The position numbers and the translations under genes are program-made. Of a stretch of 64,000 bases of DNA, positions 1 through 64,000 are shown piece by piece. Source of the stretch: an uncultured Dehalococcoidia bacterium (GTDB taxonomy: Bacteria > Chloroflexota > Dehalococcoidia > Lucifugimonadales > Lucifugimonadaceae); assembly GCA_958295935.1 (NCBI GenBank), contig OY282385.1, forward strand, positions 868,001-932,000. The letters are read 5' to 3'. The notes under the pieces were generated by a model, which saw nothing but the letters and a program-made list of their open reading frames with translations, made no database searches and was not told where the DNA came from. Each line of letters opens with the position of its first letter. Within the stretch, counting starts at the first letter, position 1.

Positions 1-1
1 T

Positions 2-976
2 GGATCGAGTTTTCAACTCATCCATGGCAGCGATGATAAAAACTCCAACTCGCCGAGTATATCGAACAATGATAAATACGTCGACTCGCCGAGCATATCG
101 CCTGACGGCTCTCAAATAGCATATGTTGATTACTCCTACCGGGGAGGAGGATCTGATATCTCTCGATCCATGCTTGACGGCTCTCGCCGCCGCAGACTCA
201 CCGATGGTACAGCGTATCACGGGCCTATGAAAAAACCTATATGGTCGCCCGACGGAGGCAGAATCGCATTTGGTTCTGGACGCAGCCTGCTCACAGTGGC
301 CTCAGATGGCTCCGATTCTCGCCTCATTTTTAGGGGTTTTTGGGATTCGTCAGATTTTGTCGAACTCTCTGACCGGTCATTTGCGTGGTCCCCTGACGGA
401 CATCGCATAGCGTTTATTGTAAAGGAAGTAGAAAAACATCATGCTCGAAGAGTACTGTATAACGCCGCCTATGATGGCTCAGATCAGATAAGGTTTGGGC
501 ACACCGCGGAGATATTAACCTCGCCGGCATGGTCGCCCGACGGCCGCAGCATAGCTTTCGTACAGAAAGATGACGAGGGGGTAGGAGGTATTTATATAAT
601 GAACCCGGACGGCTCAAATCTACAAAGAATATTCCGATTCCCTGCGGGATACGACTCCTATGCTCGGACTGATTCTTCTCTTTCCTGGTCTCCGGACGGT
701 TCCGAGTTGCTCTTAAGTTCTGCGTGGTCCAGGCCGGCAGTCATCAATTTGGGTGAGGCAAAACTGCGCAGACTGCCGGGGCCAGTCGGTTCCGCCTCGT
801 GGTCTCCGGACGGTTCCAGAATCGCGATTAGTTCCCGCGCCCATGATCACAACGAGGCCACGCCGAAGCTTTTCACCGTGGCCCGGGATGGTTCGGACGG
901 GAGGATTCTGGTGATGCAGGATAGAGAAGGAAATCTGACCCCCGGACACGGGCGGTCGCGAGGATTGACGCAGTGA
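2..976 (+). CDS. WD40-like (PD40/TolB-type) beta-propeller protein, 5'-truncated
   Basis: The frame is open from base 2, so the gene begins left of the window and only its C-terminal ~324 residues are seen. It carries six copies of the PD40/TolB-type blade motif, written as (W/I)SPDG followed by a hydrophobic strand. Such repeats form a beta-propeller that usually sits outside the cytoplasm and binds proteins or sugars. TolB itself is unlikely, because no Tol/Pal genes are near. No enzymatic residues can be identified. Base composition is visibly more AT-rich than in the following genes, which could mean a different origin. The 5' part also contains an imperfect 36-bp tandem duplication. The next gene is convergent. 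Confidence 0.7.
   Translation, partial: GSSFQLIHGSDDKNSNSPSISNNDKYVDSPSISPDGSQIAYVDYSYRGGGSDISRSMLDGSRRRRLTDGTAYHGPMKKPIWSPDGGRIAFGSGRSLLTVASDGSDSRLIFRGFWDSSDFVELSDRSFAWSPDGHRIAFIVKEVEKHHARRVLYNAAYDGSDQIRFGHTAEILTSPAWSPDGRSIAFVQKDDEGVGGIYIMNPDGSNLQRIFRFPAGYDSYARTDSSLSWSPDGSELLLSSAWSRPAVINLGEAKLRRLPGPVGSASWSPDGSRIAISSRAHDHNEATPKLFTVARDGSDGRILVMQDREGNLTPGHGRSRGLTQ
33..104 (+). repeat. imperfect 36-bp tandem duplication inside the propeller gene
   Basis: Two adjacent units begin with the same eight bases (ATGATAAA) at 33 and 69. Both end in CTCGCCGAG(T/C)ATATCG. The period is 36 bp, or 12 codons, so the reading frame is kept. It adds a second SPSIS segment ahead of the first complete SPDG blade. 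Confidence 0.7.
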
Positions 977-1101
977 TGAATTACGATAGGGATGTGCCGC
1001 AGATCGGTGATGAGCCAATCACCGGGTTCAGGCGGTCAACGGCTACGGCGTGAGCAGGGGCTGCGCGGCTTACCGCGACGACGCGCGGGCTGAGCGGTGA
1101 C

Positions 1102-1137
1102 GGGGCGAGGGGGGCGAGAGGGGGCGAGAGGGGGAGG
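1102..1137 (+). repeat. G-tract tandem repeat, possible G-quadruplex
   Basis: At least four runs of four or more G are separated by CGA or CGAGA linkers, built from repeats of a GGGGCGAGAG unit. The tract lies in the 203-bp gap between two convergent genes. A plus-strand (transcript) quadruplex is possible by the usual G4+ loop rule. It could act as a transcription roadblock between the two 3' ends, which is inference only. Confidence 0.5.
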
Positions 1138-1179
1138 TGCAGCTGGCGAGTGAGGGCTGGGACGCGGGCTGCCTTTCGC

Positions 1180-1998
1180 CTATGGTATTGGCGCAGAGGT
1201 CAGGCAGGTCTGGGCGAGGGGGGCGCTGGGTAGGTTGAGAGTGCGTCGCTGTCTGGCGGCTTCGTAGAGGACTATTGCTGCGGCGACTGATGCGTTTAGC
1301 GAGTGCACTTGGCCCAGCAGCGGGATGGAGATGAGGGAGTCGCAGGCTGATCGGACGGTTTGCGACATGCCGCGCTCTTCGGAGCCGGCTACGAGGGCGA
1401 CGGGGGTTGTGTAGTCGGCGCTTGTGTAGTCGGCGCTTGCGTCTGCGTCGAGTCCGACTGTGCGAACGTTCATGGTCTTGAGGTATCGGATGGTCTTGGC
1501 GATATTGCTTACCTGGGCTACCTGGACGTGTTCGAGGGCTCCGGCGGATGCGCGAATGGCCCCGGGGGTGATTCCGACGGCTTTTCGTTGGGGTATCACC
1601 ATGCCATGTGCGCCTGCGGCGTCGACGGTTCGGGCGATTGCGCCGAGGTTGTGTGGGTCCTGTATGCCGTCGAGAATCACTATGAGGGTTTTTTCGCTGC
1701 GGTGGTCGGCGCTTAGTATGATGTCTTCGAGCTGTGCGTAGCGTCTGTCGGGCACGACGGCGACGACGCCCTGGTGCTTCTTGGTGGCGGCGGTGCGGTC
1801 GAGATTTTGGCGAGTGATGGCTTCGACCTGTATGCCGGCCTGGTCTGCGAGGAATACTATTTCTCTCAATTGCGGGCCGAGTTGGGCGTTTGCGTACATG
1901 AGTATGCGCTCGACCTCTCTGCCGGCCCTCAATGCCTCCAAAACGGCGCGTCGGCCCTCGATGGTAGGCTTTCCTCTGGCCCGGCCGTACCTCGACAC
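1180..1998 (-). CDS. rlmB: 23S rRNA (guanosine-2'-O-)-methyltransferase RlmB / TrmH-family SPOUT enzyme
   Basis: A 272-residue SpoU/TrmH-family RNA 2'-O-ribose methyltransferase. The N-terminal ~75 residues match the L30e-like substrate-binding domain (IEGRRAVLEAL). The trefoil-knot SPOUT domain has its three motifs: LDGIQDPHNLGAIARTV near 110-125, GSEERGM at 205-211, and IPLLGQVHSLNASVA near 226-240. In the family this enzyme methylates G2251 of 23S rRNA using SAM. The start is GTG, one base after the stop of the upstream aldo/keto reductase gene, so the two are probably translationally coupled. A small in-frame duplication (SADYT twice, residues 188-197) lies in a loop before motif 2. RlmB is preferred over other TrmH paralogs because of the N-terminal domain. 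Confidence 0.92.
   Translation of the reverse strand: MSRYGRARGKPTIEGRRAVLEALRAGREVERILMYANAQLGPQLREIVFLADQAGIQVEAITRQNLDRTAATKKHQGVVAVVPDRRYAQLEDIILSADHRSEKTLIVILDGIQDPHNLGAIARTVDAAGAHGMVIPQRKAVGITPGAIRASAGALEHVQVAQVSNIAKTIRYLKTMNVRTVGLDADASADYTSADYTTPVALVAGSEERGMSQTVRSACDSLISIPLLGQVHSLNASVAAAIVLYEAARQRRTLNLPSAPLAQTCLTSAPIP
1408..1437 (-). repeat. 15-bp perfect tandem duplication within rlmB
   Basis: Two identical 15-base units (TGTGTAGTCGGCGCT on plus) lie back to back and encode SADYT twice. The frame is kept. It sits in a loop region, so it is probably a neutral slippage product. Confidence 0.8.
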
Positions 1999-1999
1999 T

Positions 2000-2899
2000 T
2001 CAGGCCGTCTTTCCTATCAGGTCGTCTACGTGGGCGAGGTCGCTCTTGCTTAGTTGCCAGTCAGCGGCGGCGGCGTTGAGTCGTGCCTGCTCGGGCGTTT
2101 TTGCGCCGACTATGCTGGAGGTGACTGCCGGGTGGGCGAGGGTCCAGGCTATGGCCAGTTCCGCCAGGGTGCGGTCGTGGTCGTCGGCCCATTCCCTGAG
2201 CCGGTTTGCGGAAGAAATGGCCCGGCGCATCAGTTCCGGGGAGTAGACGGGGTGGTCGTGCCTCTCGTCTCCCTCCGGGAAGCGATGGGCTGGTCGGTAT
2301 TTGCCGGTGAGCAGTCCCTTGGCCAGTGGGGAGTGTGCGATCACGCCGATGCCTTTTTCCAGGCAGTACGGCAGTACGTCGCGCTCGGCGTCTCTCTGCA
2401 CCATGTTGTAGCGCGGCTGCGAGCTTTGTACCTGCCCGTGGGCTGCGGCTTTGGCTGTCTGGCGGTCGGAGAAGTTGGAGACTCCGACGTAGCGTATCTT
2501 GCCCTGTTCCTGGAATTTGACAAGTTCGGCCATGGTGTTTTCGATGGGCCATTGTGGTTTTGGGCTGTGAATCTGGTATAGGTCGATATGGTCTGTGGCC
2601 AAGGACTTCAGGCTGTTGTCGAGGGCTTGGCTGATGTGCTGGGGGGAGTGGTCGCCAGAGAGTTTGGTAGCCAGGAAGACGTCGTTTCGTCTTCCGGCCA
2701 GGGCTCGGCCGAGGATTCCCTCGCTTGTGCGATACCCTTCTGCGGTGTCTATGAAGGTGACGCCGGATTCGATGGCGGCTTCAACTGTTGCGATGGCTTG
2801 TTGTACGTCGACGGGGCCCATTCCGCCTCCTATGGGCCATGCTCCAAAGCATATTACGGGGACATCAGGGCCGTTCTTTCCGAGTTTGCGAGTGCGCAT
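2000..2899 (-). CDS. aldo/keto reductase
   Basis: A 299-residue NADPH-dependent oxidoreductase with the (beta/alpha)8 AKR fold. The catalytic tetrad is visible: D51 and Y56 in FIDTAEGY, K79 in LATKL, and H111 in LYQIHSP. The C-terminal GAKTPEQARLNAAAADW segment matches the cofactor-binding end of the family, and length is normal. It probably reduces small aldehydes or ketones in the cytosol; the substrate cannot be read from sequence. The start is ATG with an AGGA box about 10 bases upstream. It ends one base before rlmB, with which it forms a two-gene minus-strand unit divergent from the aldolase gene. Confidence 0.9.
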   Translation of the reverse strand: MRTRKLGKNGPDVPVICFGAWPIGGGMGPVDVQQAIATVEAAIESGVTFIDTAEGYRTSEGILGRALAGRRNDVFLATKLSGDHSPQHISQALDNSLKSLATDHIDLYQIHSPKPQWPIENTMAELVKFQEQGKIRYVGVSNFSDRQTAKAAAHGQVQSSQPRYNMVQRDAERDVLPYCLEKGIGVIAHSPLAKGLLTGKYRPAHRFPEGDERHDHPVYSPELMRRAISSANRLREWADDHDRTLAELAIAWTLAHPAVTSSIVGAKTPEQARLNAAAADWQLSKSDLAHVDDLIGKTA

Positions 2900-3066
2900 C
2901 CAAATCGTTCCTGGCTAGTGTGTTGCTGCGGGCCGGTTCCGGCGCTTGTCGGGAGCCGGGCGTGAGGGTTTTGGCCGGCAGGTGTGTTGATGGGAGTTTA
3001 AGGGTGCGATCAAGAGCGTGCTAGACTCAGAGGTTGATATTCACGATTCCGGGAGGACGACCGAAA

Positions 3067-3819
3067 GTGGCGGAACTGGCTGTTAATCCAATCAAGAAGA
3101 AGATTTCCGAGGGCGGCGTTGGCGTTATCGCGAACGGCCCTAACACGTCTGACATGTGCGACTATCTGGGGCAGTTTGGCTTTGATGCGGCTTTCATAGA
3201 TTTTGAGCACGGGGGGGTGTCCTGGGGTGAGCTTTCCGACATCACGCGTGCTTGCGACCTGTGGGGCATGTCCTCGATAGTGCGTGTGAACCGGCTCGAT
3301 GAGGCTCAGATTCTTCGGACTCTGGATCAGGGCGCCAGCGGTGTGGTCGTGCCTCACGTGGTGACTGGTGAAGACGCTCGTCGTGCGGCTGCGGCTTGCC
3401 GGTATCCTCCTGCGGGGGTGCGGGGAGTGGCTGGCAGCCGTCGCTCTTACGGGGTTTCCAACTTTTTCGAGAGAGCGAATGAAGAGGTGATGTGCACTGC
3501 GCTGATCGAGGACTACGCGGCGGCGAAGAACATAGAGGAGCTTACAGAGGTGGACGGTATAGACGTGTTCTACGTTGCGCCTTCCGACATGGCTGCGAGT
3601 ATGGGTCACACTGGCGACGTTGGCCACCCGGAGGTGCGAAGAGTGATCGACGGCACTATAAGCAAGATCGTGGGGTCGGGTCGCACGGCGGGTACGCTCG
3701 TTACGGAGCAGAACGTGGACCACTACCTGGATCTGGGAGTGGGTTGCATAGGGATCGCATACATGAATTGGATTGCGCGATCTTCGCTGGAGTTTCTGGC
3801 GAAGGTCTCCGGTCGGTAG
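3067..3819 (+). CDS. HpcH/HpaI aldolase family protein
   Basis: A class II, metal-dependent aldolase of the 2,4-dihydroxyhept-2-ene-1,7-dioate / 4-hydroxy-2-oxovalerate type (~250 residues). Expected residues are present: H48 in FEHGG (catalytic base), R73 in IVRVN, and metal ligands E148 (LIEDY) and D174 (APSDM). It should cleave or form 2-oxo-4-hydroxyacids, releasing pyruvate or a related 2-oxoacid. The exact substrate is unknown. I chose GTG at 3067 because GGAGG lies about 10 bases upstream. A TTG at 3034 would add 11 residues but has no such site. A nitroreductase gene follows 24 bp downstream on the same strand. Confidence 0.85.
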   Translation: MAELAVNPIKKKISEGGVGVIANGPNTSDMCDYLGQFGFDAAFIDFEHGGVSWGELSDITRACDLWGMSSIVRVNRLDEAQILRTLDQGASGVVVPHVVTGEDARRAAAACRYPPAGVRGVAGSRRSYGVSNFFERANEEVMCTALIEDYAAAKNIEELTEVDGIDVFYVAPSDMAASMGHTGDVGHPEVRRVIDGTISKIVGSGRTAGTLVTEQNVDHYLDLGVGCIGIAYMNWIARSSLEFLAKVSGR

Positions 3820-3843
3820 GTTCTGGCTCGCCGGGGTACTGAA

Positions 3844-4437
3844 ATGCAGGCAAGGGACGACAAGTCGGCGGCGGCGGTGCTGGATGCGCTGCGCAATCGT
3901 CGGACGAGCCGGGACTATGAGGACCGGGATGTTCCTCGGGCGGTCATAGAGGACATGCTGGAAGCTGCTCGCTGGGCTCCGAATCACCGGAATACGGAGC
4001 CTTGGCGGATATTCGTGCTGGAGCGCGGGGGCGCAAAGCGGGATGAAACGGCGAACCTGATCGCTGAGTGGACGTATGAGAACGTCAAGAATCCGGCTCC
4101 TGGGCGCAGGGAAAACAGCGCGGAGTCGATCAGGCAGGAGGTTCTATCGGCGCCGTGTTTCATTTACGTCTACTCGAGGCCGGGGCCTACGGAGGAGGTG
4201 ACTCGTGAGAACTATGCGGCCACTTGCTGTGCGATACAGAACATGCAGCTTGCGGCGTATGCTCACGGGGTTGCGGTGGGCTGGTCCACGGGCCGGCCGA
4301 TCAAGCCTGCGAGGTTGGCGGAGACGCTGGGCGCGGATGCTTCCTGGACTGCTGCCGGGGCGCTTTACGCGGGTTATCCCAAGTCATTCCCTAGTGTGAA
4401 GCGTCGTCCGGTCGATGAAATCGCGCGCTGGCTGTAA
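3844..4437 (+). CDS. nitroreductase family protein (FMN-dependent)
   Basis: A 197-residue flavoprotein of the nitroreductase superfamily. The N-terminal FMN phosphate site (RNRRTSRDYEDRDVP) and the AARWAPNHRNTEPWRI segment are typical. The central AATCCAIQNMQLAAYAHGVAVGW stretch also matches the family. Members transfer hydride from NAD(P)H through FMN to nitro compounds, quinones or other substrates. Which one applies here cannot be told. It follows the HpcH aldolase gene by 24 bp and probably shares its transcript. The facing gene is convergent, 121 bp away. Confidence 0.88.
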   Translation: MQARDDKSAAAVLDALRNRRTSRDYEDRDVPRAVIEDMLEAARWAPNHRNTEPWRIFVLERGGAKRDETANLIAEWTYENVKNPAPGRRENSAESIRQEVLSAPCFIYVYSRPGPTEEVTRENYAATCCAIQNMQLAAYAHGVAVGWSTGRPIKPARLAETLGADASWTAAGALYAGYPKSFPSVKRRPVDEIARWL

Positions 4438-4558
4438 GGCTTGCTGCCAAGCAGGCGGGGCGCTGTGCGGCCCTTTAGGATATTTCCCCGCCGCATAGGA
4501 GTTGGGGCGTGCGCGGAATGAGGGGGAGCGACGGAGTTTTCGGGGGAGCGGGGACGCG

Positions 4559-5080
4559 CTATTTGTAGTAGAGGGCTGTGTAGGCGTGGTATAGGCCGAG
4601 TATGACGGTGAGGGCTGCGAGCATTACGTGTATGGCTATCCAGGATCCGAGGTATAGCTTGCTGCGAATTCTGATTCCAACGGGGCTTGCGGTTCCTACC
4701 AGCACGGCGGTCAGGAATATCCAGCTCAGCGCGGCGAGGTATCCGTATCCGATCTGTACGCTATGAAGATAGAAGAAGAGTGGTGCGAACATTCCGCTCT
4801 TCTGGTGGAACATCATCAGGCGTCTGAGATTTCTTCCTCTGAGGCCTTTGAGTCTCAACAGGAAGAGGCTCCACTGCCATGCGACGTAGAGGAAGATGAT
4901 GGCTCCGGTGGTGTATTTGAACCAATCCAGTGTTTGCAGTTCGTAGAGCCGGTTCCATCTGAGTTGGAGGGCGTCCTGGGCAAGGTAGGCGAGGACCAGA
5001 GCTATGCCCGCCAGCCTCCATCTCCACTGGGACAGTTTCGACAGGATGACGCCTTGCGCAAAGATCGGCAATCGGCGCAA
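4559..5080 (-). CDS. ferric-reductase-like diheme b-type membrane protein
   Basis: A 173-residue polytopic membrane protein with about four to five hydrophobic helices. Two helices each carry a pair of histidines 14 residues apart: H92/H106 and H151/H165. That spacing is the signature of the two stacked b-haems of ferric-reductase/NADPH-oxidase-type cores, so it probably passes electrons across the membrane. There is no flavin or NAD(P) domain. It is last in a minus-strand cluster with a Tll0287-like monohaem protein and a five-haem cytochrome c, its likely redox partners. The start is uncertain: TTG at 5080 has no clear ribosome site, and the frame stays open upstream to the stop of the preceding gene. 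Confidence 0.65.
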   Translation of the reverse strand: MRRLPIFAQGVILSKLSQWRWRLAGIALVLAYLAQDALQLRWNRLYELQTLDWFKYTTGAIIFLYVAWQWSLFLLRLKGLRGRNLRRLMMFHQKSGMFAPLFFYLHSVQIGYGYLAALSWIFLTAVLVGTASPVGIRIRSKLYLGSWIAIHVMLAALTVILGLYHAYTALYYK

Positions 5081-5227
5081 GGATGGTTTTCCGGCGTGTT
5101 CAGAGGCGACTATCGGGGATGTCCTTCGAGGACGTGTGACATGGCGGATCGTAGGCTGAAGTTGTTCTTTGGTTTGTCGGGATGGACGTGATTCGCGGTC
5201 TGGCGGCAGACGCGGGGCAGGCTGAAA

Positions 5228-6043
5228 TCATTCCTGGTTTTGTTGAAAGGCCAGGAGCGCATGGAGCGTGTCGGGGGACGCTATGAGCATGGCTTCCCGG
5301 GTGAAGACCTCGGTGGATGGCAGGAAGTAGCCTTGGTCGGGCCATTTTTGGCCGAGTGGAGGTGGGTTCGAGAAGGTTGACACCTTGTCTGCGTACTCCT
5401 GGTAGGCGTCGTGGAATGCCTGCCGCAGGGCGTTGATGATGGCGAGGGCTTCGTCGAGGCTTACCTGGCTTTGGGGGTATGACCATGTGGTTGCACCCAT
5501 GACGTCGCCTAATTTCCAGTCGGTTTTCGGCGATTCGGGTTCTGCGTTGTGACAGGTGACGCAGGCTTCTGCGACTGCGACGTCTGAGAACATGGCGGTA
5601 TGGAAGGCGATGTCGTCATCGAAGAAGAACTGCGGCTCGCCGGTGTTCTGTATGTTTTCGAAATACCGGTATTGGATGCCAGTGAACTTGTTGGCGTCGT
5701 TGATGGGGAATTGTGAGCCGAGGAAGAGGTACAGAGGCTCCGGGCTTCTCCGCAGGCTTTCTGCGGTTTCTCGCAGGAAGAGCGCGGGCAGAGGGCCGGC
5801 GTCCAGATCGGGATTTCTCCAGCGTTCATCGAATTGGAGTCCCGCCTCCTTGCCGGCGCCCACTATCCGCTCGGTCCAGAGCTTTCGTACAGCGTCGTTT
5901 TCGGCTTCGAGAATGGTGAAGACGGTTTCGATGGGAATCATCCGTCGTGCGGCGGTTACGCTGTCATCGGGCGGCGGGGCGTTCACAACGATGATCGCGA
6001 CGATGACGAGTACGAGGGCCAGGGTTGCTATGGCGAATTTCAT
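5228..6043 (-). CDS. Tll0287-like (DUF3365) monohaem c-type protein
   Basis: A 271-residue exported haem protein. Residues 3-20 form a signal anchor or signal peptide, so it acts outside the membrane. One haem c motif, CVTCH, is at 161-165. The LGSQFPINDANKFTG segment near 108-122 and the KLGDVMGATTWSYP segment after the haem match the DUF3365/Tll0287-like domain, a PAS-like fold that binds haem and is often attached to sensors. Here it is stand-alone. Its ATG overlaps the stop of the upstream five-haem cytochrome gene by 4 bp, and the b-type membrane protein follows in the same frame. Function is unknown; an electron-transfer or redox-sensing role is inferred. Confidence 0.75.
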   Translation of the reverse strand: MKFAIATLALVLVIVAIIVVNAPPPDDSVTAARRMIPIETVFTILEAENDAVRKLWTERIVGAGKEAGLQFDERWRNPDLDAGPLPALFLRETAESLRRSPEPLYLFLGSQFPINDANKFTGIQYRYFENIQNTGEPQFFFDDDIAFHTAMFSDVAVAEACVTCHNAEPESPKTDWKLGDVMGATTWSYPQSQVSLDEALAIINALRQAFHDAYQEYADKVSTFSNPPPLGQKWPDQGYFLPSTEVFTREAMLIASPDTLHALLAFQQNQE

Positions 6044-6747
6044 GGGTTCGCGCTTGCTCTGGTCCTGGAGGGTTCAACGAATTTTTCGAGGGAGTATGGC
6101 GAGGGGGCGCCGTGGAAGTATTTCCATATGCGCTCTTCGGGGATGCCGTCCATGAGGCTCACCGGGGTGTCTCTCTTGTGGTTTCCGTGGAAGTCGTGAC
6201 ACTGAAGGCAGGTATTCCAAGATTCGGTGCGCACGAGTTCGGCGTGGGCGGGACGGATAGGGTCGTTCTCGAGTTCGGTATCCTGATGGCAATGTACGCA
6301 GTATCCAATGGTGGGCAGGGTTACCCGTTTTCCCTGGTGCTCGGTGTGGCAGGTGATGCAGCTATAGACTTCAAGTTGCTGCCTGGCATCTGCGAAACGG
6401 GGTTCTAGAAAACGGGATATGGGATGTCGGTCATCGGGGCGTTCATGGCATTCCAAGCAGGAGTCGCTCGTGACGTCTTCCGATCCGAAGCTCATGGCGG
6501 AGTCTCGGAGGCGTAGCCAGTGATAGACGTTGGAGCTGACCTGCTGCGCCATGGAGCCTCTGGCCGGGAGGTGGCATTCGCTGCAGTCGATGCTCTCGTG
6601 CCCGGTGTTCATAGGTCCCTTGGCCACGAGGTCGTTTCTCTGCGGAAAGGTAAGAAATACTACGAACAGGGCGCCTAATACAGTTCCGACGATTAACCCT
6701 GCGTATTTCCACTGTAGCAGTAGTTTTCTAAGGCGGGCAATTTTCAT
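6040..6747 (-). CDS. membrane-anchored pentahaem cytochrome c
   Basis: About 235 residues with one N-terminal transmembrane helix (near 15-33) and five CxxCH haem c motifs at residues 55-59, 97-101, 130-134, 150-154 and 180-184. The layout resembles NapC/NirT and cytochrome c7-like carriers that take electrons from quinol or pass them along outside the membrane. Additional histidines (HTEHQGK, HDFHGNH) could be distal ligands. I chose ATG at 6747; a TTG at 6792 would add 15 residues ahead of the basic N-terminus and is less likely. Its stop overlaps the start of the Tll0287-like gene, so the cluster is translationally coupled. The terminal acceptor or donor is not evident. Confidence 0.8.
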   Translation of the reverse strand: MKIARLRKLLLQWKYAGLIVGTVLGALFVVFLTFPQRNDLVAKGPMNTGHESIDCSECHLPARGSMAQQVSSNVYHWLRLRDSAMSFGSEDVTSDSCLECHERPDDRHPISRFLEPRFADARQQLEVYSCITCHTEHQGKRVTLPTIGYCVHCHQDTELENDPIRPAHAELVRTESWNTCLQCHDFHGNHKRDTPVSLMDGIPEERIWKYFHGAPSPYSLEKFVEPSRTRASANP

Positions 6748-7087
6748 GGAGTACTCGCACGCAACCGTTGGGAGTTGTCGTGAAGAGTACAACGCGCCGG
6801 GGCGTTGGCTTTAGCAAGTGTTCAGACTAGATGAGACGATACGCGGTGGTGAAACCACTATCGCTAGTGTGCGGCACCGTGGAACAAGCGGGCAGTGGCG
6901 GCCTGCAGCCCGGAATAGCGTCATTGCGCCAGTAGATAGTACCTGCGTGAGTGTCGCGGCAGCAGGCGGTCATAGCCGGGTTGCGGCGACGGATGGAGGA
7001 TTGTATGCGTGTCTCTCCGCTTGCGCCCGCCCTCGTAGACGCTGGGCGATAAGTTGCCTTCCATGCGGCGCCCGCGCGTCGCTGGGT
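6748..7087. other. 340-bp non-coding gap
   Basis: It lies between the cytochrome cluster start and the stop of the NMT1-like gene. An open plus-strand frame exists (6818-7216) but it runs into the neighbouring gene antisense and has no recognisable composition. A small hairpin (GTGGT GAA ACCAC, near 6850) is visible. The promoter of the cytochrome operon should be here, but no convincing -35/-10 pair was found. Confidence 0.5.
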
Positions 7088-8014
7088 TCAGGCGTCGGGC
7101 GGCGGTACAACCACGCTTTGGTATGGGTGCCTGGAGCCTATGAGGCGACTATGCTCGAACACGTCGAGGGCGGAGTCGTAAAGGGCGGGTTCGATTGGGA
7201 TGTCCCCGGACCATGATCCCAGTTTTTGGTAGAAGCGTATGGCCTCTGTCACGGCTTGGCGTTCCATATCGGGGAAGAATGTTGCCTCTGCCTTGGCCAC
7301 CTCCGCGGGATCTGAGGTATTCACCCATTCTCGTGAGGCCCGGTATGCGGCTGTGAAACGCCTTGCATCGTCGGATTGAAGCCAGTCGTCCTTAGCCGCG
7401 AGGCTGCTGAATGCGACCGGGCCGATAACTTCCCCGACGGATGCGACGATACTCGCCACGCCTTCGCGCTCCAGTTGCTGCGGGTATGCGCCCTGTTCGT
7501 GGAAGTAATCGCCCTCTCCGCTGCGGAAGGATTCCATCATTTCCGGCGTGGTGGGCTTGTGGATTCCGTGAACCTGATCGAGGTCGACGCCCTGCTTGTG
7601 CAGTGCGTACCTGAGCATGGCTTCCGGCTGGCCTCCGTGTACGTAGGTTACGCGCCCGTCGAGGAGTTTCTTCCAGGTGAAATCCGGGTCTGGGCGGCGT
7701 GCGGCGATGAAGAAGCCGTCGTATCGGTTGATCTGGGCGAAGTGGCTGACCGGCGGTTTTTCGCCTCGGTCCAGCGGGGCCCATGAGGCGGATACTGCGG
7801 CCTGCCCAACGTCCGCCCTGCCGCCTGCTATTTCAGCGGGCGTAGTACTGCCATGCGGCGCTACGGAGTAGCTGCCTGAGAGGCCTTCGCGTGCTAGAAA
7901 CCCGCCGGCTATGGCGGCGATGAGCGGGCTGTAGAAGGCGGAGTGACGGGAAACCATGATGCGGATTTGGGTCACGGTAGAACCTTTCGGACTAACGATC
8001 CGGGATATGTTCAT
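7088..8014 (-). CDS. NMT1/THI5-like substrate-binding protein
   Basis: A 308-residue periplasmic-binding-protein-fold protein of the NMT1/THI5/SsuA type, which bind pyrimidine precursors, sulfonates or related small molecules. Supporting segments are FYSPLIAAIAGGFLAREGL (near 27-45), AEIAGGRADVGQAAVSA, and the domain-2 segment GEVIGPVAFSSLAAKDDWL. No signal peptide or lipobox is visible at either candidate start (ATG 8014, or a GTG 13 codons in), which is unusual for a transporter subunit. No permease or ATPase gene is next to it. It may work as a cytosolic binding protein or enzyme-like THI5 relative; substrate unknown. Confidence 0.7.
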   Translation of the reverse strand: MNISRIVSPKGSTVTQIRIMVSRHSAFYSPLIAAIAGGFLAREGLSGSYSVAPHGSTTPAEIAGGRADVGQAAVSASWAPLDRGEKPPVSHFAQINRYDGFFIAARRPDPDFTWKKLLDGRVTYVHGGQPEAMLRYALHKQGVDLDQVHGIHKPTTPEMMESFRSGEGDYFHEQGAYPQQLEREGVASIVASVGEVIGPVAFSSLAAKDDWLQSDDARRFTAAYRASREWVNTSDPAEVAKAEATFFPDMERQAVTEAIRFYQKLGSWSGDIPIEPALYDSALDVFEHSRLIGSRHPYQSVVVPPPDA

Positions 8015-8149
8015 GGGCGAGGGCCTGCATTCTAGCGCGAGCGCTTGTTCCGCCCAAGTTAAACTTGTGACGCGGGCCGGATGGCTCTCTAGGATTCCGC
8101 GGACCAGTTACGGGGCGCGCCAGGTGCGGCGCTGTGTGAATTTCCGAGC

Positions 8150-9106
8150 ATGACGACGTACAAAACTACTTCGCTGGTTACCGGGGGTGCGGGCTTCATA
8201 GGCTCGCACCTCGTCGACGCGCTTGTTGCGCGAGGGGGGCGCGTGGCGGTGGTCGACGACATGTCCAGCGGAAGGAAGCAGAACCTGAATTCGCGGGTGG
8301 AGTTTTACGAGGCGGATATCAGGGATGCGGCTATGCGCGATGTTTTCCGTACGGTCCGCCCTGAGGTGGTGTTTCATACAGCGGCGCAGATGAGCGTTTC
8401 CGTTTCTGCCAGGGATCCCATGCTGGATGCTGAGGTCAACGTGATGGGAACGTTGAACCTGCTGGACGCGATGCGGTCATCGGGCGGGGGCAAGATGGTC
8501 TTTGCCTCCACCGGCGGCGCGATGTACGGGGCTGCCAGTGATTTGCCAACGCCGGAGACGTCTCCCTCGAGACCCGGCTCCCCTTACGGAGCGTCCAAGT
8601 TGGCCGTAGAGAACTACCTTCCGGTTTATCGTGAGCTGTACGGCATCGACTTTTCGATCTTGCGGCCGGCGAACGTCTACGGTCCTCGGCAGAACCCACA
8701 CGGCGAGGCCGGGGTGGTTGCGATATTCACCAAGTCTATGCTGACGGGCGGGGCTGTTCGTATATTTGGCGATGGAGAGGATACGCGGGATTACGTGTAC
8801 GTGGACGACGTGGTGAGGGCCATGCTCTTGGCGGGAGAGAGAGGGGGAACCGGCCCATACAACGTGGGCACGGGCAGAGAAACCAGTGTGAATGAACTGG
8901 CGGGCAGACTGTCACGGCTCACCGGGTATGCCTGCGACCCCGTTCACGCTCCGGCACGGCCCGGAGATTTGCGGCGTGCGAGTTTGGCCTGCGACCGCGC
9001 CAAGAAGGAGCTTGGCTGGTCATCTCGTACTTCGCTGGATGCCGGTCTTAGCCTGACGGCGGAGTGGTTTGTGACCGAGACGAGAGCCGCCAGGCTGCGG
9101 ACTTAG
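8150..9106 (+). CDS. NAD-dependent epimerase/dehydratase (UDP-glucose 4-epimerase-like)
   Basis: A 318-residue extended short-chain dehydrogenase/reductase. The Rossmann motif TGGAGFIG is at 11-18, DIRD is conserved near 56, and the catalytic pair Y146/K150 sits in PYGASK. LRPANVYGPRQNPHGEAGVVAIF and the DDVVRAMLLA segment are typical of GalE-like nucleotide-sugar epimerases. It probably interconverts UDP-hexoses for surface polysaccharide. Start is ATG at 8150. The next gene, a lipoprotein, starts at or just after its stop, so they may be co-transcribed, although functions look unrelated. Confidence 0.87.
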   Translation: MTTYKTTSLVTGGAGFIGSHLVDALVARGGRVAVVDDMSSGRKQNLNSRVEFYEADIRDAAMRDVFRTVRPEVVFHTAAQMSVSVSARDPMLDAEVNVMGTLNLLDAMRSSGGGKMVFASTGGAMYGAASDLPTPETSPSRPGSPYGASKLAVENYLPVYRELYGIDFSILRPANVYGPRQNPHGEAGVVAIFTKSMLTGGAVRIFGDGEDTRDYVYVDDVVRAMLLAGERGGTGPYNVGTGRETSVNELAGRLSRLTGYACDPVHAPARPGDLRRASLACDRAKKELGWSSRTSLDAGLSLTAEWFVTETRAARLRT

Positions 9107-9111
9107 CGCCG

Positions 9112-10824
9112 TTGAGACCAAACGCTATCTGCCTTTTGGCGCTGCTCGTTGTACTGTCCGCTTGCACTGCGCGGCAGGTTCCGCCCACGCCTTCGCCGAC
9201 GGCCATGGTCGCGTCGCCCAGTCCTACGCCGACGATAGAGCAACCGACGGCCACGTTTGCTCCGCCGACAGCCACGCCGACGCCGATAGCGTCAGGGTCG
9301 TCCGGCTCAGTTGCGCCTCCCGGCGGACTTGCAAGGGGGGGCGTATTACGTTTCGCCGCACCTGAGCCTCCTCCCCACATGGACGTGCACCGGACGTACT
9401 CGCCGATGGTGAACACGTGGGGGCCCGGTCTTGCATACAGCCGCCTCTTCAGGTTCGGCACGGGGGATGAGACGCGGTTGCCCAATGCGATAGTCGAGTG
9501 CGACCTTTGCAGTTCATGGCGGCTGATGGACCCGATGACCTTGGAGGTCAAACTACGCGAGGGTGTCCGCTGGCAGTCGCTTCCGCCGGTGAACGGCAGG
9601 CTTCTGACGGCTGAAGACGTGGTATTCAGTTACGAGCGTCAGATGACCGGTGGGTGGCCCAACGCTGCGGTACTCGCAAACCTCTCAGAAGTGCGAGCGG
9701 TGGGCGAGAGCGTTCTGTCGATCCGATACCGGCAGCCAGAAGCGGAGTTCCTGGAGGGGCTGGCGGATGGGAACAGCAAGATCGTGTCTCCGGAGGCGGT
9801 CTCCCAAAACGGCCACCTTCTTCGAGGCCCGACTGTGGGGACAGGGCCGTGGATGGTTGTTCGGTCAGGGAGCGAGGGGACCTACTACGAGGCCAATCCA
9901 GACTATTACGAGGAGGGTCTGCCCTACCTGGACGGTCTAGACGTACAGGTGGTAAGCGAACAGGAAGTTGCGGTTGTGGCTTTGAGAAATGGCCTGCTGG
10001 ACCTTGCCAGAGCGCCGTATGAGAGTGTGCGCGATGCGAAACAGGCGTTTGCCGAGATCGAGTCGGCGGAGTACCTGGATCCTGGGGCAGGGGTTGAACT
10101 CATACTGAACACCGGCTGGGCGCCTTTCAACTTCCCGGACGTTCGCAGAGGGGTGTTGCTTGCCCTGAATCCCTGGACGATGAGCAAGGATTTCCGGGGC
10201 GGGCAATCGATGCCCACGTTGGGACTTCGGGTACCTGAGCCAGACTGGCTGCTGCCCCGAGACGATTTCAGCGGCGTATTTGCCAAGCCATCGGAGGCGC
10301 GCGGTCTTCTGGCTGCGACGGCTGGGCAAATAGTGACGATAAGCGTTGGGCAGTTCGACCCTCGTTTGTTGGAGCAAGCGCGATTCGCGGCGGAATCCCT
10401 TAGACGGGCCGGGATGTACACCGTGGTGAAGGAGATTTCGACTCGCGAGTACGGGGATTCGGTATGGGTGCGCGGGGAGTATCAAGCGGCCATTGGCGCG
10501 CTGCCGCCGATTTCCAGTCTGACCGGCGGGTTACTGGCCGTCCATCACTCGCGGGGTGGATTAAACACTACGAGGCACCGAATACCTGAGTTGGACGATT
10601 TGATTGAGAAACAGGCTGTAGAGTTGGACCCTTTGCGCAGGAGGGAACAGACGCTTGCCATCCAACGGCTGATTCTGTCGCACGCCTACCGGATCAATCT
10701 TTCTGCGCAGGTGGAGAACTGGATGTGGTGGGACTACGTGGAGGGATTTGCGCTGAACTCGGTAAGGGGTGAGAACTATTTTCTGGCAAAGGTTTGGTTC
10801 AGCCGCATTCCTGAAGCAAAGTGA
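9112..10824 (+). CDS. ABC transporter substrate-binding lipoprotein, family 5 (peptide/nickel type)
   Basis: About 570 residues. Starting at TTG 9112, five bases after the epimerase stop, gives a clean lipoprotein signal: MRPN, a hydrophobic core, and LSAC with the lipidated Cys18. A GTG at 9064 would put 16 polar residues in front and overlap the epimerase. A Thr/Pro-rich linker (about residues 22-52) follows, common in Chloroflexota surface lipoproteins. The body matches SBP_bac_5 proteins that bind oligopeptides or other solutes: ...DEGVRW-type segment LREGVRWQSLPPVNG, LTAEDVVFSYER, and GTGPWMVV. No permease or ATPase gene is adjacent, so it is an orphan receptor here. Ligand unknown. Confidence 0.83.
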   Translation: MRPNAICLLALLVVLSACTARQVPPTPSPTAMVASPSPTPTIEQPTATFAPPTATPTPIASGSSGSVAPPGGLARGGVLRFAAPEPPPHMDVHRTYSPMVNTWGPGLAYSRLFRFGTGDETRLPNAIVECDLCSSWRLMDPMTLEVKLREGVRWQSLPPVNGRLLTAEDVVFSYERQMTGGWPNAAVLANLSEVRAVGESVLSIRYRQPEAEFLEGLADGNSKIVSPEAVSQNGHLLRGPTVGTGPWMVVRSGSEGTYYEANPDYYEEGLPYLDGLDVQVVSEQEVAVVALRNGLLDLARAPYESVRDAKQAFAEIESAEYLDPGAGVELILNTGWAPFNFPDVRRGVLLALNPWTMSKDFRGGQSMPTLGLRVPEPDWLLPRDDFSGVFAKPSEARGLLAATAGQIVTISVGQFDPRLLEQARFAAESLRRAGMYTVVKEISTREYGDSVWVRGEYQAAIGALPPISSLTGGLLAVHHSRGGLNTTRHRIPELDDLIEKQAVELDPLRRREQTLAIQRLILSHAYRINLSAQVENWMWWDYVEGFALNSVRGENYFLAKVWFSRIPEAK

Positions 10825-11116
10825 GGCCGCACGCGCGGCGGGATTTCGGCAACCGTCATTGCCGCCAAGATAGAGGGCGGTCCTTGGTGCGCCGGACGCA
10901 CCTGCTGCCTTCTCTTTTTGCAGCGCCTCAACAAGGGCGCGGGGGTTGCCGCAACTGCATCATCATTGCCTGAGGGCTGAGGTGGTGGTTGGGAAATAGA
11001 GGCACGAGTGGAAGAAACGTCATCGCGCTATGTTTGGGCGGCAGCGCGTCATAAGATGAGGTCTCGGCCCGGCGCTATAGAGTTTGCGCGGCCTCCCAAA
11101 GGGTGACGACAGAAGC
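10825..11116. other. 292-bp intergenic region
   Basis: It holds a 6-bp hairpin (CGGCAA, loop CCGTCA, TTGCCG at 10847-10864) not followed by a T-run, so it is at most a weak transcription end for the lipoprotein gene. No RNA gene or clear promoter for the methylase was recognised. Confidence 0.45.
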
Positions 11117-13969
11117 ATGACCTCGTTTCCAGAACATGATCGCAGCCATGAGAGCGTCATCAATGACGCGTTGGCGCGTTTCCTGCGGGAGCGTCTCGGC
11201 CTGTCGGCGGCGGCGGAGACCCTTCACGGAAGGGTGCGGCCGGACATCGTGGTTCGCCTGCCGGAAAACCTCGTGGCGCTTGAGACGGAGCTTGAGCCGG
11301 CCAACACGGTCGATGCGGACGCGCTTTCGAGGCTCGGTCTTGAGATAGGCGGGCGCACGGTACAGAACGCCTTTGCGGTCACGCTTCCCGGCCAATTGCG
11401 TTCGACGGGCCAGGAACTGCTGCATGAGCGGATGGGGTCTGTTGCCGTGGAGTGGCAGGAGTGGCGCATTGACGGGACTTCCGGTCCGCGGCTATCCGGC
11501 TCGGTATCGGAGTTGGGGGATGCGGTTTCGCGCACCACACCGCCTGCCGGCAATCTGGAGGATGCAGTCGAGGTTCTCGATGCGGGTGTGAGGCGCGCGG
11601 GTGCGAGGCTGTACCGCGCGCCCGGCACGCTGGCCCGCGTTTCGAGAGTGTTCGGCTCGGCGCCCGGTGACGAGTCGGCAAACATGGCGGGGTTAGTCAT
11701 CATCAACGCGATGGTGTTTCAGGAGCGGCTGGCCAGCGGGAGCGCGGTGTATGAGTCGATAAGCGCTTCGCGCGTAGGTGGAGCCTTTTCACGCATCCGA
11801 CTTTTGCAGGCGTGGGAGCACATTCTGAAAATCGACTATTACCCGATATTCAGCATGGCTCTTCAGGTGGTCGAGCGCTTGTCGGAGGTGGAGGCGACGG
11901 AGGTGTTGGGAGAGTGCGCCCGTACTGCGTCGGAACTGCTCTCCACCGAGGCGGTTGGTCGGCACGACCTGGCGGGTAGGATATTCAACCGTCTGGTGTC
12001 GGAGCGGAAGTTGCTTGCGGCGTTCTATACGAGCGTGCCTGCGTCCACGCTTCTCGCCGGTCTGGTTCTCTCTCCCACCAGGTGGGATGGTATGGATTGG
12101 GGAGAGGTCGGGCAGGTGGGAAATCTGCGCGTAATCGACCCTGCCTGCGGCACGGGCACGTTGTTGATGGCGACGTACCGTCAGATACTCCAGAACCACT
12201 CTGCCAGCGGCGGTACGCTCTCCGGCGGTCCTTCCCTGCATCGGGAGCTGGTGGAAAATATCATCATTGGGGCTGACGTGGTGCAGGCCGCGATACACCT
12301 GACGGCTGCGACGCTGGCCGCGATGGCTCCGTCCGTGAGGTTCGAGCAGATGCAGTTGCATACGCTTCGGCTGGGCCGGGACGCGTCGGACAAGATCTGG
12401 CTAGGTTCTCTGGACTGGCTGGAGGCGCCTGAGACGCAGTCGTTCTTTTCGACTACGGAGGAGCAGATCGGGGCAAAGAACGGGGAGGGCAGCATCGTGA
12501 AGCATCCGGATGCGGACGTGGTGATCAGCAATCCTCCGTATACTCGGCGCGGCAGCGACGGCGGGCATGAGGAATCTCTGGCGCGGGTGTTCTCACTGCC
12601 GGCAGGCGATCTGGAATCGCAAGCGGCTATCGCTAAACGGACGTCCGCCCTACTGCGCGACACGCCTGCGAATCAGATGGCGGGACATGCGTCGTCGTTC
12701 ACGGCGCTTGCAGACCGGTTGGTCAAACCCGGCGGTCGCATTGCGCTGGTGCTGCCGGTCACCGCGTTGGCCGGGGAGTCTTGGCGCGAGATCCGCAAGA
12801 TGCTTTCCTGCAAGTACGAGGTGGAGTTCGCGGTGTCGTCGCATGATCCGGGCCTGCGCTCGATGTCTTACGACACGAGCATTGCGGAGGCCCTGCTGGT
12901 AGCGCGCAAACTGAGAGAGGGGCAGAAGTCGTCCGGTCGGGGGGTGTTCGTGAACCTGTGGCGTGCGCCGAGGCTGGAGACCGATGCGCTGGCGTTGGTC
13001 CGGGCAATCAACGCGGCGTCGGCCGCGGCACTGCACAGGTCGGACGGGCCGCCGGTGGGCGGGACTCCGCTGATCGTGGGCGGGGAGAGGTGGGGTGAGG
13101 TCGTGAACGGGCCGGTGGACTCGTCGAACTGGAAAACGGCCAGATGGAGAAGCGCTCTTACGGGCCAGTTCGCGTCGGCTCTGGAGCGCGGGGAGTTGTG
13201 GGACGAGCACGGCTCGCGGGTGGCGGCTCGTCTTCCCGTTGCGGCGTTGGGTGCGGTTTGCAACGTGGGGCCTCAGCACCGGAGGATACGCGGCTCGTTG
13301 GGGGTTTTCGAGGGCTATCACGGAGAGAATGGAGGAGCGCAGTTCCCTGCGCTGTGGAGTCTGGATTCAAGGGTTCACCAGAGCATGGTTTCGGAGCCCA
13401 ATGCGTGGCTCGCGCCTCAACCTGGTCGCGATCACGAACCGATCTGGTCGCAGTCGGGCACGCTTCACATGACCTGCGACGTTGGATACGGCTCACAGCG
13501 AATAATGGCGACTCGTACCAACCGCATGGTTCTTGGGGTTCGGGCTTGGCACACATTGAATGTCTTTGAGAGTGACCCCGAAGTAAAAGCCACGCTAGAG
13601 ATTGCATTGGCGCTGTGGTGCAATAGCGCGCTTGGTTTGCTGCTACATGCCAATCATTCCAATCGAGTGCAGCCGGGCCGCGGTACCGGTAGCAAAGGAA
13701 TGTTGGAGACGATGTCCACGCTTGACGTGCGTCGGCTTGAGGGGTGGCAGTTGGATGAAGTTGGGAAGATGTGGCGCGATTTCAGGGAGCGCAAGTTCAG
13801 GTCGTTCCATCGCTGTGCTGTGGATCCGGCGCGGACAGAGTTGGATGAGCGAATTGTTCGAGACCTGTTCGGCCTCGGTCAGGATGCGGTGGACGCGGTG
13901 GCCCGAATACGTTTGCTGCTTGGCAACGACCCATCTATCCATGGCGGCCACAAGCCGGAACTGCCATGA
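11117..13969 (+). CDS. large N6-adenine DNA methyltransferase with nuclease-like N-terminus
   Basis: About 950 residues. The SAM-binding motif I (IDPACGTGTLL) is at ~340-350 and the catalytic motif IV (NPPY) at 472-475, in the gamma-class order of HsdM/type IIG enzymes. A long C-terminal part (about 600-950) is probably target recognition. Near the N-terminus, RPDIVV (P42-D43) followed by LETELEP (E56-x-E58) resembles the PD-(D/E)xK nuclease core, but the expected lysine is Glu, so cleavage is doubtful. ATG 11117 is chosen over TTG 11084. No restriction or specificity gene is adjacent. It may be a solitary methylase, a type IIG relative, or part of a phage-defence set; which one is unresolved. 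Confidence 0.82.
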   Translation: MTSFPEHDRSHESVINDALARFLRERLGLSAAAETLHGRVRPDIVVRLPENLVALETELEPANTVDADALSRLGLEIGGRTVQNAFAVTLPGQLRSTGQELLHERMGSVAVEWQEWRIDGTSGPRLSGSVSELGDAVSRTTPPAGNLEDAVEVLDAGVRRAGARLYRAPGTLARVSRVFGSAPGDESANMAGLVIINAMVFQERLASGSAVYESISASRVGGAFSRIRLLQAWEHILKIDYYPIFSMALQVVERLSEVEATEVLGECARTASELLSTEAVGRHDLAGRIFNRLVSERKLLAAFYTSVPASTLLAGLVLSPTRWDGMDWGEVGQVGNLRVIDPACGTGTLLMATYRQILQNHSASGGTLSGGPSLHRELVENIIIGADVVQAAIHLTAATLAAMAPSVRFEQMQLHTLRLGRDASDKIWLGSLDWLEAPETQSFFSTTEEQIGAKNGEGSIVKHPDADVVISNPPYTRRGSDGGHEESLARVFSLPAGDLESQAAIAKRTSALLRDTPANQMAGHASSFTALADRLVKPGGRIALVLPVTALAGESWREIRKMLSCKYEVEFAVSSHDPGLRSMSYDTSIAEALLVARKLREGQKSSGRGVFVNLWRAPRLETDALALVRAINAASAAALHRSDGPPVGGTPLIVGGERWGEVVNGPVDSSNWKTARWRSALTGQFASALERGELWDEHGSRVAARLPVAALGAVCNVGPQHRRIRGSLGVFEGYHGENGGAQFPALWSLDSRVHQSMVSEPNAWLAPQPGRDHEPIWSQSGTLHMTCDVGYGSQRIMATRTNRMVLGVRAWHTLNVFESDPEVKATLEIALALWCNSALGLLLHANHSNRVQPGRGTGSKGMLETMSTLDVRRLEGWQLDEVGKMWRDFRERKFRSFHRCAVDPARTELDERIVRDLFGLGQDAVDAVARIRLLLGNDPSIHGGHKPELP

Positions 13970-13983
13970 GCCGGGTCGGGATG

Positions 13984-14080
13984 GGTTGTGGACGCGCCGT
14001 TTTGCGCGTCGGATTCAAGCGCTCCACTGATTAGCTACGGTTAGAGGAATAGCCGCGGAGTGCGCGGTTGTGGACGCGCC
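13984..14080. repeat. 15-bp direct repeat with a short hairpin
   Basis: GGTTGTGGACGCGCC occurs at 13984-13998 and again at 14066-14080. The first copy overlaps a hairpin (GACGCGC, loop CGTTTT, GCGCGTC at 13991-14010) downstream of the methylase stop. There is no T-run, so it is not a standard terminator. The repeats lie between convergent genes. Confidence 0.5.
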
Positions 14081-14162
14081 AGGGCGATGCGGGTCTTCTG
14101 TGGGGGGGGAGTCCGGCCAGCTCGGTCAAGCCGGGGCATGAGGCTGGGCTGCGGTTACTGAG

Positions 14163-14633
14163 TTATCGTTCGGATACTTGCTGCCGGGCAGCGGGATAAT
14201 CGTCGAGCATGTCTTCGAGAGCCACCCATGAGAGAAGGGCGCACTTGATGCGGACCGGGTATTTGCGCACTCCCCTGAGCGCTTCCAGGTCGCCGAGGTC
14301 ATCAAGTTCACTGTCGGAGAGTTCCTCTCCCCTCATCATGCGCCGTACCAGTGTGACGGAGTTCTTCATCTCTTCTCTGGTGCGTCCTTGGGAGAGTTCG
14401 GCGAGCAGGGAGGCCGATGACTGGCTTATGGCGCATCCTCGGCCTGCGACGCTGACGCCTGCGGCGCGGTCATCTTCGAACTTGAGCTGTATCTTGATTT
14501 CGTCTCCGCAGAACGGATTGTCGGCCTCGATTTCGAGGTCTGGGGCGTCCAACTCGCGGTTGTTCCGCGGGTTGCGGTAGTGATCCAGGATTATCTCCTC
14601 GTAGAGTTCGTCCAGTTCACTTAGCGCCCGCAT
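14163..14633 (-). CDS. sufU: SufU, iron-sulfur cluster assembly / sulfur-transfer protein
   Basis: A 156-residue NifU-like protein of the SufU type. The three conserved cysteines and the aspartate are present: C42 with D44 (NPFCGDE), C67 (GRGCAIS) and C131 (RIKCALL). In Firmicutes and Chloroflexota SufU binds zinc through these residues and accepts persulfide sulfur from SufS, passing it to SufBCD. The spacing between the second and third cysteines includes the extra segment that separates SufU from IscU. It is last in the suf operon and overlaps the 3' end of sufS by 17 bp, which supports their partnership. Confidence 0.94.
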   Translation of the reverse strand: MRALSELDELYEEIILDHYRNPRNNRELDAPDLEIEADNPFCGDEIKIQLKFEDDRAAGVSVAGRGCAISQSSASLLAELSQGRTREEMKNSVTLVRRMMRGEELSDSELDDLGDLEALRGVRKYPVRIKCALLSWVALEDMLDDYPAARQQVSER

Positions 14634-15855
14634 GTGCGAAGTACCTCTCCACTTCCAGGATGCCGTCGACCAATAGATCGACCTCTTCCTTGGTGTTGTA
14701 TATGTAGAAGCTGGCTCGTGCGGCGGCTACCACGCCGTAACTGCGTACGAGCGGCATGGCGCAGTGGTGGCCGGTGCGTATGGCGATTCCCATTCGGTCT
14801 AGGGCGGTGCCCAAGTCGTGTGGGTGGATGTTCCCGTGTACGAAGGATACGACACCGCCTTTGAGCGAGGCGTCGTGCGGGCCGAACACCGTGACCGCCT
14901 CGACTTCGCGGATGCGTCGGAGTGCGTATTCGGTGATCTGGCGTTCGTGTTCCTGTACGTTTTCCATGCCCAGGTTGCTGAGGTAGTCGACGGCGGCGCC
15001 GGTGGCGATGGCGTCTGCGATGTTGGGTGTTCCGGCCTCGAACTTATACGGCAGGTCGTTCCAGCGTGCATCCTCGTAGGTGACCTCGATGATCATGTCG
15101 CCTCCGTACATGAATGGCGGCATGGCGTCCAGGAGTTCGGGTCTGGCGTATAACACTCCTATGCCGGTGGGGCCGAGCATTTTGTGGGCCGAGAATGCGA
15201 GGAAGTCGCAGTCGATGGCCTGGACGTCGACGGGCATATGGGGTACGGATTGGGCTGCGTCTACCATGATCACGGCGCCGGCTGAGTGGGCCAGGCGGGT
15301 GAGATGGTGTATGGGCGTTATGGAGCCGAGTACATTCGATACGTGGGTGGCTGCGACGAGCCGGGTTCGTTCGTCTATCAGGTTCGCCGCGGCGTCCATT
15401 TGCAGCAGGCCATCGTCATCGACCGGTATGTAGCGCAGTTCGGCGCAGGCTTGGCGGGTGAGTTGCTGCCATGGCACTATGTTGGAGTGGTGCTCCATGG
15501 CGGTTGTGACGACGTTGTCACCGGCTTGAAGGTTGGCTCTGGCCCAAGTATATGCGACGAGGTTTATCGACTCGCTGGTGTTTCTAGTCCAGATCACGGA
15601 CTCTGGAACCGGTGCGTTTATGAACCTCTGTACTTTGGCCCTTGCTTCTTCGTATAGGTCCGTGGACTCTATGCTCAGGGTGTGGACTCCCCGGTGTACG
15701 TTGGCGTTGTGTTGTTGGTAGAAGTCGACCAGTGTCCGGATGACCTGCCGGGGCTTTTGCGTGGTGGCTGCGTTGTCGAGGTATACGAGCGGATTGCCAT
15801 TAACCTTCCGCGCGAGTATGGGGAAGTCTTGTCTTATTGATTGTACGTCCAGCAC
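14617..15855 (-). CDS. sufS: SufS cysteine desulfurase
   Basis: A 412-residue group II cysteine desulfurase, PLP-dependent. The Schiff-base lysine K225 is in SAHKMLGP and the persulfide cysteine C365 is in RTGHHCAMP. YLDNAATTQKP near 25-35 and EHHSN at 121-125 are also typical. It removes sulfur from cysteine and hands it to SufU. The start is GTG, with AGGGG about nine bases upstream. It lies 25 bp after sufD and overlaps sufU, within a sufB-DUF1643-sufC-sufD-sufS-sufU unit. Confidence 0.96.
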   Translation of the reverse strand: MLDVQSIRQDFPILARKVNGNPLVYLDNAATTQKPRQVIRTLVDFYQQHNANVHRGVHTLSIESTDLYEEARAKVQRFINAPVPESVIWTRNTSESINLVAYTWARANLQAGDNVVTTAMEHHSNIVPWQQLTRQACAELRYIPVDDDGLLQMDAAANLIDERTRLVAATHVSNVLGSITPIHHLTRLAHSAGAVIMVDAAQSVPHMPVDVQAIDCDFLAFSAHKMLGPTGIGVLYARPELLDAMPPFMYGGDMIIEVTYEDARWNDLPYKFEAGTPNIADAIATGAAVDYLSNLGMENVQEHERQITEYALRRIREVEAVTVFGPHDASLKGGVVSFVHGNIHPHDLGTALDRMGIAIRTGHHCAMPLVRSYGVVAAARASFYIYNTKEEVDLLVDGILEVERYFAHAGAK

Positions 15856-15880
15856 GGTTTTCGCCCCTGAGGGTCGGCAT

Positions 15881-17239
15881 TCATGCCATGCTTGCGCAAA
15901 AGTCCGGCAGCAGCCGTGTGGCGGTTCGTTCGACGTACTGGCGCAGGGACTGGGGTTGGATTTTCTCGACGATCTCGGATGCGAAGCCGTGTATGAGCAT
16001 TGCGGTTGCCGTGTCGCGGTCGATGCCCCTCGATTCCATGTAGAAGAGAGCGCTTTCGTCCACGTGGCCGGCGGTTGCGCCGTGGAAGCACTGTACGTCG
16101 TCCGCGTATATTTCGAGGCTCGGCATGGTGTCGATTTCGGCGCCTTTGGAAAGTACGAGGTTGAGGTCTTTCTGTTGTGCGTAAGACTTTTGTGCGTCCC
16201 TCTGGACTACCACCTTGCCGCTGAACACGGCTCTCGAGCGTCCTGCGAGTATGCCTTTGTAGAACTGATTGCTCGTGCCGTGCGGTTTGGCGTGCGTGGT
16301 ACTTATGTGATTGTCGAGATGCTGCCTGTTAGCGGTCATGTACAGGCCGTTCAGCGTGCACGCCGCGCCCTCTCCGTCGAGCAGTACGTGCAGGTCGTTC
16401 CTTCCGACGTCCGGGCCTGCGGCAAAGGAAAGGGAGTTGAAGGTGGAATCGCTTGGCTGGTATACGCGAGTGATGCCTATGTGGAAGGTCTTCTCGTTTT
16501 CTGCGAGGATGCGGTAGTGGTCAAGCTGGGCGCCTTCTCCGAGTACTATTTCGACCACTGCATTGGTAAACGCCCGCTCGGAACCGAGGCTTGCGTACGT
16601 CTCGACCAGTGTCAGCCGGCTGTTGTCGCCCAGTACGACGAGGGATCTCGGGTGAGTGACTCGGTCGGCGTCGGCGTTGGAAGCGGCAAAGAGGAGGTGT
16701 ACGGGGCGTTGGACCGAGACCCCTTCCGGGACGTGGACGACCGCGCCGTGGTTCATGAAGGCGGTGTTTAGAGCGGCAAATGCGTCGCCATCGACCTCGG
16801 CGTACTTGCCGAGGTGCGGCTCCACGATAGAACGCCGCGCAACGGCTGCGTCGGGGAGGTTGGCAAGCGTGAGATCGCTATTCCGGTTGGATGACAGGGT
16901 CTGGGAGCGCCGGGCGTCGACAAAGGCCAAGGTGTGCCATGAGTCATCATGCGGGGCGGTTTCTTGGACTTCTTCTGTCGCGACGTCAGCAGGGCCGGCG
17001 TGAAACCCGGATTGAAAGGCGACCCGATCGATGGGCCGGACGTTGGTGTATTTCCAGGGCTCGTTGCCTCGGCGCGCGGTGGGAAAGCCGAGGCTGGCGA
17101 ACTGGTTCCAGGCACGTTCGCGGAGCGACGTGAGCCATGTCGCGCCATTTGGGGAGAGGCGGCCAACCAGATCACGGTAATCGGCCAGGTACTGGCCGCC
17201 GTGTGCAGCGGCCGTTGTGGTGCGTTGCTCTGTGGGCAT
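15881..17239 (-). CDS. sufD: SufD, Fe-S cluster assembly scaffold subunit
   Basis: About 452 residues, SufB/SufD family (UPF0051). The N-terminal RRGNEPWKYTNVRPID segment and the C-terminal QKSYAQQKDLNLVLS / DDVQCFHGATAGHVDESALFY segments are diagnostic. The conserved His in CFHGAT is a cluster-related residue in SufD. SufD pairs with SufB and the SufC ATPase to build nascent Fe-S clusters in the cytosol. ATG 17239 is preferred over TTG 17260. sufC ends 31 bp upstream. Confidence 0.95.
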   Translation of the reverse strand: MPTEQRTTTAAAHGGQYLADYRDLVGRLSPNGATWLTSLRERAWNQFASLGFPTARRGNEPWKYTNVRPIDRVAFQSGFHAGPADVATEEVQETAPHDDSWHTLAFVDARRSQTLSSNRNSDLTLANLPDAAVARRSIVEPHLGKYAEVDGDAFAALNTAFMNHGAVVHVPEGVSVQRPVHLLFAASNADADRVTHPRSLVVLGDNSRLTLVETYASLGSERAFTNAVVEIVLGEGAQLDHYRILAENEKTFHIGITRVYQPSDSTFNSLSFAAGPDVGRNDLHVLLDGEGAACTLNGLYMTANRQHLDNHISTTHAKPHGTSNQFYKGILAGRSRAVFSGKVVVQRDAQKSYAQQKDLNLVLSKGAEIDTMPSLEIYADDVQCFHGATAGHVDESALFYMESRGIDRDTATAMLIHGFASEIVEKIQPQSLRQYVERTATRLLPDFCASMA

Positions 17240-17270
17240 GGGGGGCGCTCGCACTGGCAAGAATCCTGTA

Positions 17271-18032
17271 TCAGACTCCTACGGGGCTGTTTGTGAAGGT
17301 TCTGTATCCGTTTCGTTCCACTTCGCGCGCCAGTTCGGGGCCTCCGGATCGTACGATGCGCCCGTCCACGAGTACGTGCACGAAGTCTGGTGTGATGTGG
17401 TTCAGGATGCGTTGGTAGTGGGTGACGATGATGAAGGCCCTGTCCGGGGAGCGCATCTGGTTTACACCCTCTGCGACGACTCGCAGGGCATCCACGTCGA
17501 GGCCGGAGTCGGTCTCGTCGAGTATGGCGAGCCTTGGTTCGAGCACCATGAGTTGGAGCATTTCGTGGCGCTTCTTCTCTCCGCCGGAGAAGCCTTCATT
17601 CAGGGAGCGCTTGATGAGGTCGGGATCGATCTTCACCCGCTCTGCGCTTTGGTCGAACAGTTTGGAGAAGGCGCGCACGCTCAGTTTCTTTTCTCCGCGG
17701 TAGTCTGCGAGCGCGTCCTTGGCGGCCTTCAGGAATTGCCACGGGCGCACTCCCGGGACTTCGGCTGGGTACTGGAAGGCGAGGAACATTCCGCGCAGGG
17801 CGCGGTCGCTGACGGGCACGTCGATCAGGCTTTCACCATCCAGCACAATATCTCCGTCGGTCACCTGGTAGTCGATTCTCCCTGCCAGGACGTTTGCCAA
17901 GGTGCTCTTGCCGGAGCCGTTCGGCCCCATGATGGCGTGCACCTCTCCCGGATTCACGCGGAGGTCGAGGCCTTTGATGATCTTAGGTCCACCAGCGACG
18001 ATGGCCGCGTGGAGGTTCTTTACGTCAAGCAT
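17271..18032 (-). CDS. sufC: SufC, Fe-S assembly ATPase
   Basis: A 253-residue ABC-type ATPase: Walker A GPNGSGKS at 36-43, signature FSGGEK at 148-153, Walker B LAILDETDSGLD at 168-179. The KRHEMLQ sequence after the signature and the DETDSGLD form are specific to SufC. It powers SufBCD. ATG 18032 is chosen because GGAGGG lies about eight bases upstream and the length fits the family; the frame stays open upstream but that part is out-of-frame DUF1643 coding sequence. Its first 13 bases overlap the 3' end of that gene, indicating coupled translation. Confidence 0.96.
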   Translation of the reverse strand: MLDVKNLHAAIVAGGPKIIKGLDLRVNPGEVHAIMGPNGSGKSTLANVLAGRIDYQVTDGDIVLDGESLIDVPVSDRALRGMFLAFQYPAEVPGVRPWQFLKAAKDALADYRGEKKLSVRAFSKLFDQSAERVKIDPDLIKRSLNEGFSGGEKKRHEMLQLMVLEPRLAILDETDSGLDVDALRVVAEGVNQMRSPDRAFIIVTHYQRILNHITPDFVHVLVDGRIVRSGGPELAREVERNGYRTFTNSPVGV

Positions 18033-18619
18033 GTTACCGGCCCTCCGGGATGGGGACGTTGATTTTTCTTGTTCGTCATGTTGCGGTCTATCCAATCGTA
18101 TGAATTTGTTGGGAAGTGATCCGGGCGCGTGTTTCGATTGAGATACAGCGGGTGCATGGGCTGGTTTCTGCCGGTCAACCCAAGGTGCCGGGTCTTGTGC
18201 GACAAGGCTGCGTCCTGGAGCATTTGCATGACGCGCCCGCCTCTGCCGAGATAGAGCCCTCGGTTTCCCCATGCGCAAATGATCACGTTGGCGTCACGTG
18301 CGTGCGTGAGAATGCAGCGATCATTCACGGGGCCCACTGGGTCAGGGGTATTGTTGAGAATCTCGGGGTCAGGGGAGCGCAGGGCAAACAGGTTGCACAC
18401 GGACAATGCTCCGTACCCCCATTGGCGAGCAAAATTCTTGCACCTATCGAGTGTTCTGTCTGATCTCACCTCGTCTGCGAGGCTTGGATTGAGCATCAAG
18501 AACATGCAAATCCCGTTTCGGTCAGATATCTGGACCCTGAGCCAGTAGCGGTACTTGCGGTCGGGAGAGAAGCGCGTAGCGTGGATTTCAGTTTCTGGCG
18601 CGTGTTTTCCGAATATCAC
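18020..18619 (-). CDS. DUF1643 domain protein embedded in the suf operon
   Basis: A 199-residue protein matching the DUF1643 family. Conserved segments are RYWLRVQI, CMFLMLNPSLADE, DRTLDRCKNFARQWGYG, VCNLFALRSPDP, and ICAWGNRG. The family has no established biochemical role. Its GTG shares one base with the sufB stop (TAGTG) and its 3' end overlaps sufC by 13 bp, so it is translated as part of the suf operon. It interrupts the otherwise standard sufB-sufC-sufD order. A role linked to Fe-S assembly is suggested only by position. Signal peptide and membrane segments are absent. Confidence 0.85.
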   Translation of the reverse strand: MIFGKHAPETEIHATRFSPDRKYRYWLRVQISDRNGICMFLMLNPSLADEVRSDRTLDRCKNFARQWGYGALSVCNLFALRSPDPEILNNTPDPVGPVNDRCILTHARDANVIICAWGNRGLYLGRGGRVMQMLQDAALSHKTRHLGLTGRNQPMHPLYLNRNTRPDHFPTNSYDWIDRNMTNKKNQRPHPGGPVTCLT

Positions 18620-20097
18620 TATCCCACTGCGCCTTCGAGGCTGACCTTCAGCAATTGGGATGCCTCGACTGCAAATTCAAAGGGCAACTCCTTGATGACG
18701 TCCCGGCTCCATCCAGTGATGATCATGTGGTGAGCTTCCTCTTCCGAGATGCCCCTGGACATGAGGTAGAAGAGTTGGTCGTCACTGACTTTGGAGGTGG
18801 AAGCCTCGTGTTCCAATCGTGCGGATGGATTTCGGACCTCTATGTACGGCACGGTGTGGGCGCCGCACTTGTCTCCGATGAGCAATGAGTCGCATTGGGT
18901 GTGGTTGGTGGCGCGCTCTGCACCGGGCATGATCTTGACCTGGCCTCGGTAGGTGTTGCTTCCGCGCCCTGCCGAGATTCCCTTCGACACGATGGTACTT
19001 CTGGTGTTCTTTCCAAAGTGGACCATCTTGGTTCCGGTGTCGGCCTGCTGGAAGTTGTTTGCCAGTGCGACGGAGTAGAACTCGCCGGTGGAGTCGTCGC
19101 CCTTGAGCATCACGCTGGGGTATTTCCAGGTGATGGCGGAGCCGGTTTCGACCTGTGTCCAGGATATTTTGGAGTTTTTTCCCTCGCACGAACCGCGCTT
19201 GGTGACGAAGTTGTATACGCCTCCCTTGCCTTCTTTGGTTCCGGGGAACCAGTTTTGTATGGTGGAGTACTTGATTTCGGCGTTTTCAAGGGCGACGAGT
19301 TCAACTACGGCTGCGTGCAGCTGGCTGGTCTGTCTGACCGGGGCGGTGCAGCCTTCGAGGTAGCTGACGTAAGCGCCTTCGTCTGCGATGATCAGGGTGC
19401 GTTCGAACTGTCCGGTGCCCTCGGTATTGATTCGGAAGTAGGTCATCAACTCGACGGGGCAGCGCACTCCGGGCGGCACGTATGCGAAGGATCCATCGCT
19501 GAACACTGCGGAGTTGAGTGTGGCGAAGAAGTTGTCTGTGTATGGGACGACGGATCCCAGGTACTTGCGCACGAGGTCCGGGTGTTCCCTCACGGCTTCG
19601 TTGAAGGAGCAGAAGATGATGCCTAGTTCTTTGAGTTTTTCTCCGAAGGTGGTGGCTACCGATACGCTGTCGAACACGGCGTCGACGGCCACGCCTGCGA
19701 GCTTCTCCCGTTCGTGGAGGGGGACTCCGAGCTTCTCGAAGGCTTCAAGCATTTCGGGATCGGCCTCTTCCAATGACTTGGGCCTATCCTCCTGTCCTCT
19801 GGGAGCGGCGTAGTAGTAGGTGTTCTGGTAGTCGATGCCCGGATAGCTGATCTTGGCCCACTGTGGTTCGCCCTCGTCTCGTGCGAGCTTTTCCCAGTGG
19901 CGTAGTGAGCGCAGGCGCCACTCGAGGAGCCACTCGGGTTCTCGCTTCTTGGCTGAGATGAGGCGTACTATGTCCTCGTCAAGGCCCTTTGGAGCGAGAT
20001 CGGTATCGACCTCGGTTACGAAACCCCACTTGTAGTCTTGGAACTCCGACGTGGAGAGGTCAGAGTGTCTGGAGATAGTCTTTGGCGCGGTAGTCAA
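18619..20097 (-). CDS. sufB: SufB, Fe-S cluster assembly scaffold
   Basis: A 492-residue SufB with the family's full length. Typical features are [13 protein letters not shown] near 19-31, [22 protein letters not shown] in the beta-helix core with the functional Cys, NTYRGQVKI, and [20 protein letters not shown] near the C-terminus. SufB is where new clusters form before transfer to target proteins. The start is TTG at 20097 with GGAG about nine bases upstream. It is first in the operon, about 100 bases downstream of a sigma-A-like promoter with a palindrome. Confidence 0.96.
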
Positions 20098-20181
20098 GCG
20101 GTCGTTCTCCAGTTGAGTCGCTGGGTGTTCTCTAGTAGAAACGCGTTGCGGGAGTGAGTGTTTGGCTCGGCAGGCGAATTC

Positions 20182-20198
20182 CTGACCATTCAGGTCAG
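20182..20198 (-). promoter_or_regulatory. palindromic operator at the suf promoter (Rrf2/IscR-like half-sites)
   Basis: On the minus strand the site reads CTGACC-TGAAT-GGTCAG, a perfect inverted repeat. GAC and GTC are separated by 7 bases and flanked by YY and RR, the same geometry as IscR type-1 sites (GAC-N7-GTC). It overlaps the transcription start predicted from the -10 box, a position where a bound repressor would block sufB. Binding by an Rrf2-family Fe-S regulator is inference; no regulator gene is in the window. Confidence 0.5.
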
Positions 20199-20202
20199 CA
20201 TT

Positions 20203-20231
20203 ATGCTATCGACGGTTGGAACGTGTGTCAA
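20203..20231 (-). promoter_or_regulatory. sigma-A-type promoter of the suf operon
   Basis: On the minus strand a perfect -35 TTGACA (20231-20226) is followed after 17 bases by TAGCAT (20208-20203), a 4/6 match to TATAAT. Transcription would begin near 20196, about 100 bases before sufB. Confidence 0.55.
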
Positions 20232-20302
20232 CGAATTTCGTAATTGCGAAGCGGGTTTTGTGCGCGTGCAAAACATGGCACCCAATGAGAGGGGTTTAGG
20301 GG

Positions 20303-21037
20303 GTGTACAGAGAAGTCGATAGAGCGTCCGGATGGCTTGGGCGGGACTCCATGGGGGTGAATGAATCTGGATTGGAGCGCAGCCGTCTGGAACTGTTGGA
20401 CTACATAGAGCGGCAAGGTGTGCCTGAGATTGTCCTGGACGCTGTTGCTCGGACTCCTCGCGAGGAGTTCGTGCCTGCGGCGTTCCGGCTGGAAGCGTAC
20501 GACAATAAGGCTTTGCCCACGTCCGAGGGGCAAACCATCTCGCAGCCTTCGCTGGTCGCGAGGATGGTCGCGCTGCTGGAGGTGCAGCCCGGGCACAGGG
20601 TTCTGGAGGTCGGGGCGGGATCGGGCTACCAGGCGGCTATATTGTCTCTGCTTGCGTCCGAGGTGGTATCGGTTGAGCGGGTAGCGGCGCTTACTGCGTC
20701 ATCCAGGGATAGGCTGAGGCGTCTGGGGTTCAGCAATTGCCGCATCGAGCAGGCCGGTGACGCCTTGGGCTGGCCGGCGGGGGCGCCGTTCGACAGAATC
20801 ATAGTGGCGGCTGGAGCTCCGAGCGTGCCAGAGGAACTATATGGGCAATTGGTCCGGGGAGGGCGGATGGTGATTCCGGTCGGGAGTAGAAACGGTCAGG
20901 AGTTGCTTGTGGTGATGCGCACGCGCTTTGGAAGGAAGACGAAACGCGCGGGTCAATGCGTGTTCGTGCCTCTGATAGGTTCCTCTGCGTGGCCGGAGGA
21001 TGCGGGGCCTGCCGGTGGCAGATATTTCCACGAGTAG
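20303..21037 (+). CDS. pcm: protein-L-isoaspartate O-methyltransferase
   Basis: A SAM-dependent repair enzyme that methylates isoaspartyl residues in damaged proteins. The Pcm signature is present: TPREEFVPAAFRLEAYDNKALPT, then GQTISQPSLVARM, then motif I VLEVGAGSGYQAAIL, and the late FDRIIVAAGAPSVPEEL motif. It is cytosolic. The length is 244 residues from GTG 20303, which has an AGAGG box upstream; ATG 20351 would give 228 residues and fits the family's short N-terminus equally well. It is divergent from the suf operon across about 205 bp and is followed by a Dam-type methylase gene. Confidence 0.92.
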   Translation: MYREVDRASGWLGRDSMGVNESGLERSRLELLDYIERQGVPEIVLDAVARTPREEFVPAAFRLEAYDNKALPTSEGQTISQPSLVARMVALLEVQPGHRVLEVGAGSGYQAAILSLLASEVVSVERVAALTASSRDRLRRLGFSNCRIEQAGDALGWPAGAPFDRIIVAAGAPSVPEELYGQLVRGGRMVIPVGSRNGQELLVVMRTRFGRKTKRAGQCVFVPLIGSSAWPEDAGPAGGRYFHE

Positions 21038-21143
21038 ACCTTTCGCGGTAGGGGATGCCGACTGAACGCAGCCGCTGCCGCTGTTACCCCGCGATGCGGG
21101 TGCACAGGTGCACCACTTGACTTGGTGGGAGTGACACGCGGTT

Positions 21144-22115
21144 ATGTCCTACCCAAGCGACTCTCTGATAATGCGGTCTGTCAAGGGGGCGTATCTGGCG
21201 TATCTCTGGTTAGAGACGCGGACAGTCAGGGGGGAGCATCCGTTGCAACAGGCCATGCCATCAGTGAATTCGACGGGTACTGGCCGGCGTATAGCTTCTC
21301 GAAAAAAGCGCCGCCGCAAGCGGCTGATCGCGTTTGGTTGGTACGGTGGAAAGTACAGCCATCTGGACTTCATCCTGCCGAACATTCCCACCGACGGGGC
21401 TCATTTCTGCGACGTGTTCGGTGGTTCTGCTGCGGTTCTCATAAATCGCGACCCTGCCCCGGTCGAAACGTATAACGACATCGACTCTGAACTCTCGAAC
21501 TTCTTCGAAACCTTACGCAACGAGGGCGACGACCTCCTTAAATCCATCACACTGACGCCCTTTTCCCGTGAAGAGCTGATGCGAGCGTGCACTTATGAAC
21601 AGGGTCTATCCAATCTCGAGCGAGCCCGCCGCTTCTATATACGGGCTCGTCAGACTCGTACCGGCTTGGCGCAGGTTAGCAGCGAGGGGCGCTGGGCTCA
21701 CTGCGTCCTGACTTCTCGCGACGGCATGGCGGGGTCCGTATCGCGGTGGCTGGGCTCCGTGGAAGGCTTGCCACAGATCGTACAACGCCTACAGCGTGTG
21801 CAGATCGAAAACGCGCCAGCGTTGGAAGTGATTCACAGGTATGACACGCGGGAGACGGTGTTCTACCTAGACCCGCCATACGTGCACTCGTCGCGCGGCG
21901 ACACCTCCGCCTACCGGTATGAAATGAGCGACGAGGAACACGTAGAGCTCGCGGACGTTCTCGCTTCTGTGCGCGGGCGAGTTGTGCTGTCAGGCTACCG
22001 GACACCTTTGTACGACCGTTTGTACAAGGAATGGCGGCGGATAGACGCGCCGGAACGAATCGCGCACTCGATTCGGCAACCGCGCCAGGAATCGCTCTGG
22101 GTGAATTTTTCGTAA
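21144..22115 (+). CDS. D12-class (Dam-type) adenine-specific DNA methyltransferase
   Basis: Up to 323 residues, alpha-class N6-adenine methylase. The SAM motif FGWYGGK is at 64-70, FCDVFGGSAAVLINR at 88-102, NDID at 111-114, and the catalytic DPPY at 243-246. Such enzymes methylate a short DNA target, commonly GATC-like, and are frequent in phage and as orphan chromosomal genes. The start is unclear: a TTGACT-like -35 lies just upstream of ATG 21144, so ATG 21255 may be the real start, removing 37 poorly conserved residues ahead of a basic stretch. No cognate nuclease is adjacent. A small ORF follows 3 bp downstream. Confidence 0.88.
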   Translation: MSYPSDSLIMRSVKGAYLAYLWLETRTVRGEHPLQQAMPSVNSTGTGRRIASRKKRRRKRLIAFGWYGGKYSHLDFILPNIPTDGAHFCDVFGGSAAVLINRDPAPVETYNDIDSELSNFFETLRNEGDDLLKSITLTPFSREELMRACTYEQGLSNLERARRFYIRARQTRTGLAQVSSEGRWAHCVLTSRDGMAGSVSRWLGSVEGLPQIVQRLQRVQIENAPALEVIHRYDTRETVFYLDPPYVHSSRGDTSAYRYEMSDEEHVELADVLASVRGRVVLSGYRTPLYDRLYKEWRRIDAPERIAHSIRQPRQESLWVNFS

Positions 22116-22118
22116 AAA

Positions 22119-22388
22119 ATGTGCCCGCCTATGGAGAATGAAGAACTTGCCGCGTGGCTGGACGCTAAGCTGCAGGCGGACTTTGAAAGCATCCTCATGA
22201 AGGCAGCCGTGTCCGAAGGGTCATCCCCTGCGGCCAATACTCGATCTATTCTCCGGCTTGCTGACGCCAATTCCCGAATCCGCTCAAATCAATCCAATAT
22301 GCCGGCTTGTCTGAAGGCTGTTGCCAGTCGGTTGGTGTCCTCGGCGGAGAGTGGAGGCGTGGGGCGTCTGGGGACGGTTCCTTCGTAG
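22119..22388 (+). CDS. small hypothetical ORF downstream of the Dam-type methylase
   Basis: An 89-codon frame that starts 3 bp after the methylase stop. The first ~55 residues (MENEELAAWLDAKLQADF...) look like a charged helical protein. The last 100 bp run antisense into the 3' end of the convergent DapA-like gene. Start could be ATG 22119 or 22131, neither with a good ribosome site. It could be a genuine methylase partner or a truncated remnant. No family recognised. Confidence 0.35.
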   Translation: MCPPMENEELAAWLDAKLQADFESILMKAAVSEGSSPAANTRSILRLADANSRIRSNQSNMPACLKAVASRLVSSAESGGVGRLGTVPS

Positions 22389-23164
22389 CCCAAGAGATTC
22401 AGTCCTGCCTTGAGCGCCGCGACTCCGTGTGTCATGCCGATGTAGTCGGCGTCTATCATTCTTTTCTGTATCTTGCGCGCTTCTGCGAATCTTCCGTTCA
22501 TTCCCAGTTTCATGATGTCCATGACGAGGTGCGGGGCCCAGTTTCCAAAGAACATGCAGGCGCCGTTGGCTCCCATGAGGGCGCCCAATAGGAGCAGGCT
22601 GCCGTTGCAGATCCAGAATTTTTTGTCCGCAGGCACAAACTGCCGCATGCGCCACTCGATACGGAGGTTGTGGTCGGTGATGTATCCGAAGACGTTGTCC
22701 ATGGAGCAGATGCCTCCTATCTGCTCCGGGGTCGCGGCCATCATGCTTTTGCCGAAGGTCTGGTGGATCACGACGACCGGCACAGGACACTTTTGGACCA
22801 CCTCGCGGTAGTAGGCTTCGACGTCGCCTCGCATGGGAATCCGCACCCGCACCACGTCTGCGCCGGCACGGGCCATAGCCTCGGCGAGCCTGAGCGTTTC
22901 GGTGGTGGATGGGTTGTCTATGCCGCCGATGACGAATCGGCTGCCGCCATGAGCGTCTGCAACCGTCTTGACGGCCGCTATTCGCTCAGCATCGCTGAGG
23001 AAGAACTCTTCTCCGCCTGCGCTGCCGACCACAAAGCCGGACAGGGGCGTTTTCAGCCACCGGGCGACGTTTCGTGCGAGTGCGTCGTGGTCTATGGAGT
23101 CGTCGGGGCGAAGTGGATTGGGGGTGGGGGCGACAACTACAGGATCGGTTTGAGGTATGGTCAT
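22289..23164 (-). CDS. DapA-fold (dihydrodipicolinate synthase family) protein with atypical active site
   Basis: About 291 residues from ATG 23164; the frame continues upstream but that part is non-coding in character. The (beta/alpha)8 fold of the DapA/NAL family is recognisable: VVVAPTPNPLRPDDSID at the N-terminus, GSAGGEEFFLS at the substrate-carboxylate loop, IGGIDNPSTTETLRLAEAMARAGADVVRV in the middle. The catalytic Tyr of the YN-P-G motif is replaced (VVIHQTFGKSM) and the Schiff-base lysine expected in the GIKD-type strand is absent (VFGYITDHN). A classical pyruvate-Schiff-base aldolase is therefore unlikely. It may bind sugar acids or use a different chemistry. It is monocistronic. 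Confidence 0.75.
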   Translation of the reverse strand: MTIPQTDPVVVAPTPNPLRPDDSIDHDALARNVARWLKTPLSGFVVGSAGGEEFFLSDAERIAAVKTVADAHGGSRFVIGGIDNPSTTETLRLAEAMARAGADVVRVRIPMRGDVEAYYREVVQKCPVPVVVIHQTFGKSMMAATPEQIGGICSMDNVFGYITDHNLRIEWRMRQFVPADKKFWICNGSLLLLGALMGANGACMFFGNWAPHLVMDIMKLGMNGRFAEARKIQKRMIDADYIGMTHGVAALKAGLNLLGYEGTVPRRPTPPLSAEDTNRLATAFRQAGILD

Positions 23165-23408
23165 TCGGCGTCCGTCGTTCTTTCTCCGGTTTCCCCGCCG
23201 GGGCTCAGAAATCGTGGGTTGAAGGATATCCCGCGTGCTGCGATAGACCACCCGACCTTCTTCCATCTTCCGATGGAGGAAGAGGAGGAAGATAGGAAGA
23301 TCTGTGCCGGATCGGGCAGGAGTATGCCGCGGGAGGCTTTGTCGGGTCGAATCCCAGGGAAGGGAGGTCTTTGTGAATGTTATAGTCAGCATAGGTCCGC
23401 TGTCGCAT
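23165..23408. other. leader region of the DapA-like gene with an 11-bp hairpin
   Basis: CTTCTTCCATC (23257-23267), loop TTCC, GATGGAGGAAG (23272-23282) forms an 11-bp stem with one G-T pair. It lies 93 bp upstream of the DapA-like start on the minus strand. No T-run follows. No gene is supported here, although a minus-strand frame is open. Confidence 0.45.
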
Positions 23409-23553
23409 GCGGCCATGAGGCCGGGGCGCGGGTTACTCACACCGACAAGGATTGGGATTTGCAGCCGTCGAGCGCGGCCATGAGGCCGGGGCGCGGGTTA
23501 CTCACACCGACAAGGATTGGGATTTGCAGTCGTCGAGCGCGGCCATGAGGCCG
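23409..23553 (+). repeat. 65-bp tandem repeat with hairpins upstream of gatB
   Basis: The 65-bp unit starts with GCGGCCATGAGGCCG and is present at 23409, 23474 and 23539: two full copies, nearly identical, plus the first ~15 bp of a third. Each copy starts with an inverted repeat (CGGCC-ATGA-GGCCG). The last hairpin ends about 22 bases before the gatB ATG. The spacing is exactly 65 bp. There is no spacer variation, so it is not a CRISPR. Confidence 0.85.
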
Positions 23554-23575
23554 AGGAACGCGGGCTTTTCTTCTA

Positions 23576-25075
23576 ATGGTCATGACTGAGCGTTACGAGG
23601 CTGTAATTGGCCTAGAAATACACGTACAGCTGAGCACGCGCAGCAAGATGTTCTGTGCGTGCGGGGCGGACTATCAGTCGGCGGAGCCGAACACGCGCGT
23701 TTGCCCGGTGTGTCTGGGGCTCCCCGGCGCGCTGCCTGTGGTGAACTCGCGCGCGGTGGAAGATGCCATCAAGATCGGCTTGGCTCTGAACTGCAAAGTG
23801 GCGGAGACGACGAAGTTCGATCGAAAGAACTACCCCTACCCGGATCTTATGAAGGGTTACCAGATATCGCAGTACGACACGCCGATCTGTTACGACGGTT
23901 TCATGGATTTACCGGGCGAGGAACCGGTGCGGGTGGGCATCGAGCGGGTGCACATGGAGGAGGACGTGGCGCGCCTGGTTCATATTCCCGGGGCAGTGGG
24001 GGGGCCTGGGCACGTATTGATGGACGTAAACCGAGCCGGAACGCCGCTTATGGAGGTAGTCAGCAAGCCGGACATGCGCTCGACGGAGCAGGTCGAAGCG
24101 TACATCACGAATATGCAATCTATAATTCGCTATCTCAACGTGGGTACTGCCAACATGGAGGAGGGGTCCTTTCGCTGCGACGCGAACGTGAGCGTCCGTC
24201 CTGCGGGATCGAGTACTCTGGGTACAAAGGTCGAGGTTAAGAACATGAACCGGATCCGGGCGGTGACGCGCGCCTTGGAGTACGAGATCGACCGTCAGAA
24301 AGAGTTAACGGCGTCGGGTGGCCGCGTAGTGCAGGAGACTCGCGGGTGGGATGACGGGCGCGGGGTGAGTGTGGTTCAGCGGTCCAAGGAAGAGGCCCAC
24401 GATTATCGTTATTTTCCTGAGCCTGATCTGCCGCCGCTCCACGTCGACCCTGTTTGGGTGGAGGACATCCGCGGCGGTCTTCCAGAGCTTCCAGAGTTGC
24501 GAAAGAGGCGCTTCCAGAGCCAATGCGGCTTGGATGAATATGATGCTGCGTTGCTTACGTCCTCCAGGTCCACGGCAGATTATTTCGAGGAGGTCATTGG
24601 GTATGCGGGGTCGACGCGAGGGGGGGAGCGAAGGGAGTTTGCAAAGGAAACTGCCAACTGGCTGAACGGGGAGATGGCCCGTTACATGAATGAGGATGGA
24701 TTGAGCAACGTCTTCGACACCCCCATAACTCCACAGAACCTTGCGGGGTTGGTGGAGAGTTTCAGGAAACGCGAGTTGAACAACGCCACTGCCAAGCGGG
24801 TGTTCAGCGAGATGTACCGAAACGGCGCGAGCGCGGCGGCGTTGATCGAAGAGCGGGGTCTGCGTCAGGTCAGCGATACTTCAGAACTCGACCCCGTCGC
24901 CGACAGGATTATCGGCGCAAATACGAATGCGGTGGGCGACTATTTGGGCGGCAAGGAGACTGCGGTGCGCTTTCTGGTGGGGCAGGTTATGAAGGCTACG
25001 CGCGGCAGGGCCGACCCGAAGATCGTGACCGGCCTTTTGAAGAGTAAGCTCGATGCTATGAAAGCGGCCAAGTGA
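23576..25075 (+). CDS. gatB: Asp-tRNA(Asn)/Glu-tRNA(Gln) amidotransferase subunit B
   Basis: A 499-residue GatB of normal length. YEAVIGLEIHVQLSTRSKMFCACG at the N-terminus, the CxC...CxxC zinc knuckle (CACG, CPVCLGLPG), FDRKNYPYPDLMKGYQISQ and DVNRAGTPLMEVVS are diagnostic. The tail (GANTNAVGDYLGGKETAVRFLVGQVMKATRGRADP) is the YqeY-like tRNA-binding domain. It supplies the kinase/transamidase activity of GatCAB, which makes Gln-tRNA(Gln) and/or Asn-tRNA(Asn). gatA and gatC are not in the window. There is no good Shine-Dalgarno site within 15 bases; the upstream hairpin repeats may matter. yvcK follows 12 bp downstream. Confidence 0.97.
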   Translation: MVMTERYEAVIGLEIHVQLSTRSKMFCACGADYQSAEPNTRVCPVCLGLPGALPVVNSRAVEDAIKIGLALNCKVAETTKFDRKNYPYPDLMKGYQISQYDTPICYDGFMDLPGEEPVRVGIERVHMEEDVARLVHIPGAVGGPGHVLMDVNRAGTPLMEVVSKPDMRSTEQVEAYITNMQSIIRYLNVGTANMEEGSFRCDANVSVRPAGSSTLGTKVEVKNMNRIRAVTRALEYEIDRQKELTASGGRVVQETRGWDDGRGVSVVQRSKEEAHDYRYFPEPDLPPLHVDPVWVEDIRGGLPELPELRKRRFQSQCGLDEYDAALLTSSRSTADYFEEVIGYAGSTRGGERREFAKETANWLNGEMARYMNEDGLSNVFDTPITPQNLAGLVESFRKRELNNATAKRVFSEMYRNGASAAALIEERGLRQVSDTSELDPVADRIIGANTNAVGDYLGGKETAVRFLVGQVMKATRGRADPKIVTGLLKSKLDAMKAAK

Positions 25076-25087
25076 GGTATTACGGCC

Positions 25088-26122
25088 TTGGTCGTTGATA
25101 AAACTGCGCGGCCAGATAGCCGCCGGTATGAATTTCCGCCTGGGGAGTCTTCTCCTGTGTCCAGGGATCTTAAGGTCGCCGCGCTTGGCGGCGGAACCGG
25201 CCTTTCCACCTTGCTGCGGGGCATCAAGGAGGTGACGTCGAACGTTACGGGGATCGTGACGGTTGCGGACGACGGGGGTAGTTCGGGCAGGCTGCGGAAA
25301 GAGTTGGGGATTCTTCCTCCTGGGGACATCCGCAACTGCATCGTGGCTCTTGCTGAGGCCGAGCCTCTGATGAAGAGGTTGTTCGAGTACCGCTTTACCG
25401 AGGGCAACGGTCTGGCCGGCCATTCATTTGGGAACCTCTTCATAGCGGCCATGTCCGGGGTGACAGGCAATTTCGAGCAGGCGGTAAGCGAGTCGAGCCG
25501 CGTCCTGAAGGTGACCGGCCAGATAGCGCCCTCGACTCTGGAAGACGTGCGTCTGGTCGCCAGGATGGCGGACGGTACGGTCGTGCATGGCGAATCGAAG
25601 ATATCGGCTGCGTCCAAGCGAATATGTCGGCTGGAGATTGCGCCGGGGTCCCCTGAGGCGTTCCAGCCCGCAGTGGATGCGATACTGGATGCCGACCTTG
25701 TGGTGGTTGGTCCCGGCAGCGTGTACACGAGCCTGATCCCCAACCTGCTGGTTCCGGGAATCTGGCAGGCGTTGGAAAGCACTGGGGCTCCGCTGGTCTA
25801 CGTATGCAACGTTGCTACGCAGCCCGGGGAGACGGACGGCTATACTGTTGCTGATCACTGCCGGGCGCTGGAAGCGCATCGGCCTGGGTTGTCCTTCGAC
25901 TACGTGGTGGCTAACAGCGCCATGAAGCCGTTGGGCGCGGATTTCCCTAGTAGTGAACTGGTCGAGATAGGCGACTTGTCCTTCCTATCGGCCCGTCTGA
26001 TCGAGGCTGACTTGATGAACGACCGGTTCCGGGGTCATCACGACGCTCAGAGTTTGGCATCCGTGCTGGTTGGCATTTACCATGAGCCTTCGAGCGTGCG
26101 GCGCGGCGCGGGCAGAACATAG
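25088..26122 (+). CDS. yvcK: YvcK/CofD-like gluconeogenesis-factor protein
   Basis: Up to 344 residues. The glycine-rich nucleotide-binding N-terminus LGGGTGLSTLLRGIKEVTSNVTGIVTVADDGGSSGRLR is diagnostic of the YvcK/CofD family, as are PPGDIRNCIVALA and GPGSVYTSLIPNLLVPGI. YvcK binds UDP-sugars and is needed for growth on gluconeogenic carbon and for cell-wall homeostasis in model bacteria. Two starts are credible: TTG 25088 (GAGGT nine bases upstream) and GTG 25157 (GGGGAG nine bases upstream), the latter giving the usual short N-terminus. It lies between gatB and secG on one strand and probably in one transcript. Confidence 0.9.
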   Translation: MVVDKTARPDSRRYEFPPGESSPVSRDLKVAALGGGTGLSTLLRGIKEVTSNVTGIVTVADDGGSSGRLRKELGILPPGDIRNCIVALAEAEPLMKRLFEYRFTEGNGLAGHSFGNLFIAAMSGVTGNFEQAVSESSRVLKVTGQIAPSTLEDVRLVARMADGTVVHGESKISAASKRICRLEIAPGSPEAFQPAVDAILDADLVVVGPGSVYTSLIPNLLVPGIWQALESTGAPLVYVCNVATQPGETDGYTVADHCRALEAHRPGLSFDYVVANSAMKPLGADFPSSELVEIGDLSFLSARLIEADLMNDRFRGHHDAQSLASVLVGIYHEPSSVRRGAGRT

Positions 26123-26140
26123 GCTGGCATAGGCGGAGCT

Positions 26141-26362
26141 ATGGGCATCACCACCTTAATCCAAATCATCGAGATAGCCGTGGCGATCGTGTTGGTGGTC
26201 GTCTTGCTGTTGCAGGTTCGGGGCTCGGGAACGACGCTTTTCGGTCAGGCGGATAGTTCTTACCGCTCACGCCGCGGGATCGAGCGGTTCCTCTTCCGGT
26301 CGACCATCGTGCTGGCGGGGGTCTTTGTGGTAATAGCCGTTGCCAACGTGCGTTTGGGCTGA
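26141..26362 (+). CDS. secG: SecG, preprotein translocase subunit
   Basis: A 73-residue protein with two transmembrane helices (near 6-25 and 51-70) and the conserved cytosolic loop LLQVRGSGTTLFGQ...SYRSRRGIERFLFR between them. SecG associates with SecYE and helps protein export. Start is ATG with GGCGGAG just upstream. It follows yvcK by 18 bp; the facing gene cysS is convergent across 113 bp that shows no clear terminator. Confidence 0.92.
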   Translation: MGITTLIQIIEIAVAIVLVVVLLLQVRGSGTTLFGQADSSYRSRRGIERFLFRSTIVLAGVFVVIAVANVRLG

Positions 26363-26475
26363 CCCTGCTTCTCGGCGCGGCGCTCGCTTTTCGTCAGCAA
26401 GGGTACCCGGCGCCGACCTATAACCCCGCCCGTCCATTCCGGCGCGGCGCTTCGGGTTCCCGGCGAAAGCTCTCT

Positions 26476-27837
26476 TCAGACCCGCGTCCACGCGGCGCCG
26501 TGCGGCCCGTCTGCCACTGCGACGCCAGCTTGTTCGAGTTGTTTCCTTACCGCGTCGGCGTCCTCGTATCGTCTTGCCTTGCGGAGTTCTGACCGCTCGC
26601 TGACGAGTTGTTCGATCTGGGCATCGGACAGAGGGCCGTCATCGCTGGGTGCGGCCTGTAGAGTGAGGCCTAGCACTCCGGCGAGTTCTTCGAGAACGGA
26701 TTGGGCGGATCTGATCGCCATACCGCTGTCTCGGGCGCGAAAGATTTCTCTTCGGAGGTCGAAGAGAGTGGCTACGGCCTGCGGTGTGTTCAGGTCATCG
26801 TCCATTACCTGTATGAAGCGCTTGCGGAATTGCGCGGGGTCGAGTTGCTCAGCCGCGTCTTGCGATTCTGCCTCAATCGCTGAGCGCAGCCTTCTGACGG
26901 CCCGTTCTTTTTCCAGGATGGCTTCTTCGTCGTACAGGAGCGAGGAGCGATAGTGGCTGCTTAGCATCCACAGTCTGAGTGCGTCTGGCGAGAAACGTTT
27001 GAGTTCGTCGTTTACGAAGACGATGTTTCCGATGGACTTGCTCATCTTCTCGCCAGACAGTCTGAGGAGTCCGTTGTGCATCCAGATGCGTGCGAAGGGT
27101 TCCACGCGGTTGGCGGTTTCACTCTGTGCGAGTTCGTTTTCATGGTGTGGGAAGATGAGGTCCAGGCCGCCGCCGTGTATGTCTATGGAACATCCGAGGT
27201 GGCGACGTACCATTGCGCTGCATTCAATATGCCAGCCTGGTCTGCCCTGCCCCCACGGGCTATTCCATGAGGGTTCGTTGGGTTTAGAGGCTTTCCATAG
27301 TGCGAAATCGGCGTGGTTCTTCTTGCCCGGCTCAGGCACGGCGCGGGTGCCTTCGAGCATTTCCTGTACTGATCGTCGGCTGAGCTTGCCGTAGTCGTCA
27401 TCGGCATGAACGCTGAAGTAAACGGATCCCAGGCTTTCATAGGCTGCGCCGGAGTCGATGAGAGTGGAGATCATTTCGATGATCTCCGGAATATGGTCGG
27501 TGGCGCGTGGGTATAGGTCTGCCCGGCTGACGTTGAGGCCGTCGAGATCGTTGAAGAAGGCGTTGATGTATTTTTCGGCCAGGCGCTCAGGGGCGACGCC
27601 TTCCCGTCCAGCCCGGTCGATTATCTTGTCATCGACGTCTGTGAAGTTCTGTACTCGCTTGACGTTGTATCCGCGATATTCGAGGTAGCGATGAAGCACT
27701 TCGAATACGATCGTGCTGAGCGCGTGTCCGACGTGTGGGCGGTCGTAGACCGTTACTCCGCAGACGTATAGCCGGACGTTGCCCTCTATGGGTTCGAACG
27801 TTTCTTTGGTTCTGGTGAGGGAGTTGTACAGTCGCAT
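26476..27837 (-). CDS. cysS: cysteinyl-tRNA synthetase
   Basis: A 453-residue class I aminoacyl-tRNA synthetase. The HIGH motif is HVGH (in YVCGVTVYDRPHVGHALS) and KMSKS is intact in LSGEKMSKSIGN. Zinc ligands fit: C27 near the HIGH loop, WHIECSAM, HHENE. The DALRLWMLSSHYRS segment and the C-terminal anticodon-binding region complete the family length. It lies 18 bp downstream of the ispD-ispF fusion, an arrangement widely seen in bacteria, and shares its transcript. Confidence 0.97.
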   Translation of the reverse strand: MRLYNSLTRTKETFEPIEGNVRLYVCGVTVYDRPHVGHALSTIVFEVLHRYLEYRGYNVKRVQNFTDVDDKIIDRAGREGVAPERLAEKYINAFFNDLDGLNVSRADLYPRATDHIPEIIEMISTLIDSGAAYESLGSVYFSVHADDDYGKLSRRSVQEMLEGTRAVPEPGKKNHADFALWKASKPNEPSWNSPWGQGRPGWHIECSAMVRRHLGCSIDIHGGGLDLIFPHHENELAQSETANRVEPFARIWMHNGLLRLSGEKMSKSIGNIVFVNDELKRFSPDALRLWMLSSHYRSSLLYDEEAILEKERAVRRLRSAIEAESQDAAEQLDPAQFRKRFIQVMDDDLNTPQAVATLFDLRREIFRARDSGMAIRSAQSVLEELAGVLGLTLQAAPSDDGPLSDAQIEQLVSERSELRKARRYEDADAVRKQLEQAGVAVADGPHGAAWTRV

Positions 27838-27855
27838 ACGTAAGGCGTGGCCGTT

Positions 27856-29064
27856 CTAATGGTCAGATCGGGAGATGGTGGCGATGGCCTGTGCGGCTAT
27901 GCCCTGCCCTTCGCCTATGGCTCCGGCGCCGTCTGTGGAGGTCACCTTTACGTTAACGGATGCCGGCTGGATTTTCACCGCTTGGGCTATTTTGGCGGCC
28001 ATTTCGTTGAGGTGGCCTGCCAATTTAGGGCGCTGGGCGATGATTGTAGCATCGAGGTGGTCCACGACCCAGCCTCGTTCGAGGGCCATTTCAGCACACC
28101 GGGCAAGTATGGCTGCGCTGTCGATTCCGGCGTATTTCTGATCACTCGACGGGAAGTTCGATCCCAAGTCTCCGAGTGACGACGCGCCGAGTATGGCGCT
28201 GGCGACGGCGTGCATGAGAACGTCTCCGTCGGAGTGTCCTTCAAGGTGGCGGTCGAAGGGTATATCGATTCCGCCGAGGCGCAGGGGCCCGCCGAGGGCC
28301 AGACTGTGGCCGTCGAATCCCGTACCCCACCGCTGCTTTGCCTGGATGGGGTCCGTCCCTCCCCGTCGGGCGTGTATAAGTCTTGCGAAGATGAGGTCGT
28401 CGGGCGTGGTGATCTTGATGTTTTCGGGGTGGCCCTCGAACGTGGCGACCTGGCCTCCCGCTTTTTCCACCATAGTCGCGTCATCGGTCACGTCATCGGC
28501 TACGGACTGATGTGCGGTTGACAAGATTTCGGTGCGGAAGATTTGCGGGGTCTGTACTGCCCTTAGCGCGTTCCGGTCGGGCGTTTCTGCGACTATTCCG
28601 TTGGGTCCGGAGACCTTGATGGTGTCCTTTACCGGCACGGCTGCGACGGCTGCGCCGACTGCCTGCGCTGCTGCGAGTCCTCGGTCGATCATGGGGGAGT
28701 CCACAAAGGGGCGGGCGCCGTCATGTACGGCGGTGAAGTCTGCCCGGTTGCCCAGATCGTCGAGCAAGAGGAGGCCGGCGCGAACCGAGTCCTGTCGTCT
28801 CCTACCGTCCGGGATGCATAGGGCCACCTTGTCGTATTTCGATTCCGCCATGAGTTCCATGCCGAGGTCGACGTTCATGGTGGAGAGCACCAGGGCGATT
28901 TTTCCGACCTTTTCAGACTGGGTAAAGACCTGGAGGCTGTGCTCGAGCACCGGGGTTCCGCCGAGGTCTGCAAACTGCTTGTCCTCACCGTCCATGCGGG
29001 AGCTTGCTCCTGCGGCGACAACTATCACGTCGAGCAGATTTCGGTCTTTGGAGCGTTCAGCCAA
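27856..29064 (-). CDS. ispDF: bifunctional IspD-IspF (MEP cytidylyltransferase / MECDP synthase)
   Basis: About 402 residues. The N-terminal IspD domain (~1-235) has VVAAGASSRMDGEDKQF, HDGARPFV, VKDTIK and TPQIFR. The C-terminal IspF domain (~245-402) has the metal site GFDGHS, then HLEGHSDGDVLMHAVASAILGASSLGDLGSNFP and VKVTSTDGAGAIGEGQGIAA. The fusion runs two non-consecutive steps of the MEP isoprenoid pathway, which feeds the hopanoid genes in this window. I chose TTG 29064, which has GGAG eight bases upstream and overlaps the preceding VTT gene by 8 bp. The longer frame upstream is out-of-phase coding sequence of that gene. Confidence 0.93.
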   Translation of the reverse strand: MAERSKDRNLLDVIVVAAGASSRMDGEDKQFADLGGTPVLEHSLQVFTQSEKVGKIALVLSTMNVDLGMELMAESKYDKVALCIPDGRRRQDSVRAGLLLLDDLGNRADFTAVHDGARPFVDSPMIDRGLAAAQAVGAAVAAVPVKDTIKVSGPNGIVAETPDRNALRAVQTPQIFRTEILSTAHQSVADDVTDDATMVEKAGGQVATFEGHPENIKITTPDDLIFARLIHARRGGTDPIQAKQRWGTGFDGHSLALGGPLRLGGIDIPFDRHLEGHSDGDVLMHAVASAILGASSLGDLGSNFPSSDQKYAGIDSAAILARCAEMALERGWVVDHLDATIIAQRPKLAGHLNEMAAKIAQAVKIQPASVNVKVTSTDGAGAIGEGQGIAAQAIATISRSDH

Positions 29065-29677
29065 GGAGGTAGCTCCGTATCCAGGGCAGGCCAAAGGAGA
29101 CGCCATAGAAGCAGACGTAAGCGATGCCCATGGATTTGATGGACTTTGCCACGAAAAGGATTGCGAGAAATCTCTTAACAGGATAACCGATGCTTCCGGC
29201 CGCGATGCCCACAATATCGAAGGTTGGGTTGGGAATGATGGCCATGAAGAATAGAAGCAGGCCACCGTGCCGCTCTACCCATTTCCGGACGCGGGGATAC
29301 CAGCTGCGGCGGGTGATCATGTTGCGCCCGGTCATGCCGCCCATATAACCGGTCATTTCGCCCAGCGCTTCGGCTGAACCTGCGACTACTCCTATGGCCA
29401 CCGGATTAAGGCCGACGCTGGGGGTGGCGGCTAAGCATACGGCTGCGATTCCGGGCACCGGTACGACTATCGAGGCTGAGGCTATGAAGTTCAGGAGCCA
29501 TATGCCTGGAAATCCAACCGATCTGAGTTGGAACTGGCCGGTGAGCCACATCACTATGCCGGTGAGTACAAAGGCGAGTACGACGGCCAATAAAGCCAGG
29601 CGCGTGGCCATCTCTCGATGTTCGACGAGCCAGTGAGTGGATGGGCTGACGTCCTGCTGGCAACCGGGTTCGTTCAT
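29057..29677 (-). CDS. VTT-domain (DedA/SNARE-associated-like) membrane protein
   Basis: A 206-residue polytopic membrane protein. The VTT-domain features are present: ASASIVVPVPG near the re-entrant loop, AEALGEMTGYMGG, and AIIPNPTFDIVGIAAGSIGYPVKRFL. Members are thought to be lipid scramblases or transporters for undecaprenyl-phosphate or phospholipids. It is a paralog of the next gene upstream (both share SASIVVPVPG and IPNP-FDI-GIAAGS-GY). It overlaps the ispDF start by 8 bp, so the pair is co-translated with isoprenoid genes. Confidence 0.85.
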   Translation of the reverse strand: MNEPGCQQDVSPSTHWLVEHREMATRLALLAVVLAFVLTGIVMWLTGQFQLRSVGFPGIWLLNFIASASIVVPVPGIAAVCLAATPSVGLNPVAIGVVAGSAEALGEMTGYMGGMTGRNMITRRSWYPRVRKWVERHGGLLLFFMAIIPNPTFDIVGIAAGSIGYPVKRFLAILFVAKSIKSMGIAYVCFYGVSFGLPWIRSYLLG

Positions 29678-29713
29678 TGGCCTGAGAGGTGGGAAAGTTC
29701 GCTGCGGGGATTG

Positions 29714-30403
29714 TCAGAACAGGTTCGTGATCCAGTCTATGCTGAATCTGCAGGCATACGCGACGGCGACGAATTTGATGAGTTTTCCGGCGAGTACGAA
29801 GAGCAGGAAACGCCTGAGGGAGTATCCAAGCGAGCCAGCGGCTATTCCTGCAATATCGAATACAGGGTTTGGTATGACTGAGAGCGTGAACAGGGTCAGG
29901 CCGCCGTATCGATGGACCCATCGTCTGATCCGATCGTAGTACCTAGACTTCTGTATCAGGGGGCTGCCGCCGTAACCGGCGAGGTAGCCGCTCAGTTCTC
30001 CTATGGTGGAGCCGAACCCTCCGGCGAGTCCCAGAAGCGCGGGATTGAGACCAATCTCTTCCGCGGCCCCGGCACAGACGACGAAGAGACCGGGTACGGG
30101 AACGACGATGGAGGCCGATCCGATGAGGTTTACGGCAAGGACGCCTACGTATCCGACATTCTGCACGTCCAGCCGACCGGTTGCCCACATGAAGGTTCCG
30201 ATCGCTATGGATGCTCCTACAAACAGCCATATGGCGATACGTAAAAGGGAGTCATTGGCTCCCAGCCAGTCGGCAAAGGCGCCAGATTCGCGATCAGGGG
30301 GTGAAGTCACGTTAGGGGGTATATCGTCGACGTGCGCGGGGAATTCATCATAGGTCCGTAGAAGGGCCTTGATTATCCAATGCAGCCAGTCGGAGCGCAA
30401 CAA
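29714..30403 (-). CDS. second VTT-domain membrane protein
   Basis: A 229-residue paralog of the neighbouring VTT protein, with the same core segments (GSASIVVPVPG, GELSGYLAGYGG, VIPNPVFDIAGIAAGSLGYSLRRFL) but an extra ~50-residue polar N-terminus. The two genes are adjacent with a 36-bp gap, consistent with tandem duplication. The start (TTG 30403) is weakly supported. It heads the transcript that continues through ispDF and cysS. Substrate not known. Confidence 0.8.
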   Translation of the reverse strand: MLRSDWLHWIIKALLRTYDEFPAHVDDIPPNVTSPPDRESGAFADWLGANDSLLRIAIWLFVGASIAIGTFMWATGRLDVQNVGYVGVLAVNLIGSASIVVPVPGLFVVCAGAAEEIGLNPALLGLAGGFGSTIGELSGYLAGYGGSPLIQKSRYYDRIRRWVHRYGGLTLFTLSVIPNPVFDIAGIAAGSLGYSLRRFLLFVLAGKLIKFVAVAYACRFSIDWITNLF

Positions 30404-30708
30404 TGCCGAGGCCCTTGACTCATCCTTGCTTGCCCAGCTGCGAGAAGGGCGTATGCGGGTGGGGTACTCGTGATGAGTAGATTCCAGGCGCGCATTGGGA
30501 GCGCGTCCTACGGCGGGCCTGTGGAGGCGTGCTGCATAACCCTAGCCCAGCAGGTACCAGGGGGCTGTTGGCCAACGTCCAGCAAACGACGTGAGTGGAC
30601 GGAGGGAGCAGCTGCGGCGGTCACCGGGCGGCAGACCACGGCGGCGGCGCGGAGGTCGCGGCGCAGCCGTCCGTGCTCTCCGCGCGGCAGGGAGAATGCT
30701 AGCCGGGG
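30404..30708. other. 305-bp intergenic region between clpC and the VTT genes
   Basis: It should contain the clpC 3' end and the promoter of the VTT-ispDF-cysS unit. No ORF with coding character, no T-run terminator and no convincing promoter was found. A plus-strand stretch near 30590-30612 (GGAGGGAGCAGC) resembles the core of SRP RNA, but the flanking pairing does not fit. Confidence 0.4.
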
Positions 30709-33180
30709 TTATGCCGCGGCGGTAGCTGAGGGAATCGGCTGTCCGGTCAAAGTGAGTTGTCCGGCATTGGGGTGGGCGTCGACCAGGATGTTGGATCCTT
30801 CGGCAAAGTCACCGGAGAGTATCCGCTTTGACAGCGGGTTCTCGAGGTGGCGCTGGATGGCTCGCCTCAGCGGTCTGGCTCCGAAGATTTTGTCGAATCC
30901 TTTATGTGCCAGCCATTCTCTAGCGGCGGCGGTCAGTTCCATCTCGACGCCCATCTCTCGCACTCGCTGCCGTACCTCGCCGGTCATCTTGTCCACGATG
31001 AGCAGAACGTGCTCTTGTGTCAGCGGGTCAAAGACGATGACGTCGTCGATGCGGTTGAGGAATTCAGGTCTGAAGGCGCTCTTCAGCGAGTCCTCGATAG
31101 CGGTCTTGAGTCTGTCGCGTTCATCGCCGGCGGATTGGTCTCTGCGGAATCCGAAGGCCTGTCCGGAGACTCTCTCGCCTCCCAGGTTGCTGGTCATGAT
31201 TATCACGGTGTTTCGGAAGTCGACGGTGCGACCGTGTCCGTCGGTCATTCGGCCGTCGTCCAGCACCTGAAGCAGGGCGTTGAACACTTCCGGGTGGGCC
31301 TTCTCGATTTCGTCGAATAGGACGACGTTGAACGGCCTGCGTCTGACGGCTTCGGTGAGTTGTCCCCCCTCGTGGTACCCGACGTAACCGGGTGGAGCGC
31401 CTATCAACTTTGATACCGTGTGGCGTTCCTGGTACTCGGACATGTCCACGCGCACCATATTTTCGTCGTCGTCGAACAGGTATCCGGCGAGGGCTTTTGC
31501 GAGTTCCGTTTTTCCCACTCCGGTAGGGCCCAGGAAGATGAAGCTTCCGATGGGCCGTCTTGGGTCCTTGAGTCCCGCCCTGGCTCTTCGTATAGCGTCG
31601 GCCAATGTGGTTACGGCGTCCTCTTGGCCTATGACGCGTTTTTGCAGTCCGTCTTCGAGGTGCAGCAGGCGTTCCGCCTCGCCTTCCGCCAGTCTGGCGA
31701 CGGGTATGCCTGTGCGTTCGCTGATGAGGTCAGCGATGAGTTCCCGGTCCACGGTGTCTTTGATTTCATGGTTTGCGAGCCACTGGTCTTTTTCCTGCTC
31801 GAATTGTGCGGTCAAGCGCAGGCGTTCGGCGCGGTGTTTGGCGACGTCCTCGTAGTCTTCTCGCTCGGAGGCTGAGGTTTCCTCCTCTGAGAGCCGTTTA
31901 ATTTGCGCGTCGACGTCATTGAGTTTTTGCGTGAGGCTTTCGTTCTCTATGCGCAGCCTTGCGGCTGCCTCGTCGATGAAGTCGACTCCCTTGTCGGGCA
32001 GTTTTCGGTCGGAGATGTATCTGGCGCTTAGCGCGGCGGCAGCGTCGAGGGCCTGGTCATCAATCTTGATGCCATGGTGCAGTTCGTATCTGGGTCTGAG
32101 GTTGTGCAGCATGCGTATGGTGTCTTCGACGCTGGGTTCTTCGACCCACACGGGTGAGAATCTGCGTTCGAGCGCTTTATCGGATTCGACGTGCCTGCGG
32201 TATTCTTCCGGCGTGGTTGCTCCGATGGTCTGCATTTCTCCTCGTGCGAGAGCGGGTTTCATCATGTTGGAAGCGTCCAGGGATCTTTCGGCGTTTACGC
32301 CTGCGCCCACGACGGTGTGAATTTCGTCTATGAAGAGGACGACCTCGCCGGCGGCGGCCTTGATTTCGTCTATGACCGCCTTGAGGCGTTCTTCAAACTC
32401 GCCGCGGAATTTTGCGCCGGCTATAAGCGAGCCCATGTCGAGTGAGAGCAGGCGCCTGCCCTTGAGGCTGGTCGGCACGTCCTGGCTGTGTATGCGCTGC
32501 GCGAGTCCCTCCACTATGGCGGTCTTTCCGACGCCTGCGTCTCCTATCAAGACGGGGTTGTTCTTGGTGCGCCGGGTGAGGGTCTGCATTATGCGTCTGA
32601 TTTCGAGGTCACGCCCTACTACTGGGTCGAGGCTGCCTTTTTGGGCCAGTTCGGTTAGGTCCACGCTGTACTTGGCGAGGGCTGCGTATCTGTCTTCGGC
32701 GTGCTGGTCGGTGACCCGATGCGGTCCTCGTACTTGCGCGAGGGCTTGGTAGATACGTTCCTGTGTGACGTTTTGCTTCTTGAAAGCATCGGCGACTGCC
32801 CCGCCGATGCTTTCGTGAGTGAGGGCGAGGAGCAGGTGTTCCGTGCTGACGAATTCGTCCTTGAGGCGGTTCGCCTCTTCCCGCGCGCCATCGATGACGG
32901 CTTTGACTCTGGTGGTGGAGAGCATCCGGTTGACTGTGGAGCTTTGCGTTGCAAGCGCGGGGGCTGTGCTGAGGTACGAGCGTATTTCCCGTTCGAGTTG
33001 TTCCAGATCAACACCGAGGTGTTGCAAGAGGCGGCGCGGGATGCTGTCCGGGATGTCGAGCAGGCCTATGAGGAGGTGTTCAGCGTCCCATAGTTCGTGG
33101 CGCATTTGCTCGACGAGGTTCCGTGACTCGACCAGGGCGGCCTGGGCCTGTTGTGTAAAGACATCTCGTTTCTGGGTCAT
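30709..33180 (-). CDS. clpC: ClpC-type AAA+ unfoldase (ClpB/ClpC family)
   Basis: An 823-residue two-ring Clp ATPase. Clp_N repeats occupy ~1-145. Walker A1 GDAGVGKT is at 213-220 with Walker B LFIDEIH, Walker A2 is GPTGVGKT with Walker [13 protein letters not shown]. The middle coiled coil ([13 protein letters not shown] to about QWLANHE) is only ~55 residues, as in ClpC, not the ~120 of ClpB. An AFGF tripeptide-type loop lies after [10 protein letters not shown], where ClpP-interacting Clps have (I/V/L)GF. It is therefore probably a ClpP partner in protein degradation rather than a disaggregase. It lies 7 bp after hspR, so it is heat-shock controlled. Confidence 0.87.
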
Positions 33181-33187
33181 GTCTCAG

Positions 33188-33538
33188 TCAAATCTCCCAT
33201 CGTGAGCGGTCCGGTTCCCTCAGCGCGTGACCTTGGTCTCTCATGCGGATCATCTCCACGGTCAGGTCGGTCACTCTCTTTTCCAGTTCGGCCACCCGTT
33301 GGAGGAGTTTCGTCATGACTTCTACACCTGCGAGGTTCAGTCCGAGTTCGTTCTTCCAGCGGGTGATTTGCTCGATTCGTTCAACGTCCAGCTGGGAGTA
33401 GAGTCGAACGCGTCCGGTGCTTCGCCGCGGAGCGACGAGGCCCCATCGTTCGTAATTTCTGAGCGTTTGCTGGTGCACTCCGATCATGCGAGCGACTACT
33501 CCGATGGCGTAAACGGGTTCGTTGCGTCCAATAGTCAT
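33188..33538 (-). CDS. hspR: HspR-type MerR-family heat-shock repressor
   Basis: A 116-residue MerR-family regulator. The N-terminal winged-helix segment is AIGVVARMIGVHQQTLRNYERWGLVAPRRSTGRVRLYSQLDVERI, followed by NLAGVEVMTKLLQRVAELEKRV, a coiled-coil dimerisation helix. No metal-binding cysteines are present, as in HspR. In actinobacteria HspR represses dnaK/clpB operons using DnaK as a corepressor. It sits between a DnaJ-like gene and clpC, 17 bp and 7 bp away, so it probably autoregulates this stress operon. Confidence 0.88.
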   Translation of the reverse strand: MTIGRNEPVYAIGVVARMIGVHQQTLRNYERWGLVAPRRSTGRVRLYSQLDVERIEQITRWKNELGLNLAGVEVMTKLLQRVAELEKRVTDLTVEMIRMRDQGHALREPDRSRWEI

Positions 33539-33555
33539 TTTCTATTGGCTCCCTG

Positions 33556-34440
33556 CTATGCCGGGTTATCCTTCGCGGCCTGTTTGAGTTGCCGGAACAA
33601 GGCTTGCTCGGCATCCGAAATTTTGTCTGGCAGCCGGACGTTGACGACTGCGATCAGGTCGCCGTGGGATCTTTTGGCTGCGGAGCGGGGCATTCCCTTG
33701 GCTGCGATGCGAAACAATCTGCCGTTTTGCGTGCAGGGCGGGATGTCGAGGGCCACTCTTCCGGTCATGGTCGGCACTTCAACTTCGCCTCCGAGTACTG
33801 CGTCCAGCAGTGGCACTGAGACGGTGGTTCGGAGGTCGTCTCCGGTGCGTTGGAATCGGCGGTCCGGGGCGATTTTCACCTTGATGACCAACTCCGGCCC
33901 CCCCTGCGGTCTGATGCGTATGCGTGCGCCGTCTTTGACGCCGGGCGGGATCTGTACTTCAAAGTTGCGTCCTGTGCTACCGTGCCCGGCGGGGCCGCCG
34001 AGTTTCACCATGCGGGTTGCGCCGTCGTAGGCTTCCCGGAGGGTTATTTCTGCGTCGACCTGCCGGGTTTCAGGCTTGCGCGTGAAGTCTGCGCCTTGTG
34101 CAAAACCGGTGTTGAAGAGATCAAAGACGGTTCCGGTCTGCCCCCTGGTCCTTGAGAACTGTCCAAAGTCCGATGGATCAAATCCGCTTCCGACTCCTGC
34201 GCTGCGCAGTTCGTCGGCGTGCTTCCAGTTGTCTCCGAATTCGTCGTAGTCCTTTCTCGTCTTGTCGTCGGAGAGGACTTCGTATGCTTCGTTGACCTGT
34301 TTGAAGCGTTCGGCTGCGGCCTCATTTCCGGGGTTGACGTCCGGATGCAGCTTGCGGGCGAGCCGCCGGTACGCGGTGCGCACTTCCTTTTGTGAAGCTG
34401 CGTTGGAAATGCCGAGTATGTTGTAGAAGTTGGCGGCCAT
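33556..34440 (-). CDS. cbpA: DnaJ/CbpA-type co-chaperone
   Basis: About 294 residues. The J domain is at the N-terminus (FYNILGISNAASQKEVRTAYRRLARKLHPDVNPG) with HPD intact. There is no zinc-finger CxxCxGxG region, so it is a CbpA-type rather than canonical DnaJ. The C-terminal part (AEITLREAYDGATRMVKLGG, FEVQIPPGVKDGARIRIRPQG) matches the two substrate-binding barrels. It stimulates the DnaK ATPase, though no dnaK lies in the window. ATG 34440 follows AGGTGG. It is first in the cbpA-hspR-clpC operon and divergent from hsp20. Confidence 0.92.
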   Translation of the reverse strand: MAANFYNILGISNAASQKEVRTAYRRLARKLHPDVNPGNEAAAERFKQVNEAYEVLSDDKTRKDYDEFGDNWKHADELRSAGVGSGFDPSDFGQFSRTRGQTGTVFDLFNTGFAQGADFTRKPETRQVDAEITLREAYDGATRMVKLGGPAGHGSTGRNFEVQIPPGVKDGARIRIRPQGGPELVIKVKIAPDRRFQRTGDDLRTTVSVPLLDAVLGGEVEVPTMTGRVALDIPPCTQNGRLFRIAAKGMPRSAAKRSHGDLIAVVNVRLPDKISDAEQALFRQLKQAAKDNPA

Positions 34441-34475
34441 GGCGTTCCACCTGATGATCGATGTTACCATGGGAC

Positions 34476-34481
34476 AGTATA
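34476..34481 (-). promoter_or_regulatory. candidate -10 box of the cbpA-hspR-clpC operon
   Basis: On the minus strand TATACT matches the -10 consensus in 5 of 6 positions, about 36 bases before the cbpA ATG. The expected -35 position has only a poor match, so an activator, or an overlapping regulator, may be needed. No clear HspR inverted repeat (CTTGAGT-N7-ACTCAAG) was found near it. Confidence 0.35.
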
Positions 34482-34518
34482 CATAGCAAGTTATCTGGTA
34501 GCTATCCAATCAGAATAG

Positions 34519-34548
34519 TTGACAAGTCAGATATAAGGTTATTACAAT
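34519..34548 (+). promoter_or_regulatory. sigma-A-type promoter of hsp20
   Basis: TTGACA (34519-34524) and TACAAT (34543-34548) are separated by 18 bases. Transcription would start near 34555, giving a ~53-base leader before the Hsp20 ATG at 34608. Confidence 0.6.
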
Positions 34549-34607
34549 CATCCGTATCAGGTACGGCGCGGTCTGCGCCCTGCCAAAGAAGCAGAAGGAG
34601 GTCGAAG

Positions 34608-35039
34608 ATGACTCTTGAACGATGGAACCCCTTTGCGGAGATGAGGCGGATGGACGAGGCGTTGAACCGAATCTGGCATGGCGGGGCTTCCGGCGTGGAG
34701 ACGGACATCCCATGGGCGGCTCCGGTGGACGTGGTGCGGGATGGAGACGACATCATAGTCAGGGCATCTCTTCCGGGGGTGGAGGTGGAGAACATCGACG
34801 TGACGGTGGAGGGGGAGGCGCTGACCATCAAGGCTCAGTCCGCGGCCTCGTCTGAGAGCGGGGGGGATGGCTACCTGTTGAAGGAGAGGCGCACGGGGTC
34901 TTTCCACAGGTCGCTGGCACTGCCTGAGAGCGTGGACTTTGGGAATGCGGAGTCGAGCTACAAGGATGGCGTGCTGACGGTGAAGCTTCCGAAGCGCGAG
35001 TCGGCCAAGTCCCGGAGGCTAGAGGTGGTCGCCAGCTGA
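34608..35039 (+). CDS. hsp20: small heat-shock protein (Hsp20/alpha-crystallin family)
   Basis: A 143-residue Hsp20 family holdase. The N-terminus (MTLERWNPFAEMRRMDEALNRIW) and the alpha-crystallin domain (PVDVVRDGDDIIVRASLPGVEVENIDVTVEGEALTIKAQ to LPESVDFGNAESSYKDGVLTVKLPKRE) fit the family. The conserved GVL(T)V motif is at GVLTVKLPK. It binds unfolding proteins in the cytosol. ATG 34608 is preceded by AAGGAGG at seven bases; the longer frame upstream is non-coding leader. It is divergent from cbpA, and its transcript ends at a strong terminator. Confidence 0.93.
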   Translation: MTLERWNPFAEMRRMDEALNRIWHGGASGVETDIPWAAPVDVVRDGDDIIVRASLPGVEVENIDVTVEGEALTIKAQSAASSESGGDGYLLKERRTGSFHRSLALPESVDFGNAESSYKDGVLTVKLPKRESAKSRRLEVVAS

Positions 35040-35072
35040 TGCGGCTGGGCCGCGGCTGACAGGACCGAAGTG

Positions 35073-35113
35073 GGATCCCGTTCCGATTCGTCGGAGCGGG
35101 ATCCTTTAGTTTT
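35073..35113 (+). terminator. strong intrinsic terminator with UUCG tetraloop, after hsp20
   Basis: A 14-bp stem (GGATCCCGTTCCGA with TCGGAGCGGGATCC, one T-G pair) closes a TTCG tetraloop, followed by TTTAGTTTT. The stem is unusually long and the loop is one of the most stable tetraloops known. It separates the heat-shock island from the hopanoid cluster. Confidence 0.85.
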
Positions 35114-35215
35114 GGGTGCGGTGTATGCTGGCACGTTGGCGCTTGCGCCGGTTCCAGACCTCGTTGGGGCGGGCGTTTGTGCTGGGCCTTTTCAGATAGT
35201 TCAGGGGGGCATAGC

Positions 35216-36352
35216 ATGACCGGTGGACGCTGCGGCAGCTCGTATGCGCCGGGGATGGTTTTGCCGAAAGCGGACGCTCTTTCCACTGTTCCGGATCCTC
35301 CGGGGGATGCGTCCACGCGTGGTCTGCCGGGTTTCTTTGCTCGCTACCAGGGATTGATAGACGCTGCGCTGCGGCGCGAGTTGGAGCGCGAGGAGTTGCC
35401 GCTGTACGACGCTCTCCGCTACATGATGGGGTGGGTGGAGAGCGACGGCAGGCCCGCGGTATCAGGCGGGGGGAAGGCTGTTCGCCCTACGCTTTGCCTG
35501 CTTGCCAGCGAGGCGGCCGGGGGTGAGGTGGATCGTGCGATGCCTGCGGCGGTGGCTCTTGAGTACGTCCACAATTTTTCGCTCATTCACGACGACCTGG
35601 AAGATCGCGACCGTTTCCGGCGTCACCGTCTCACCGTGTGGGCGGTATGGGGTGAGGCTACGGCGCTGATTTCGGGGAATCTGATGTTGAAGGTGGCGGA
35701 TCGTGCGATTCAGGGTTTGATGGATCTGGGGGTGTCTGCGGGTGTGAGCGTGGAGGCCGGTAAGGCGCTGACTGCCAACTATTTGCGTATGATGGAGGGG
35801 CAGTTTCTGGACGTTTCATATGAGACGCGCTTGTCTGTCTCCGTGGAGGAGTATCTGGACATGATCGAGCGCAAGACGGGGGCGCTGATCGAGACTTCGG
35901 TGTATCTTGGCGCTCTAGTGGGGCGCGCGGGCGAGCCGGAGCGGGGGGTTGTGTCAGGTCTCCAGCGGGTGGGGTATGAGTTGGGAAGGGTTTTCCAGAT
36001 ACGCGACGACATGCTGGGTGTGTGGGGCGGTCCGGCGACGGGCAAGCCTGTGGGGGCTGACATCATCCGCAAGAAGAAGGCTCTTCCCGCGGTGCATGCG
36101 ATTTCGCACGCTTCCGGGTCTGGGAAAGCGGAGTTGGAGCGTATCTACGCTTCAGATACTGCGGCGTCAGCCTGTGACGTGGAGCGGGTACTCTCGATCA
36201 TGTCCTCTCTGAATACTCAAGATTACTGCCACCGGCTTGCTGCGGAGCGATGGCAGAATGCTCGCGCCGTGTTAAAGTCTCTTGAGTTGTCTGGGGATTC
36301 GGCCCGTGATTTCGAGGAGCTTGGAGACTATCTGCTGGTAAGAGAGAGTTGA
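35216..36352 (+). CDS. polyprenyl (farnesyl/geranylgeranyl-type) diphosphate synthase
   Basis: About 378 residues, trans-isoprenyl diphosphate synthase family. The first Asp-rich motif is DDLED (in LIHDDLEDRDRFRRH) and the second is DDMLG (in QIRDDMLGVWG), where the usual final Asp is Gly. GGGKAVRPTLCLLA is the conserved basic segment. It condenses isopentenyl diphosphate with allylic diphosphates; placed at the head of the hopanoid cluster, it probably supplies farnesyl diphosphate, though chain length cannot be set from sequence. ATG 35216 follows a G-rich ribosome site; the TTG/ATG frame starts upstream look weaker. hpnH starts 60 bp downstream. Confidence 0.88.
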   Translation: MTGGRCGSSYAPGMVLPKADALSTVPDPPGDASTRGLPGFFARYQGLIDAALRRELEREELPLYDALRYMMGWVESDGRPAVSGGGKAVRPTLCLLASEAAGGEVDRAMPAAVALEYVHNFSLIHDDLEDRDRFRRHRLTVWAVWGEATALISGNLMLKVADRAIQGLMDLGVSAGVSVEAGKALTANYLRMMEGQFLDVSYETRLSVSVEEYLDMIERKTGALIETSVYLGALVGRAGEPERGVVSGLQRVGYELGRVFQIRDDMLGVWGGPATGKPVGADIIRKKKALPAVHAISHASGSGKAELERIYASDTAASACDVERVLSIMSSLNTQDYCHRLAAERWQNARAVLKSLELSGDSARDFEELGDYLLVRES

Positions 36353-36412
36353 CGTCTTTTCCGGAGTAGCGCGTTTGCGCCCTCCTCCGCGAGGCGCAGC
36401 AGGAGATTTAGA

Positions 36413-37453
36413 ATGGCCAGACCGGTTGAGCTCGCTGTCAGGGTGGGCTGGTATCTCTTGAAGAACAAGTACATCAAGCGTCGGAAGCGCTTTCCGCTTG
36501 TGACGATGTTGGAGCCTCTGGAGGCGTGCAACCTGGCCTGCGAGGGTTGCGGGCGCATTCGTGAGTACGAGTCTGTGATTCACCGTCAGTTGACGGCTGA
36601 GGACTGCCTGGCGGCGTGTGAGGATTCCGGCGCTCCGGTGGTGTCAATAGCGGGCGGGGAGCCTACTATCTGGCCTCATCTGCCGGAGTTGGTGAACAAG
36701 TTGGTGGAACGTAAGAAGTTCGTGTACGTGTGCACGAACGCTCTGACCATGGGCAAGATGATGAAGGAGATTCCGCCGACGAAGTATTTTGCGTGGGTGA
36801 TTCACCTGGACGGTACCGGTGAGCGTCACGACGTTGCGGTATCTCGCAGGGGGGTTTACAAGATTGCGATGATGAACGCCCAGCGTGCGCTTGAGCGCGG
36901 CTATCGGGTGTGCAGCAACACGACGCTGTTTTCCGGCAGCGACGCGGACGATCTTCAGACGTTGTGGCGGAAAACCACTGAGATGGGTTTCGAGGGTGCG
37001 ATGGTGACGGCGGGTTACGACTACGAAAGCGTGCCGAACCAGCAGTTGTTCCTCAAGAAGAAGCAGGCTAAGGAGATATTCAAGAAGGTTCTGGATCCTG
37101 CCCTCACGAAGGACATCCGCCTGTACAACAACCCTCTGTATCTACAGTTTCTGCGCGGGGAGCGCGAGATCGAGAGTTGTACGGCGTGGTCGAATCCTAC
37201 GTACACGATCATGGGATGGCGTAATCCCTGCTACCCGCTGGCGGACTCTCATACTCAAGAGTTGGGCGACCTGATGCAGGACGAGGTTTGGGAGAACTAC
37301 GGGAACGCGCGTAAGGACTCTCGCTGCGCGAACTGCATGATGCATTGCGGGTTTGAATCGACGACGATATTCAGCGCCTTTTCGAGTCCGAAGGATGCGG
37401 CGGCCCTGGTGCGCGGGGGTGCGCTGACCAAGAGCGGGATTACGGCCGGATAG
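36413..37453 (+). CDS. hpnH: HpnH, radical SAM adenosyl-hopene transferase
   Basis: A 346-residue radical SAM protein. The [4Fe-4S] site is CNLACEGC (C39, C43, C46). TMLEPLEACNLACEGCGRI, the SIAGGEPTIWPH segment and a C-terminal cysteine cluster (CANCMMHCGFE) match HpnH. HpnH attaches 5'-deoxyadenosine to hopene, the first step to extended C35 hopanoids. The start is ATG. It belongs to the hpnH-hpnG-hpnA-shc run and precedes hpnG by 80 bp. Confidence 0.93.
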   Translation: MARPVELAVRVGWYLLKNKYIKRRKRFPLVTMLEPLEACNLACEGCGRIREYESVIHRQLTAEDCLAACEDSGAPVVSIAGGEPTIWPHLPELVNKLVERKKFVYVCTNALTMGKMMKEIPPTKYFAWVIHLDGTGERHDVAVSRRGVYKIAMMNAQRALERGYRVCSNTTLFSGSDADDLQTLWRKTTEMGFEGAMVTAGYDYESVPNQQLFLKKKQAKEIFKKVLDPALTKDIRLYNNPLYLQFLRGEREIESCTAWSNPTYTIMGWRNPCYPLADSHTQELGDLMQDEVWENYGNARKDSRCANCMMHCGFESTTIFSAFSSPKDAAALVRGGALTKSGITAG

Positions 37454-37533
37454 GCGGTCTGGCTCGATGCGGGTCAGTTCCTTGTCGAGGCTCGACTGGT
37501 CTTCGAGTAGCTGACGTTGCCCGGTGCAGCCGT

Positions 37534-38334
37534 ATGTTGTTGATACTTGCTGCTCTGCGTGAAGAGATTTCGGGCCTGCTGCGGTCCGGGAACGTTAGCG
37601 AGATCGACACGCCGTCGGGGTTCCTGGCCTGGAGCGGCGCGTTCGATCGGTCGAGCGGCGGGAGCCGGTTCGCGGTAGTAGTCAGCGGTACGGGTCATGA
37701 GAGAGCTCGCAACGCTGCGGAGTGGGCGGTTGAGAACGTAGAGAGCGATCATGTTCTGGTAACCGGTTTTGCCGGCAGCGCTTTGGCTGCGCTTCAGGGC
37801 GGGGATCTTGTTCTGGCGACGAAAGTGTCTTGCACGGAGGGTTCTCCGGTTGATTGGAGCGCGGGGAGCCTGGGGGCTGCGGTGACGCCGGATAGGGGTC
37901 TCACAGCCCGCGCCCGGTCGGTGGCGGAGCTTTCCGGTATAGATTTAACTCTGGGCCTCGTGATGTCGCTTCCAGTGGTGGCCAGGACGGCCGGACTGAA
38001 GGCGTGGATTGGGAGCAGGCTTGGGGCTGCGGCCGTGGACCTCGAGAGTTACGCCGCGAGTAGTGTTGCTATGGAAGCGGGTGCGCGGTTCACCGTCGTG
38101 CGTGCGATCGTGGACGTTCTGAGTTGCGATTTGCCTGAGCTTGTGAGCAAGGTTGGGCAGGGGCCTTCGGACGGCAAGGTGTATCGTGCGCTGACGTATC
38201 TTGCTCGCAGGCCGTCGGAGCTTTCGAGTCTGCGCAGATTAGCGGGCTCGTCGTCCGCGGCTCGGCGCACTCTGACCAAGTTCTGCATAGAGTTCAGCCG
38301 CAGGCTGAATGAGGCTGACGGGGTTGGTCGATGA
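37534..38334 (+). CDS. hpnG: HpnG-like adenosylhopane nucleosidase
   Basis: A 266-residue protein of the purine phosphorylase/MTAN fold. The start MLLILAALREEISGLL, the GTGHERARNAAEW motif, the TGFAGSALAALQGGDLVLATKV segment, and AAAVDLESYAASSVAMEAG (the acidic nucleoside-binding motif) fit HpnG. HpnG removes adenine from adenosylhopane, leading to ribosylhopane. Its stop overlaps the hpnA start by 4 bp. The family is divergent, so the HpnG assignment rests partly on position between hpnH and hpnA. Confidence 0.85.
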   Translation: MLLILAALREEISGLLRSGNVSEIDTPSGFLAWSGAFDRSSGGSRFAVVVSGTGHERARNAAEWAVENVESDHVLVTGFAGSALAALQGGDLVLATKVSCTEGSPVDWSAGSLGAAVTPDRGLTARARSVAELSGIDLTLGLVMSLPVVARTAGLKAWIGSRLGAAAVDLESYAASSVAMEAGARFTVVRAIVDVLSCDLPELVSKVGQGPSDGKVYRALTYLARRPSELSSLRRLAGSSSAARRTLTKFCIEFSRRLNEADGVGR

Positions 38335-39368
38335 GATTCCTGGTAACCGGAGCGACGGGTTTCGTGGGGGGAGCGGTGGCGAGTCGGCTTGCTTTGGCAG
38401 GTCACGAGGTGTTGGGTCTGGTTCGTCCGGGCCGCGATGGTTCGGCGTTGAGGGCGCGGGGCGTGATTCCAGTAACGGGCGACCTGCTGGACAGGTCGTC
38501 TCTGGAGCGTGCGCTCGAAGGGGTGGAAGGTCTTTTCAACGTTGCGGGTCTGTACGCCTTTTGGTCCAAGGACCGGTCGTTGTTCTACAGGACGAACGTG
38601 TCTGGGGTTGAGATGGCGCTGGATGCTGCTCGCAAGGCCGGGGTTGGGCGCGTGGTGCACACGAGTACGGTTGCTACGCTCAGATGGCCTGGTCGGGGGC
38701 TTCTGGCTGACGAGTCCTGCGTCGGCTCTCCGGAGGACCTTAGCGGGGATTACAAGAAGTCCAAGTTTCTGGGGGAGGAGGCCGCTCTTTCCGCTAATTC
38801 GAGGGGGTTCGAGGTGGTGGTGGTGAACCCGACCGCGCCTGTGGGTCCCGGCGATTTCAAACCTACTCCGACCGGTCGAATAGTGCTGGAGTTCCTGAAG
38901 CGCAAGTTTCCGGGCTACGTGGATACCGGTCTGAACATTTGCGACGTGGATGACGCTGCGGATGGGCACGCTGCGGCGTTCTTCAAGGGTCGCGCCGGGG
39001 AGCGTTATATTCTTGGCGGCGAGAATCTTTCGCTGCGTGAGGTGTACCGTTCGTTGGAAAGATCGACGGGTCTGCGCCGTCGTCCAATCCGTGTACCATA
39101 TGCGGTCGCTCTGACCGCCGGATTGTTTGACGAGTTCTTCGAGGGCGTGTTAATGGGAAGGGAGCCTTACGTACCCGCTGAAGGGCTGCGAGTGGCTCGT
39201 CGGCCGATGTTTGCCGACTGGTCGAAGGCAGCCTCGGAGTTGGGTTTTCGTTCTCGGCCGGCCGCCGAGTCTCTGGCGCGCGCTGCGAGCTGGTTTTCGT
39301 CGCGCGGATACGCGGGCGCCGGGCGGTTGGGGGCCGCTGCTGCGGGTCGAACAGGAGGGATCGAATGA
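38331..39368 (+). CDS. hpnA: HpnA, hopanoid-associated sugar epimerase
   Basis: A 345-residue NAD-dependent epimerase/dehydratase. The Rossmann motif GATGFVGGAVA is at the N-terminus, and STVATLRWPGRG and YKKSKFLGEE (Y-x3-K) supply the catalytic Tyr and Lys. In hopanoid gene clusters HpnA follows the HpnG/HpnH genes and is thought to act on sugar-modified hopanoids; its exact reaction is not settled. It overlaps hpnG and shc by 4 bp on both sides, so the three are translationally coupled. Confidence 0.87.
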   Translation: MRFLVTGATGFVGGAVASRLALAGHEVLGLVRPGRDGSALRARGVIPVTGDLLDRSSLERALEGVEGLFNVAGLYAFWSKDRSLFYRTNVSGVEMALDAARKAGVGRVVHTSTVATLRWPGRGLLADESCVGSPEDLSGDYKKSKFLGEEAALSANSRGFEVVVVNPTAPVGPGDFKPTPTGRIVLEFLKRKFPGYVDTGLNICDVDDAADGHAAAFFKGRAGERYILGGENLSLREVYRSLERSTGLRRRPIRVPYAVALTAGLFDEFFEGVLMGREPYVPAEGLRVARRPMFADWSKAASELGFRSRPAAESLARAASWFSSRGYAGAGRLGAAAAGRTGGIE

Positions 39369-41416
39369 CGGCGCTGACTGAACGTCCGTACCATCGGCAT
39401 GAGCCTCCTTTTCGGGTGGGGATGCCCGCCGGTCCACTACATGAGGGCCCTGCGCGAAGCGTGGATGAGGCTATTGGGAGGACCGTTGGGTTGCTGCGGG
39501 CCGCGCAGCACGAGGATGGCTACTGGTGGGGCGAGCTGGAGTCCAATCCCACGATGGAGGCGGAGTACGTCTTTCTGAGCCACATTCTGCGCTCTTCAGA
39601 CCCTGTCAGGTTGGGTAAGATTGCGCGCCATCTGGAGCGTTTGCAGGAGGCTGACGGCGGTTGGCGTCTCTACTATGGGGCTGCTAGCGACCTGAGCACG
39701 ACGGTGGAGTGCTACACGGCGTTGAAGATTGCGGGGCGAGATCCGGATTCGCCTTCTATGCGTGCGGCTCGGGAGTTGATTCTTTCCAAGGGTGGTGTTG
39801 AAAAGGCGCGCAGTTTTACCAAGATATGGCTTGCGATGCTTGGTCAGTGGGATTGGTCAGGCACGCCCTACGTGGCTCCGGAGTTGATCTTCGTTCCGAA
39901 GCGGTTGCCGTTCAACGTCTACTCGTTTGCGAGCTGGGCCCGCGGCACGGTGGTGCCGATGACGATTATCCTTTCCCGTAGGCCGGTCTTTCCGTTGCCT
40001 TCCGGCGCTGAGATCGACGAGCTTTACGTGAACGGGCGTGAGAAGGCTGATTATTCGGTTCCGTTGCCCGATGGTTTTGGGTGGGAGCGTTTGCTCTACG
40101 CGGGCGATCGTCTGCTATCCGCTGCGGAGCGCTTGCCTTGGAACCCGCTCAGGGGCAGGGCTTTGCGGGAGATCGAAAAGTGGATCGTGGAGCGTCAGGA
40201 GGCGGATGGCAGCTGGGGCGGGATCCAGCCGCCGTGGGTCTACTCGTTGATAGCGTTGCATCAGCTTGGCTATTCTTTGGACCATCCGGTAATGCGGAAG
40301 GGGTTGGAGGGTTTTGACGGGTTTGCCATAGAGGATGATGAGACTTGGCGCTTGCAGGCGTGCGTATCTCCGGTATGGGACACGTGCCTGACTCTGAACG
40401 CTTTGCTGGTTGCCGGGGTGGATCCGGAGGACCCTATGGCGGTGGGTGCGGCTGACTGGCTCGTTTCCCGTCAGGTGCGCAAACCGGGCGATTGGACGGA
40501 GAAGGTGCCGAATCAGGAGCCTGGCGGCTGGGCATTCGAGTTTTGCAACGATACGTACCCCGATACTGACGATGCGGCTGAGATTCTGCTGGCTATAGGC
40601 CGGTCAGGCAAGAGTGGGTCGGCCGAGCGGGATGCGGCGGTGGAGCGCGGCATGCGCTGGCTCTTGAGTATGCAGAGCAAGAACGGTGGCTGGGGTTCGT
40701 TCGACAAGGACAACACTTCTCGTCTGGCTACCAAGATTCCGTTCTTCGATTTCGGCGAGACTATCGATCCTCCGTCGGTGGACGTAACGGCTCACATTCT
40801 GGAAGCTCTGGGTGTGTTGGGTTGGAGTCCGGATACCCCGGCTGTGCGTCGTGCTTTGGATTACATATGGTCTGAACAGGAAGAGGACGGCCCCTGGTTC
40901 GGCAGGTGGGGGGTGAATTACATTTACGGTACGGCATCGGTTCTTCCTGCGCTGGAGTCGATTGGTCACGACATGAGGGACCCTCGAGTAAAACTTGCTG
41001 CGGACTGGTTAGAATCGCGTCAGAACGTGGACGGGGGCTGGGGCGAATCGTGCGCCTCATACGCGGATCCTGGTCTGCGCGGGCGCGGGGACAGTACTGC
41101 TTCGCAGACTGCGTGGGCGTTGATTGCGCTGATGGCGGCTGGCCGGGTGGGTAGCCGATCGGTGGTGAGAGGCGCGGAGTTTCTGGTAAAAACGCAGGAG
41201 CATGATGGCACGTGGGAAGAACCGCAGTATACTGCTACGGGTTTCCCTGGTTATGGCATCGGGGATCGGAGATTCAAGTCGCCTGGGGGCGATCCAAAAG
41301 AACTGCTTCCGACTGAACTGCCTTCAGGATTCATGATCAAGTATCATATGTACCGCATCTACTGGCCGCTGCATGCGCTGGGACGTTTCCGGGCGCTTCA
41401 GGTATCCTTGCGATGA
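39365..41416 (+). CDS. shc: squalene-hopene cyclase
   Basis: A 683-residue class II triterpene cyclase. The protonating motif DTDDA is at 400-404 and several QW repeats are visible (QEADGSWG, MQSKNGGWG, QEEDGPW, QNVDGGWG). It cyclises squalene to hopene at the cytoplasmic face of the membrane. The TPYVAPELIFVPKRLPFN segment near 167-184 also fits the family. The start overlaps hpnA by 4 bp. A thiamine-phosphate-synthase-like gene follows, then the squalene genes hpnC-D-E. Confidence 0.96.
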   Translation: MTALTERPYHRHEPPFRVGMPAGPLHEGPARSVDEAIGRTVGLLRAAQHEDGYWWGELESNPTMEAEYVFLSHILRSSDPVRLGKIARHLERLQEADGGWRLYYGAASDLSTTVECYTALKIAGRDPDSPSMRAARELILSKGGVEKARSFTKIWLAMLGQWDWSGTPYVAPELIFVPKRLPFNVYSFASWARGTVVPMTIILSRRPVFPLPSGAEIDELYVNGREKADYSVPLPDGFGWERLLYAGDRLLSAAERLPWNPLRGRALREIEKWIVERQEADGSWGGIQPPWVYSLIALHQLGYSLDHPVMRKGLEGFDGFAIEDDETWRLQACVSPVWDTCLTLNALLVAGVDPEDPMAVGAADWLVSRQVRKPGDWTEKVPNQEPGGWAFEFCNDTYPDTDDAAEILLAIGRSGKSGSAERDAAVERGMRWLLSMQSKNGGWGSFDKDNTSRLATKIPFFDFGETIDPPSVDVTAHILEALGVLGWSPDTPAVRRALDYIWSEQEEDGPWFGRWGVNYIYGTASVLPALESIGHDMRDPRVKLAADWLESRQNVDGGWGESCASYADPGLRGRGDSTASQTAWALIALMAAGRVGSRSVVRGAEFLVKTQEHDGTWEEPQYTATGFPGYGIGDRRFKSPGGDPKELLPTELPSGFMIKYHMYRIYWPLHALGRFRALQVSLR

Positions 41417-41457
41417 GTCCAAGCGCGCGGCATTTGGTTTCAGGGGGGTAATTCAGC

Positions 41458-42003
41458 TTGCCAAATCCAAAAGCGGCTGAGATCTCGGCGTCCGAGACGA
41501 ACGGGCGCGTCAAGTACCTGAACGGCCGGTCTCCCGCGATCCAGTCTGCCGGAACGGGTTACCGCGTCTTCAACAGGGAATTGGAGATCGAGAGCGGCGA
41601 CGCTCCGGAGTTCCTGGACCTGACCGACGTAGTGAAGGAGACGATAGCGGAGTCGGGGGTGAGGAACGGTCAGGCTCTGGTCTTCAGCCGGCATACGACG
41701 GCAGCGATCAAGATCAACGAGAACGAACCGCTGCTTCTGAGGGACATGGAGCATTTTCTGGAGCGTTGCGCGCCGAAGGATGCCTACTATGGGCACAACG
41801 ATTTTGCGATTCGCACAGTGAACATGCACGAGGACGAGTGCCCGAACGGCCATAGCCATTGTCAGCACCTGATACTCAACAGCAGCGAGACCATCCCGAT
41901 AGTGGACGGCGAGCCGTTCCTGGGTGAGTTCCAGCGGGTATTCTTCATCGAGTTGGACGAGCTCAAGAACCGCCGGGTGCTGCTGCAAGTGACCGGCATC
42001 TAG
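41458..42003 (+). CDS. yjbQ: YjbQ/UPF0047 family protein (secondary thiamine-phosphate synthase-type)
   Basis: A 181-residue protein of the UPF0047 family. NGQALVFSRHTTAAIKINENEP, the GHNDFAIRTVNMHEDECPNGHSHCQHLILNSSETIP segment, and the closing LGEFQRVFFIELDELKNRRVLLQV are diagnostic. The histidines may form a metal site. E. coli YjbQ has weak thiamine-phosphate-synthase activity, but the true role is unclear. The start is TTG with a run of six G's upstream. It sits between shc and hpnC in the hopanoid cluster, with 41 and 50 bp gaps, so a link to lipid metabolism is possible but unproven. Confidence 0.82.
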   Translation: MPNPKAAEISASETNGRVKYLNGRSPAIQSAGTGYRVFNRELEIESGDAPEFLDLTDVVKETIAESGVRNGQALVFSRHTTAAIKINENEPLLLRDMEHFLERCAPKDAYYGHNDFAIRTVNMHEDECPNGHSHCQHLILNSSETIPIVDGEPFLGEFQRVFFIELDELKNRRVLLQVTGI

Positions 42004-42053
42004 ATTTCCGGTCGGGCCAGTCCCCGGTTCCCGCGGGGCGATGGGAGGGCGGC

Positions 42054-42974
42054 TTGGACCTACCGGTAATCGACCCTGCGCCCCGTACTTTCGGCGCGGC
42101 GACTCCCGAATCCGCTTTCCGGGCCTGTGAGGCCTTGGCTCGGTCTCATTATGAGAATTTCTCCGTGGGGACGCGTCTGATTCCGAAAGGCGTTCGCCGG
42201 CATCTGTACGCGGTGTATGCCTTTTGCCGCGGCGTGGACGATCTGGGGGATGAGGCTTCCGGCGACCGCATGGCTTTGCTCGACGAGTGGGAGCGTCAGT
42301 TGCGGCTTTGCTATGAGGGTATGCCCAGCCACGTGTATTTCGCGGCGCTGCGCGAGACGATCCGGGAGTTCGATATTCCTGCTGAGCCTTTCCTGAAGCT
42401 GATCGAGGCCAATCGCCGGGATCAGACGGTCAAGCGGCATCCCGACTATGCGGAGTTGCTGGATTACTGCGACCACTCTGCGAACCCGGTGGGTCGTATA
42501 GCGCTCTACGTGTTCGGTCACCGGGAGCCGGAGTTGCACGCTCTTTCGGATTACACGTGCACGGCTTTGCAGTTGACGAATTTCTGGCAGGACGCGGCGC
42601 GTGACTACGCTATGGGCCGGATATACATTCCCCAGTCCGACATGGCGGATTACGGTGTGAGCGAGGAGACGATAGCTCAGGGGAATGCGACTCCAGAGTT
42701 TCGTCGTTTGATGCGCTTCGAGGTTGAGAGAACGAAAGACCTCTTCCGCCGCGGCTACGCGCTTGCTCACCGCGTGGTTAAACCGGTTCGCATAGACTTG
42801 GCGCTGTTCACGGCCGGCGGTCTTTCGATACTGAGGGCTATCGAGAAGCAGGACTACGATACGTTGTCCCGCCGCCCTGCCCTTTCAAAGTTCGGGAAGG
42901 CCAGGCTGTTGGGGACGGCCTGGCTGCGGTCACGGGTCGGGCTGTCTCCGTTGCCGCAGCGGATGTTTAACTAG
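42054..42974 (+). CDS. hpnC: HpnC, hydroxysqualene synthase
   Basis: A 306-residue squalene/phytoene-synthase family protein. The Asp-rich motifs are present: AVYAFCRGVDDLGDE (near 53-67), and QLTNFWQDAARDYAMGRIYIP in the second half. In the HpnCDE route HpnC converts presqualene diphosphate (from HpnD) to hydroxysqualene. Its position just ahead of hpnD and hpnE supports HpnC over phytoene synthase. Start is TTG at 42054 with GGGAGG a few bases upstream. The gap to hpnD is 35 bp. Confidence 0.92.
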   Translation: MDLPVIDPAPRTFGAATPESAFRACEALARSHYENFSVGTRLIPKGVRRHLYAVYAFCRGVDDLGDEASGDRMALLDEWERQLRLCYEGMPSHVYFAALRETIREFDIPAEPFLKLIEANRRDQTVKRHPDYAELLDYCDHSANPVGRIALYVFGHREPELHALSDYTCTALQLTNFWQDAARDYAMGRIYIPQSDMADYGVSEETIAQGNATPEFRRLMRFEVERTKDLFRRGYALAHRVVKPVRIDLALFTAGGLSILRAIEKQDYDTLSRRPALSKFGKARLLGTAWLRSRVGLSPLPQRMFN

Positions 42975-43009
42975 ATGGCGTTGAGCGCCGGGGGCCTGCG
43001 GGCATCCAG

Positions 43010-43915
43010 ATGGATACAGTGGGTACTACAAGAAAGGCTGAACTTCCGGACCCTGTGGAGTTGGGGCGGGCGTATGAGGAATGCCAATCGATAACGAAGG
43101 CGAGTTCCACGAATTTCTACTACGCCTTTTTGACTCTGCCGCCGGAGAAGCGTCGTTCGATCTACGCGGCTTATGCCTTCTGCCGCCTGTGCGACGACAT
43201 AGTGGACGACCCGGATCGCGGCGATTCGGCGGCCGTGCGTTTGCTGGAGGTTCGCGAGCGTCTTGCGGGTGTGTACGAGGGGCGTGCCGAGGGGGCTATC
43301 TGGATTGCGTTGCGGCATTCGCAGCAGAGGTACGGGATACCTATGTCCTGGTTCGTGGACGTGATTGACGGCTGCGAGATGGATCTGACGACTTCCATCT
43401 ACGATACGTTCGAGGAGGTGTCGCATTACTGCCGTCGGGTTGCGAGCGCGGTTGGGTTGATTTGCATTGAGATTTGCGGCTATGAGGACAAGCGGGCCGT
43501 GGAGTACGCGATCGATCTTGGCATGGCTATGCAGTTGACCAACATCCTGCGCGATCTGGGGGAAGACGCTCGAGCCGGGCGCGTCTATCTGCCTCGTGAG
43601 GAGTTGGATCGCTTCGGGTACTCCAAGGAGGATCTGATGGCCGGCGTGATAAATGAGCCGTTCCGCGATCTGATGCGCTTCCAGGTGGATCGGGCACGAC
43701 GCTATTTTGAGAGCGGTTCAAGGCTGTTTCCCTTGCTCGACCGGCGATCCAGGGCTTGTCCTCGCACGATTGCGTCGGTTTATCGCGGGTTGCTAGAACG
43801 TATGGAGTCGGCCGATTACGACGTTTTCAGCCGCAGAGTTAGCCTTGGCACGTCTTCCAAGGTTGCGCTGGCGGCCAGGTTGTGGCTTCAAAGCCGGATT
43901 CCGGTACTGTCCTGA
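43010..43915 (+). CDS. hpnD: HpnD, presqualene diphosphate synthase
   Basis: A 301-residue squalene/phytoene-synthase family protein. It carries AAYAFCRLCDDIVDDPD and MQLTNILRDLGEDARAGRVYLP, the two Mg2+-binding Asp-rich motifs. HpnD joins two farnesyl diphosphates to presqualene diphosphate, the substrate of HpnC. It is distinct from HpnC in the first motif (CDDIVDD against VDDLGDE). Start is ATG at 43010. The 3' end overlaps hpnE by 34 bp from the GTG chosen there. Confidence 0.93.
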   Translation: MDTVGTTRKAELPDPVELGRAYEECQSITKASSTNFYYAFLTLPPEKRRSIYAAYAFCRLCDDIVDDPDRGDSAAVRLLEVRERLAGVYEGRAEGAIWIALRHSQQRYGIPMSWFVDVIDGCEMDLTTSIYDTFEEVSHYCRRVASAVGLICIEICGYEDKRAVEYAIDLGMAMQLTNILRDLGEDARAGRVYLPREELDRFGYSKEDLMAGVINEPFRDLMRFQVDRARRYFESGSRLFPLLDRRSRACPRTIASVYRGLLERMESADYDVFSRRVSLGTSSKVALAARLWLQSRIPVLS

Positions 43916-45264
43916 GTTCTCGTCGCGCCGTGGTGGTCGGGGGCGGTCTGGCGGGTCTGGCTGCGGCCGTGAGGCTTTCGGAGGGCGGCTATGCGCCGCT
44001 TCTGCTGGAGCGGAGGCCGTTTCTTGGCGGCCGGGCCTACTCGTTCGTTGATCGCGAGTCGGGTGCGGAGGTGGACAACGGGCAGCACGTCTTTGTGGGT
44101 GCGTGCACGGAGTACCGTGATTTTCTGTGCAGGATCGGGGCCTGGGGCAACGTTCACGTGCCGGCTCGGCTGGACGCGCCGGTGCTGCGCGGCGGGAAGG
44201 TTTCTCGTCTGAGGGCCGGCGGTTTGCCTGGTCCGCTTGCAAACCTTGGGGTTATAGCGAGGTACGGACATCTGTCTTTGCGGGGGAAGCTGCGGCTGCT
44301 GTACGGGATGTCTCGGTTGCGTTTTGCGGTGCGCAAAGCGGGAGGGCCTCTTGAGTATGAGACGTTCGATTCGTGGCTTCGCCGGCACGGTCAGGACGAC
44401 GATACGATCGAGAGTTTCTGGAATCTGATAACGCTGCCCGCTCTTAACGACGACGTTAGGGAGGTGAGCGCGGACATGGGGGCGATGCTGTTTCAGACGG
44501 CTTTGATGGGGGATCCCGGCAAGGCTGCGATAGGGTATCCGCTGGTGGGGCTGTCGAGCCTTGCGGGAAGCGCGGCAGCGGAGTTCGTGCGGTCCCACGG
44601 GGGAGAGGTTCGCTGCCGCGCGGGCGTGGATGGCATCGGTTTGGGAGGAGGGCCGGTGGAGGTTCGGATTTCCGGCAGCGAGACGATAAGCGCGGAGTCC
44701 TGCGTCGCTGCTCTGATGCCCTCCGGGCTGTTGGCCGTGCTGCCGGAAGAGCGCCGCTCGGACGAGTTTTTCTCGAATGCTTCTAGGATAGAGACGGCAC
44801 CTATAGTGGGGGTGCACATCTGGTATGACCGTTGGGTGATGGATGAGACGTTCATGGCGGTTTTGGATAGCCCTGTGCAGTGGGTGTTCAACGTGACGGC
44901 GATGCACGGGGAGGCTGATGGCGGCGGCCAGCACATAGTGATTTCGCTGAGCGGGGCCTGGAAGTGGAAGAACATGCCAAAGGCTGAGCTTCGCGAGGTG
45001 TTCGAGGCGGAGGCGGCCACGCTCTTCCCTGCGGCGGCGTCTGCTCGCGCGACCAGATTTCTGGTGGTGAAGATGCTGGACGCGACGTTCCGAGTGGTTC
45101 CCGGCGCCGCGCGTTACCGTCTCCCGCAGCGGTCTCCGGAGCCGGGCCTCTTCCTGGCGGGGGATTGGACGGACACGGGTTGGCCTTCGACGATGGAGGG
45201 CGCGGTGAGAAGTGGGAATCGTGCTGCGGATCTTGCGATGGAATACCTGGCAGGCAAGGGTTGA
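43882..45264 (+). CDS. hpnE: HpnE, squalene-forming FAD-dependent oxidoreductase
   Basis: A 460-residue amine-oxidase-like flavoprotein. The FAD-binding GGGLAGLAAA motif is near 20-29 and the C-terminal LAGDWTDTGWPSTMEGAVRSGNRAAD closes the FAD fold. HpnE reduces hydroxysqualene to squalene. The start is uncertain: GTG 43882 gives a 34-bp overlap with hpnD and an ~18-residue lead before the dinucleotide fold. Its stop is 5 bp before the hydroxyacid-dehydrogenase gene, which may be translated from the same message. Confidence 0.92.
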   Translation: MASKPDSGTVLSSRRAVVVGGGLAGLAAAVRLSEGGYAPLLLERRPFLGGRAYSFVDRESGAEVDNGQHVFVGACTEYRDFLCRIGAWGNVHVPARLDAPVLRGGKVSRLRAGGLPGPLANLGVIARYGHLSLRGKLRLLYGMSRLRFAVRKAGGPLEYETFDSWLRRHGQDDDTIESFWNLITLPALNDDVREVSADMGAMLFQTALMGDPGKAAIGYPLVGLSSLAGSAAAEFVRSHGGEVRCRAGVDGIGLGGGPVEVRISGSETISAESCVAALMPSGLLAVLPEERRSDEFFSNASRIETAPIVGVHIWYDRWVMDETFMAVLDSPVQWVFNVTAMHGEADGGGQHIVISLSGAWKWKNMPKAELREVFEAEAATLFPAAASARATRFLVVKMLDATFRVVPGAARYRLPQRSPEPGLFLAGDWTDTGWPSTMEGAVRSGNRAADLAMEYLAGKG

Positions 45265-45268
45265 GTCT

Positions 45269-46273
45269 GTGCGCGTTCTGATACTTGCGCCGTTTTCCGG
45301 CGAGGGGGTGGCTGAGCTGAGCCGGGCAGGGGTTGACGCGGTTCACGAGAGTTGGCTGGATACCGGCGTTATGCAGGACCCGGAGGAGCTGGGCGAGCGC
45401 CTGTCTCAAGAGGGGTTCGATGCGGTGATAGTAGAGGGGGATTTCCTGTTTGCCGAGACGTTCGATCTTGCTCCCGGCGTTGGTTTCGCAGGAATTTGCC
45501 GAGCGGCCTTGAACCAGATCGACGTGGACGGAGCGACGGAGCGCGGTGTGGCGGTGGTGAATACCCCAGGCCGTAATGCGGCCGCGGCGGCGGAGCTTAC
45601 GATCGGGCTCATGCTTGCAACGGCCCGACGCATAGCGGAGGCCGACCGCTACGTTCGCTCCAGGGCCTGGCAGTCTCCAACCGCGCCGTACGTAGAGCTG
45701 CGGGGGGTGGAGTTGGCAGGCAAGGTGGTTGGCGTGGTGGGTCTTGGGGCTATTGGCCGCCGCGTTTCGGGTCTTTGCAATGCGCTGGGCATGAACGTGA
45801 TCGCCTATGACCCTTTTGTACTGCCTTCGCGCGCGGCGGAGTCGGGCGCGGTTTGGTGCGAGCTGGACTTTTTGGTCGAGTCTGCGGACGTGATCACGCT
45901 GCACGCTCCACCTCCGCAAGATGGGCAGCCGCTGCTGAGCGCGGATCGGATCGGTCGCATGAAGCGGGGGTGTCTACTGATCAACGTGTCGGCGGCGGAG
46001 TTGGTGGACCAGGATGCTCTGGCCAGCGGTTTGCGCGGCGGCAGGCTGGGCGGCGCCGGGCTGGATATATTTCCCACCCATCCGGTGGAGCCGTCGTATC
46101 CGCTGCTGGCGTTGGACAACGCGGTTCTGACTCCGCATACGGGCGGGGCGACGGAGGAGACGATTTCGCGCCATTCTGCGGCGATGTCCGGCGACCTTCT
46201 GCGGTACATGCGGGGGGAGCGTCCGAGGAATCTCGTCAACCCTGTCGTATGGGAACGCAGGCGTGGCTCGTAG
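45269..46273 (+). CDS. 2-hydroxyacid dehydrogenase-family protein lacking catalytic Arg and Glu
   Basis: About 334 residues, D-isomer-specific 2-hydroxyacid dehydrogenase fold (SerA-like). GKVVGVVGLGAIGRRV is the NAD-binding motif, with YDPF following, and TPHTGG holds the catalytic His. However the LINVSAAELVD segment has Ala where the family's substrate Arg stands (NxxRG), and DIFPTHP has His in place of the Glu of the D-F-TEP motif. The Arg and Glu are needed for normal oxidoreduction, so it may be a poorly active, altered, or regulatory homolog. GTG 45269 follows AAGGG; an FGGY kinase gene overlaps its end by 11 bp. Confidence 0.82.
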   Translation: MRVLILAPFSGEGVAELSRAGVDAVHESWLDTGVMQDPEELGERLSQEGFDAVIVEGDFLFAETFDLAPGVGFAGICRAALNQIDVDGATERGVAVVNTPGRNAAAAAELTIGLMLATARRIAEADRYVRSRAWQSPTAPYVELRGVELAGKVVGVVGLGAIGRRVSGLCNALGMNVIAYDPFVLPSRAAESGAVWCELDFLVESADVITLHAPPPQDGQPLLSADRIGRMKRGCLLINVSAAELVDQDALASGLRGGRLGGAGLDIFPTHPVEPSYPLLALDNAVLTPHTGGATEETISRHSAAMSGDLLRYMRGERPRNLVNPVVWERRRGS

Positions 46274-47786
46274 AGCTGCGACAGGGCGTTTTCTGGCGCT
46301 CGACTTCGGCACGAGCGGCGTGCGCGCCTCCGTGGGAGGGGCGACGGGGCCGCCGCTTTCGGTTGCCCGCCGGCCGGTCAGCTATTTCAGGCCCGCGGGC
46401 GCGCCCGACACCGCCTTGGAGTTCGACCCTGAAGGAGCGTGGCATCTGGCAACCGAGGCGGCTGCGGAGGCTCTGTGGCTGAGCGGTGCGGACAAGGACG
46501 GGATAAGCGGTGTGGGCGTGACCAGCCAGAGGCACGGCTTGGTGTTGTTGGACGGATCCGGCAAGGAGTTGTACGCGGGGCCAAACAAGGACCTCAGAGG
46601 GGTGTTCCAGGGCGGGGTCGTGGATGCCGCGGCGGGGGACTGCCTGTGGGATCTAACGGGGCACGGACCTGGATTCATGACGGCGTGGGCCCGGCTTCTG
46701 TGGATGAAGGAGGAGGCGCGGGAGACGTATGAGCAGATAAGCGCGGTATGCGGAATTGCGGACTGGCTTGCGTATCGCCTCAGCGGCGAGTTGAGGATGA
46801 ATTCTTCGCTGGCGCCTGAACTGGGTTTGGCTATGACGGCCACGGGTGAGCCTGCGGAAGCCATTGGCCGCGCGCTGGGGCTGGACGTCGCAGGCTTTCC
46901 TCCGAGGTGCGAGCCGGGCGAGGTTATCGGAGAGGTTTGCGAATCAGCCGCGGGAGAGATGGGATTGCGAAAGGGTACGCCTCTAGTGTCAGCCGGGCCG
47001 GACACACAGGTTGCGCTGGCGGGAATGGGCGTTTCGGAGTGCGATGACGCGGGAGTGGCCGCGGGTTGGAGCGGGACGGCTCAGCGCGTTAGCAGCGAGC
47101 CGGTGTTCGATTCGTCCCGGACGCTCTGGACCGGGCGCCACGTCGTTCCGGATCGGTGGACGCTGGAGGGGAACGCCGGTGAAATGGGCGGGGCGTATGA
47201 GTGGCTGGCGTCCATGTTGTGCGGTTCGGACGGGGTGGCTTCTGCGATGAGTCGTCTGGACGCTGAGGCGGGGGCCGTGGAGCCTGGGTCTCGCGGTGCG
47301 GCCGCTTATCTCGGCCCTTCTCTGTTGCAGATGGAAAAAGTGGGCATGAAGCCAGGTGGCCTGATATTCCCGGTGCCTCTGTCGTTCGAGCCGCCGGACA
47401 GAGGGTCGCTTGCCCGCGCTGCGCTGGAGAGTTTTGCGTTCGCGGTGCAGCTCAATCTGGAGCGCATGGGGGAATACTGCGGCGCGCCGATCAGGTCGGT
47501 TTCGGTAGGCGGGGGTATGACCCGTTCTGCGACGTTTCTGGAGGTTCTGTGCAATGTGGCCGCGGCTCCTGTGTACGCGTGCGCAGGCACGGAGCCGTCC
47601 TCGCTGGGTACGCTGACGCTTACGGGGGCTGCGGTGGAGGATGGGCAGGGGCTCGAGGCTGGGTTGCGGGTACGCCGTGATGAGATGCTGGAGTTGCGGT
47701 CAAAGGCTTCGTTGCGTGAAGAGTACCGGGATCTGTATGAAGCTTGGCGCGAGCGCGAGCGTCAGGTCTCGTCGCTCTTCTTCTAG
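46263..47786 (+). CDS. FGGY-family sugar kinase (xylulokinase-like)
   Basis: A 507-residue ATP-dependent carbohydrate kinase. The FGGY actin-like fold shows LALDFGTSGVRASVGG at the start, the TSQRHGLVLLDGSGKELYAGPNKD segment, and two phosphate-binding stretches: SAGPDTQVALAGMGV and VGGGMTRSATFLEVLCNV. Substrate specificity cannot be read; the Asp and Glu of the catalytic region resemble xylulokinases. It overlaps the dehydrogenase gene by 11 bp, giving a sugar/sugar-acid module. Transcription probably ends at the terminator just downstream. Confidence 0.82.
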   Translation: MARRAATGRFLALDFGTSGVRASVGGATGPPLSVARRPVSYFRPAGAPDTALEFDPEGAWHLATEAAAEALWLSGADKDGISGVGVTSQRHGLVLLDGSGKELYAGPNKDLRGVFQGGVVDAAAGDCLWDLTGHGPGFMTAWARLLWMKEEARETYEQISAVCGIADWLAYRLSGELRMNSSLAPELGLAMTATGEPAEAIGRALGLDVAGFPPRCEPGEVIGEVCESAAGEMGLRKGTPLVSAGPDTQVALAGMGVSECDDAGVAAGWSGTAQRVSSEPVFDSSRTLWTGRHVVPDRWTLEGNAGEMGGAYEWLASMLCGSDGVASAMSRLDAEAGAVEPGSRGAAAYLGPSLLQMEKVGMKPGGLIFPVPLSFEPPDRGSLARAALESFAFAVQLNLERMGEYCGAPIRSVSVGGGMTRSATFLEVLCNVAAAPVYACAGTEPSSLGTLTLTGAAVEDGQGLEAGLRVRRDEMLELRSKASLREEYRDLYEAWRERERQVSSLFF

Positions 47787-47813
47787 CTGCCCAAGCCAAG
47801 GGGCTATCGCCTT

Positions 47814-47843
47814 ACCGCGACCGACAAGGGTTCGCGGTTTTTT
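47814..47843 (+). terminator. intrinsic terminator after the FGGY kinase gene
   Basis: A 7-bp stem ACCGCGA / TCGCGGT (47814-47820 with 47832-47838) is followed by a run of six T (47838-47843). It would end the long plus-strand transcript that runs from the hopanoid genes. Confidence 0.75.
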
Positions 47844-47922
47844 AGCTGGCGCGTCTGCGAGGAGCCGCCGTCGCCGTGTTAACGTATTCTCTTCACCAGC
47901 TCAGGGCGCACGCCGAGGTTAT

Positions 47923-48579
47923 ATGTCCGATACAAGAGACGATTTGTTTGCAGCGGTCAGGGAGATGGACCGCCGGGGCCTCGTTTCGAGGTCCAGCGGA
48001 AATGCCAGCGTCCGCCTGGATCCGGTGGAAGGGGCTGAGCGCTACCTGATCACGCCTGCCTTTTTGCCGTATTCCCAAATGGAGCCTTCCGACCTGGTGG
48101 AGATAGACGGGGATATAGATCCGGTTGACGGGGAAGGTATTCCGTCAACGGAGTCTGCTCTGCACGTGGCCTTGTACCGGAGTCGTCCGGACGCGGGGGC
48201 GGTGGTGCACACTCATTCGCTGTATTCGAGCGCGGCTGCGGCATCGGGCCGACGTATTCCGCCAATCGTGGACGAGATGGTGTTGTACCTGGGCGGGGCC
48301 GTGGAGGTGGCAAGGTACGGCTTTCCCGGGTCTGAGGAACTTGCGGCGGCGGCCGTGGAAGCTATTGGGGATCGGCGGGCGGTTCTCCTGCGGAATCACG
48401 GGATGTGTGCGGTTGGCGGCACGATCCGGGAGGCTCTGGACGCTGCGGTGTTGGTGGAGAGGGTCGCTCAGATCCACGCGTTGGCTGAGATAGGCGGAGG
48501 CGCGGCAATCCTTCCTGCGGAGGCTATCGAGGCGGAACGGGCTGCGTATCTGATGCGCTACCTGCCGGATAGTAGATAA
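47923..48579 (+). CDS. class II aldolase/adducin family protein
   Basis: About 218 residues, fuculose-phosphate-aldolase fold. The zinc site is seen as VVHTHSLYS (HxH) and LLRNHGMCAVG, with the catalytic Glu in PSTESALH. It cleaves sugar phosphates to dihydroxyacetone phosphate or an aldehyde, or acts as an epimerase or decarboxylase on them. It follows the kinase and dehydrogenase genes, so the kinase product is a plausible substrate, although a terminator intervenes. ATG 47923 with GAGG upstream is chosen. Confidence 0.85.
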   Translation: MSDTRDDLFAAVREMDRRGLVSRSSGNASVRLDPVEGAERYLITPAFLPYSQMEPSDLVEIDGDIDPVDGEGIPSTESALHVALYRSRPDAGAVVHTHSLYSSAAAASGRRIPPIVDEMVLYLGGAVEVARYGFPGSEELAAAAVEAIGDRRAVLLRNHGMCAVGGTIREALDAAVLVERVAQIHALAEIGGGAAILPAEAIEAERAAYLMRYLPDSR

Positions 48580-48762
48580 TCTTCACTGAGAAGGTATCCA
48601 AGAACAGTTCGTTAGGTCAGAGATTCTTGCCCAAGCGCCCCGACGTGTCTCTTTGCACCGTTCCGGTTCACTCCCATACGCTGCCCATGCGCGGGGATGG
48701 TCCATCCTTTCGCGGTCGAGGCTCAAGGGGCTTGTTGGACACTCTCTGAGAGGTGGTGGAAA

Positions 48763-49134
48763 ATGCCCGGAGTTCCAGCGTTCATATTGCGTCGGCTTTA
48801 CGTAAAGGGGAGCCTGGCCAACACAGGGGACGGCTGGCGTTTTACCTTGCGCAACTCGCTGGGCTCAGGCTATGCGCGAGAGTTGCTTCCGCTCAGGGTT
48901 GACGGTGCGGAGGTTGAATTGGGGTCGTCGCGTTTCGAGCTCGATGGCAAGACAACTGGTTTCGATGAAGTGGACGGCTCCAATACTTTTGGGCTTCCGA
49001 TGAACAAGTCGATCGTGATCTCGGTCTCCGGGGAGCCTTTGGCGCCAGGCGCGCACAGGATCGGCATGTCGTTTGTGGTTCCGGGTTTTGGGAAGATCGG
49101 ATTCGACTTTACGGACGAGGTGTCGGTTGGGTGA
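48763..49134 (+). CDS. conserved small protein, function unknown
   Basis: A 123-residue protein, mostly short strands; no signal peptide or helix is predicted by eye. The N-terminal PAFILRRLYVKGSLANTGDGWRF segment looks like a conserved block, and the rest alternates hydrophobic and polar residues as in a beta-sandwich. I do not recognise a named family with confidence. ATG 48763 follows AGAGGTGG. Its last 8 bases overlap the next gene (epimerase), so the two are translationally coupled. Confidence 0.6.
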   Translation: MPGVPAFILRRLYVKGSLANTGDGWRFTLRNSLGSGYARELLPLRVDGAEVELGSSRFELDGKTTGFDEVDGSNTFGLPMNKSIVISVSGEPLAPGAHRIGMSFVVPGFGKIGFDFTDEVSVG

Positions 49135-50089
49135 ACTACCGTCGCGTATCGCGGTAACGGGTTCTGCGGGTTTTCTGGGTCTGGCTACGGTTTCGGGTCT
49201 ATGCGAGAAGCCGGGGGTAGAGTTGGTGGCGGCCGTGGACCTGTCTCCGACGGAGTTGAAGCCGCTGTCGACGCGGCGGTTGGTGTCGGTGATTCGCGAC
49301 GTGCGCGCTCCGCTCAGGGACGTTCTGGAGGCTATGGAAATCGAGGCGGTCGTTCACCTTGCGTTTCTTCTGCGGCCCGACCGCAACGAGGAGTTGGCAA
49401 GAGAGGTCAACGTGGAGGCGACGGGGCGGTTGCTGGAGGATTGTTCTTCGGCAGGGGTCCGTCAGTTCGTATATTTGAGCAGCACGACGGTGTATGGGGC
49501 GAATGCGGAGCGCGACCGGCCGGCCGTGGAGTCCGATCCGGTGAATCCCGTCAGAGGTTTCCAGTACTCGGAGCACAAAGTGGCTGCGGAGCGTCTCATT
49601 CTGGCTCATGGGAAGCGTAATCCAGGTATGCGGGTGTGCATACTGAGGGGCTGCGTGATCATGGCCGCAGGAGCGGACAATTTCATCGCCCGGTCTTTGG
49701 GAAGACGCGTTCTGCCCTATCCGGCGGGCGCCGATCCTGAGATGCAGTTTCTGCACCTGAGCGATTACGCCTCGTCGGTCGAGGCCGTGTTGTCAAAGCG
49801 TGCGGAGGGCGTGTTCAATATCGCGGGTGACGGGTCATTGCGCTGGCGCGCTCTTGCGAGGCTCGCAGGGGCGAGGGGCGTATCGTTCCCCGCGTGGTTC
49901 CTGAAGCTGGGGGTAGGCGTGAGCTGGAACTTGCGGTTTCAGGATGAGTCGGGCGCGTCGGGCCTGAACTTCATTCGCTATCCATGGCTGGCTTCGACGG
50001 CCAAGATTCGCGAGGAGTTGGGTTGGCGTCCACGCTACACGGCGCAAGAAGCGTTTACGGAGTGGGCGTCGGCTCGCAGGAGCCGATAG
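49127..50089 (+). CDS. NAD-dependent epimerase/dehydratase family protein
   Basis: About 320 residues, extended SDR. TGSAGFLG near residues 10-17 is the Rossmann motif, and the catalytic residues are in YLSSTTVYG and YSEHK. The C-terminal RYPWLASTAKIREELGWRPRYTAQEAF is a typical nucleotide-sugar epimerase end. Substrate unknown. TTG 49127 is chosen: GAGG lies about seven bases upstream and the 8-bp overlap with the preceding gene fits coupled translation. A nucleoside hydrolase gene follows in the same run. Confidence 0.82.
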   Translation: MGELPSRIAVTGSAGFLGLATVSGLCEKPGVELVAAVDLSPTELKPLSTRRLVSVIRDVRAPLRDVLEAMEIEAVVHLAFLLRPDRNEELAREVNVEATGRLLEDCSSAGVRQFVYLSSTTVYGANAERDRPAVESDPVNPVRGFQYSEHKVAAERLILAHGKRNPGMRVCILRGCVIMAAGADNFIARSLGRRVLPYPAGADPEMQFLHLSDYASSVEAVLSKRAEGVFNIAGDGSLRWRALARLAGARGVSFPAWFLKLGVGVSWNLRFQDESGASGLNFIRYPWLASTAKIREELGWRPRYTAQEAFTEWASARRSR

Positions 50090-50098
50090 AGGGGTCTC

Positions 50099-51001
50099 AT
50101 GACGGACGCTGAGCGAGTGATCATAGACACCGATCCAGGTGTGGACGACTTGCTGGCCATCCTGTTGGCGCTTCGGTCGCCTGAGCTCTGCGTGGAGATG
50201 CTGACGACTAGCGGCGGCAACTGTTCCGTGGGGGATTCGACGAGGAACGCGCTGCGAACCGTGGAACTGGCAGGCCGGACGGACGTGCCTGTGTACCGGG
50301 GTTCGGCTCGTCCTCTGCGAGGCCGGTACAGGTTTGCGCCCTACTTCCACGGTCCTCGCGGTCTGACCGGCAGGTTGCCGGAGCCTCGCTGCCGGGCTGA
50401 ACGTGTTGACGCCATCGAGGCGCTGGCGCGCCGGTTGTGCAACGGCGGGCCTCCGGCAACGTTGATAGCGTTGGGGCCGCTCACCAACGCGGCTCGTCTG
50501 TTGACCAGCCGTCCGGAGTGCGGGAATGGCATTTCGACGCTCATCGTCATGGGAGGGGCGCTCGACGCGCCGGGCAACGTAACGCGGTTCGCCGAGTTCA
50601 ACACCTGGAACGACCCGGAAGCCGCGGAGGCAGTGTTCCGGAGCGGGGTTGCGACGAAACTGATCAGCCTGGACGTGTGCAACATGGTGGGTCTGTCCAG
50701 AGGCTATGCGGCAGATATTCCCGGCCCGGTGGGGCGTGTAACGCGAGGCTGGTTTGGGATCCACGAGGAGACTGACTCGATGCCTATGGCCGACGTTCTG
50801 GCCGTGGCGGCGGCTTGCAAACCTGGCTTCTTCACGTATGAGCGGACGCCGGTTGAGGTTGCCATGACCGGAGAGGAGCGGGGACGTACCTCCAGAGGGC
50901 GGCATGGTCCTCTTGTGGACGTTGCGGTTCAGGTTGACGCTGCCGGCGTGCTGGAGCTGTTCTTCGAGCGGGTCGCGGCGGGGCCGCGGGAGGGGGTCTG
51001 A
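50099..51001 (+). CDS. nucleoside hydrolase (inosine/uridine-preferring type)
   Basis: A 300-residue nucleoside hydrolase. The calcium-binding N-terminal motif IIDTDPGVDDLLAILLAL is diagnostic; ALGPLTNAARLL and the FAEFNTWNDPEAAEAVF segment are also conserved. It releases bases from ribonucleosides and is cytosolic. ATG start. It overlaps nothing but lies 10 bp after the epimerase and 2 bp before a siroheme-synthase gene, so it is in the same transcript. Its substrate preference is not evident. Confidence 0.88.
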   Translation: MTDAERVIIDTDPGVDDLLAILLALRSPELCVEMLTTSGGNCSVGDSTRNALRTVELAGRTDVPVYRGSARPLRGRYRFAPYFHGPRGLTGRLPEPRCRAERVDAIEALARRLCNGGPPATLIALGPLTNAARLLTSRPECGNGISTLIVMGGALDAPGNVTRFAEFNTWNDPEAAEAVFRSGVATKLISLDVCNMVGLSRGYAADIPGPVGRVTRGWFGIHEETDSMPMADVLAVAAACKPGFFTYERTPVEVAMTGEERGRTSRGRHGPLVDVAVQVDAAGVLELFFERVAAGPREGV

Positions 51002-51003
51002 GG

Positions 51004-51669
51004 GTGCCGCGCTATTACCCGATCTACCTCGACGTGCAGGGTCGGCTTGCCGTGGTATTTGGCGGAGACCACGAGGCGGAACGAAAGGTGAGGTTTCTCC
51101 GGGAGTGCGGGGCGAGGGTCGTGCTGGTTAGCCCGGAATCGTGCATTTCTCCGGCTCTGCTGGGAATGGTTCGGTCCGGGGAAATCGATTGGCGTCAGCG
51201 AGGCTATCGGGCCGGAGACCTGGAGGGAGCCTGGTTGGCGATAGTGGCCGAGACATCGGACGATGCGGTGAACCGTGCGGTGTATGACGAGGCGCGAGAG
51301 CGGAACGTGGTTCTGAACGTGATGGACGTTACGCACCTTTGCACGTTCATCGCTCCGGCTATCGTTCAGCGCCACGACGTGACCGCTGCTATTTCGACAG
51401 CGGGCACAAGCCCGGCGCTGGCGCGCAGGCTGCGGGAGAGGATGTCGGACGAGGAGTACTGCCGGTGTCTCAATTGGGCTGAGCTAGGGCCGATATTGGC
51501 CGACGTGCGTGCTGAGGTAAGGGCGCGGGGGATTCCGTTAACGCCGGAGGATTGGCAGGCGTGCATGAATGAGGAAACGTTGGCTCGATGCATGGCCGGC
51601 GACACGGAGGGTGCGCGGGCTGAGTTGATAGGCGCGATGGAGGCGAGGGTTGCCGGTCGAGGCGGCTGA
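51004..51669 (+). CDS. precorrin-2 dehydrogenase / sirohydrochlorin ferrochelatase-like protein
   Basis: A 221-residue protein resembling the CysG N-terminal domain and Met8p. YYPIYLDVQGRLAVVFGGDHEAERKVRFL is the NAD-binding domain, and SPALARRLRERMSDEEY matches the helical dimerisation segment. It oxidises precorrin-2 to sirohydrochlorin and may insert iron to give sirohaem; in stand-alone forms the chelatase part can be weak. Start is GTG 51004, 2 bp after the nucleoside hydrolase. Its products fit with the CobA-type methyltransferase encoded downstream. Confidence 0.83.
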   Translation: MPRYYPIYLDVQGRLAVVFGGDHEAERKVRFLRECGARVVLVSPESCISPALLGMVRSGEIDWRQRGYRAGDLEGAWLAIVAETSDDAVNRAVYDEARERNVVLNVMDVTHLCTFIAPAIVQRHDVTAAISTAGTSPALARRLRERMSDEEYCRCLNWAELGPILADVRAEVRARGIPLTPEDWQACMNEETLARCMAGDTEGARAELIGAMEARVAGRGG

Positions 51670-51802
51670 GTTCCTGCCTGCGTGCGCTCGATGCCCGCGC
51701 AAGGGATGAGCCTGGCTGTACCTGAGGCGCTATCGCGATGGGATACTGTATAGATAGGGGAGGCGGCCTCGGATACAGGTACGACGCCAAGCGCGATGAC
51801 AC

Positions 51803-52759
51803 ATGCCATCACGGTCACATCATGCGGTACGAGTCGGAACGCGCGGCAGCAGGCTGGCGCTGGCGCAGGCCGAACTGGCTATCGACGCGCTCCAACGGGC
51901 GAATCCGGGCATCGAGTTTCAATCCGTATCCGTCAGGACGCGGGGGGACCGCAACCGATCGGTGAGTGTGTCGGCTCTAGGTGTCGGAGTGTACGTAAAG
52001 GAGTTGGAAGATGCTTTGTCAGATGGCAGGATCGACGCGGCCGTGCACTCGCTGAAGGACATGACCTCAGAGTTGACTCCGGGCTTCCGGCTGGCGGCTG
52101 TACTGGAGCGAGAGGACCCCAGGGACGTACTTGTCAGCCGCGGCGGCGTTGGCCTGACCGGACTTGGGCGGGGAGCCAGGGTGGGCACGGGCAGCGCTCG
52201 GCGTCGTGCGCTGCTGCTATCGGTTCGTCCCGATATCATGGTTGACCCTATACGCGGGAACGTGGATACGCGTCTTGGGGAAATAGAGCGCAGCGGCGGC
52301 TGCGACGCGGTGGCGCTGGCCGCGGCCGGGCTGAAGAGGATCGGGCGGCAAGACGCGGTTAGCGAGTACCTGGATCCCGATGAGTTCATTCCTGCGGTTG
52401 GCCAAGGCGCCATCGCGATCGAGGCTCTGGAGGAGCGAGGGGACATCTTGGATCTGGCAAGGAGAGTCGACCACCCCTGTACGTTGGCGGCGGTGACTGC
52501 GGAGCGCGCGTTTCTGGCCGCGGTTCGCGGCGGGTGCTCGACGCCCACTTCGGCTCACGCGCGGGTGGATGCGGGCCGTCTGTGCATCAGGGCGTTCGCC
52601 TCGGATCCCGACGGCGTACGGATATTACGGGCGACGGAAGAGGGTGATGCAGGCGATGCGTCGTCGTTGGGTATGGCCTCGGCGCGCGCGTTGCTCGACG
52701 CGGGGGCTGCGGAGCTTCTGGGCCGCTTACCCGAGTCTATGGACGGCGGGGATGAGTAA
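51803..52759 (+). CDS. hemC: porphobilinogen deaminase
   Basis: A 318-residue hydroxymethylbilane synthase. VGTRGSRLALAQAELA near the N-terminus, HSLKD at 82-86 with catalytic D86, the arginine-rich RTRGDR and GSARRRALLL segments, and the dipyrromethane-binding Cys245 in VRGGCSTP are all present. It polymerises four porphobilinogens to preuroporphyrinogen. Start is ATG. Its last 8 bases overlap the start of the CobA-HemD fusion gene. Together with HemB they form a tetrapyrrole operon. Confidence 0.96.
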   Translation: MPSRSHHAVRVGTRGSRLALAQAELAIDALQRANPGIEFQSVSVRTRGDRNRSVSVSALGVGVYVKELEDALSDGRIDAAVHSLKDMTSELTPGFRLAAVLEREDPRDVLVSRGGVGLTGLGRGARVGTGSARRRALLLSVRPDIMVDPIRGNVDTRLGEIERSGGCDAVALAAAGLKRIGRQDAVSEYLDPDEFIPAVGQGAIAIEALEERGDILDLARRVDHPCTLAAVTAERAFLAAVRGGCSTPTSAHARVDAGRLCIRAFASDPDGVRILRATEEGDAGDASSLGMASARALLDAGAAELLGRLPESMDGGDE

Positions 52760-54287
52760 AGCGGGGGTAGCGTACCTGGTGGGCGCGGGACCTGGGGATC
52801 CGGGTCTGATCACGGTAAAGGGTTTGGCCATGCTGCGCCGCGCCGACGTGGTGGTGTATGACCGGTTGATTCCCGACTCCCTTCTTAGCGAGACGCGTTC
52901 GGAGGCTGTGCTGATAGATGCGGGCAAGAAGCGCGGTTCGGCCCGCCTGTCGCAGCAGGAGATCAACGATCTTCTTGTGGAGCATTGCCTATCGGGCAAG
53001 ACGGTTTGCCGTCTGAAAGGCGGTGACCCGTTCGTGTTTGGGCGCGGCGGCGAGGAGGCGTTGGCGCTCACGGCGGCCGGTGTGAAGTGGGAGGCGGCGC
53101 CCGGTGTTACTTCAGCGATAGCGGCTCCGGCATACGCCGGGATTCCGGTGACTCATCGGGGCGTATCGTCCGGCGTGGTCGTAGTGACCGGCAGCGAGGG
53201 TCCCGCGGGGGAGGCGCCGGGGGTGGATTGGGATTGGGCGGCTTCGTTCAAGGGAACGGTGGTGGTTCTGATGGCGTGGTACAGGCTTCCGGAGATCGTA
53301 GAGGCGTTGATCAGCCGGGGCATTCCCGGGGAACGCCCTTCAGCCGTGATCGAGTGGGGTACTACAAACCATCAGCAGGTGGTAACGGGAAGGCTGTGCG
53401 AAATCGTCTCGCTGGCCAGGTCAGCGGGCCTTGCTCCGCCGTCTACGCTGGTGGTTGGCGACACGGTGTCGTTACGGAGAGAATTGGGTTGGTTCGACAG
53501 GCGCCCGCTTTACGGCAAGCGGGTCGTGGTGACGCGGGCTCGCAGCCAGTCGAGCAGGTTGGCGGAGTTGTTGGAATCTCATGGAGCGGAGACTGTTCAG
53601 GTACCTACGATCCGAGTGGTTCCCGTGACTGAAACGGCTGCGCTGGACAGGGCGATCGGGCGGATAGATGAGTACGATTGGATCACCTTCAGCAGTCCTA
53701 ACGGTGTGAGGGGGTTCAGGAGCAGGTTGACGGCGATGGGGTTGGATTCCCGCGCACTGTTCGGAGTACGGGTGGCCGTAGTAGGGCCGGCCACCGCTGA
53801 GGCCGTGTCCAAGATTGGTATCCAAGCCGATCTATCACCGCAGGAGTACACGTCCAGCGCGCTGGCGGCGGAGTTCGCCAAGACCGGGGTGAAGAACGGC
53901 AAAGCGTTGTGTTTGCGGTCTGACATTGGCCGTGAGACGCTGCCTGAGGGTCTGCGAAAGTTGGGGCTTGAAGTGGATGAAGCGGTTGCCTACAGGACGG
54001 AGATGGCCGCGGACTCTTCTCGGTCGGCGCGTGAAACGTATGACGTGACCGGGGTGGGCGTGGACGCGACGACGTTCACCAGTTCGTCTACGGTGAAGAA
54101 CCTTGCTCGTCTGCTGGACGAGGAGTTGGATGGCGTGAACCGCTCGGTCGTTGCGTGCATAGGTCCGGTAACGGCTCGAACGGCCCGCGAGTATGGGATT
54201 CGGGTGGACGTCGTGGCTCGTGAACAAAGCGCTGAGGGGCTGGCAGCTTCTCTGGTCGACCATTTTGCCGTGGAGGGGGTGCAATGA
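52752..54287 (+). CDS. cobA-hemD: CobA-HemD fusion: uroporphyrinogen-III C-methyltransferase / uroporphyrinogen-III synthase
   Basis: About 511 residues, two domains. Residues ~1-245 are SUMT: VGAGPGDPGLITVKG, LKGGDPFVFGRGGEEA and GVTSAIAAPAYAGIPVTHRGVS. Residues ~255-510 are HemD: RPLYGKRVVVTRARSQSSRLAELLESHGAE, then YDWITFSSPNGV, then FTSSSTVKNL. The protein forms uroporphyrinogen III and methylates it to precorrin-2 for sirohaem, while the rest goes to haem. The fusion is known in several phyla. ATG 52752 overlaps hemC by 8 bp; its last 4 bases overlap hemB. Confidence 0.94.
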   Translation: MSKAGVAYLVGAGPGDPGLITVKGLAMLRRADVVVYDRLIPDSLLSETRSEAVLIDAGKKRGSARLSQQEINDLLVEHCLSGKTVCRLKGGDPFVFGRGGEEALALTAAGVKWEAAPGVTSAIAAPAYAGIPVTHRGVSSGVVVVTGSEGPAGEAPGVDWDWAASFKGTVVVLMAWYRLPEIVEALISRGIPGERPSAVIEWGTTNHQQVVTGRLCEIVSLARSAGLAPPSTLVVGDTVSLRRELGWFDRRPLYGKRVVVTRARSQSSRLAELLESHGAETVQVPTIRVVPVTETAALDRAIGRIDEYDWITFSSPNGVRGFRSRLTAMGLDSRALFGVRVAVVGPATAEAVSKIGIQADLSPQEYTSSALAAEFAKTGVKNGKALCLRSDIGRETLPEGLRKLGLEVDEAVAYRTEMAADSSRSARETYDVTGVGVDATTFTSSSTVKNLARLLDEELDGVNRSVVACIGPVTARTAREYGIRVDVVAREQSAEGLAASLVDHFAVEGVQ

Positions 54288-55279
54288 GTGAGAAGGGTCT
54301 GACGGGATTTGCCCGGTTCCGGCGTCGTCGCAGATCGGAGGCGCTGCGGGGGCTTACGGCTGAGACTCGGCTATCTGCATCGGACTTCATCTATCCGATG
54401 TTCGTGACCGGCGGCGCGGGGTTGAGGCGGCCCATCGATCCGATGCCGGGTTGCTATCAGCTCTCTGTTGACGAGGCGGTCAAGGAGGCTGGGAAAGCTC
54501 ACGGTGCGGGCGTTCCCGCGGTTTTGCTCTTTGGACTCCCGGCAAGCAAGGATGACCTTGGCACGTCTGCGATGGACCCTGATGAGGCGGTGCAGCGAGC
54601 GGTGGGTGAGATCAAATCGTCAATGCCTGAGCTGTGTGTGATAACGGACGTTTGCCTGTGCGAGTACACGTCTCACGGGCATTGCGGCGCGTTGACGGCA
54701 GAGGGGGAGGTGGATAACGACGCTACTCTGCCTCTTCTGGCCGGCGCGGCTCTATCTCATGCCCGCGCCGGGGCGGACGCGGTGGCTCCGTCTGCGATGA
54801 TGGACGGCCAGGTGGCGTCGATCAGGGCGTCTCTGGATGGCGCCGGGTTCCATTCGACGGCGATATTGGGCTATTCGGCAAAGTACGCGTCGGCGTTCTA
54901 CGGTCCTTTCAGAACGGCGGCGGATTCTGCGCCCAGCTTCGGCGACCGCCGGGGTTACCAGATGCAGCCTGCGAACCGGTCGGAGGCGATGGGCGAGATC
55001 GCGGCTGACGTAGAGGAGGGGGCCGACATGGTGATGGTGAAGCCCGCGCTCGCCTACCTCGACGTGATAGCTGAGGCCAAGCGTCGGTTCGACGTTCCGG
55101 TAGCGGCGTACAACGTTAGCGGAGAGTATTCGATGCTTCACGCGGCTGCTGCGAACGGCTGGATCGACGGAAGGCGTGCGGTTCTGGAGGTTCTGACTTC
55201 CATCAAGCGCGCCGGAGCGGACGCAATCATTACGTACTCGGCTTGTGATGCGTCGCGCTGGCTTGCCGGGGAGTCATGA
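54284..55279 (+). CDS. hemB: delta-aminolevulinic acid dehydratase (porphobilinogen synthase)
   Basis: A 331-residue HemB. The active-site lysines are K200 (GYSAKYASAFYGPFR) and K253 (MVMVKPALAYLDV). The CxC...C cysteine set (C124, C126, C134 in TDVCLCEYTSHGHCG) marks the zinc-dependent type. It condenses two aminolevulinates into porphobilinogen. The ATG overlaps the CobA-HemD stop by 4 bp. It ends the tetrapyrrole operon and faces sodX convergently across 72 bp. Confidence 0.97.
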   Translation: MSEKGLTGFARFRRRRRSEALRGLTAETRLSASDFIYPMFVTGGAGLRRPIDPMPGCYQLSVDEAVKEAGKAHGAGVPAVLLFGLPASKDDLGTSAMDPDEAVQRAVGEIKSSMPELCVITDVCLCEYTSHGHCGALTAEGEVDNDATLPLLAGAALSHARAGADAVAPSAMMDGQVASIRASLDGAGFHSTAILGYSAKYASAFYGPFRTAADSAPSFGDRRGYQMQPANRSEAMGEIAADVEEGADMVMVKPALAYLDVIAEAKRRFDVPVAAYNVSGEYSMLHAAAANGWIDGRRAVLEVLTSIKRAGADAIITYSACDASRWLAGES

Positions 55280-55351
55280 AGGCGGGCGGCTTGCATATGG
55301 CGCGTCCTATGACGGCGCCGGGAATTTCTTGCACCAGCCTTGCTGAGGATT

Positions 55352-55786
55352 TCACCGCAGGCGGCTATGCCCAATCACGGCGCCTGTGATGGACGTTCGA
55401 TGGACAGGCCCGTATTTTCGGCTGTCGGTTGAAGCGCTGCGGTTGTCTCCCAGAACGACGAATTCGTCTTCTCGCGGCGCCCAGGCATGGCTGCCGGGGA
55501 TTTTCAAGGCGGCGTGCGATTCGTGAACCCGCCTGCCGTCTATGATCAGGTTTCCGTCTCGAAGCTCTACGAACTCCATTGGCAGCCCTACAATGCGCTT
55601 GATCGACCACGCTCCGGGTCGGGACGGGTCTTTGAAGCGCACCACGTCGAAGCGCGAGGGCGGTCGCTTGCGGTAAGCGAGTCGGGATACTCTCACCCAG
55701 TTTCCGCGGCGCAAGGCGGGCGCCATGCTTTGCCCTCGCAGGCGAACGAGTTGGCGAGTGAGCAGTTCGATGATGCGCTCAAGCAT
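55352..55786 (-). CDS. sodX: nickel-type superoxide dismutase maturation protease (S26)
   Basis: A 144-residue signal-peptidase-I-like serine protease. The Ser/Lys dyad is S20 (RGQSMAPALRRGNWV) and K63 (SIKRIVGLP); LGDNRSASTDSRKYGPV is the conserved S26 box. It lacks a transmembrane anchor, unlike true LepB. In NiSOD organisms, such a protease trims the N-terminal propeptide of SodN so that the nickel-binding His becomes the N-terminus. It is divergent from sodN, 159 bp away. ATG 55786 is preferred over TTG 55813. Confidence 0.87.
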   Translation of the reverse strand: MLERIIELLTRQLVRLRGQSMAPALRRGNWVRVSRLAYRKRPPSRFDVVRFKDPSRPGAWSIKRIVGLPMEFVELRDGNLIIDGRRVHESHAALKIPGSHAWAPREDEFVVLGDNRSASTDSRKYGPVHRTSITGAVIGHSRLR

Positions 55787-55945
55787 AGAGAGCCGCCTTG
55801 TCGATATCGGCAATTCTGATAGATTTATCCAGACGGCCAGCCTTAGTCTGCGTGATCGACGGTTTTGAGGAGTCTTCGATACGCGGCGAGGCGTTTCTGG
55901 TCGCGGCCGGAACGATTTGAATGAGTCGGGGGATCATGTAAGCCC

Positions 55946-56398
55946 ATGCTGCATCGAATAGCACGAATAATCGATTCCGTTTCGCCGTTTGGCGTTGCGG
56001 ACGCCCATTGCGACATCCCTTGCGGGATATACGATCCACGTGACGCCATCCAGGCCGCGCAGACGGTGATCAGGATGACCGAGTTGATCGGGGATCTTTC
56101 CGCGGGTGACATGTCTGCGGGCGCGGGGAATTCCTTCTGCCGCTACGTTGCTGCGAAGGAAGAGCACGCGAAGAAGGCCAAGGACGACATACTGGTGATC
56201 TGGACAGACTACTTCAAGCCGGAGCACCTGGCAGGGCATCCGGATCTGCATGAATTGGTCTGGAATGCGTGCAAGTTGGGGTCTCACGTCAAGCAGAACG
56301 TGGACATGGAGAAGGCCTTGGAGTTCAAGGCTGCGCTGATCGAGATCGGCAAGATATTCTGGGAGAGCAAGGGCGAGGAAGTACCGCCTCTGCCCTGA
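55946..56398 (+). CDS. sodN: nickel superoxide dismutase precursor
   Basis: A 150-residue NiSOD. The nickel-hook motif HCDIPCGIYDP begins at residue 21: H21, C22, C26 with D23 and Y29. The first 20 residues form the propeptide, to be removed by SodX so that H21 is the amino terminus. The helical remainder, including VIWTDYFKPEHLAGHPDLHELVWNACKLGSHVK, fits the hexamer fold. It removes superoxide without iron or manganese. Start is ATG 55946. The sodX gene is divergent. Confidence 0.95.
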   Translation: MLHRIARIIDSVSPFGVADAHCDIPCGIYDPRDAIQAAQTVIRMTELIGDLSAGDMSAGAGNSFCRYVAAKEEHAKKAKDDILVIWTDYFKPEHLAGHPDLHELVWNACKLGSHVKQNVDMEKALEFKAALIEIGKIFWESKGEEVPPLP

Positions 56399-56613
56399 TC
56401 CGACGCGCCCGGACACGGGGGCGGCGGTCAGGCGACCCGGTTCTACGGTGGGCGAGTGGTCTCGGTCTGCGGTGTACACTTGCCCCGACGTTATCGTGCG
56501 TCTGCATCGAAATCAGGTGAGAACCAGACCTTACCGGTGAATAATCGAGCGGATGGAGCGGCGCCGGAAGCGCTGATCCGGTTGTCGGCACAGAAAGCGA
56601 CTCAGGGCTAAAT

Positions 56614-57117
56614 ATGTTCAGAGGCAGTTCCAACGAAGACGGCGGCGACCCTTCAAGCGGTCTTACCGGCAGCGCTATCACGGATGAAGTTCGCACACTG
56701 GAGCAGCAGTTGGCGGACATGGTACCCGTGGTTGCTCCGCTGGTCCTCTCCATGCTCTTGTTTCTGGGTATGGCGTGGTGGTTCTTTTCGTTCGCGGCTG
56801 CCGAGTCTCCTGCTCCGTTGATAATCGCGGTGTTTTTCGGCGTGGTCGCGCTGTTGTCCCTGGTTTCGAGGCTGTCCAGCAGGGCGGAAGGCAGGGAACA
56901 CACGTTTGAACTGGCTGCGTGGCTGAGTTTGTTCGGGTCGGCCGGATTCATAGCGCTGGGCTTGTTGTTTCCACCTTCCCAAGGACTGAATTTGGGTCCT
57001 GGGGAAGAGCCGGGCATACTCCTGCGACTGGCTGCTATGCTCAGTTTCATCGCAGGAGCGGTATCGGCGAACGCGGGCTTGGGCGTGTTCCTCGCCGGGA
57101 TCTGGCCCCGCCGCTAG
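56614..57117 (+). CDS. hypothetical membrane protein
   Basis: A 167-residue protein with about four hydrophobic helices (near 36-60, 68-85, 100-122 and 135-162) and a polar, acidic N-terminus (~30 residues) that would lie in the cytosol. No family was recognised. It is the only gene in this strip, 215 bp after sodN and convergent with the cupin operon. Confidence 0.6.
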   Translation: MFRGSSNEDGGDPSSGLTGSAITDEVRTLEQQLADMVPVVAPLVLSMLLFLGMAWWFFSFAAAESPAPLIIAVFFGVVALLSLVSRLSSRAEGREHTFELAAWLSLFGSAGFIALGLLFPPSQGLNLGPGEEPGILLRLAAMLSFIAGAVSANAGLGVFLAGIWPRR

Positions 57118-57167
57118 CCGCCGGGGACTGAGGATGAGACGGCTGCCAGAAGTCGTTGGCCCCCGGT

Positions 57168-57509
57168 CTAGAGGGCGCTGAGCCGTTCTACGTAGTCCTC
57201 ACGCGGGGGGGACCAGACGTCCATGGCCAATGAGGGGCTGTCGGTGGCTTTTACGGAATGCTCCACGTTTGACGGTATGGCGTAGTGGTCGCCTTCTCTC
57301 AGCAGCCTGGTTTCTCCCCCGATGGTGAGATGAAAGGCTCCTGACAGCACTCTGCCCAGCTGTTCGTGCGGGTGGGTGTGGTTGGGTATGACAGCGCCTG
57401 CTGCGATGTCGATTAGCCCGATCATGATTCGTTCACCCCACATTATCCGTGCGGTAACGCCTGGTACGAGTTCGAAGGATTCCATTTCGGTCTGGTCGAA
57501 GAATGGCAT
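57168..57509 (-). CDS. cupin-domain protein
   Basis: A 113-residue single cupin. The two motifs are visible: NHTHPHEQLGRVLSGAF (His-His-Glu metal ligands) and EGDHYAIPSNVEHSVKA (second His). Such proteins hold a metal and may be dioxygenases, isomerases or sugar-binding proteins. It is last in the minus-strand operon with a ThDP enzyme and methylcitrate genes, 35 bp after the ThDP gene. Function unknown. Confidence 0.83.
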   Translation of the reverse strand: MPFFDQTEMESFELVPGVTARIMWGERIMIGLIDIAAGAVIPNHTHPHEQLGRVLSGAFHLTIGGETRLLREGDHYAIPSNVEHSVKATDSPSLAMDVWSPPREDYVERLSAL

Positions 57510-57544
57510 GGTGGAGCTCCTAGCTTGTTCGGGGTATTGGAATA

Positions 57545-59221
57545 TCAGCTGTGCGAGCCGAGCTTTCGGCTGATAGCGGCTTCGGCCACCGGGGAGATTA
57601 TCTGGTCGATCTCGACGTTGACCAAGGCGGGCCGCCTGGAATCGAATGCGCGTTTGAGAGCGGGTTCCAATTCAGCCGCGGTAGTCACGTGTTCTCCGTG
57701 TGCGCCTAGCCCTTTGGCCACGAGGTCGTATCGGGTCGGGAGCAGATCGGTCCAGACCGTTCTTCCGAACAGACCTCTTTGTATTTGCCAGTCGATGCCC
57801 CATATGCCGTTGTTTCCGAGTACGGCTACGACCGGCAGGTTATGCCTCAGGGCCGTGTCGAACTCCATAGCGTTGAAACCGACGGAGCCATCGCCTACGA
57901 CCAGCACGCTTCGCTTGTCCGGGAAGGCTGCCTGCGCGCCGAGTGCATACGGCAGTCCCACTCCTATCATGCCAAAGCTGCTTACGTACAGCCAGCGGCG
58001 GGGTTTTTCCGCTTTGAAGGATGCTCGAAAGAAGTGGCAGTAGTCACCTCCGTCGAAAGTCATGGGGGTGTCGGCGTCTACGAATTCTTGGAGCGTTCGA
58101 CTGACGAACATGGGATGCATGGGGTCTTTTTCGACGGCCAGTTCGTTCAGTTCTCGCTGGTGGGCTGCGCGGGTGTCTCTCAAGGATTGCACCCATGGCG
58201 TCTCGGTCCACTTGCGCTTTGCGGCTGCGTCGGCAAGTTGTGTGAGCACGGGGCCGACGTCTCCCAGTATTCCTATGGCCGCCGCTCGCGCTCTGCCTAT
58301 TTCCGCGGGGGATGGGTCTACCATGATCCGTCCGGCGCGGGGGTGGAAGGGAGGGTTGCCGCCAAATCCGAGCATGTAGTCGAGCTTTCTGCCAAGCAGG
58401 AGAACGACGTCGGCTTCACCGATGCGCTGAGCAGCCTTGTTGAGGGGCAGGTATCCGAAGCCCATGCCGTATTGGTGGCTGTCCGGAATGAGGGCGCGTG
58501 CGGAATCCTCGGTGAATAGGGGGAGGCGAGTGGTCTCGACAAAGCGGCTCAACTCCCGTGGGTCGGCCGTGGCGCCGGCGCCGGCGCCGGCGAAGATCAT
58601 TGGGCGTTTTGCCGAATGGAGCAGTTGGATGGCTTGCTCTATCTGCTCTGCATTGCCGGCCACCAGGCGGGGGTTGGAGTATTCCGAGGGCATGTATCGG
58701 AGGGCTGCGTCTGAATCGACCTCTGCGGACTGGAAGTCATGAGGCACGGTGAGGTGGACAGGCCCCCGCCTGCCTGCCATGGCCGTGCGTATTGCGAGTG
58801 CGACGTATTCGGGTATGCGTTCCGGGGAGGTAACCTGCCATGCGCCTTTGGTAACGGGCGCTGCGACGCCGACCTGGTCGAATTCCTGCATAGCTCCTCT
58901 TCCGAGGTTGGCGGAGTCGGCGGAGCCTGCGATGTTTATCACGGGGGCTTCAGAGTGCATTGCGTTGGCCAAGCCCGGTATGGCGTTGGCGTGGCCTGGC
59001 GTGGTGGAGAGCACGACTCCGGGGCGTCCGAGCAGTCTGGAGTATGCGTCGGCCGCGTGGACGGCGGCTTGTTCGTGTCTCGTATCGATCATCCTGATCG
59101 GCTCGTCGATCATGACGTCGAGCAGGTGCAGGAAGTGGTCTCCTGCGATACCAAAGACGGTATCGACGCCTTCGGCTCGCAGGGCTTTGATCAGTAGGTG
59201 GCTGCCGGTGGTGGTAGTCAT
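57545..59221 (-). CDS. ThDP-dependent enzyme, 2-hydroxyacyl-CoA lyase / oxalyl-CoA decarboxylase-like
   Basis: A 558-residue enzyme of the acetolactate-synthase superfamily. The catalytic Glu is in RHEQAAVHAAD, and the ThDP/Mg2+ motif is GDGSVGFNAMEFDTALRHNLPVVAVLGNNGIWG. The GAMQEFDQVGVAAPVTKGAW segment matches 2-hydroxyacyl-CoA lyase and oxalyl-CoA decarboxylase better than true acetolactate synthase. Such enzymes split 2-hydroxyacyl-CoA or decarboxylate oxalyl-CoA, giving formyl-CoA. No small regulatory subunit is nearby, which speaks against IlvB. It overlaps the upstream small ORF by 4 bp. Confidence 0.85.
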   Translation of the reverse strand: MTTTTGSHLLIKALRAEGVDTVFGIAGDHFLHLLDVMIDEPIRMIDTRHEQAAVHAADAYSRLLGRPGVVLSTTPGHANAIPGLANAMHSEAPVINIAGSADSANLGRGAMQEFDQVGVAAPVTKGAWQVTSPERIPEYVALAIRTAMAGRRGPVHLTVPHDFQSAEVDSDAALRYMPSEYSNPRLVAGNAEQIEQAIQLLHSAKRPMIFAGAGAGATADPRELSRFVETTRLPLFTEDSARALIPDSHQYGMGFGYLPLNKAAQRIGEADVVLLLGRKLDYMLGFGGNPPFHPRAGRIMVDPSPAEIGRARAAAIGILGDVGPVLTQLADAAAKRKWTETPWVQSLRDTRAAHQRELNELAVEKDPMHPMFVSRTLQEFVDADTPMTFDGGDYCHFFRASFKAEKPRRWLYVSSFGMIGVGLPYALGAQAAFPDKRSVLVVGDGSVGFNAMEFDTALRHNLPVVAVLGNNGIWGIDWQIQRGLFGRTVWTDLLPTRYDLVAKGLGAHGEHVTTAAELEPALKRAFDSRRPALVNVEIDQIISPVAEAAISRKLGSHS

Positions 59222-59529
59222 GTGTTACGGCTGTGCTGGGGCTGGTCGGGGGCGACGCGATGCGGCCAGACATTTCGGGTGACTTGACGGAGTATTGTCT
59301 TCATTATCTCTACGTTGGCAAGGGCGTTCAGCAAAACCCGCCTACAGTTTTCGTAGTCGCGAGTCAGGTCTCGCAGGCGGAAGGCCTTTCCCAGGATATC
59401 GGCGTACTCCACCGGGCCGGAGCTTTGGTCGGGCATGGGAATGTTCAACTCGGGCGGGAATGCGCCGAGCGGGATAGTGACAGGTCTGTCTGCCGAATCA
59501 GTTATGCCTGTCAGTTCAGTGGTTGTCAT
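59218..59529 (-). CDS. small protein upstream of the ThDP enzyme
   Basis: A 103-residue protein with no recognised family. The first 45 residues are polar; the last half is rich in helix formers (LRDLTRDYENCRRVLLNALANVEIMKTILRQ) with alternating Leu, Arg and Asn. Its ATG directly follows the stop of a 55-residue ORF (TAGATG), and its stop overlaps the ThDP enzyme start by 4 bp. It may be an accessory or stabilising subunit of the ThDP enzyme; that is inference from position only. Confidence 0.6.
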   Translation of the reverse strand: MTTTELTGITDSADRPVTIPLGAFPPELNIPMPDQSSGPVEYADILGKAFRLRDLTRDYENCRRVLLNALANVEIMKTILRQVTRNVWPHRVAPDQPQHSRNT

Positions 59530-59697
59530 CTATCCAGTCAAGTCGCGGGCGATTGATCGCAGGCGCATGAACTCCAAGCACTTGAGCATAAAGGCGTCAA
59601 CTTCGCCGCGGGTGGCCGCCGCGTCACGCATCAAGGCCTTGCGGGGGATACGAAACGGCAAGAGCGCGAGTTCGCCTGGACGGGGGAAGAACAGCAT
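59530..59697 (-). CDS. tiny ORF (55 aa) between the cupin and the 103-aa gene
   Basis: An ATG-initiated 55-residue frame that ends exactly where the next ATG begins (TAG directly followed by ATG). It lies 21 bp after the cupin stop. The sequence is mixed: MLFFPRPGELALLPFR at the start, then charged helix-like segments ending ...RLRSIARDLTG. Its fit between two genes with no spare bases suggests it is translated, but no homolog is recognised and no ribosome site is clear. Confidence 0.5.
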   Translation of the reverse strand: MLFFPRPGELALLPFRIPRKALMRDAAATRGEVDAFMLKCLEFMRLRSIARDLTG

Positions 59698-59718
59698 CGC
59701 CGAGGCGGGCCGGCCCGA

Positions 59719-60021
59719 TCAGTCGAGCAGTTCGACGATTATGTTGCGGTAGCGTGTGTTGCCGACATTTGTGACGCGATGAGTGGATGGCCGGTTGTAG
59801 ACGACGTCGCCGGGCGCTGAGTCTGAGGTGTTGGAGGTACCGTCTGCGTACTCTGCAAGGAGCCTCCCACCCTCGATGACCACGAACACGTAATTGTTGG
59901 CGTGGGCATGCCATTCGCTGGCCTCTCCGGGATCGAGTTTGAGTTCCCAGAGCTTCACGCGGTCGTACTCTGCGATGACGCTGGTGCCGATATTCGGGCC
60001 GGGTTGCGTTTTAGAAGTCAT
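59719..60021 (-). CDS. cupin-domain protein
   Basis: A 100-residue single cupin. The conserved motifs are EWHAHANNYVFVVIEGG (His/His/Glu set) and PGDVVYNRPSTHRVTN. It is a paralog in fold only of the other cupin of this operon, with low sequence similarity. It lies 104 bp downstream of prpD and 21 bp before a tiny ORF, in the same minus-strand run. Likely cytosolic; substrate unknown. Confidence 0.82.
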   Translation of the reverse strand: MTSKTQPGPNIGTSVIAEYDRVKLWELKLDPGEASEWHAHANNYVFVVIEGGRLLAEYADGTSNTSDSAPGDVVYNRPSTHRVTNVGNTRYRNIIVELLD

Positions 60022-60125
60022 GGCTGCTCCTCAGCTGAAGTTGGCCGTCCGTGAGGTCAGGCTTAGCGAAAGTATGTGGATGATAACCGCGCCGAGCTAC
60101 CCGTTAACAAGCAGTATGCCGGCTT

Positions 60126-61532
60126 TCAGGGCAGGAACAGATCTATGAAGTTGTGTACGGGCATGGCGTACAGGCGGGAGGAGTCGCGGCAGGTTTCGAT
60201 GATTTCATGGACGCGCTGCGTTGGGAAGCGGGTGGACAGGTTTGACTCGAATTTGCTCCACAGCAGCGGTATGGCCTCGTCTCTTCGTCTTCGGTGGCCT
60301 ATGGGGTATTCGACGGCCACTTTCCGGGTGCGTTCGCCGCCTGTGAAGAAGACCTGTACTGCGTTTGCTATGGAGCGTTTTTCGGGATCGAGGTATTCGG
60401 CGCTGTAACGGGTATCTTCGACGACCTTCATCCGTGCGCGCAGGGCGTCTATCCGAGGGTCTGCGGCGGCTTCGTCCTCGTAGTCGTCGGCGGTCAGCCC
60501 ACCCTTCATCAGGGGCACGGCCACCATGTATTGCAGGCAGTGGTCTCTGTCGGCCGGGTTGTTCAGCGGGCCTGTCTTGTGGATGATTCGCATCGCGGGT
60601 TCCTGTGTGGTTATGACGACGGATTCGATATCTTCGATGCGGTTGGCGACTTCGGGGTGAAGTTGAATTGCGGCTTCTACGGCTGTCTGGGCGTGAAATT
60701 CGGCTGGGTAGGAGATCTTGAAGAGGATGTTCTCCATGACGTACGAGCCGAACGCACGGTTGAGAGTGACCTCCTGTCCGCGAAACCACGCATCCTGAAA
60801 CCCCCATCGTGCGGCTGAGAGGGCCGAGTGGTAGCCCATCTCGCCTTTGAGGGCCATCAAAGCAAGGTGCACTCCCCTGCTGGTGGCATCGCCTGCGGCC
60901 CATGATTTGCGCGAGCCTGTGTTTGGAGCGTGGCGGTAGGTGCGCAAGGAGGCTTCGAGCCAGGCGTTGGATACGGCGTTGAATACCTGCTCCCTGTCAG
61001 CGCCCAGCATGGCCGAGGCGACTGCCGTGGAGGCTATCTTTACGAGGAGTACGTGGTCGATGCCGACTCGATTGAAGGCGTTGTCCAGGGCCAGTACGCC
61101 CTGGATTTCGTATGCCTCGATGGCTGCCGCGAGGACGTCCCGGATCGTGAGGGTCTTCTTGTTCTGCGTGCGGCATAGGAAGTCCGCAACGGCGAGGATT
61201 GCGCCAAAGTTGTCTGATGGGTGTCCCCACTCGGCGGCGAGCCAGGTGTCGTTGAAGTCGAGCCAGCGTATTGCGGCGCCTATGTCGAACGCGGCTTTGA
61301 CGGGTTCCAGTACGTATGAGGTACCTGGCACGCGCGCTCCGGCGGACGTTTCCGCACCAGGCACGTGGGGGCCGAGAAGTTTGGCGCATGCCGGGTAGTT
61401 GAGGGCCAGCATGGCGCATCCCAGGGAGTCGATCAGACAGAGGCGAGCGGTTTGGAAGGCCAGGCCGTCCTCCGGGCTTGGTCCAATGGCGTAGTCGGTT
61501 ATCGCTTCGATTACGGCGTCGCGCTCACTCAT
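60126..61532 (-). CDS. prpD: MmgE/PrpD family protein (2-methylcitrate dehydratase-type)
   Basis: A 468-residue protein of the MmgE/PrpD family. The N-terminal [29 protein letters not shown] and the central [30 protein letters not shown] are characteristic. The family dehydrates 2-methylcitrate to methylaconitate. Being next to prpC and prpB is strong evidence for the methylcitrate cycle. Start is ATG; a 90-bp gap separates it from prpC. Confidence 0.93.
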
Positions 61533-61622
61533 GTCTCTCTATCAGCCGGCGTGCGGCGATGGCCGCGGTATCGTGTGGTTCCGATGTTGTTCATGCTGCA
61601 AGGTTGCGCACCAGGATTGCGC

Positions 61623-62744
61623 CTACGACCTGCATTCAAGCGGCTCCCAGTCTTTTTCTTCGGGGCCGGTGTACTCTGCGAGGGGGCGTATGAGGCGGTT
61701 GTCGTTTCGTTGTTCGATGACGTGTGCAGCCCATCCTGCGGTGCGTGCGATGACGAATATGGGCGTGAACATGGAGGTGGGCACCCCGCAGTAGTGGTAT
61801 ACGGAGGCTGAGTAGAAGTCGAGGTTTGGGAAGAGGCCTTTTTCGTTTCGCATCACCTGCTCTATGCGCTCTGAGACGTCGAAGAGGGTGGTGTCTCCGG
61901 TCTGCTCTCCGAGCCGTTTGGACGCTTCTTTTACGAAGTCTGAGCGGGGGTCTCCAGTCTTGTAGACGCGGTGTCCGAATCCCATGATGAGCCGTCGCGC
62001 GGCGAGCATCTGCCGCACGGCCTTTTCGGCTTCGCCGGGTGAGTCGAAGCGTGCGATGAGTTCCATGGCGGCCTCGTTGGCGCCTCCGTGCAGAGGGCCT
62101 CTCAGCGCTCCTATGGCCGCGGCTATAGCGGAGTAGAAGTCTGCGAGTGTGCTGGCGACGATTCTTGCGGTGAAGGTGGATGCGTTGAATTCGTGCTCAG
62201 CGTAGAGGATGAGTGACATGTCGAGGGCTTTCTGCTTGACGGGATCCGGCCGGCGGCCTGTGAGCAGGTGCAGAAAGTGTTGCGCGACGGAGTCGTCATC
62301 CGTCTCGGTGTCGATTCTCTCACCGCGCTGGTGAAACCTGTACCAGTAGAGGAGCATGCCGCCGAGGGAGGCTATCAATCGGTCCGCTATTCCCGATCCT
62401 GTTCGCCCGTTCTCGCCTTCCGGTTCGAGGGCGCCCAGCAGGGAGACTCCGGTCCGCATGACGTCCATGGGGTGGGCCGAGCCTGGCAGCAGTTCCAGAG
62501 CGGTCTTGAGTTTATCGGGCAGTCTGCGCATTCCCTTCAGCCTGGTTACGTATGCATCTAGTTGAGCGCTGTTTGGCAGGCGGTTGTAGAGAAGTAGATA
62601 TGCGACCTCTTCGAACGCGGCGCCTCCCGCGAGGTCATGTATTCCGTATCCCCTGTAGGTCAGGCCGGCGCCTTCATGGCCAATGGTGGCGATTGCGGAT
62701 CGGCCGGCGATGACTCCGGCCAGACCTTCAGATGCCGTGGTCAT
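61623..62744 (-). CDS. prpC: citrate synthase family protein, probable 2-methylcitrate synthase
   Basis: A 373-residue short-type citrate synthase. The active-site motifs are [26 protein letters not shown], and the [22 protein letters not shown] segment with Asp. The length and position between prpB and prpD favour 2-methylcitrate synthase (propionyl-CoA plus oxaloacetate), although true citrate synthase activity is possible. Its ATG overlaps the prpB stop by 4 bp. The enzyme is cytosolic. Confidence 0.93.
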
Positions 62745-63649
62745 TTTGATTTCTCCCTGCCGGACTCGAAGAGTTCGTCCAGCTTCTGCTCGTATTGGTG
62801 ATAGCCGATGAGACGGTAGAGTTCATCTCTTGTCTGCATCATTCCCAGGACGTTCTTCTGGGAGCCTCGTGCGCGTATTTCCCGGTATACAGTCAGGGCG
62901 GCGGCGTTCATGGCTCGGAACGCGGAGAGCGGGTACAGGACGAGTGCGACTCCGGCGGATGCGAGTTCGTCAACTGTAAAAAGGGGCGTTACTCCAAATT
63001 CCGTGATGTTGGCCAGTACCGGCGCGTCGACGGCGTTTGTGAAGCGTGCGTAGTCGTCGAGGGTCTGCACGGCCTCTGCGAAGATCATATCTGCGCCGGC
63101 TTGGGTATATGCGGATGCGCGATCGATAGCCTGGGCGATTCCCTCGCCTGCAACGGCGTCTGTGCGGGCCATGACGATAAAGTCCCTGCAGGCTCGTGCG
63201 TCGACCGCGGCCTTTATACGGTCGCACATTTCGTAAGCGGGTACGAGTTGCTTGCCTGGTCGGTGGCCGCATCGCTTGGCCTGCACCTGGTCCTCGAGAT
63301 GCATTCCTGCGGCGCCTGCGCGTTCGATTTGTCTTGCGGTACGGGCGATCATGAGAGCGGCGCCCCATCCCGTGTCAGCGTCCACGAGCAGGGGCAGGTC
63401 TACGGCGTCGGTTATCCGGCGCACGTCCTGAGTCACGTTGTCGAGGGTGGTCATTCCGAGATCGGGCAGACCGTATGAGGCGGTGGCGACGCCGCTTCCC
63501 GAGAGGTATATGGCCCTGAAGCCTGCGTCTTTGGCCAGCATTGCGCTGTATGCGTTGACCGCGCCGGCAACCTGGAGCGGTGTTTCCTCTTCCAGCGCGG
63601 CGAGCATCCTTGCTCCGGGGGATGCTATTTTCGAGAAGTGCGGCTCCAT
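62741..63649 (-). CDS. prpB: 2-methylisocitrate lyase
   Basis: A 302-residue ICL/PEPM superfamily enzyme. The catalytic C127 is in KRCGH, metal ligands D90/D92 are in [10 protein letters not shown], and [20 protein letters not shown] fits the family. It splits 2-methylisocitrate into succinate and pyruvate. Its stop overlaps the prpC start by 4 bp. A TauE-like permease gene lies 51 bp upstream. The C-terminal [13 protein letters not shown] is typical. Confidence 0.95.
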
Positions 63650-63700
63650 ACTTGAAGTGAGCGGCCGGGGCGCCGGTGGGCGGGCGGGCGTCCGAATCCG

Positions 63701-64000
63701 TCAGTCGGCCAGAATCCTGGATATTCCGTTGGCCAAGGTGAGGGGGGCGAGCGCCAAGAGTATGATGCCGATCATGAGTCTCAGGCGTTCGGGCGGCACT
63801 GCGCCTGTCAGCCGTGCGCCGAAGAAGAAGCCGACGGCTGCGGACCCACCCATGATTCCCAGGAGAGGCCATGCCACGTTGCCTTTGAGCAGGTGCCCTC
63901 CCATTCCAAAGAGTCCTATCAATACTCCTATGCCCGTGTTGGTGCCTACGGCCTGCGCGGGCGCCAGTTTCAAGAGGTTGATTAGCGCGGGCATTCGGAG
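63701..64000 (-). CDS. TauE/SafE-family membrane permease, cut by the window end
   Basis: The frame is open to the right edge, so the gene starts outside the window; only the C-terminal ~100 residues are seen. AQAVGTNTGIGVLIGLFGMGGHL and GSAAVGFFFGARLTGAVPPERLRLMIGIILLALAPLTLANGI match the last helices of TauE/SafE proteins, which export or import sulfite, sulfoacetate or other organic anions. An internal ATG at 63994 is not the likely start because the family is ~250 residues. It may form the head of the methylcitrate operon. Confidence 0.75.
   Translation of the reverse strand, partial: LRMPALINLLKLAPAQAVGTNTGIGVLIGLFGMGGHLLKGNVAWPLLGIMGGSAAVGFFFGARLTGAVPPERLRLMIGIILLALAPLTLANGISRILAD

Follow-up and report, generated by a model that had tools for sequence, protein, structure and literature searches.

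A conserved haem-protein module of Chloroflexota and Bacteroidota, a likely conduit for transmembrane electron export

We analyzed a 64,000-nucleotide stretch of DNA (the window) from a Dehalococcoidia genome consisting of a single 2.75-Mb contig and found it to contain a conserved haem module with invariant ligands, which occurs in at least 80 sequenced species. The module is real and apparently undescribed, and its carriers, several dozen bacteria, are mostly marine; a role as an electron conduit is likely, and the acceptor that we propose for it is a hypothesis. The preliminary description of the locus had known of no named complex with this make-up, in agreement with the open-access literature, in which we found neither a description nor a name.

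All three proteins of the preliminary description, a pentahaem, a monohaem Tll0287-like and a four-histidine membrane protein, are encoded in the window as it had placed them, on the minus strand. The first gene (6040..6747, ATG at 6747) encodes a c-type cytochrome of 235 aa with five haem motifs and an N-terminal membrane anchor; the second (5228..6043, ATG at 6043) a monohaem Tll0287-like (sCache_heme) protein of 271 aa, likewise with an N-terminal anchor; and the third (4559..5080, TTG at 5080) a 173-aa membrane protein with five predicted helices, a putative di-haem cytochrome b resembling those of ferric reductases and NOX. The reported 4-bp overlap of the first two genes is present (ATGA). 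The genes are consecutive on one strand, as had been claimed, but the third does not touch the second in the window: the two are separated by 147 bp (5081..5227) that are open in frame and lack a usual start codon. In two relatives (L003 and L004), the same junction is a 4-bp overlap. Neighboring genes on one side of the trio encode an aldolase and a nitroreductase; on the other side are genes for an NMT1-like binding protein and an epimerase. The vicinity had been proposed as a place to look for a terminal reductase or oxidase, and none lies within ~10 kb of the trio in the window. The NMT1-like protein (7088-8014) was considered as a nitrate-binding protein and set aside, having no BLAST match to NrtA-like proteins. 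Farther along the window, positions 11084-13969 encode a 961-aa protein resembling N6 DNA methylases (PF02384, E 4.3e-6), which may serve in restriction-modification or phage defence.

The pentahaem protein contains the motifs CSECH, CLECH, CITCH, CVHCH and CLQCH as well as an N-terminal hydrophobic helix, and it matches the Pfam multihaem families Cytochrom_c3_2 (5.4e-7) and Cytochrom_CIII (1.7e-5). The five CXXCH motifs and six further histidines (H50, H108, H137, H168, H187 and H190) are invariant in 79 sequences, and judging from the alignment, they would probably suffice for bis-His ligation of each haem, with one His to spare. Identity to the window protein is 64-67% in Chloroflexota and 42-51% in Bacteroidota. 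Matches to functionally named families were weak, the scores being 28.6 bits for DmsE (9.1e-7; cut-off 192), 17.9 bits for NrfH (cut-off 134) and, for QrcA, 0.001, far under the cut-off. The AF2 model of the protein was poor (pLDDT 64) and too low in confidence for a fold search. Sequence searches of the PDB with all three proteins or their profiles gave nothing useful, and a PHROGs search gave no match.

The second protein is assigned to the Tll0287-like family (PF11845) with 32.8 bits against a cut-off of 24.1, and the family is matched by 30 of 30 members. The window protein has a single haem motif, CVTCH, and no Cys beyond the two of that motif; CXXCH, M151, K173 and Y189 are invariant in 80 proteins. 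Tll0287 itself has axial Cys/His haem ligation. A counterpart of its axial Cys is absent from the window protein and from the alignment of relatives, where the other common Cys column is that of the lipoprotein Cys, and the invariant M151 might occupy the sixth haem position. We know of no function for stand-alone Tll0287-like proteins, and the module offers a possible role for them. Among related domains, tight NO binding has been measured for a Cys-less sCache_heme domain in a signalling protein and weak NO binding for a stand-alone, Cys-bearing sCache_heme protein (PMC12889525). As the module protein is stand-alone yet Cys-less, it could bind NO either tightly or weakly. Domains of this kind fused to signalling modules show NO-sensor properties (PMC12889525), and one could imagine that the Tll0287-like haem senses NO, its redox state being controlled by the other haem proteins. 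However, the protein stands alone with no output domain, and its five-haem and two-haem partners are invariant, an arrangement suited to electron transfer; we regard a sensory role as very improbable.

The membrane protein has two His pairs, H92/H106 and H151/H165, the members of each lying 14 residues apart. The preliminary description had hinged on the conservation of these residues, and all four proved invariant in 78 membrane proteins. An AF2 model based on 48 sequences (pLDDT 88.9) has five membrane helices, with H92 and H106 on TM3 and H151 and H165 on TM5, and the four residues would be placed to hold two b haems. Inspection of the sequence showed many Arg and Lys residues in the loops that join helices 2-3 and 4-5, which should put H92 and H151 on the inside and H106 and H165 on the outside. 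In SpNOX, the haem-binding pairs are H69/H129 and H82/H142, similarly on TM3 and TM5 (PMC11031084), and the distance between partner histidines is 60 residues there and 59 in the module protein. The ferric reductase domain (PF01794) was matched by 39 of 48 members with a best E of 1.2e-5; the window protein alone matched it at E 0.37, under the cut-off. Structural matches (VIA) included SpNOX (8qt6, Z 8.0, 18% identity over 120 residues) and E. coli superoxide oxidase (5oc0, Z 9.9), among rows that were mostly generic helical bundles; as such bundles easily reach Z ~8-10, these scores are not decisive. Foldseek with the model gave no match below 0.001, and hhalign against three FRD proteins gave none. 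Judged by sequence and model, the protein resembles the FRD proteins, and we do not file it as a member of that superfamily.

To study the distribution of the module, we scanned genomes using the pentahaem alignment alone and obtained 132 relatives, of which 80 were kept; a single-sequence scan of genome contigs with the Tll0287-like protein had found nothing. Five of the kept loci are from Chloroflexota or L018, and 75 are assigned to Bacteroidota; one or two of the latter come from MAGs without a label and are counted there by their position in the tree. By BLAST on the picked ORFs, the Tll0287-like gene was found in 79 and the membrane gene in 77 of the 80 loci; the latter is also present in L016 and L017 under another ORF choice, and L019 is at a contig edge. 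Although the scan was seeded by the pentahaem protein alone, every locus not cut short contains all three genes. The protein distances of the three genes correlate (r 0.92-0.94), and shared species descent contributes to this. In the pentahaem tree, the Chloroflexota copies are set apart from all Bacteroidota copies (100/99) on long branches. As the preliminary description had proposed to check, the trio is adjacent in relatives, in other families and in another phylum; the retained order and the invariant ligands rule out that the three genes are chance neighbors. L018 is a MAG labelled as Gammaproteobacteria in which a 21-kb contig bears a copy resembling those of Chloroflexota (65% identity), possibly through misbinning or transfer.

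Within the phylum of the window, the module is rare. Among 60 relatives, only two (G050 and G058), from other families of the same taxonomic order, carry the genes, adjacent and 61-66% identical, and carriers were rare also in wider samples of the class and the phylum. Two genomes of another class are carriers as well: in G586, the pentahaem gene is followed by a Tll0287-like gene that runs off the end of the contig, and G447 has the Tll0287-like and membrane genes and no pentahaem protein anywhere in the genome. Directly before the Tll0287-like gene of G447 lies a gene for a sulfite-oxidase-family molybdoprotein (PF00174; L012:4857-6155, the same as L010:16-1314), recalling MsrP-MsrQ. Named matching records are Dehalococcoidia and Chloroflexota MAGs, and judging by the isolate names, some of them appear to come from sponges. 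Several neighborhoods contain other features. Downstream of the pentahaem gene of G586 (L015:5473-13108), we recognized by eye CRISPR-cas genes, with ORFs resembling Cas3, Cas8c/Csd1 and Cas1, and an ORF resembling N6-methylases. In a Dehalococcoidia MAG (L020:9374-12670), the module is immediately followed by a tandem series of four 224-aa ORFs, almost identical to one another and spaced at 874 bp, which may represent a gene array or have arisen in the assembly. In G050, a set of imelysin, di-haem oxidoreductase (DHOR) and imelysin genes (L013:2481-6200) adjoins the module on the same strand. Elsewhere, a formate-dehydrogenase-like gene (L128:2193-5081; G000:C1, about 380-383 kb) contains an in-frame TGA, perhaps a selenocysteine codon.

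Ferric reductases reduce Fe(III) outside the membrane, and the imelysin/DHOR/imelysin set is linked to iron uptake. The FRD-like nature of the membrane protein and the set that follows the module in G050 are consistent with the module reducing Fe(III) outside the membrane for iron uptake. Such a neighborhood is, however, absent at the window, G058, L020 and every Bacteroidota locus examined, and we consider ferric reduction improbable.

The preliminary description had presented the trio as a compact cluster. The linkage of the genes stood, but the trio turned out to be the core of a larger, widespread module, to which Bacteroidota add a reductase and usually a globin. In 73 of the 75 Bacteroidota loci, genes for the Tll0287-like protein, the membrane protein, the FAD/NAD/2Fe-2S reductase and the pentahaem protein follow in this order on one strand, and four of the 73 have a CcmF-like gene ahead of the last; the remaining two have the order of the window, pentahaem, Tll0287-like, membrane. 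The reductase, consisting of FAD_binding_6, NAD_binding_1 and Fer2 domains, is in the module in 73 of the 75 loci, and a globin gene is found in 71. Many carriers are cultured marine Flavobacteriaceae (for example Maribacter, Zobellia, Algibacter and Tamlana), and the module is open to tests in cultured strains. In a Lewinella MAG (L082), reductase and pentahaem protein form one 587-aa ORF without a stop, in which the flavin, NAD and 2Fe-2S domains are followed by KRRGNRR, a hydrophobic helix and the five CXXCH motifs. The basic flank of the helix would keep the flavin part on the inner and the haems on the outer side of the membrane. This fusion, seen in one MAG, gives the best single indication that the reductase partners the cytochromes and that electrons pass from inside to outside.

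The Chloroflexota carriers differ in this respect. We found no close relative of the cognate reductase in their genomes, only remote FNR matches with E no better than 1.7e-30, and no globin in any of the seven carrier genomes searched, which comprised the Chloroflexota carriers, the window genome included, and the genome of L018. Modules of the NapC/NrfH and PsrC types pass menaquinol electrons to a periplasmic partner, and in a similar manner the membrane protein might take electrons from menaquinol, with the periplasmic cytochromes feeding a soluble partner. Such a quinol-fed branch would suit Chloroflexota, and it draws on the absence of the cognate reductase from genomes of the window's lineage, on the NrfH/QrcA-type matches of the pentahaem protein, weak as they are, and on the TM anchor beside its first haem. 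Against it, the Bacteroidota reductase is nearly always in the module and is once fused, and the FRD-type proteins characterized so far use flavin donors on the inner side (PMC11031084). We regard the quinol-fed branch as unlikely for the module; for the window organism, the donor may be another flavin reductase, as for MsrQ, or quinol.

We favor a split chain resembling NADPH oxidase. The membrane protein would hold two b haems stacked across the membrane, one at H92/H151 near the cytoplasm and the other at H106/H165 near the outside, and pass electrons to two membrane-anchored cytochromes on the outside, the monohaem Tll0287-like and the pentahaem protein. In Bacteroidota, the electrons would most likely come from NAD(P)H through the separate FAD/NAD/2Fe-2S reductase, giving a chain from NAD(P)H by flavin and two b haems to six c haems, with a c haem instead of O2 as the acceptor. 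The preliminary description had electrons leave the quinol pool or cytosol through six c-type and two b-type haems; the outward route is well supported and fits the data best, and for the donor, the Bacteroidota reductase points to NAD(P)H and flavin instead of quinol. That the trio is a transmembrane electron-export conduit we consider probable, and we infer the haem loading, the haem pairing, the direction of flow, the physical complex and NO as an acceptor.

Such a chain would most likely serve to reduce or scavenge nitrogen oxides (NO and perhaps nitrite) at the haem of the Cys-less Tll0287-like protein, which would protect nitrate-reducing cells. This idea stems from the Bacteroidota neighborhoods. 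NrtA-like proteins are encoded at 48 loci, accompanied by genes for permeases and ATPases whose matches to nitrate ABC models fall short of the cut-offs. Genes for NarK-type transporters, siroheme methyltransferase, MoeA and Crp-type regulators are also frequent neighbors. In Maribacter, Zobellia, Marinoscillum and L089, a NasA-NirB fusion lies next to the locus; in Algibacter (L127), the fusion is ~20 kb off, and a NapA operon lies directly upstream of the module. FeS/NrfD genes of the Nap type are found in 8 loci. Most loci, but not all, have nitrate genes within 6 kb, and the globin is the more constant companion. The Algibacter operon (L127:6608-11490) is itself unusual looking, in that genes for two additional multihaem cytochromes and FeS/NrfD genes accompany that for NapA.

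The proximity of NapA, NasA and Nap-type FeS/NrfD genes could mean that the module feeds electrons directly to periplasmic NapA or to NasA. Since NasA includes a NirB-like NAD(P)H domain and the Nap operon encodes cytochromes and NrfD for itself, neither is likely to have the module as its main donor; the window genome, moreover, has neither NasA nor NapA, and we think direct feeding quite improbable. Handling of NO or nitrite arising from nitrate reduction is the better guess. The window genome encodes three molybdopterin proteins, two formate dehydrogenase-like and one QrcB/ActB-like, and no nitrate reductase was recognized among them; sulfite/nitrite reductase was present in every genome searched and so does not discriminate. 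With globin, cognate reductase and a recognized nitrate reductase all absent from the window genome, the nitrogen link derives from Bacteroidota only and would reach the window's lineage by homology alone. Given a conduit, a nitrogen-oxide purpose is in our view evenly balanced, and the explanation as a whole, a split NOX-like export conduit serving nitrogen-oxide chemistry, has perhaps an even chance of being correct. More speculatively, the module could be a periplasmic NO (or nitrite) reductase of a new kind, a split NOX-like chain that would carry NAD(P)H electrons through two b haems and the pentahaem protein to reduce NO at a five-coordinate Cache c haem and would form, together with the cytosolic globin, a two-sided NO defence of nitrate-using bacteria; we regard this as improbable.

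The module can be compared with several known systems. With SpNOX and the FRD superfamily, it would share two b haems between TM3 and TM5, a FAD/NAD(P)H reductase on the cytosolic side and the export of electrons; it differs in having separate membrane and reductase genes, the reductase being absent in the window's lineage, and dedicated c-type cytochromes as acceptors. Unlike in NOX, the FNR-type dehydrogenase is a separate adjacent gene in 73 of 75 Bacteroidota loci and has no cognate gene in Chloroflexota carriers, and in contrast to FRD, NOX and MsrQ proteins, the membrane protein has five predicted helices instead of six and a His spacing of 14 instead of 13. The combination suggests that FRD-type proteins may feed dedicated cytochrome chains, beyond O2, iron or MsrP. 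In MsrPQ, too, the gene of an FRD membrane protein, MsrQ, is paired with that of a periplasmic partner of its own, MsrP, which MsrQ feeds, and in G447 a molybdoprotein gene precedes the Tll0287-like and membrane genes; in all other loci, the partners are multihaem and monohaem cytochromes and not a molybdoprotein. Bacteroidota loci resemble flavohaemoglobin (Hmp) in holding an Hmp-like globin and a FAD/NAD reductase, but here these form two proteins, a 2Fe-2S domain is part of the reductase, the loci also encode membrane and c-type proteins, and the window genome has no globin. Likeness to the multihaem cytochromes DmsE/MtrA, NrfB and ActA/QrcA consists of weak family matches, all far under the family cut-offs, with the five haems and TM anchor resembling ActA; the partner genes MtrB/MtrC, NrfA and Act/Qrc do not adjoin, the protein has five CXXCH motifs and is not a decahaem cytochrome as in the extracellular respiration of MtrA/DmsE, and the cut-off of the NapC/NrfH quinol dehydrogenases is not reached. 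Finally, with Tll0287 and the sCache_heme family (PF11845), the monohaem protein shares a Pfam match over the cut-off, the invariant CXXCH and a stand-alone domain, but in place of an axial Cys it has an invariant Met151, and it is always found in a module with a pentahaem and an FRD-type protein.
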